From Saccoglossus kowalevskii (taxonomy: Eukaryota; Hemichordata; Enteropneusta; Harrimaniidae), in assembly GCF_000003605.2 (NCBI RefSeq), contig NW_003137827.1:425754-455731 (forward strand): DNA of 29,978 nt, given 5' to 3'. Position numbers and translations under genes: made by a program. Under the pieces are notes generated by a model. It ran no database searches. It was not told the origin of the DNA and saw only the letters and a program-made list of their open reading frames with translations. This document shows positions 1-29,978 of this stretch, piece after piece. Each line of letters begins with the position of its first letter. Within the stretch, counting starts at the first letter, position 1.

Positions 1-2
1 CG

Positions 3-2060
3 TCTCTCACTGGTGCCGTTGATTTTTCACGTGGTATCCGCCAAGGCTGCAGTCTCAGCGGACAGCTTTACACTATTGTTATAGAGACACTCTTACATAA
101 AATTCGTACGAAAAGTGACATCAAACGAGTCAAAATTAACGGTGATCGAGTTAACCTTTCTGCTTATGCAGACGACGTCAACTTTTTTTCTTACTAAAAA
201 AGAAGATTTCCGCAAACTCGAATACTGGTTGAATATTTATGAAGGTGCTAGCAATGCACAAATCAACTTTGCAAAGTCAAAGGGGCTGTGGGGTGGCTGC
301 TGGAAGGGGCGGACCGATAGCCCTTTACGCATACAATGGAACAGTACAGGCTTGAAAATTCTGGGCACTTTCCTTGGTAACACTCATGAATACCAAAACA
401 ATAACTGGGATGACATGGTTGAAACTGTAGAAACCAAGCTTGAACGGTACACCAAATACTGTCCTCATATGTCATATTGAGAGCACACTCTAATCGTTAA
501 TCACATAATTGTGGCAAAACTACTACACATTTTGCTGCTTGAGTTCTCTGAGAGCCTTGGTACAAAAAATACAAGATCTGCTTATTAACTTTTTATGGCA
601 TGGACGTCACTGGGTTAAAAAAAGGTACTATCTACTTACCAGTAAATGATGGTGGTCAAGGCATATTTGACTTAAAAACTCGACACTTTCCGCTTACAGT
701 TTCTGCAACGCTATTTGTACTCTGACTCCAAACACCCGTCATTTGCCTTCGCCGACTTTTTTCTACAACAAATACAGAACCTAAATTATGACAAACAAAT
801 ATTCGCCACCAAGATTTCCGATTATAGCAACGTTCCTACTTTCTACCGTGAACTGCTATGTATTTAGTCATGTATTTAGTCATGGGAGAGACTGCTATGT
901 ATTTAGTCATGGGAGAGTCACTGCTATGTATTTAGTCATGGGAGAGAGTTGACGGATCCTCAGACTATCAGTGTTGCCAATGAACCCCTTTTTTTACAAT
1001 CCTTTGCTACTCCACCACCTGCGAGGAGAGCCATTAGAAATACGTCAGCTTATGAGCAGTGGTATTACTACTATCGGTCACCTACTGGATAATGGGAAAT
1101 GGCTCGACATTAACACAATTCCCAATCGTGTCTCCGTATATTCCAAACGAGTGCTTGGAATAGCACTAGATGTCATTATGCGAGCAATACCTCCTGACTG
1201 GAAACAAGTAGTTACAACCGGCCGCGACACAAGACCACCTGAAAACCGTACCAGATATTCATTCAACATTGTGTATAGAGATGATGACAATGATATACTT
1301 TTAAGCTACCCTTTTTATAAAATCGAAAAAGGCTCACTTTATAAATTTTTAATAGCTTTACATAACGTCTCTTCTCCCGATCGTATACACACAGTTTGAC
1401 ACGATTTGTTTTTTCCTCCCGACATAAACCTTTGAGAATTGTTGTATTTCACCTGTCAATAAAAAAGACGGAGATTTACAATGGCGCATACCCTACCGGT
1501 GTTTTTTTTACTAAGGTCACACATCAAGGTCACCAATCAATGCCCTTTTTGTGGCGAGGTCGGTGACCTTATCTACATTTTCCTCGAATGCGGCAGACTT
1601 GCACCACTCCACTACTCGGTTAATCAGACAACTTTTATATATCGAGAACACCATTCCAATACCGTGGTTTATCTTTGGTCCACCAAAACCAATGCGAATG
1701 GACGATACTCACCGTCTGGCTGTCTTTATCATCACTACCGCTAAGACTGCTATCCACGCATCACGCTTTCGCAAACTGGACAACCAAGACAACACAGACG
1801 TCTTAAAATGGTTTCATAACAAGATCAAGAGCCGACTATTAGGCGAACATGAATACCATCAAGTCACCAACTCCATCGAACTCTTCAAGATCAAATACTG
1901 CATCAATGATGCCATAGTATCTTTAGACGAGAACGATAATTTACAATTTTCAAATGAAATTAATAAGACGACTAAATTAAATTTAAAATCAAACAAAATT
2001 TAAGCAAATCAAATTAAATTAAAACATATTAAAGTCAAATTGAAACAAATCAGATTATAG
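3..2060 (+). pseudogene. Tx1/L1-type LINE ORF2, 3' part: reverse transcriptase to C-terminal zinc finger, frameshifted
   Basis: The translation opens inside a non-LTR reverse transcriptase: RGIRQGCSLSG, then the catalytic YADD at 165-176 in frame 3. That frame stops at 195-197. The protein continues in frame 1 to 480 (KKEDFRKLEYWLNIYE), so there is an indel in the T-run near 183-200. Further shifts separate a thumb/connector segment with WHGRHW and GGQGIFDLKTR (about 590-700), a segment at 971-1399 with NPLL and GHLLD, and a C-terminal CPFCGEVGDL zinc-finger region from 1541. The last segment runs in frame 3 to 2003. This order (RT, connector with HW and GGQG, CCHC-like finger) is what I know from Tx1/L1 clade elements. 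The 5' part lies outside the window. The 3' end is a 100-bp A/T-rich tail of aaattaa-like repeats. The copy is dead. Confidence 0.85.
851..948 (+). repeat. Minisatellite of about 29 bp inside the Tx1 LINE
   Basis: Three consecutive copies of a unit around ctgctatgtatttagtcatg, each followed by ggagag, lie at 851-890, 891-919 and 920-948. The first copy is longer because tatttagtcatg is itself doubled inside it. The array sits in the RT-to-C-terminus connector and displaces the reading frame, so it arose after the element lost function. Confidence 0.9.
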
Positions 2061-2074
2061 TATAACGACATCGA

Positions 2075-3335
2075 AAAAAAAATCAATACTAACTATTTAC
2101 AAGGAAGTGGGATATTAATTTGGATTTGAATCCATGTCTGCGAGTTTCACCTTTTACTTCAGTGGGGCGAGAGTTCCAATGTTTTGCTGCTGGACGCGAG
2201 ATTCATTTTGGGAATATAATAATTGTTGTTTGTTGCCAGGCGGATTGGGTAACTGTGGGGCATGGCTTCAAGGTAACAATTTATGTTATGTTCAAAATGG
2301 TTATGTTTTAAGTCAAATACAGAAAGAGAAGTTTGAAGCTTGCAAAGTTTATACACATCTGAAAGCCGAAGTTGTTGAAATAGGAGAGCTGTATGGGCAT
2401 GAAAATGAGAAAAAAAGTAAATAAACGAGCAACTTTCTTTTGGAGAAATAGAACTGGTTTGAATAATGATGGATATGTGTTACCCCATATCTCCAGACAA
2501 TAGGTAATTTGTGGTAAAATTGATGATTTATAAAGAAGGAGAACTAATTTCCTGGAGACGAAGTGTTGAATTTTTGATAGTAGTCCAACTTTGTTGGCAA
2601 CTGACATTGTTATTTTTCCCATATGGGTTTTCCAGTTTAGATGCTGATCAAATATTATGCCTAAATAATTATAGGAACAAGCGCCCTGGACAGGTAACTT
2701 CCCAGTGCTTAAAGTGTCCACTGTGGTAAATGACCGTTGTGGTGTACTAATTAACATATGTGTTTTGTGTACATTGATAGTGAGCTGGTTTGCACTACAC
2801 CATTCACAGACTCTCTGAAAATAATCATTAATATGTAAGAAGTTAATAGTGTTATTTTGAATGGACCGAAAGAGAGTAGTGTCATCAGCAAATAAACGTA
2901 CGTCAAAATCATTGGTACAATTGACAATATCATTATAATAGATTAAGAATAAAATAAGGCAAAGAGTCTATCCTTGTGGAACTGCGCATTTCATATTATT
3001 GTACGAGGAGAGGGAATTATTAATTTGGACACATTGCTGGCGATCTCAAAGGTAATTTTTGAACCGTTGTAGCGAGAGACCCCTAATACCACAATTAGAA
3101 AGTTTATGGAGAAGGATTTTGTGATTAATAGTGTCAAAAGCTTTTTTAAGATCAATGAAAATTCCGAAAGTAATGTAACCCTTGTCCATGTTATCAGCAA
3201 TGCTTGTTACCAGGTCAGCTATGGCGAGTTTGGTGCTATGTTTTCTCCGAAAATTGAACTGTTTGTCTGAAAGTATGTCTTATTTATCAAGGAAGTTAAT
3301 GAATTGTTTATTAACAACAGATTCATACACCTTAC
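2075..3335 (-). pseudogene. LINE reverse transcriptase core and C-terminus
   Basis: Reading from 3335 down, the RT finger/palm motifs appear in order: FRRKHSTKLAIADL, IFIDLKKAFDTINHKILL, GLSLQRFKNYL, CAVPQG, then LFADDTTLF with the catalytic Asp pair encoded at 2881-2886. The ORF at 2757-2308 carries the thumb: NYLGIIFDQHLNWKTH and YCLEIWGNTYPSLFKP. A further frame (2356-2159) has the usual Jockey/CR1 tail. At least three frame changes and an in-frame stop after PQG are present. Confidence 0.85.
3331..3335. repeat. Target-site duplication CTTAC, left of solo LTR
   Basis: CTTAC directly abuts the TGTCGC terminus and is repeated at 3832-3836 after the GACA terminus. Confidence 0.88.
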
Positions 3336-3831
3336 TGTCGCATACGACTTGTTTACCCACTTCCGTGTGACTGAGAATGTTCTAGAACCGTACTGTGTCT
3401 GGGTGGAATTCTTAGAAGTTGGTTGAATAGGTAATAGGACATTATAGAAGGCAATAGAAGGTAATGGAACATTCTAGAAATTTATAGTAAGTTCCAGACT
3501 CATTATGTATGCTGATGTAATGGTCTATTTATAGACAGTGTGGGTATATTTAGGGGAGTTGTTCAGCACTGCCATCAGATCGGAGATCTCGTTGAATTGT
3601 ATTGGAGTTTAAGTATCTAGTTATTGGAGTAGTGGAGTTTTACCGCGTTATTGTACTTGATGTTTGCAGAGTATAATAATACCAGTACCAGCTGAAACCT
3701 CATCTGTTGGCTCCGTGTTCGTATTTTATCATCGCCGCCAGGGAAGTCTTTTTGTTACTGTTGCCATTTTGGTATTTGAACCATCACACCTGTACTATAC
3801 CAATTACGGTAATATTACGTTGCGTGTGACA
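3336..3831. mobile_element. Solo LTR (496 bp) of an LTR retrotransposon
   Basis: The segment begins TGTCGCATACGAC and ends GTGTGACA, so the termini are TGTC...GACA. It is flanked by identical 5-bp CTTAC copies at 3331-3335 and 3832-3836. It sits inside the RT of the minus-strand LINE. With the segment and one CTTAC removed, the LINE frame reads through the join (LPVLSKVYESVVNKQF). Five-bp duplications and TG..CA ends fit Ty3/gypsy-like or similar integrases. There is no second LTR and no internal coding region, so this is a solo LTR left by LTR-LTR recombination. A TATA-like tatttatag lies near 3529. The element family is unknown. Confidence 0.9.
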
Positions 3832-4137
3832 CTTACTAAGAACTGGAAGAATTGAAATCGAACGATAATTACTGGCCTTACTTACCATTTTCGAAAATAG
3901 GAGTTATTTTCAGTTGGTCAGGGAAAATACATTGGCTCAGTGAACAATTAGTAATGTGGGCAAAGGGGCGAGCAATAATACTGGATTTTATCCTGACCAG
4001 CAGATTTATTAGGGTTCAATTTAATGATTTCAGTTAAACTGTCAGCCTCGCAGACAGGGCGATAAAAGAAAGAATTAATTTGATTATTGTTAAGATAGTT
4101 TCTAAAATCACTAGCATTAGTTATATCATAGATTTTA
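3832..4137 (-). pseudogene. LINE reverse transcriptase, N-terminal part
   Basis: On the minus strand from 4137: KIYDITNASDFRNYL, then CEADSLTEIIKLNPNKSAGQD, typical of the region just before and at RT block 0-1 in CR1/Jockey LINEs. IARPFAHITNCSLSQCIFPD follows after a frameshift. The ITPIFENG motif is followed by another shift to NYRSISILPVLSK, which runs into the solo-LTR target site. The right edge coincides exactly with the TIR of the inserted DNA transposon. Confidence 0.82.
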
Positions 4138-4158
4138 GAATGAGAGGGACAGGCAACT
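4138..4158 (+). repeat. Left terminal inverted repeat of the 4.9-kb transposon
   Basis: GAATGAGAGGGACAGGCAAC plus T. It matches the reverse complement of 9054-9074 with one G/A difference. TA precedes it at 4136-4137. Confidence 0.88.
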
Positions 4159-4352
4159 ACAGTGTTTCTTTTGTTTTAACCTGGGTTATAATCCTCCAAA
4201 TAATCTCACAATCCCATTAACGAATAAACAACCATCTGTTTATTTGCACTGACGGCAGCACTCGCGCAAAACGCGTGAGCTTCACTGCGTGACCAGCTGA
4301 GCGACGGTCATGAATATGCTAATTGTATGTTAATGAGTTTTCACTGAGTATC

Positions 4353-4363
4353 AAAATGGCGGC
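4353..4363 (+). promoter_or_regulatory. YY1-type initiator over the start codon (aaaATGGCGGC)
   Basis: The string aaaATGGCGGC matches the AAnATGGCGGC class bound by YY1 in animals. This class often combines transcription initiation and translation start in TATA-less promoters. It lies 215 bp inside the left TIR and begins the zinc-finger gene. Upstream, 4255-4310 is the most CpG-rich stretch nearby (cactcgcgcaaaacgcgtg), as expected of a transposon promoter. Confidence 0.55.
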
Positions 4364-6304
4364 GATGTTAACATCGATGTTAGATCCTTCCGAGTTTTTT
4401 TGATGTTTTCTCTGAATTTGACGACTGTTTAGATGATAGTTGGAGTACGGAAGAAGGTTTCAATGCAGATTTAAGTGACGATGATATTCTAGTGAAAAAG
4501 CCCAATAAACAAATGCCGTGACCTCAGTTACCTCGAACAGTACATAGTCGCGGGTTCTGAAAGGAAGAGTTTTCAATGTGACATTTGTAGCAAGCAGTTT
4601 ACAACGAAACATGGATGTAAAAAACACATACTGAATTGTCATATGATTACAGGTAGGAAATAAATAATTATTTATTTTAAGTAAAAATCCGTTTTTTCTT
4701 TCATCAGACTAGTTTGCTTTTCTCCAAACCCTTTTTTGTAAGCGACGCTGCCCGGTATTCAATGAATCTTCAGAAATTAGCCAGGATTCCCCATAGCCCT
4801 AAAAGTATTGACATGGCGTGTGTATAGCATTTGGTATTATTATAAAATATGACAGTTCAGTCTCCCTTGTTCCTATGTTTGTTTACCTGTTCGTATGTGC
4901 AGTATTTTTGAAACTAATAGTTCATGTTTTCACTCAAACATACTGGCAACCACTGACCAAAACGAAGTGTCAAATAATGAAAGTGGGAAGAAACAAAGCT
5001 TGACCAAATTAATTAAAAGAAAGTATTTTTTCTATGTGTATCCAAAGCTCAGTTGAAAAATGGAATTAGTTTACTCATTGAAAATTGTGTATCTCAACTA
5101 TGGACTGTCATTTTGTAGACATCAATGATATAATATATAACTATATTATAATTCACCACTTCTGAATTTATAGCAACAATTTATAAATTTGTGTGGTTCT
5201 TTTTGCCTATAGAGATACCACCTATACCAGTTTACAAAATGAAAGATGCCTTCAAAGAAGGAACTACTTTGTTCACTGCTGCTATGAGATTAGCATCCCG
5301 CGATGTTACCAATAGCAAAATTCTACCTGGTATGGCTGCACTCAGGAATGCCTTAAAACTTATGATTGAAAGAGCTGAGACAATGACAGACGAGATTACA
5401 AGTATGATCAGGGTACTGTGGCCTGTCATTGTAGCCGGTGACTTACTACGATTATTTTCCAGTCGCAGAGAGAACATTTTCAGAAGATTCCATCAGAAAA
5501 GACTGTCACAAGATTTGAGTAATTCTATGCGTCTACTGTGTTTGAAAGCTGGTGCAAATACTACAAGTGTTATAACTATCTGTCTGACGTGCTTTTAGTT
5601 TGAGGAGCTTCTAATGAGAAGGGATAAGGCTGAGACGCATGATAGCTGTAGTACGATCAAGATAGGTAAAAATCGAAGAAAATATCCTTTGGCATGCAAG
5701 TGGCTACATACCAATGGCTCTCTCCAAACAATTAAAGAAACTGTTGTTACAGCATTATCTAAAATGAGTTTCAAACCAGCAGTCTGACACCTTTTTGATG
5801 TACACAACGGAGTGGGTGGAGAAAGAAAAACGTGGTGGATTGTACCAAATCAACGACAAAACTTATTTACTTTTCAGAAGATGTGAGCATTTTATCAGAC
5901 TCAATTCTAACACACTAATTCATCACAATGAATCAATACAGCAGGCTGTAATTAATGCTGTACTCAATGACAGAGTTGCTTTGTCATATTGGTCGGACTT
6001 GGCATCAGATTTGGAGGAAGATTCATCACTTGAACTCTTAATAATGTGTCTCAAATTGTGGGTGAACACAAGTGGACATTCCACTGCCAGAAAATTGATT
6101 GAAGAGTTTAAGATTACTGAGGCTAAATCCAGACAGTCGAAAAGGAATTCGTCAAGAATTGAAAGAGCTTCAAAATTGATGGCCTTTCTTTTAAACCCAA
6201 GCTTGTCAGTTTGTAAATATAGCAATAAACATTATCCATCTTATATTTGTTGTCTTTATATACCTGCCACTGTATTTGCTCTATTAGTATTGCACTTCTC
6301 ATAG
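4356..6304 (+). pseudogene. C2H2 zinc-finger protein of the transposon (two exons, damaged)
   Basis: Exon 1 (4356-4652) starts ATGGCGGCG and encodes an acidic segment (FFDVFSEFDDCLDDSW), then one C2H2 finger at 4577-4642 with C-x2-C-x12-H-x4-H spacing. A one-base excess in the T-run near 4400 and a second shift near 4515 break it. The donor ACAG|GTAGGA at 4653 joins the acceptor ...cctatag at 5211-5212 in phase (codon G+AG). Exon 2 (from 5213) encodes an alpha-helical segment (RNALKLMIERAETMTDEITSMI), meets TAG at 5596-5598, continues in frame to about 5787, then shifts. The last part (5795-6230) has WVEKEKRGGLYQIND, YWSDLASDLEED and LLIMCLKLWVN. I associate this block with uncharacterised zinc-finger proteins repeated in aquatic invertebrate genomes. 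Its role beside the transposase is not known. Confidence 0.7.
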
Positions 6305-6364
6305 ATGTACAGATACTGGTTTTATTTTGAATGAGTGTATGATGCAAAAGACAATACTCTGTAA

Positions 6365-6370
6365 AATAAA
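6365..6370 (+). terminator. Polyadenylation signal AATAAA of the zinc-finger gene
   Basis: AATAAA lies about 60 bp after the last stop of the rightward gene, within a partial palindrome (gtaaaataa...ttattttac, 6361-6388). It marks the convergence point of the two transposon genes. The leftward gene ends about 400 bp further right. Confidence 0.5.
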
Positions 6371-6767
6371 GTTATTTTATTATTTTACATACAAAGAGCG
6401 AGTACATTTCTAATTTTCTACAATTATTGATTGAAGTATGAAAAAACAAGACTAGGCCAAAAAAATACCTGTGGCAAGAGATATCCCAAATGCTTGAATT
6501 CTACATGATGACCCTTTGAAAATGTAATCCAAAAAGCATTGTATTCTAGTCACAGGCACTATACATATTTATTTTGAGGAAAATTACAAAACGTATAGAA
6601 AAGGCATACTTTGTTTTATTATTGGTAAAACAATAATGAACTTTTGATTGGAATTAGAAACAATTGATGTAAATGATAATATTTTGGATAATTAGAAAAT
6701 GCATCTCCAAAAAGTACCAGGGTTCGTTGACCTTTTAGAGGTCATGGATCAGGCCATTAACATTTAT
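6371..6767. other. Spacer between the two convergent transposon genes
   Basis: A/T-rich DNA with no supported coding region. It holds the 3' ends of both genes. The only long open stretches are low-complexity shadows. Confidence 0.6.
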
Positions 6768-6913
6768 TTACGATGCCGACGAATAAGTGGTGTATATTTG
6801 TCTGTGCATTCCAAAATACGATTCCAAAGGATCCTGATTGAATTTCTCTGAAAGAATACATTGTACACCAGGCTGTTGCAGTAAGTATCTGGTAACTTCA
6901 ACAAAAGAGTATA
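6768..6913 (-). pseudogene. P-element-like transposase, 3' exon
   Basis: On the minus strand, a good acceptor (tttatactacag) precedes an exon from 6913 that reads SFVEVTRYLLQQPGV, then ILSEKFNQDPLESYFGMHRQ. It stops at TAA (6770-6768), and AATAAA overlaps that stop. The SEKFNQDPLE.YFG motif is the hallmark C-terminal block of P-element/THAP9 transposases that I know. It belongs to the RNase-H-like core after the insertion domain. In the family, protein continues past FG..R for tens of residues. Here it ends 9 codons after the HRQ, so the tail is truncated or mutated. Confidence 0.8.
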
Positions 6914-7385
6914 CTGTAGTATAAACGAGAAACAAAATGGTTAACACAAATCTTAACTAAAATAATGGTCCACCGGTGTTCTTCCCTAGGCATTTAGCAG
7001 TTTAATTTCGTAGAAATTCTAATGTGTGGGGAAAATAACGTACATTACTGATCATATATTCACAGTAGAAGTGCATGCTTTCTTTCAGCAATATAGCATC
7101 GATTAGCAATATCTTTATTACATGTCATTTGAATGACACGCATGAATTTTACTCTATATAAATTAAAGTTGAACATATGTGGGTGCCACCATCTTGGACA
7201 AAAATACAAATGTTTCTATTCTCAACAGTGTATCAGGCTTGCATGAAAGTGAAGGCATGTAATAATAACTTACCTAAAATACCTAAAATAAAAGAACCAT
7301 GTTAGAAATACAAATCCCTTGGTGTACATTTCATTATCTAAAATATAGCTACCCAATTGGAACAGAATATTAATTAATGACTTGC
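6914..7385 (-). other. Apparent intron of the P-like transposase
   Basis: This lies between the GC donor at 7385-7384 and the acceptor at 6915-6914. No coding block is recognised. The VLS..VA.AL block normally following the internal exon is missing, so an exon may have been lost here. Confidence 0.45.
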
Positions 7386-7532
7386 CTGTACTGCAAATTT
7401 CACTTTCATTCGTGAAAATGATGTTAAGTGCACATGTTCAAACTTCAACTTGTTGCATAGAAAGAGACCACCTCTACTCAGATCAGCATGGTATAAATCC
7501 ACAATAGTTTTCCAACTTATGTTTTCTCCATT
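7386..7532 (-). pseudogene. P-element-like transposase, internal exon with a GC donor
   Basis: The acceptor (catctctttttag) at 7533-7534 opens an exon reading NGENISWKTIVDLYHADL, then SRGGLFLCNKLKFEHVHL and TSFSRMKVKFAVQ. In P/THAP9-type transposases the stretch W..I..LY...........KL...H..LT..S.M.V..A.QV follows the conserved FD.PH..K..R block. The exon ends CAG|GCAAGT, which fits the rare GC-AG donor consensus. A 261-bp open frame (7743-7483) overlaps it in another phase and is mostly a shadow. The FD.PH exon expected upstream was not found in 7533-9050, so the copy may be internally deleted. Confidence 0.78.
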
Positions 7533-8089
7533 CTAAAAAGAGATGCATAACAGTATCATCAGAATAATGCGTTGCGTTAACGTGTAATTCCGAGTCCGGG
7601 AAGCATCCGGTGAGCACACGTCTCAGTCGTATTATGATAGGCCTAAAGGCGTTGTGTGCGTTTGCGATGCCATTGTCCCGCATACAAAGTTCATAGAGCT
7701 TGTAAATTAACCTAAAATACTGTGCCATTGTCTTCAAAAACACCTATTAGCATCTACATTTTACAATGGAACATGTGAAGTCCCGTCTGAAGTACAGCGA
7801 GACAGTCAATACTGAGACAAGTAGAATGCACTGTGACCTGCTAATTTAACTGCCTAAAACTTACAATGTCACCCAGGGCAATTTTTCTCCAAAAAATCAC
7901 TAACAAAACTGGTACGTGAAATACACTATTTTTCCTAATTTTATTGGTAACGAAATCATATTCTAAACAAAGTAAAAACGATCACAACTGCTGAGCAACA
8001 AATCACGGTTGCGCAATCCAGTCATGCTGTTTTACAATTGTTGATTATTACTCAGTAGTGATTATAATAATGTTAAAAAAAAAAAAACT

Positions 8090-8155
8090 TCGTTTAGTCC
8101 TAAGCAAATAATTCCGGTCGCAAATTAACGCTCGATGCTGTCGAGTATCCGCCAT
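8090..8155 (-). CDS. Possible first coding exon of the leftward transposon gene
   Basis: The minus strand has aacATGGCGG at 8158-8149, the same start context as the rightward gene. It is followed by 22 sense codons (MADTRQHRALICDRNYLLRT...) up to a long T-run. The only donor-like GT is at the edge of the T-run and is poor. No THAP zinc-finger cysteines are visible. Evidence is the initiator context and position only. Confidence 0.3.
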
Positions 8156-9053
8156 GTTCCTAGACTTGCTTGTAGTCTGTTGTGATTACGATGCAAAAAA
8201 GTACATATATAATGCCACTGAGCGTTCTAATAATTAAATATTTATACTGATTTCACAAAATCATGCAGTTTGATTATTCTTGTACTGTGAGTAATATTGC
8301 CTTGGTGGTCGAGACAAAGCATGCCAATAACAAAATACATGAAACAATGAATGAAGTTAACACATCACTCCAGAAAAACAATATGGTTTTCACACATTTT
8401 TAAGCAGTCTGGAAATTTAACAACAACTGCATTTAAAAAAGGACTCCCATACAAAAAAAATATTTTTTGAAAGTTTCAAGCAGGACACATAAAGAAAGAA
8501 AATTAAAACAAACGGGGTCAGCCATTTGCGATGTAAGCTGACTTTCACACGTTTCCAAACAGTTTAGAAAATTCAGAATTTCGACTTTTGTAAAGCAAGT
8601 AATCAAATTAAAATACCCTGATTACTTCGAAAATAGTATGATTTAAGTGACAAATACGATAATGCAAACAAAAAGAGTTTTTATTTTCCCGAAAACGGGC
8701 CAAAATGCGGCAGTCGCAGGATAAGTGTAGCCAACATTGGTCACCATCGAGAACACGCACATAAAATCAGCCGAGTAGTTAATTTTATACTGGTGAAAAA
8801 ACGAATTGTAACTCTACGTATATCAAGTGTCACTTACCTAATAACCAGTACCAAAAAAAAAAAAATGGATCTTGTATTGAAATCTAGTAAAAATTCGATG
8901 TAATAAGGACAATCACTGAAAGACGTGTTGCAAACTGCGCGGCCGATCGATTGCGAGTGACGTCATACGGTACCCTTAGCTTGATCATTTGTTTATAACT
9001 GTAGGAACCCACGTTGCACGCCGGGTGTCGTGAAATCCTTTGTTTTATAATCC
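8156..9053. other. 5' flank of the leftward transposon gene
   Basis: A/T-rich with A-runs at 8077-8089 and 8853-8865. Near the right end a CpG-containing patch (8937-9030) includes the palindrome TGACGTCA at 8958-8965, a consensus CRE/ATF site. This is a plausible promoter region for the leftward transposase. No protein is recognised. Confidence 0.35.
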
Positions 9054-9074
9054 AGTTGCCTGTCCTTCTCATTC
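9054..9074 (-). repeat. Right terminal inverted repeat of the 4.9-kb transposon
   Basis: Read on the minus strand this is GAATGAGAAGGACAGGCAAC plus T, paired with 4138-4158. TA follows it at 9075-9076. A 62-codon minus-strand ORF that starts inside this repeat is a by-product and is not annotated. Confidence 0.88.
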
Positions 9075-9462
9075 TAAGGTCTATGGTTATATTAGCTGCG
9101 AGGTTAAGGCCAACATTGGTTAATTCTTAATATCAGCACTACTGATCAGGGGTGTACCATCTGCTGAATTTAATTTAATTTAATTTAATTGGGATGGAAA
9201 TACCTTCAATTTTGTTTAGGATTTCGTTAATAATTTTCCACCTTTTATTGGTATTGCCATAAGCAAGTGAAAATTTACTTGAGTAATGCATTTTTTTAGC
9301 TGACTGTACGATTTATAATTATGTTTTTTGTTAATAGATTTAATTAGCCCTTTGGTCAACCAAGGCTTACGAGCTGAACTCCTCTTCTGGAGTTTCTTAA
9401 ACTTGAGATGTTCTGATGTAACGTTCAAAAAGATGTCATAAAATTGTGTGTAACAATTCTAA
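9075..9462 (-). pseudogene. LINE endonuclease-RT linker fragment
   Basis: Minus-strand reading CYTQFYDIFLNVTSEHLKFK leads into ARKPWLTKGLIKSINKKHN, the standard linker of Jockey/CR1 ORF2. After a frameshift near 9290 comes AYGNTNKRWKIINEILNK, then an expanded TTTAA repeat (9168-9190) and NVGLNLAANITID running to the TA target site. It joins in frame with 4137-3832 across the inserted transposon. Confidence 0.8.
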
Positions 9463-10781
9463 CATGCTTCCTGGCATAAAATCCGAGGGAAAACTTTGAC
9501 AGGAAAAAAGACCTGATTATTCTGGCAAATGGCCTGTCTAATATAGGTAATCCATGTGGACCTCTCTCAGATGTATTCTTTTATGATGATATATTCAATT
9601 CTCTAATTTTGTTGAATATTTTTGTCATTTTTGGTAAAAAGTGAAATTTTTGACTTCTTGCTAAAAATAGAAAGTCCAGTTGCTTTGATACTATATATAG
9701 TGTTCATTTTCTTAAGAAATCTTCAGTTCTTTAATTGAAATGTGCATTGCTTACAGTGGAGCTATCTCAGCTGAAAGACTGCATGTTTAAAAAAATATGA
9801 TTATTATTACAAATACAAGCTGCGAATACCTAACTCCTAATTATTTTAGTATGTATTTTTTTGGTGTATTCAATTTAGCTCCTAAATCCTAAATCCACCA
9901 GTATATAAAAAAAATGATCGACCAGCTCTTATGGACAGAGCACTTAATAAGATCGAAAGTGATGAGAGTCTGAAAATTGCTACTGCTGTCATTACAAAAG
10001 TAGTCTGGTTTTACATTTTCTGGGCGATTTGACCTCTCAGTTATGTAGTACTAATTCCGCAGGAGGGTGGCCAGAATTTTCTTGTTCAATTTAGTTGTTA
10101 TTGTCAGAAGACATATAGATACAATTAACCAACATATGCAGTTGAAAAGGGAACAATGACACAACTTAGGCTTGCGCTTCCACCTCGCTAACACTGCTTT
10201 GCAGGATTTTTTTCATAGGCTACGTCGACGGTACACAAGACATTCATCACTGTTCTTGATGACACGAGGGTAAATGCAAGTGATGAAAACCCTAACATTT
10301 CATGCCTGAAAAAAAGGAACAGTGGGGCATTTGTTCGTGTTTGATCAAAGTTATTTATTTTTCAAACAGATAGAACATGTCTGTCAACAACTATAAAGCA
10401 GCTTCATAGTAGAACCAATTTTCAGGAACCACTTGTCACAGAAAACAGTTGCCATCACCAAGTATGGAATCAGCAATTTTGGGTCCCAATAAAAAATGTT
10501 GTCCCTGAAAATGAATAGCAGATTTTCGTGGAAATACAGATTAACTTTTTCGATTTCCGATTTGCCAAGTCGTATTAATCTGTTGAAACTAATCTACAGA
10601 AGACTGCAACTCCCATGCACAAAAAACATCAAGTGCAATCCCCAGGATTGAAATATTCCTCTCTTTATGTCCGTCTTTACCAAGTTTTGTCACACGTGTT
10701 CAGATGACAATACAAATAAAAAAAAGCTTACAAAGAACCCCCGTGTGCTGAGAGTATTGGAGACGAGACAATGGAACAGAC
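9463..10781. other. No recognised gene; one weak open segment at 9901-10032
   Basis: A/T-rich DNA. On the plus strand, 9901-10032 is open for 43 codons (KKNDRPALMDRALNKIESDE and onward) with a protein-like, charged composition. It has no start or clean splice sites and I do not recognise it. The rest shows no coding, RNA or repeat structure I can support. Confidence 0.4.
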
Positions 10782-11094
10782 CATCTATGTACCAAGTTTC
10801 ATTGAAATATGATGATTCGTACTCAATATATCAGTGGGAGAATTGAAAATCAACTAATTATGCAAATTAGGTTATTAATATGCACAAATATTTACTTCAA
10901 AACAGTGGATCTCTGCATAGTCCTAGAGTATCTATGTTCAAAATTTCATTGGAATGTGATTACTACTTGAGATATCAAAAGCTAAAAATTAATTAATTAT
11001 GCAAATTAGGTAATTTATATGAGCTGATATTACCCTAAAAACTACCAGGTCTGTGCAGTGTTCTATGACATCTATTTACCAAATTCCAGTGAAA
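10782..11094. repeat. Tandem repeat of about 140-147 bp, 2.2 copies
   Basis: Unit starts align at 10782 (catctatgtaccaagtttca), 10929 (tatctatgttcaaaatttca) and 11069 (catctatttaccaaattcca). The unit also holds taattatgcaaattaggt at about 10854 and 10993. Copies are diverged. The core resembles a repeat type common in marine invertebrate genomes, which is recollection only. The array abuts the next one. Confidence 0.8.
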
Positions 11095-11456
11095 TAGTAT
11101 TCTTATAGGACTACTATAGAAATCAAATAGTAACCTTATAGGAATACTAAAGCAATCCAAAAGTATTCTAAGAGCAATACTGAAGAAATCTTATAGTATT
11201 CTGATAGGACTACTCTTAGAATTCCTATAGGAATACTTTAGTCTTATCCTATATGAATCCTAAAAGATCCTTCAATATTTTGGCCCCAATAGTATTCTGA
11301 TAGAACTACTTATAGAAATCAAATAGTAACCTTATAGGAATACTAATGCAATCCAAAAGTATTCTTAGAGCAATACTGAAGAAATCCAATAGTTTTCTTA
11401 TAGGGATACTTAAGGAATCAAAATATTATTCTCATAGGAATACTTAAAGGGGAGCA
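11095..11456. repeat. Tandem repeat of about 97-100 bp, nearly 4 copies, with dimeric order
   Basis: Starts of tagtattct[t/g]atagg-like units lie at 11095, 11194, 11290 and 11390. Copies 1 and 3 (196 bp apart) are more alike than neighbours. They share agaaatcaaatagtaacctt and aagtattct...agagcaatactgaagaaatc. This indicates a dimeric higher-order unit. Many small near-palindromes (ccttataggaatact / agtattcctatagg) occur. Confidence 0.82.
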
Positions 11457-11877
11457 GAAGTCTGGCTTTTGACACTCTGTACATGAAATTTGAGATCTAT
11501 GAATGAATTCTGTTGATAAAAACAACTTGTATGTGCTGCGAAATGTCCTAAATATGGGGTATAAAACGGGCTGTGAAACAAAATAACATGAAATGACACC
11601 CCAGTCGGGCGGCACATACCTGTATTGCACTTCTATGCAAGTAGCCCCCCCCCCCGGTATTATTTCATGCAACGTTCCACAATGTGCCACAATGGAATCC
11701 GATGCACTGTTCGATTTCATCATTGTACATGCACAAGCATGGTAGGTTTCTGTGATCAAATGGCTTCTAGTCAGTGAAAACGTATGCTGTCTGAGTGTTG
11801 TGTGAAGGATAAATAATTTAGAAAAGTGCGACTTGCAATGCTCTGTATAGTACACAAATTTAAGTTATTGTCTTTAC
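11457..11877. other. Region 3' of the BEN exon; no supported gene
   Basis: Contains a C-run (11645-11655) and a GC-richer patch (11575-11640). The minus-strand open frame 11855-11418 has no recognised motif. The exon that should complete the BEN domain was not identified here. Confidence 0.4.
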
Positions 11878-12088
11878 CTATAATTGCATTTACTTTCTCT
11901 TGAGGTAACTTCGGTTTCTCAACTTTTCCTACATGAGCATTGGATTGTTTGCCAGTTAATGATGATGTAGCCATTGTTTTTCGGCCAAATACAACAGACA
12001 TGATATCCCTAGTGAAAGACTTGGCATCTGTTTTATTGCACTTTTTGAGAGCACTGTTTTCAACCTCAATGCAGTCTCCAATCTGCAC
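11878..12088 (-). CDS. BEN-domain exon
   Basis: An exon with clean splice sites: acceptor tttgttatcatttag at 12089-12090, donor ATAG|GTAAAG at 11877-11876. It encodes 70 codons: VQIGDCIEVENSALKKCNK, then FTRDIMSVVFGRKTMATSSL, TGKQSNAH and KPKLPQEKVNAIIG. The pattern (G.g..i......L..c......f.r.l....F....l..ssltGk.sn........KP.LdpqKv.AI) is that of BEN domains, which bind DNA and act in transcription or chromatin and also occur in transposon and DNA-virus proteins. It joins in phase with the exon at 12484-12314 (PAK|VQIGDC). The end of the domain lies in an unseen exon. Confidence 0.78.
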
Positions 12089-12313
12089 CTAAATGATAAC
12101 AAAAATGATGTTTTAAACAATGATGTATCTAAAAAGCCTTGCTTATTAAAGCAACACAAATATATTTGCACATAATTGACTTTTTTATTTGCTCTTGGAC
12201 TCGTGTAAACACAATATGTAAATGGCCAAACTTATTTTGGGATAATGTACTTCTAGCAGGGTAAAAACATGTTATATCAACACAATCAACAAATTCATAT
12301 AACAAAGACACAC

Positions 12314-12484
12314 CTTAGCCGGTTTGTTCTGTATCACATCATGTTCCCTGAGAATAGACTGCTTTTAGAACAGTCTTGTGCTTTAATGTTGCATTACCAC
12401 TGCGGCTAGCTTTTTCATAACTGCAATGAAGATTAGGTGCGCACTTCATAAACGCTTCCAGTTTCTTCGTCACAGCAGGTAGAT
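12314..12484 (-). CDS. Exon upstream of the BEN exon, with one frameshift
   Basis: Acceptor aatttgttgtag at 12486-12485 and donor CTAAG|GTGTGT at 12313-12312. It reads LPAVTKKLEAFMKCAPNLHC, then SYEKASRSGNATLKHKTVL. After one extra base in an AAAA run (about 12366) it reads SILREHDVIQNKPAK and joins the BEN exon in phase. Linkers rich in K and S before a BEN domain are common. The indel may be a real mutation or an assembly error in a homopolymer. Confidence 0.62.
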
Positions 12485-12634
12485 CTACAACAAATTAGAA
12501 CATTTATCTTGTTAAAGTAATTTTACTTAAACTTTACCACCAGCAATATATTTATTTCGTAGTAAGTTATGTAGTGTACAGTAGCAATGCTAGTATACAG
12601 AGTAGTAATGCAGAAAGTGAACTCAAACTCTATT

Positions 12635-12728
12635 GCCTTTAGTGATTCTTTGAGTGTTCTATTCTCATCTTCTACGAATTTAATTCTTGTCCTCAGTGTT
12701 AGCTTTTCTTCTTCGTCATCGTCATAGG
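12635..12728 (-). CDS. Probable coiled-coil exon of the BEN gene
   Basis: After acceptor caacattttag (12730-12729) the minus strand reads YDDDEEEKLTLRTRIKFVED, then ENRTLKESLKAIE, an acidic then heptad-like segment. Coiled coils N-terminal to BEN domains are usual. The donor is uncertain: GA|GTTTGA is possible but its phase does not match the next exon, so the gene may be broken here. Confidence 0.5.
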
Positions 12729-12859
12729 CTAAAATGTTGATAGAAAAATCATTGCGTTATTCATCCCACAGAAATTAGGTATCCTGCACAGAAGAACAGG
12801 ATATATAGCAATAGTTCATATTTTTACTGTTATTTTTCTATTAGTTTACTTTAACTTTC

Positions 12860-12931
12860 TTTTCTCCTGAATACGTTCCTACACTGTCTTGTTTGTTTTG
12901 CCTCTGAACAAGTACGTGCTCGTTTCTTCAT
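12860..12931 (-). CDS. Possible small basic exon
   Basis: Acceptor tttgttggttattcag ends at 12932. The exon reads MKKRARTCSEAKQTRQCRNV, strongly basic and NLS-like. The donor is unclear (GT at 12883 or near 12860). It lies in line with the BEN exons but the phase is untested. Confidence 0.35.
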
Positions 12932-13033
12932 CTGAATAACCAACAAAAAGAGAGCATAAATTCAGTGATAATATGATGAAACAGTAATTGTGATATGTCA
13001 AATGAATTTTGATCAGGTTAGATAAATACTTAC

Positions 13034-13081
13034 AACCACATGTATTGAACAACTGTTGGAGAACATAGGGTGTAAAGATCA
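13034..13081 (-). CDS. Possible 48-nt micro-exon
   Basis: Acceptor tctagttcactag at 13083-13082 and strong donor GTAAGT at 13033-13028 bracket 48 nt reading IFTPYVLQQLFNTCG. The splice sites are good but the segment is short and unrecognised. Confidence 0.35.
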
Positions 13082-13199
13082 CTAGTGAACTAGAAAATAA
13101 GGTGAGTATTGAGGTAGCTGAACACTGTGTTACCAGTAACACCAATCACAGCATATACTGGAATGAATGCACGCATTACCACACAATCTACATGGCAAT

Positions 13200-13367
13200 T
13201 TAGTGCTTATCTTCATGTTTCTTTGACATCACACTACTGCCACTAGCAGCTTCACTCATAGTTAGGCTACTTGTACTTGCATGATCGCACTGATTACTTC
13301 CACTGTCTGCTGGAACAATTGTATCATTCTGATTTATGATCTGTGGCACACTGATTGTGGTTTCCAT
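13200..13367 (-). CDS. Short Ser/Thr-rich ORF, possible terminal exon
   Basis: After acceptor aaatttag (13377-13376), ATG at 13367 opens 55 codons: METTISVPQIINQNDTIVPA, then STSSLTMSEAASGSSVMSKK, ending HEDKH and TAA. Low-complexity serine-rich protein of unknown function. It could be a terminal exon of the PIF1-like gene upstream or an alternative first exon of the BEN gene. Confidence 0.4.
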   Translation of the reverse strand: METTISVPQIINQNDTIVPADSGSNQCDHASTSSLTMSEAASGSSVMSKKHEDKH

Positions 13368-13532
13368 ATTCGTCTCTAAATTTTTAAAGTTTTAATTATT
13401 ATTATCATATCCCCCCCTACCGCAAAATAAAAAAAATAGTACAGATATGGAAAAATACGAAAAACATTTGATCAAAATATTGACAGGGTAAATTAGACAA
13501 GAGTGACTCTGCCTTGAAAATTATTTTTTTAC

Positions 13533-13860
13533 CTGAATAAACATTTTCTTTGATAAACCAGAGTCAATTATTAATACATCGATTTCTTTGAGACGTCTCT
13601 TCGTTTCCGTCATGTCATCCAGATTCTCTATTCTTTGAATTAGTTCATCTGATTGAAAGCGCCCATTCATCAGCCCAAGGAATCGATGGATCGTAGTTCC
13701 ATTACGTAAAAGTGTAGCTGCCATGCCTGTTAACGCAGTCATTGCAACCTTTATGGATCGCATTAATTTTCGTTAATTCCTGTAATCAATTTAGTTTGGC
13801 CTGTGCCTGCTTGGCCTGAAATAAAAAGGTTGTGGCCTTCATTTACTGCTGTCACGATGT
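13533..13860 (-). pseudogene. PIF1-like helicase N-terminal fragment with altered Walker motifs
   Basis: The minus strand reads VNEGHNLFISGQAGTGQTKL, the Walker A region of PIF1-like helicases, where the family has GQAGTGKT: the lysine is Gln here. After a one-base shift near 13765 it continues MTALTGMAATLLRNGTTIHR, the motif Ia block, and RRLKEIDVLIIDS where DE (Walker B) is expected. The final segment ends ATTCAG|GTAAAA at 13533, a plausible donor. PIF1-like helicases occur as host genes, in Helitrons and beside other transposons. With K to Q, a frameshift and loss of the DE pair, this one should not hydrolyse ATP. Confidence 0.75.
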
Positions 13861-14371
13861 TAAGTTATGTAGCCTAGGAAGTTAACTTTTTTGACCCAGT
13901 AATCCAGAAGCCAAATGCTGATAAGAAAAAAATATTTACCAGCAAGGTGCTGATAATTTTGAAATTTACTAGCCAATAATGAAGTCATTATTTTATATGT
14001 AAATAAAGCAAAATACAAAGGGTTAATTGGAGTGTACGAGTCTATTTCATTCATAATACATATAAGTTTGAACACTGTATACATGGAATTATATGCCATA
14101 AACAAGTCAACTCTATCTTGACAGTCATATCACAACTTTGTCTCGTGTGTTAATGTAGTTATCGCTACATTGAATTGAATCATCCTCAGCATTGGGGGCA
14201 TATCCACGAGCGTAGACAAGCCAAACATGTTTGGTGTTTTAGTTTATTTTTCCTATGTAGGAGGAGTAACTCTAGGAAAATGACATCTCTCGCTTGGCAC
14301 ATTTTCATTTTTATTTTCATGTCTGTTTCCGTTTCACACTTATTTCACAGCCATCAGTTCATACCGGTAAT
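13861..14371. other. No recognised gene
   Basis: A/T-rich spacer. Open frames here (minus 14105-13860, plus 14175-14375) show no motif and biased, non-protein-like composition. Confidence 0.5.
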
Positions 14372-14375
14372 TTAA
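14372..14375. repeat. TTAA target-site copy, left
   Basis: Paired with TTAA at 15289-15292 around the 913-bp element. Confidence 0.8.
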
Positions 14376-15288
14376 GGTAGAGATGCAGTTTACTTGACAT
14401 GTATTTTAATTAGGAAACCAAGATGACCTCCCTTGTCCACAAAACTATATAGTTTCGGAAAGCTTATTGTATGAATTTTAAAATTGTGTTAGTATTTCTT
14501 TTGTATGGACACTGTAGTTTGAAATATGCACAAAAAATATGCTTTTTGGTCAAAAGTGATTAAAAAGAATAACTTCTAAACCATGCTTCTGTTTCATGTC
14601 AAAAATGGTTTATGGGTACATCTGTTTACTATGAAGAAAGTGCCGTCTTGAAAACTGTCTACCAGTTGTCAATTTTGCAGGGCGGCAGCTCCAATTTCAC
14701 TACTTCAAGTTTATGCATAAATTAACACCCAGGCTAGTTGTCTGTACGATTGTTGTAACACTGTTCAACCAAAAACAATGCCCCGACGGCGTTTTGAAGA
14801 TAAACACATTGTCAATCATTTGTGAAAATTTCAAAACAAAAGGTCAAAGCGTCTGGGAGCTATTTTTTTTAAAGTGCACTAAATGTGCACTAAAAAGAAG
14901 CTGAGATAATTGCTAATTTGCATAACAATTCACTCAGTAAGAAGTTTGCTAATGCTCATAATTAAAATGGCTGTAACAGTTCCAAATGTCAATGTATTAT
15001 CGTTTTGTTAAAAGTTAAATATAGTGCATAATATGGAGATCCCGTCATTTCTTTTTTTCACCATGTTTCTTTTTTTATTATTTATGTACAGCCTTGCTAA
15101 ATCTTGCTAAGCATTCAAAAGAAAGAATGTTTGCATCTGTTATCTTTATTTTAAAATCGTTTTTTGAGTATGTTCCACTATTCACAACTCTACAAAATGT
15201 TAACAGTCTATAGCCAAGACTATTTGGATAAAACAAAAGCAAAAACAAAGTTTTCACTCCCAAGTGCCCACGAACCTGCATCTCTACC
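14376..15288. mobile_element. Non-autonomous TTAA-flanked DNA element (913 bp)
   Basis: Left end GGTAGAGATGCAG at 14376-14388, perfect inverse at 15276-15288. TTAA directly abuts both ends (14372-14375 and 15289-15292). TTAA duplications are made by piggyBac, Kolobok and Sola3-type transposases. The ends start GG rather than the CC of most piggyBacs. The interior has no recognised transposase, so the element is non-autonomous. It is A/T-rich and carries taatttgcataa at 14913. Confidence 0.85.
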
Positions 15289-15794
15289 TTAAGAAACAAA
15301 TATTAGAGAATAACAGTAGCTCAGATTAACACACAATCAAGAGCAGCTGAATTCAGCTTATAAACTAAATAGTTTATACGTTAAAAGAGTTTAAGTGTAT
15401 ATACCTGCTGCCACTTAAATTAATTGAAAATGGTGTCCCCAACATTCATTTACCCATTCCTTTTGAAGTAGTCAACCTCCAATGGCAAAACCAATGGTAC
15501 ACCTTAACCAAACTGTCTTCTTTCATGGTCCTTGTTGCCTGTGCAATACCATGATTCTCCAAAGAAATCAAATCTACAGATAATTGTATCACTTTTAATT
15601 ACAGGCCTCAAAGTTAATTTTTTAGTCTGCCTGCTCAAATACCTATTTAACTTAATTTAGTATGAAAACAACAATGTTTTTCATGTCTAGTTGGGCAGGT
15701 GAAACCCACACAATATCTGCTCAGAGTAGGGCCCTGAATATTCATACAAAATTACAATATTTCCTGTATTAAGAAACTGATATCTAAAACTTAC
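15289..15794 (-). other. Downstream of the spliced minus-strand gene; one weak candidate exon
   Basis: A weak candidate exon at 15544-15509 (tgcacag|GCAACAAGG...GTTAAG|gtgtac) reads ATRTMKEDSLVK. Its phase does not match the exon above. Nothing else supported. Confidence 0.3.
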
Positions 15795-15950
15795 ATATCA
15801 TTGTTTCCATCAATATCAGGTTCAGCAGCTGCTTCATCATCATCAGGTCTGTTATGTAATTTAATGTGACATGTCGTTCTAACAGGGTGACGCCATTCCC
15901 TCAGCATTGCACCAATGTAGCTTTCATTAACATTGATGTATTGTGGTTCA
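15795..15950 (-). CDS. Internal exon of an unrecognised gene
   Basis: Textbook splice sites: acceptor ctttcttacttttag at 15952-15951, donor GATAT|GTAAGT at 15794-15789. The 156-nt exon is open in one frame: EPQYINVNESYIGAMLREWR, then HPVRTTCHIKLHNRPDDDEA and an acidic end with DIDGNND. Protein-like composition, no stop, no frameshift. I do not recognise the family. Together with the upstream candidates at 16390-16560 and 16710-16964 it suggests a minus-strand gene. Confidence 0.62.
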
Positions 15951-16389
15951 CTAAAAGTAAGAAAGTGAGAACATTTTAATCAGGATTTGTATGCTCAAAT
16001 ATACTGCATATATGAATGCTGTGACAATGATGTTGTCTTGGTATCCTGTCTAATATTAAAACATAATATGGATAATTTTATGAGGATCTCAGATTCTGTT
16101 TTCAATTAATGACATCATGGATACTGGTACATGTATCTATATATTACTATACTATGTCAAACTTGACACAAACATGTATACATCAATTTGAATAAAGGAT
16201 GTGAGATTAAAACAATGTCTAATAATCAAATAGATGTATTAAAAATTAAAAAGTGAATTGAACTAAACATACTTCAAAATAGTTAACTCTAAAAAATGTG
16301 GAAAAAAACAAGCATAGTAAGTTAATGCCATTTAATGGCTAAACGTTACATGGAATGTAGTACTTAGTGGAATTGCAATCCAACAACTT

Positions 16390-16560
16390 TGTTAGATTGT
16401 GTGTGTTGGAATTCTAGGAAGAAATCTTCAATATCATCCGAGTCTTGCAGCTTTTATTTATATCAGTAAAAAACTGATTAAGAGCAGCTTGTGCGACGTT
16501 CACTTTTATTTCCTTGTCTGCTAACTGTAGTGTAGTATTTATGTTCAGAATTAAGGACTT
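16390..16560 (-). CDS. Candidate exon of the same minus-strand gene, one frameshift
   Basis: Reads NTTLQLADKEIKVNVAQAAL, then NQFFTDINKS. After a shift near 16450 it reads LQDSDDIEDFFLEFQHTQS. Composition is protein-like in both parts. Splice sites not resolved. Confidence 0.4.
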
Positions 16561-16709
16561 CCTAGTTTGTTTCATTTTGTTTCAAGGACATCTTATCAGA
16601 TTACTGGATCTATTATTAACTATTTTTGTTACATGAACTGCAGTGGTAACTTCGTGTTGATTGTATAGAAGTGACTCGTCAAACAGTGACTTGAGAGCAC
16701 TCCGCCTAC

Positions 16710-16964
16710 GTCATCAACTTGTGTAGCGGTGGATCGTTTGGTTATATGTAAATACATAGTGCTGTTAAAGCTCTTGGTGGTGGCATATTCCACCTTGCAT
16801 GATAAACCACTGTTCTTGCTGTTGCATCGTGAAACCCTGAAACTGGCTTCTATAGATGTTGTTTTGTCAGATATGGTATACTTGACCAAAGGAAGCTGTG
16901 TGCAATCTTTCATAATTTTCTGCTCCACATGTAGACCTGACAGAACTTTGGCCATGACAGTAAC
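16710..16964 (-). CDS. Exon of an unrecognised minus-strand gene
   Basis: Acceptor cctgcttattaatag (16966-16965) opens VTVMAKVLSGLHVEQKIMKD, then TISDKTTSIEASFRVSRCNS, VEYATTKSFNSTMYLHITKR and STATQVDDVGG. A donor (GAC|GTAGGC) lies at 16709-16708. The frame stays open to 16629 but loses protein character after the donor. The order T-x-S-I-x-A-F.VS.C.S looks like a beta-rich domain; family unknown. The opposite-strand ORF (16729-16971) is judged a shadow. Confidence 0.5.
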
Positions 16965-16979
16965 CTATTAATAAGCAGG

Positions 16980-17950
16980 ACATAGATAATCTATATTTTT
17001 TACATATAATACTAAAATGAAAGTGGAGATGTTTTTTTTTGCATTGCGCCACTTTGGAAAAATGCACTTCGTTTTTACTTATAAAACTGACTTGTGCATA
17101 TAGAGAAAAATTGAAACATTGACAAAAACTGAACCTCGTATAAGGACAGGCATGCCTGCATAGCATATTAGGAATTGATTATATTGAAATCTATATGAAA
17201 TTATCTGTTTAGTAAAGTTCAATTGAACCCAAATAAATTGATATGCAAATGTAAATGTTTTTATTCAACCACATTCACATTAAAAAAACAAGCAATCTCT
17301 CAGCTAATCTCACTACTGTACATATGGCATATTTAGAAAACAGCAATAAAATACAAGATGACCTTAAATATTCATTTAGAGAATAAATATGAGTCCATCT
17401 CGGGTATCTGCTTTTTATAACAAAATGGCCACCAGTGAGCCATTTTGAGTGCTACCTTCTTAATAGGTAATTAGTAGATAAATGATAATCACAGATTTCT
17501 AACACAATACAATCATGTCTTTCAATTATCCAAATGTTTAAGCAAAACCTGAGAAAAGACAAAACACTTCTATTCAGAGATTTACACACTGAACAATAAA
17601 CATGCAGCCTGTCTGAGGGAGTCTTCGAAACTGCCTGTGAGTAATAAGTCGATGTTAATTGATACAAACGATCTTCAAGGAGTCGCGTGACCAACGGTTC
17701 GTTGCCATTCTTGTCGATACGTAGTGTCGAAGTATATGAACGTGTGGAAACGAAAGCTAAATGAAAGTTGAACTTTAATTGAAGTACAAACTTGTTGATG
17801 TGTTAATGTGTGTTTGTTGTATTTTGTTGAATTCACGAGCTAGATTAGTTACAAATTAAAAGGGGTGTTTGTTATATTTTAGGTTGCGGATCCAAAGCGT
17901 ATTATTTTTTTGTGAATTGGTCATCTCGTAACACCTAGACAAGTAAAATC
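16980..17950. other. Spacer, possibly the 5' region of the minus-strand gene
   Basis: A minus-strand open stretch at 17750-17600 reads NEPLVTRLLEDRLYQLTSTY with some protein character. It has no convincing start and could be a 5' exon. Otherwise A/T-rich with nothing recognised. Confidence 0.35.
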
Positions 17951-18031
17951 AGTAAAAGAGCCTCTGATGCTGCTAAAAGATGGTGAAATTCTCATTGTGG
18001 TACACAGAGAGTAAAAGGCCCTCTGATGCTG
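17951..18031. repeat. 59-bp tandem repeat truncated by the assembly gap
   Basis: agtaaaagagcctctgatgc at 17951 recurs as agtaaaaggccctctgatgc at 18010, a 59-bp period, and the second copy runs straight into Ns. The gap is therefore probably an unassembled minisatellite. Confidence 0.65.
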
Positions 18032-18410
18032 NNNNNNNNNNNNNNNNNNNNNNNNNNNNNNNNNNNNNNNNNNNNNNNNNNNNNNNNNNNNNNNNNNNNN
18101 NNNNNNNNNNNNNNNNNNNNNNNNNNNNNNNNNNNNNNNNNNNNNNNNNNNNNNNNNNNNNNNNNNNNNNNNNNNNNNNNNNNNNNNNNNNNNNNNNNNN
18201 NNNNNNNNNNNNNNNNNNNNNNNNNNNNNNNNNNNNNNNNNNNNNNNNNNNNNNNNNNNNNNNNNNNNNNNNNNNNNNNNNNNNNNNNNNNNNNNNNNNN
18301 NNNNNNNNNNNNNNNNNNNNNNNNNNNNNNNNNNNNNNNNNNNNNNNNNNNNNNNNNNNNNNNNNNNNNNNNNNNNNNNNNNNNNNNNNNNNNNNNNNNN
18401 NNNNNNNNNN
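18032..18410. other. Assembly gap, 379 Ns
   Basis: Unresolved bases. Open frames that cross it have no meaning. Confidence 1.
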
Positions 18411-19661
18411 GAGATCCCCCTGACACGTGTGGAGAACCCGTGGAGAAGAGATTTTACCCCTGACAGTACCACAATAAGATTATGGAACGCAACTGAAGTC
18501 GTTGTTTGTTTTTGCTCATTTCCGTATATTATACATTTGAATTGCCATACCCAGGTATGACTGAAACTGCCTTGTCTGTCATCCAAACAGAGTTCCTGAA
18601 TGACAAAATTCATATTAAAGACCAAACGAAGAAATACAAGAAAGCCACTAAACACATCAGAGAATTCTGAATTTAAGGACTAGATAATGTATCTTCATTT
18701 CAAAATAAGACAAGTTTTCTTGTATTTCTTGTTTTTAGAAAGTATTTTCCTACAAAATTCTATTTCTAGCTATACTCCCAAATTACTTGTATCAGGAAAA
18801 AGGGGGTTCTCAAATTAAGATAAATCGTAAAGTAAGAAGAATTTCTAATACATGTGAGAATTTAAGACTAAGATTTTATTTCTTGCTCAAGAAGTTATTA
18901 AGAAAAGAAAATTCATGAATTGAGATTCACTTTTACTTGTCTTTTCTTCAAATAAGAAAATGAAATGAGAAATTCTTTTTCTTGATTCGGGAAAACTTTT
19001 TCTTGTTTCAAGATACACAATATTCCGAGGTACAAGTAATAATATCTAAGTATACTCCCAAGATAAAATGTATTATGAAAATTTATTTTGGATTAAGACA
19101 AGTTTTTTTTTAGAACTTAGACAAATATTTTAGCAGTGAAGGTATCAGGTCAGGTATGTACATATAACATATTGCTTCAAGCACTGAGACAGTCGCAGTT
19201 CCGTATTTGTAAACCATTTCAAATTCCGTTTTTTCGGGTTACATTTCAAGTTTTGTACACTACAGGTGCAGTCAACGGAGCTGTTCGTGAAAAAATATGT
19301 TCGCAAGTGATTTTTAGCGGGCAGGAAAAATAAAACATCTTCAGTGGGAGGGCATTACAAATAGGGAATTCCAGTAGGAGAAGATTTTTATTCAGAGGGC
19401 AGGCAAGTTCCATTTTTAGATTGAGCGGGTAAGGGCAAAATGCAGAATTTTCCGCCAATTGCCAAAGGGGAGGAATGTTTAGACTGGCCAAAGAGGAATA
19501 GTCCAATGGCGCTACTCACACCTACATGTAAAGCTAGGCTTTATGTTGCCCAGACGAGTCATTTGACTGTAACAATTAGGTACATTTCTCCAATTTGTAA
19601 CAAATTCAAAACGCCGCGTTTCGCAACTCATCTCTTTCTTGAGTATCAACTCCTATTCAAG
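18411..19661. other. A/T-rich spacer with degenerate repeats
   Basis: 18700-19120 is rich in agaa/ttct and contains diverged direct copies about 280 bp apart (ctatactcccaaattac near 18770, gtatactcccaagataa near 19050). 19310-19470 holds loosely repeated G-rich words (gcgggcagg, gagggcagg, gagcgggtaaggg). No gene recognised. Confidence 0.45.
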
Positions 19662-19669
19662 ATGGCGGC
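19659..19669 (+). promoter_or_regulatory. YY1-type initiator (aagATGGCGGC)
   Basis: Canonical AAGATGGCGGC over an ATG at 19662, the same architecture as at 4353. Confidence 0.55.
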
Positions 19670-19829
19670 CCCATCTAGAAAATTAGTGAAATCGCGTTTA
19701 TCGTTTATACGCCAACTGATTGTGGTTCCCAGTCAGTCTATTAGCAATCTGGGACCGTGTGAACATTCGAAAGAAAATAATCACGAAATCGCCTGTTTAG
19801 TTGACTCGTTTTATACGATTAATACGTGA
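19662..19829 (+). CDS. Short ORF from a YY1-type start; possible first exon
   Basis: ATG at 19662 opens 55 codons beginning MAAPSRKLVKSRLSFIRQLI and ending SFYTINT before TGA. The N-terminus is basic. No domain recognised. It could be a first exon for the RPA-like sequence from 20953, but a donor joining them in phase was not established. Confidence 0.4.
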   Translation: MAAPSRKLVKSRLSFIRQLIVVPSQSISNLGPCEHSKENNHEIACLVDSFYTINT

Positions 19830-20952
19830 AGCTCTGAAAACGACCAAATCTGATAAAAGGAAAAGCCGCGTTGTCAGTATACTAATAAACTACCATGTGA
19901 ACACTCCTAAAGTAAACATTTGCACAAATTTCCTTTAGGAAGTGTTAATCGCGGGATTCAAACGTTACACTTTGAAAGATATTTTTTTCCCCCGAGAATA
20001 CTAACAGCGTAGCAATGCCACCATAGTTGTCTGACACCACCATGCTCAAGATCATTACCGTCATGACTGCTTTCGCACCTCTACTATTGTCTTCCGAGCT
20101 CCACGTAATGCTTAGAAAACTTGTTATCAATACGTTCAACTTGCTCCCCATCATAGCTGTTAACCTTTTGACTTATTTAAATTTACAGACCCTTTTAACA
20201 ACGTTTTTACCGGTGAGGGCACTCTAATCAGAACGCTACGTTTATGTCAAGTTAACTAAAATACCGCGTTCTGAGTAGATCCCTTTTTAGTAAACCTTGT
20301 GTTTTTTAAGAAGCATAAATTCCACACATATAAATTTAAGCACATGCTCTTTATAACTTATACCTTATTTTCTATTCCAGGTTTAATCACATAGAAACAT
20401 TACCAGCTATTTATTGCAAATGTAAGACTCATAATATATCTTTTCATTTCAATTCATGTTTTGCTAACTTACTTGGAATTATAGTCTATAGTTATTATCA
20501 ATTTATCCATATAAATACAAAAACAGAAACATAAAATGATCATCTACTTCAAAATTAATCAATAATGCCTCAAATTTTTATCTTTTGTTAAGTCTACGAT
20601 GTACAATAATAACTCCATTTGAACTATTAAATTTTCAATGATTATGAAATTGATGATTACACAAATGCAATGCAATACCTTTAAATATAATAACTAACAT
20701 TTTAATATTTATAAACAGTTTTACAATGATATGTTCAATATTGTTCAATTCTTCGACTCAATACAATACATTTTTTTAAAACTTGGTGTAAATGACTTTC
20801 TATACTATTCTTTGGTCAAAATCAGTGGATTGTGCACAAACCAAAAATTCATTAGTAATTAATATTATATTTATTCATGTTTATATCCTACATATTGTAA
20901 CATATCAAACATATTATTGGTCTAATCAAACTTATATATTTTTGTTATACAG
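19830..20952. other. A/T-rich, intron-like spacer
   Basis: No supported coding region. It ends with an acceptor (atatttttgttatacag) before the RPA-like sequence. Confidence 0.5.
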
Positions 20953-21969
20953 GTGAAACCTTCAAGCAGTTTCAACGAATCAGCTGTAGGCTACGTACAT
21001 CGCATTTCCACAATGAAAAAGGGGGAAAAAAGCAATTCTTCTCCTTTATTTAGATTGCAAAATGCTGAAGATGATAATGTGGGAACACAGGCAATCTGCT
21101 TCAGCCCCAAAAAGACTACTACTAAAAGAGTACCAAACAAATGCTGTTCCGATTACGGTAATATTACGATTAAGTAATATAAAAAAAGAAATAGAAAGTT
21201 CAGGTAACACAAAACTTGTGATACAAGATGCATCGAACGTAAAAGGCACAAAATCGACTTTCCCACCAAGTGGTGCATTCAAATGTCCTGAAATTAACCT
21301 GGAACCCATTAATGAATACCCAGTTGGAGATAGTGTGTATCAACCTAGATGCTGCATTATCAAAAATGTATGAAATAACCCAAATGGCTAGTTATAATTG
21401 CACACAGAAACGCAAAGTTTATGCAGTTTTTGGCCAACAAAAGTGCCCCATCATGTTATATAATGACCTCTGTCATTCTACAGAATTGTACAAGTCGTAC
21501 CTTATTAGTCCATCAAAATTAAGAATAACAGAAGACGATGACAGGTACTTGACAACACCAGACACCGAGATAGAATGTAAAGAGGTGGATTATTATCAAG
21601 GGGCCTGTGAGGAACTGATAGAAGACATTCAATAATACAATCAAGGGGAGAGTGATCTCAATAAAAGAAATTCTACTATTTAATGAATGTATTTCTTGTG
21701 GTGCACACATCACAACAGACAACCACGATATCATCACTTGTACAAAGTGTGGTAATTCAACCTTAAAAGAACTGTGCAAAGAGAATGGAAAGATAATTTT
21801 CAATATGAAATCCAATGATTCTACTCTGAAAGAACTAACTGGTTTCCTGCCAGAATTCAACCAATTTCCTAACTATGTTGAAATTTTCAAAAACATTAAA
21901 TATGCAGCAGGAACTTTACGCAAAGCAGGTCCACCTGTCCAATGCAGAAAAAAAAAAACACTGCAGTAA
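20953..21969 (+). pseudogene. RPA-like OB-fold/zinc-ribbon protein, frameshifted
   Basis: After an acceptor at 20951-20952 the sequence is protein-like in successive frames: SAVGYVHRISTMKKGEKSNS and AICFSPKK (frame 1), LLLKEYQTNAVPITVILRLS (frame 2), DAALSKMYEITQMASYNCTQ, PIMLYNDLCHSTELYKSYLI and ECKEVDYYQGACEELIEDIQ (frame 3), then ILLFNECISCGAHITTDNHD and ITCTKCGN from 21652 (frame 1). The layout of OB-fold strands followed by a C-x2-C...C-x2-C ribbon fits a replication protein A-like family I have seen as multicopy, unannotated genes in invertebrates. Single-stranded DNA binding is inferred. At least three frameshifts make it a pseudogene. Confidence 0.62.
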
Positions 21970-22035
21970 TCACAAACATTAAGCACATAACTGGTGTATC
22001 GCCTGCTCAATATTGTCTCATCGTATTCTTCAGCT

Positions 22036-22206
22036 CAACTTGTAGTTACTGATGTACATGTATTTATACTTGTACTAGCACTTGTTGTAGTTATCTGTCT
22101 TTTTAGTTGTACTTGTGTAGTTGCGTTGTGGCTGTGCTTGTCGTATTAGTTGTACTTAGGCTTGTAGTTGCTGTACTAATTGAAATGTAGTTTAAACTTG
22201 TAGTCA
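22036..22206 (+). repeat. Degenerate (cttgtagtt) repeat in the 3' region of the RPA-like pseudogene
   Basis: Words such as cttgtagtt, agttgtactt and cttgttgtagtt recur at irregular spacing through 170 bp. It reads as a decayed short tandem repeat. Confidence 0.55.
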
Positions 22207-22251
22207 CAGCTGAATACACTAATACTGTATGTCAATATAAATGTAAATCAT

Positions 22252-22257
22252 AATAAA
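22252..22257 (+). terminator. Polyadenylation signal AATAAA
   Basis: AATAAA lies 280 bp past the last frame of the RPA-like pseudogene, with no other gene between. Confidence 0.45.
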
Positions 22258-22629
22258 CAACTTTACAGCTCTCTATTGGGCCTTCAAATATTACCCAGGT
22301 TCCTCGTTATATTACCGATAATTCAATGTAATTATACATGGCTGACTGTCAGCCATCTGAATGATAAAAAAAACATCAAAACTGCCCATTTTCACCATTC
22401 CATAACTGGATTTATGTCAAACCTTCACATAATCTGTTAAAACTTGGTACCTTGATGCACATTATTTTTATTATATTTTTCCGATCTGAATAGTAAATTG
22501 AGAAGTACTGAGTCTGGTATAGCAGGTAAAGATGGCTGTGTACTGTTGTCTGCGGATGCCACAGTTAAGTTGTTAGGAATAAAGTAAACTGTAGCAGTGT
22601 TGCTGACTCTCTGTTTTACTACAGCAAAT

Positions 22630-23341
22630 CATGCTTACAGTTTGTGTTTATTGTAAAACCCAGCAGAAGGGAGCAAGTTTGCGTACGGGAAATCTGATGT
22701 GTCTAGCTTGTGATTCGAAATGAAATGTCGATGCGATTGTCCAACTCCGACCGCACAGTCCAGACATGACGGATGACAGTCCAAGCAAAATCACAATGCA
22801 ATCAATTACTTCAAGTCTACTTACAACCGATGAAGGGGTATCTACGTTAAAAAAGATCAAGTAAGTTTCGCTACCTCAATGGATTTTTTCAATGATCGGT
22901 TAGAAAAAACCCTGTGTTTCTGATCTTGAGAGATCGAACAAAGAGTTGAAAGAAACGAATGCCAAGTTACGTAATCGTGTTTCTGTATTGGAATCCGAGG
23001 CAGCTAAACAAAACCAATGCTCTCGTCGTACAAATCCAAAAATCATCAAGATTCGTGAACAGGACGACAAAGACACAGATAAATTAACTTTATCGGTTAT
23101 GAAAGAAGTGAATCCAGAAATAAAGTTAGCAGACATAGACGTCACTCATCGCATTGGAAAAACACTGATCCAAACTCAACATGGTACACAACGACATAGA
23201 GATATAATTAGTTATTATCAGTTATATAGTTCACTACTTGTAGAACGAATTCGTAAGCTAAAGAATATAACCAACAGAAAGTTGGGATTTACTTCTAGTA
23301 ATAATATCTTTATTAATGGTAATCTGTGTCGTGTCAGCTGA
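22630..23341 (+). pseudogene. LINE ORF1 (zinc ribbon, coiled coil, RNA-binding-like part)
   Basis: ATG at 22630 opens MLTVCVYCKTQQKGASLRTG, then NLMCLACDSK, a C-x2-C...C-x2-C pair, and stops at TGA. Another frame (22910-23341) gives a coiled coil (LERSNKELKETNAKLRNRVS) and a segment with DTDKLTLSVMKEV, ADIDVTHRIGK and RKLGFTSSNNIFINGNL. The order zinc-binding, coiled coil, then ..DIDRSHRVG.. is that of CR1/Jockey/L1-type ORF1 proteins, which coat LINE RNA. The stop and shifts show decay. ORF2 begins 165 bp downstream, as expected. Confidence 0.8.
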
Positions 23342-23505
23342 TGGGAGAAGTTAGTACTGCAAAAAAGGCAGCCGACTTTCGTTTCCATTGAACTCAGAAT
23401 GGCCGTATTAACATCAAGAAAAACCCTCAGGCAATAGGAAGAATGCCAAATATTGTCAATGTTAATTCAACATTTACATACATTTTGCATTTGTTATGAT
23501 TTAAC

Positions 23506-23745
23506 ATGAATTGCGACGATCAGTCTTATATTGATAATATTTTTAATGTCAAAAAACTTTACAAACAAACCAATTTAATGAAATATTTAGCCCCATGTGG
23601 AATGAATCAATTTCTGTTTCTCACACATTTTGGTAATGTAAGTAATTTCTTTGAAGATTGTAACCCTTTTCATGTGGTCGCTGTTTCGGAAACTTGGGGG
23701 GGGGGGGAAACCTTGAAAATCCAAATTTATACCAAATTAAAAATT
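23506..23745 (+). pseudogene. LINE ORF2 start: endonuclease N-terminus, truncated
   Basis: ATG at 23506; the block NPFHVVAVSETW at 23662-23697 matches the ..FDVIAVSETWL strand of APE-type LINE endonucleases. A run of 12 Gs (23696-23707) follows directly and shifts the frame to NPNLYQIKNY. Recognisable homology ends near 23745, so most of ORF2 is absent. It could be the family of the minus-strand LINE at 2075-9462, but the parts do not overlap. Confidence 0.75.
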
Positions 23746-25082
23746 ACTGGTGGAGTGTATTCAGTCTACCAAAAGAAGTTAGCCAATCCTCGGATCTGTG
23801 ACAATGGGTAAGCACGCGGGAGCACACAATGAATGGTGATGACAAAGTGCATACAGTTAACTAAGCTATTTTATTCTCTAAACCTCATCAACAGATATTC
23901 ATACTCAAAAATTAACATGAAACTTGTGCACAAGAACTTATCACTAATAAATCACGTTAATCGACAAATCAACGACTTCAATCTATTATCCATTTATGCG
24001 AAATACAACAATATGCTTAATACATAGTTACGTAAAACTAAGTTGGGCCATACAAGGCCTTCGGGTCAGGGAATTAAGGCAAGGCAAAGCAAAACTGTGA
24101 TAAAGTTTACAGTATCAGTGTCCTATTGTAGTCCTGCAGTGTTCTGTTACGCTCCCCAAATCTTGGCATCGACGATACTTCAGCTCCCATCCACATCAAG
24201 TCCATAGAGCTTCTAAGACTGCCTGTGCCACCAGTAACCGATCCGGGTAGATATAATAGAAACCATTCACCACCACCAGTTGCCAATATTAACGTACGTC
24301 CACACGTACTATTCATACGCTTCTATTCATCGCTTTAACACCATATAAATAATTGTGTCTACACGACACTCCAAAATATGCAAAGTACGACTTACGGTTG
24401 ATATGCCGTCACTCCTCCCTGTTCCATTCAGCAAAGGACAGAACCACTGAAACCAACAACTCGCCCTGTCTCAGTGTCTGTACACAGGTATAAACGTAAC
24501 GCTGGTCGACTATTAGTCTGGTTCTGCAGCATGAGCAAGGTGACGAAGAGCCTGAAATGCCCTTACAAACTGCTGCTAGGCAGAGCTGAATACGGTGCTC
24601 ATACTTCGACGGCCCGTGGTGTACTTACTGACTTACCACGTTCACCACACAACTCCCATGAATTTACATAACACAGTCACCTGCAAGACGCATGCAACCT
24701 AACATTCCCATTCATACGCAAATACCCACTTCTAACGCTGTACAAAGCAAATACAACACTTGGCTTGGTGAGGCTCGACCAAGAGTCGGGCCAATTTTAT
24801 TGTTAAATTTAGCTCGCATTTTTATTTACATTTAAATAGCCTGATTTTCCTACAACACCCATTGATGATAATTTTACATCTTGTAATTCTGATTGGCAGA
24901 TTTATCTACCCTAGGACTGCAAGTAGTGAACACATTTTTTCACCCGCTTTTTATTTGTAAAAACAGTGGGTTGAATTTGAGTTAAAAGACATTTCGATGT
25001 TCTGGAGGGTTACATTCTGCATAAAAACGACTGAGCATTTCATACAACACTATTTTGTAAATGTTCTTATTCTTTATTTCAG
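23746..25082. other. Unassigned region, GC-richer at 24040-24780
   Basis: Base composition in 24040-24780 is visibly richer in C and G than the surroundings (runs like ccaccaccagttgcc and cgtacgtccacacgtac). Open frames there (plus 24474-24671, minus 24316-24107) have no recognised motif. Probably a fragment of a different element. Confidence 0.4.
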
Positions 25083-25312
25083 TACTATCTAATGTAATCT
25101 ATGACAATGCTTGCAATCTTCATCAGTACTGCCTCAACAGAGTTCCATTGTTCCATCATTTTATTGTTGATAAACGGCACTGGGGGAATCACACATATTG
25201 CAGTAGCGGTTATAAATTGAAGAACTATCCAGTAATAAAAAAAGATTATCTCAATCGGTGAAATTGCTGTGCAACAGTGCAATTGGAAAGAGACCACCCC
25301 ATATGTTATGAA
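25083..25312 (+). pseudogene. KDZ-like transposase exon
   Basis: Acceptor ttcttattctttatttcag (25081-25082) opens LSNVIYDNACNLHQYCLNRV, then FIVDKRHWGNHTYCSSGYKL and KNYPVI, with TGA at 25259-25261. A shifted frame continues IGEIAVQQCNWK. The combination Y-D-x-A-C-x-L-x-x-Y-C...D..HW.NH..C..GY..........E..NS is one I know from KDZ-superfamily-like transposases and HMGXB3-related proteins of animals. The Asp of YDNAC and the D of VDKRHW are the expected conserved acids. Other exons were not found. Confidence 0.65.
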
Positions 25313-25384
25313 TTTTTATATATAACTTCATATATATATATAAGTATGGAACGCCAATGCCAATCTAAATTTATATTACTAATA

Positions 25385-25452
25385 CACCCCATTATATGGT
25401 TGTGTAACACCATTATATGCAAACACCATTATATTATATGCTGACACCATGT
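25385..25452 (+). repeat. Short repeat of acaccattatat
   Basis: Four imperfect copies (acaccccattatatgg, acaccattatatgc, acaccattatattatatg, acaccatgttgg) at spacings of about 17-23 bp. A (ta)n run lies just upstream near 25330. Confidence 0.6.
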
Positions 25453-25614
25453 TGGTTCACTATGTGAGAAATGACAGAAACTATTTACACATTGGAGGTA
25501 AAATATTTTCTACCAATTGTCAAATATTTTTTATATAATCTTATTTCTTTGTAATAAAAATACTCACCTAAGTACAATATTACCTGTTGAGAGTAATAAC
25601 AGTCGCTTTGGACA

Positions 25615-25842
25615 CTACTGTGAAGAGCACTCACTGGACACTGTTGTCTTCAGAATAAACTGTAGCTTCATGGTGAAAAGTTCCTTTTCATTTCCCCGTA
25701 CATTTACTGGATTCACATCGAGGTCAATAGTTGAACATATTTGCAGCCAGCATGCCTTACTCCCCACAAACTGAATGTTTAAATACAAGTCATATACTTT
25801 GAGAAATATGTGAGCAGTCTGGTTTACATCACGATTATCCAA
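25615..25842 (-). pseudogene. Continuation of the OTU-associated minus-strand protein
   Basis: Open for 75 codons: DVNQTAHIFLKVYDLYLNIQ, then GSKACWLQICSTIDLDVNPV and VRGNEKELFTMKLQ. It continues by a small shift from the segment ending IDNWIIVM at 25824. A plus-strand ORF overlaps (25517-25774). The minus strand is preferred because it continues the OTU reading. No domain name can be given. Confidence 0.4.
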
Positions 25843-25976
25843 TTGTCAATCGGACGAGTGTTTACAAGCTTGATATGCACTCCATTTTCTAGCAATCCTT
25901 CTCTTCCCCATGGTAGCACACTTGGGTATTCAGAGGATGAATCACCTGATAGAAATTTACAAACTTCAGCAATCGA
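25824..25976 (-). pseudogene. Protein segment with an NTRPIDNW motif
   Basis: 51 codons: SIAEVCKFLSGDSSSEYPSV, then LPWGREGLLENGVHIKLVNT and RPIDNWIIVM before TAA. It follows the OTU segment after a shift. I associate ..NTC.IDN... with peptidase-like domains in multicopy transposon proteins. If that is right, the Cys is Arg here. Recollection only. Confidence 0.4.
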
Positions 25977-26163
25977 TATTTTGCATTCTCATTACCTGTA
26001 ATTTATCCATATTTTCTATCATATATTGTACACAATCCCTTCTAATTTCCAGATGGGAGATTTCATTTCCTCTAATTGTTGATACCTGAAACACAACAGC
26101 ATGGAGGAGGCCATTTCCATCGCCTGTTGTTTCTGGTACAGATATACAGAGTGTATGTTTATT
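25966..26163 (-). pseudogene. OTU-like cysteine-protease domain with Cys to Gly
   Basis: Open minus-strand reading without an ATG: SVPETTGDGNGLLHAVVFQV, then STIRGNEISHLEIRRDCVQY and MIENMDKLQ. OTU proteases have (G)DGNCL.HA(V/I)S followed 20-30 residues later by ..LR...V.YM..N. Both blocks are present at the right spacing. The catalytic Cys codon reads GGC (Gly) at 26113-26111. OTU domains cut ubiquitin linkages and also occur in large eukaryotic transposons. With Gly at the nucleophile this copy should be inactive. It lies downstream of, and opposite to, the KDZ-like exon. Confidence 0.65.
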
Positions 26164-28525
26164 TCAGTGTTTTGGTATTGTAATGCCATTGACTGTGACT
26201 CGTCGATTGCACCTGCTTCATGTACTCTTTTAATAACAAAAAATAATGATAATTGAAGAATATTTGAATATTCATATAGTGACATGACAGTAGTGAAAGT
26301 GTTACAATGAATAACCATAGTAACCCGACACAGTGATTGCCATTACAATAGTTATTTCATTTGAAAAATGCAAGCGTTCAATGATCATCTATCAAGCAAT
26401 TAAACAAAACCAAGAACCATAATAATACATCATGCACAAACCCAATACTTAACACACATACATATCAGATACAGTGTAAAATAAAATAATAGCTGCACAT
26501 GCATCATAGATATATTGTACTCAATGAAATTGTAACACGGGCCAGACATAGAAATCTTTATAATTTCTGTCTATGAAGTACACAATGGGAGTCTCTGCGG
26601 TTAGTATGTCTGTGTATCCATGTGTGCGTTTGGGGTGTCAACATTGTTAATGTAAAGTTAGATGAAAGTCATCACAAAGTGATGACAGCCCTACCAAGTT
26701 TTTGTCCCAGACTATTTTCATAATTTGACTAAATATCAATATAAAGTTTGTGTGGCTTAGGTTTAGTAAGGGGAAGGTATGGTACAATTTATATTTATAA
26801 TAACAAAAGCATAGTCAATAATTTAGATTAGATCATGACCATGTGGTGAACAACTAAAAACGGCCATATGTATTGGCAGAAGCTGACCTGCCGTTAACAA
26901 ACGTTAACCTGTTTGATACAAAAAACATTTATTCAAATAATGATACAACTTCATACTAGTAGCACACTGTATACATGCAATCAATTGGTAATACGTCAGG
27001 TAAATGGTTGCTAGTAGGACAAGCGAGATTCAATAATAACAAAATGTAGCACAGTCATTACTGCTTTCGCCTGACTCTGCTCTTATGGCAAGTTCAAAAA
27101 GAAAAAAAACGCCAAAAAAACAACTTCTCACATACTCCTGAAAGGCTTTTGCGATTATGTTGAAATATATTTGCAATTCTAGTAATTGATTTTGACTTTC
27201 CTTCATGATTTATTGAATTAAATTGGTAGGTGTAATATATTTAAAACAGTAACAAATATTTCAGCCAGTTTGGTCTTAAAAAAAACAATTAATGGCACGC
27301 ACATAAAAGACATACAAATGTAACAGAGTACTCTGAATACTTGTGTGGAAGAACTATGGTCACATTGTCATTTAACCACAAATACAGATAAGTTGAAATA
27401 AGGTACATCACATACTGATACTTCTAGAATTAGTGCTTTCTAACTTGATGTCATTTTGCCACAAACTTTTTGTATCCGCATTTCCTAGATTTTTTGATTG
27501 AACGCAGCATTTACAGTTCAGTCCAAATTGCATTGTAACAATGTCGGAGCCGGTGGCCGCTTGTTGGTGTGCAACTTATCATTTGACAATGACTTGTTTG
27601 GCTATAGTCCTCGTTAGAATTAGGGGAAATTTTATTCATGTCCGAAATAAATTATTGGCTGGGGGTAGTATCAACAGAAATTAGATGTATTAAATGACTC
27701 TTCCAAAATTAATATAAATACAAAAAATGCATGAATAGCATATATTACCTGAATTTAATTTTCAGGCTCACGTACAAATACAAAACATTTTATCGACCAC
27801 CAAAGCAGGAAACATTGTTTAAGATGTATATAGTGCTTATTAGAAACAACACACTGAAGGTGGAGTCCAAACTACGCAAATTTCCCATATTTATGACCTT
27901 GGGAGGGCGCTCTAACCCAAACATTTCTCCACTCCCGGGTGGATAGATCCAACATGGCTGCTCTCCATAGACAACACATACAACAACAGAAAAACGATGT
28001 ACCAAGGGCAAAAACTGGACTGTTCAGATCCATCTGAAGCCACAGTTAATGTTAAAACGTTGGCTGTCGTGTAGATGAGGAGCATCAACTTCAGGGTAAT
28101 AATCGGAACTGTTTCATTCTCATATCAGTCACTGATGTCAAGCACACACAGTTTAAAAGTTGTGTGGCAATATTCTTTCAGTCTTGTTTTACTGTTATCA
28201 TGTCAAACACTCGCAAATCAGACATGATGATTTCATATAATAATTACTAGTTACTGTAAATTAACTCTTTATATTGAAAAAAAGTTTAATTGATGTTGAG
28301 TATTTTCAGTTCAACCACTGCTAGAGGAAATACAGCTGGGCCATTGTAATGTTGGATGTCTCCTTCATTGTCTACTCTGGAACTGCTAAAATATCATAAG
28401 CAGATGTGTCTTGACAGTAATCTCTGAAATAGGTGAATCTTAAGAGTAATTTCCAAGTCTGACATAATATGTAACATTAAACTGTCTTTCAGAGTTAAAG
28501 ATTATATTCAAGGTGGTCTGGATAA
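26164..28525. other. Mostly A/T-rich DNA; two weak ATG contexts
   Basis: 26228-26164 is open on the minus strand after a possible acceptor and may be the upstream part of the OTU protein. Starts at 27541 (aacaATGTCGGAGCCGG) and 27955 (ccaacATGGCTGCTC) have good contexts but open only about 48 and 28 codons without recognised domains. Otherwise nothing supported. Confidence 0.4.
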
Positions 28526-28660
28526 AATAATAAAATTGATCCATACAATGGCAGCAATGTTAGGCGAAAGTTAGGAGGAAAGGAACTTCTTTGCCAAGCT
28601 GATTTATTCCCTGCTTTCTTTGAACCACCTAAACACGGACGGAATTCTGTTTTGTCAAAG
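28526..28660 (+). CDS. Penultimate exon of an unrecognised plus-strand gene
   Basis: Open from just after a stop: KIDPYNGSNVRRKLGGKELL, then CQADLFPAFFEPPKHGRNSV and LSK, with donor TCAAAG|GTAAGA at 28661. The true exon start is unclear; a ctgtctttcag acceptor lies near 28491 but in another phase. It joins in phase 0 with the next exon. Family not recognised. Confidence 0.5.
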
Positions 28661-28976
28661 GTAAGATTTGTACCAAATGTATTTTTTTATGTCAGTGGTT
28701 TTATTCTGTTTGAATTTGTTTTGGCCTCTGCCTTAAATATAAATTCATACCATAAAATATTGGTAAGTAATAATCATTTATTACAAATGTTGATATATTA
28801 ATGTTATATATTAAACATAGGGAAACCTGTTCTGATAAAATGGGAATTTGAGTTTCAGTAACTCCTGAGTAGAAACAATGGTAAACTACAAGACATGCCA
28901 AACGTTTGACAGTTTTATATAAACATGCAACTTATTCACTAATAAGGAGGACTAATATATATATCTTTTTAAACAG

Positions 28977-29102
28977 GTGCCACCTGGAATGGATTATGGT
29001 GCTATGTGCCATTTTCTGGTAAATCAACCTCTGCAAGATGAGGCAAAAGGATGTGACGGATTATTGGAAAATATACACCTTACCGATGATGTTTTACAAT
29101 GA
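28977..29102 (+). CDS. Last exon of the same gene
   Basis: Acceptor atctttttaaacag at 28975-28976. 41 codons: VPPGMDYGAMCHFLVNQPLQ, then DEAKGCDGLLENIHLTDDVL and Q, TGA at 29100-29102, AATAAA at 29104-29109. The in-phase junction and immediate polyadenylation signal support a real terminal exon. Function unknown. It sits just upstream of the THAP transposase on the same strand and could be its transposon partner gene. Confidence 0.55.
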   Translation: MPPGMDYGAMCHFLVNQPLQDEAKGCDGLLENIHLTDDVLQ

Positions 29103-29103
29103 A

Positions 29104-29109
29104 AATAAA
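29104..29109 (+). terminator. Polyadenylation signal AATAAA
   Basis: Two bases after the TGA of the exon above. Confidence 0.5.
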
Positions 29110-29258
29110 CATGAAGAGTGTGTGAAGATACTGGAGTGTTTAGCGAATTTAACAGGATGTTTTTTCTAAAGCTTATGGTATGTACAGACATAATATTCAC
29201 AACACAATAACAGGATGTATACATTTTAAAACCATAGAAGCAATTGTCTCATTCATCC

Positions 29259-29978
29259 ATGGCCTGTAACAGTTTAAATGTTTGTACATGGATTCCTAAA
29301 TGCACTAACACTAAATCGAAATTTCCTGACCTTAACTTTTACAATATTTCAGTTGAGTCTGATAGAAGGAAGAGGTGGCTTCAAGTCAGACTATTTTTTG
29401 ATACACAAATTGTATTTCAAGTTTTTCATTCCTTCATAAAAGAAGTTCAGCAAAAATGTGGGTCAAGACAATCTGCCTTCATCACTTCCACAGTCACCAT
29501 CGCTTTAAACCGAGTGTCGCCTACAGTAGCAGCATCGCTACCAATACCAACAGAAAAGGCCATGTTACTGGCTGAAATTAATAATTTGAGGATAGAGGGT
29601 GATCAAGCCAGAGAAAATATGGCAAGATTGAAGAAAAGTTTAAATGAGTTGGAAAAGTGCTCAACAGTTCCCAGTAACTCTGTGGCTGGATCAGACAATT
29701 GTAATTTGATGACAGGTTTATCATGGGCACTATTTTTATAGCAATTCGCAGCACTCAGTGCCTTATTTGGTGAGTTTAGCTGCACTGGGGACAGCCTGTC
29801 ACTGAGAGAACAGTTCTTCATAACATTAATAAAATTAAGACATGGAGTGACCTTTGATTTCTTCGCACACATTTGAGTTGTCCAAAGTCCACAGTTAACA
29901 ATTATTTTTGAAAGTGGGCCAGATTTTATCCATTCAAACTTTGCTTTATGGTGCAATGGCCTAAAAAGGAAACATTTT
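29259..29978 (+). pseudogene. THAP plus coiled coil plus DDE_Tnp_4-type transposase, N-terminal part, cut by window end
   Basis: Three parts in order. (1) From ATG 29259: VCTWIPKC, then KFPDLNFYNISVESDRRKRW and LQ, a THAP zinc-finger N-terminal half (first Cys pair; FY.....RR.RWL). The C-x2-H second half is missing: 58 bp of non-matching sequence follows a donor-like CAA|GTCAGA. (2) About 29560-29655: ATEKAMLLAEINNLR-like heptads (EKAMLLAEINNLRIEGDQAR) and MARLKKSLNELEK, a coiled coil. (3) 29743-29978: LSLREQFFITLIKLRHGVTF, then shifted KSTVNNYF and KWARFYP, ending QWPKKET. This is the helix-turn-helix region before DDE_Tnp_4 nucleases (..NQFL.TLMKLR......LA..F.VS.STVS.IF..W). Such proteins belong to PIF/ISL2EU-type transposons, which move by cut and paste. 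Stops and shifts show decay. Confidence 0.75.

Follow-up and report, generated by a model that had tools for sequence, protein, structure and literature searches.

Does the P superfamily, whose P elements are classic cut-and-paste transposons with a single gene, also hold elements with a convergent partner gene, the layout of the transposon from which the antibody-shuffling genes RAG1 and RAG2 derive? The question is raised by an element in a 29,978-nucleotide stretch of Saccoglossus kowalevskii DNA (here named the window), for which a minus-strand P-like transposase and a plus-strand C2H2 zinc-finger gene had been predicted from the letters of the sequence. We found that the element is a dead, internally damaged copy. 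It very probably belongs to the P superfamily and to a group in which complete members hold two convergent genes, one for a P-type transposase and one for a C2H2 protein that would serve as its cofactor.

The element spans positions 4127-9085, larger than the 4138-9074 given originally, and its ends read CATAGA...TCTATG (Table 1). The predicted 21-bp inverted ends are real, but each side extends 11 bases further out, yielding arms of 32 nucleotides with 91% complementarity. The TA taken earlier for the target duplication (4136-4137 and 9075-9076) lies within the inverted repeat and was rejected because the outermost 11 bases on both sides recur in other copies; the duplication is GTTATAT. A 32-bp pair with at most three mismatches plus an exact 7-bp repeat occurred once in positions 3101-10100 and in none of 200 first-order shuffles, and a lax test (12 bp, two mismatches) gave one for the real stretch against a shuffle mean of 0.195. 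Among 14 end pairs, one of which (L033, with a worn right end near 1135) is probably paired wrongly, seven had an exact 7-bp duplication and none had any other length from 5 to 12 bp, including the 8 bp usual in the P superfamily. Kolobok and Tc1/mariner resemble the element as cut-and-paste transposons with inverted ends, but Kolobok targets TTAA and Tc1/mariner targets TA. Both were rejected on the 7-bp duplication: there is no TTAA target duplication, and the TA is part of the inverted repeat. The original reading of a TA-inserting P relative was thus wrong, and the duplication has a size known within the superfamily from Galileo, according to passages of PMC4168063.

Table 1. Features of the element and its flanks in the window
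Feature	Position	Strand	Evidence and remarks
Target site duplication, left copy, GTTATAT	4120-4126		Exact 7-bp repeat adjoining both ends
Left terminal inverted repeat, 32 bp	4127-4158	+	CATAGATTTTAGAATGAGAGGGACAGGCAACT; CATAGA start recurs in several other copies
Left subterminal region, common to short non-autonomous copies	4159-4353	+	blastn, mostly 81-92% identity
Partner exon 1, broken by frame changes	4350-4654	+	Acidic start, one C2H2 finger at 4571-4642; limits by eye
Partner exon 2, disrupted by one stop and one change of frame	5213-6231	+	Homologues at C2039, C1415, C1630 and C3427; limits inferred
Transposase exon, RNase H C-terminal part with catalytic glutamate	6771-6896	-	KFNQDPLESYFG; PF21789, E 0.016, 15.6 bits, cut-off 24
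Transposase exon, part of GTP-binding insertion domain	7377-7532	-	PF21788, E 3.5e-5, 24.6 bits, cut-off 24.8
Nested unrelated interspersed repeat, 581 bp	7592-8172		Both edges common to 8 of 11 best non-self matches
Right subterminal region, common to short non-autonomous copies	8504-9053	+	blastn, about 73-92%
Right terminal inverted repeat, 32 bp	9054-9085	-	Pairs with left arm
Target site duplication, right copy, GTTATAT	9086-9092		Exact 7-bp repeat adjoining both ends

Excision of the element and one 7-bp copy in silico left a single minus-strand LINE frame that was continuous across the junction. This bears out the closure of an interrupted LINE frame reported before; the earlier cut lies 27 bases off the new one and therefore kept the same reading frame.

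Two minus-strand exons of a P-like transposase were identified within these limits, each scoring alone under its Pfam cut-off and both colinear with the Drosophila P transposase (6p5a). The exon of the GTP-binding insertion aligns to residues 359-407 of 6p5a, reached 25.4 and 24.3 bits for PF21788 in two longer peptides, and shows 71% and 67% identity to the host-genome places C662 and C2039, where the matching sequences stand beside RNase H N-terminal domains. The other exon aligns to residues 508-538 and carries the E motif, the only RNase H catalytic residues kept in the window. The predicted transposase is borne out for these two exons only. For the catalytic first half, a tblastn search of the element with transposase parts from C1630, C2039 and C4066 returned just one match in all (E 0.89; the C1630 last-exon query was out of frame and void), and a Pfam search of the window frames with stops as X, insensitive enough to miss the GTP-binding domain too, found neither the catalytic half nor a THAP match. 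Likewise, no THAP match was obtained in the C1630 frame, the C4066 N-terminal frame or the C2039 first frame, whose first exons are possibly incomplete. A minus-strand frame of 86 amino acids (7486-7743) was rejected as a transposase exon, because it runs into the nested repeat and matched nothing in Pfam.

The plus-strand C2H2 gene with its RGGL...LWV block is present as a broken gene, and its homologues adjoin other P-type transposases. Because this gene is broken as well, the window copy is dead. The finger of exon 1 matches zf-C2H2_4 (E 8.9e-4, 20.2 bits, under the cut-off of 27), and the exon is 70% identical to C2039 across 23 residues. Exon 2 contains the blocks LWPxIxAGD, GYIPMAL, WVxxxxRGGL and LxLWV. 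When partner genes were compared in four pairings, differences were most frequent at codon position 3 and least frequent at position 2, in a test biased by the choice of stretches for protein likeness.

The window copy is also a mosaic, with the nested 581-bp repeat on the side of the missing transposase half. This repeat offers some ground for a reading in which two unrelated transposons, one within the other, mimic a two-gene element, but such an arrangement is highly improbable: the outer pair was the only one in the 8-kb locus searched to be flanked by a duplication of 7 or 8 bp, so none lies around the P-like exons that could mark them as a separate insertion, and the gene pair recurs elsewhere. 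The recurrence is not found among copies with the same ends. At 21 other genomic places with these ends, neither gene was detected (C1337 was examined only 1.5 kb inward), and the number of full-length copies with exact ends and both genes, which the original prediction had proposed to count, was 0 of 21. As copies with the exact ends lack both genes, support for the two-gene layout comes from related families and not from the same family.

In the host genome, 20 places, the window included, hold a homologue of the partner. At nine of these, a P-type transposase match lies within 5 kb and is convergent with the partner in every case, compared with about 0.01 expected by chance; for two of the nine (C2074) the transposase match is short (E 1.9e-7 and 7.6e-4). 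The single-gene layout of the P superfamily thus does not hold at these nine places, and the predicted P-like transposon with two convergent genes, one of them C2H2, is upheld through related families. The PF21787 RNase H N-terminal domain occurs at 12 places (13 rows). At C1630, perfect 30-bp inverted repeats enclose a 610-aa transposase frame with PF21787, a GTP-binding domain (PF21788, 33.4 bits, over the cut-off of 24.8), a last exon above the cut-off of RNaseH_C PF21789, a C2H2 exon and a 351-aa partner exon; the first D motif aligns with 6p5a, and no target duplication was seen. At C1415, both genes lie within ends that match the family end at all but 7 of 32 positions on one side and all but 9 of 32 on the opposite side. 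For the C2039 pair, no ends were detected in the stretch examined, outside which its left flank lies.

The C2H2 gene might instead be a passenger: a host gene or another mobile gene that some copies picked up and that plays no part in transposition. The 11 of 20 partner places without a nearby transposase match and the mosaic nature of the window copy fit this reading, which is nevertheless improbable, since the convergent pair recurs at nine places and spans transposases only 35-42% identical to that of C1630, and since the inverted ends enclose the partner in the window as well as in the two relatives with both ends seen (C1415 and C1630).

We also asked what the partner resembles. Its finger was the sole Pfam match and no P-element model was matched, comparison with the PDB by sequence and profile gave nothing credible (best E 0.23), and two structures predicted from single sequences were of poor quality (mean pLDDT 42 and 44). 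The Drosophila P transposase continues about 200 residues beyond its catalytic glutamate. The last transposase frame of C1630, if unspliced, stops 68 residues past this residue, as it would if the partner were the split-off C-terminal part of a P transposase, now joined to a C2H2 finger, and both genes together made one classical transposase. We consider this unlikely, as the partner lacks a P-element match in Pfam and has none to 6p5a, although the latter comparison is incomplete because the 569-residue chain lacks most of the C-terminal part. P elements also encode short repressor proteins, and a partner that limits transposition in a similar manner would agree with the one recognised finger and with a separate convergent gene, which may permit separate control. 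Nothing here tells a repressor from an activator, and we regard repression as a rather unlikely role. Most likely, the partner is an end-binding or regulatory cofactor.

In such a cofactor model, the transposase, with its RNase H fold and GTP-binding insertion, would cut both ends and join them to the target at a 7-bp stagger. The second gene would encode a C2H2 protein, about 450 residues long, that may bind the ends or help to assemble or regulate the transposition complex, a role likened to that of RAG2 beside RAG1, and the short gene-less copies would be mobilised in trans.

P superfamily transposition depends on GTP and involves a cut within the end that is staggered by 17 nt. The Drosophila P element, THAP9 and zebrafish Pdre2 share with the relatives of the element the RNase H fold with a GTP-binding insertion; of the catalytic D, D and E, the first D and the E were assigned in these relatives. 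They differ by an 8-bp duplication in place of the 7 bp found here, and here a second convergent gene occurs and no THAP domain was found in the parts seen. The ends start with CA, as in Pdre2 (CATACCTGTCAAC; from a part of PMC10983969). Galileo, a Drosophila member of the superfamily, is similar in its target duplications, which are 7 or 8 bp, and in its many gene-less copies, and differs in that its nearly complete copy has a single transposase frame of 905 aa that includes a THAP domain; these passages of PMC4168063 do not mention a partner gene. The RAG1L-RAG2L transposons ProtoRAG and TransibSU likewise combine a transposase and a partner as two convergent genes (PMC7204232). They differ in the 5-bp duplication that a section of PMC8355894 gives for RAG/Transib, compared with 7 bp here, and in their Transib-type core, compared with the P-type domains here and a partner that, finger aside, has no Pfam match.

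A further likeness lies at the transposase N terminus. RAG1_imp_bd (PF12560) scored 18.9 and 19.7 bits, against a cut-off of 23.3, in two of four related transposase peptides, and zf-AD matched all four at 21.6 to 13.3 bits, under the cut-off of 28. A PF12560 search of the whole genome gave no match and was uninformative, since control genomes gave none either. Some related transposases thus appear to start with a zinc domain weakly like both the RAG1 N-terminal region and zf-AD. Chapaev, whose catalytic domain differs from the P type found here, has a Chapa/RAG1-type N-terminal zinc domain (PMC4411706, section 6), which the relatives match weakly.

It is conceivable, though doubtful, that a deep P-type lineage became two-component independently of RAG1-RAG2, needs its convergent C2H2 partner for end recognition or complex assembly, and has some members whose transposase carries a RAG1/Chapa-type N-terminal zinc domain. 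If so, this domain would extend to another kind of transposase, and the RAG1 N-terminal region could have come from P-type elements or been exchanged with them. A conserved convergent partner lineage would show that a RAG-like two-gene solution arose more than once. The partner would offer a new kind of transposition cofactor, and the lineage may bear on the origin of the RAG1 N-terminal zinc region.

The element, a copy of a P-superfamily DNA transposon, is 4,959 bp long, with 32-nt inverted ends that are 91% complementary and flanked by the direct repeat GTTATAT (see table). The original prediction had placed the ends at 4138 and 9074, next to a TA target duplication; inverted ends indeed exist, with 11 bases missed on each side, and the TA turned out to be part of the inverted repeat. 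The interrupted LINE that it had reported holds up, as the minus frame reads across the junction once the element and one 7-bp copy are removed. Within the 8-kb locus searched, no other end pair had a duplication of 7 or 8 bp, and none of 200 first-order shuffles contained a 32-bp pair (up to 3 mismatches) adjoining a 7-bp repeat. Under laxer criteria (12 bp, 2 mismatches), the count was 1 in the real stretch versus a mean of 0.195 in the shuffles.

Features of the window
Feature	Position	Strand	Match
Reverse transcriptase fragment	2308-2967	minus	RVT_1, E 4.7e-5, below cut-off
Direct repeat GTTATAT	4120-4126, 9086-9092		
Inverted ends	4127-4158, 9054-9085		
Partner protein	5768-6301	plus	
Transposase exon	6771-6956	minus	TNP-like_RNaseH_C, E 0.016, below cut-off
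Transposase exon	7377-7532	minus	TNP-like_GBD, 24.6 bits, E 3.5e-5, just below cut-off 24.8
581-bp interspersed repeat	7592-8172		
PIF1-like helicase fragment, possibly from a Helitron	13524-13772	minus	E 9.3e-5, below cut-off
Two frames of unknown kind, adjoining the next	21017-21632		
Fragment with zinc-ribbon-like matches	21622-21966	plus	best E 4.5e-5, below cut-off

A genome search with the left end returned 23 rows, i.e., 21 places plus the window, and CATAGA is the common start of several of the other copies. Fourteen distinct end pairs (ends up to 5 mismatches from a 21-base consensus, copies with just one recognised end excluded) were surveyed for duplications of 5 to 12 bp. Seven of the 14 have an exact duplication, of 7 bp in every case (the window, L021, L028, L029, L030, L031, and L037; L-numbers are individual genomic stretches). 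L022 and L042 are one copy, which matches at 6/7, and no duplication was found for L032, L033, L034, or L039, the end pairing of L033 being probably wrong. The flanks of the related copy at C1415 (GTTTGCC/GTTTGCA; C-numbers are other places in the host genome) also match at 6/7. In two short copies, L026 (350-601) and L027 (6850-7915), the left end is missing its outermost 7 bases; inspection by eye suggests that an exact 7-bp repeat directly adjoins what remains of that end in both.

Two minus-strand exons are left of the window transposase. The one matching the GTP-binding insertion domain (GBD, PF21788) scored 25.4 and 24.3 bits within two longer peptides and shows 71% and 67% identity to exons at C662 and C2039, which lie beside RNase H N-terminal domains (PF21787). 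Joined, the two exons gave a colinear match to the Drosophila P transposase chain 6p5a (E = 0.0016) that covers the position of its catalytic glutamate, residue 531. The RNase H N-terminal part was not found in the element using relatives' transposases or an insensitive Pfam frame scan, and this side is largely filled by the right end common to short copies and by a nested, sharp-edged repeat. This repeat occurs at many other places (best dozen copies, 81 to 91% identical); among the 11 best matches apart from the window itself, 8 have both edges in common. As a whole, 4354-8490 matched only itself in the genome DNA search (40 of 402 candidates scored), and the gene part was seen at 0 of 21 further places with the same ends (C1337 covered 1.5 kb inward only). 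The window copy is therefore a dead one, the short copies being non-autonomous. In several short copies (L025, L027-L031, and L034), the counterpart of window 8504-8706 is present at least twice, recalling tandem repeats of one Galileo copy (PMC4168063).

A search with PF21787 found related transposases at 12 places (13 rows); the C1630 and C4066 transposases as queries added 18 places and PF21788 added C346, giving 32 places including the window. Four rows (C376, C2593, C559, and C3226) whose match was confined to residues 570 to 610 in the query frame, probably a repeat within an intron, were dropped. C1630 encodes a 610-amino-acid frame with PF21787, whose first catalytic D motif and SDxPHL motif align with 6p5a (E = 0.0048), followed by a GBD and a last exon with QDPLE that exceeds the cut-off of the RNase H C-terminal part (PF21789) at 29.3 bits. 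There, both genes sit between 30-bp inverted repeats without a mismatch (10113-10142 and 18025-18054), and no target duplication flanks them; at C1415, both lie inside ends differing from the family end sequence at 7/32 and 9/32 places.

By eye, the transposases were sorted into two groups. Group A (C1630, C2039, and C1415, with the window and C662 by likeness) starts with MPxxxxxxRPK, unlike group B, and no DNA-binding domain was recognised in the one start scanned, that of C2039. Group B (C4066, C3768, C1737, and C3427) starts with CRLC (CRLY in C3427) ...LNIxV...PPxxCxxC...HxxxCxxC. C4066 and C3768 scored below cut-off for both RAG1_imp_bd (18.9 and 19.7 bits versus 23.3) and zf-AD (21.6 and 18.3 bits versus 28); C1737 and C3427 weakly matched zf-AD and did not match RAG1_imp_bd. 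A relation of this N terminus to RAG1 is thus a lead rather than a result. In L046 and L047, the N-terminal frames of P-type transposases contain a zinc domain with a weak likeness to zf-AD and to the N-terminal region of RAG1. According to Kapitonov and Koonin, neither the RING finger nor the Chapa domain, the latter of RAG1 N-terminal type, is encoded by any known transposable elements except Chapaev and Transib types (PMC4411706).

The C2H2 partner gene faces the transposase. The window protein matched at least 10 places, itself included, and the C1630 partner at least 10 further ones, i.e., at least 20 overall, both partner and transposase searches giving lower bounds. Nine of 20 partner places have a P-type match no more than 5 kb away, all convergent (the window, C2039, C1415, C1630, C3768, C4066, C3427, and two on C2074, for which the matches to the transposase are short, E = 1.9e-7 and 7.6e-4), compared with a chance expectation of about 0.01 pairs (computed with 33 transposase places). 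No transposase match was found by these searches near the other 11 (C617, C1554, C4581, C842, C2261, three on C3060, C1873, C2501, and C1342). The blocks LWPxIxAGD, GYxPxxL, and WxxxxxxGGL are common to the five aligned partners, three of which were pieced together from broken frames and one of which is partial. The C2H2 exon was recognised below cut-off in the window and above it in C1630 (zf-C2H2_jaz, 23.0 versus 22.6 bits), and that of C2039 is 70% identical to the window over 23 residues. Differences between the window and C2039 partners at codon positions 1, 2, and 3 were 0.42, 0.30, and 0.61 (235 codons), and the same order was seen in three further partner comparisons; C2039 versus C1630 yielded no stretch. 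The transposase pair C1737 and C2261 was nearly flat (0.12, 0.12, and 0.14). Judged by this test, which is biased by picking stretches for protein likeness, some possibly overlapping, the partner pattern is that of a protein under selection.

No two-gene P-type element was found described in the literature searched, with Repbase and most subscription journals outside the search, and similar RGGL proteins may occur in other invertebrate annotations; its novelty is therefore not established. The P-type domains and 7-bp duplications indicate that the transposase acts by cut and paste, joining strands with a stagger of 7 bp. The group A transposase parts examined contained no recognisable THAP domain, and we infer that recognition of the ends may fall to the C2H2 partner; alternatively, the partner could be a repressor or a split-off transposase C terminus.
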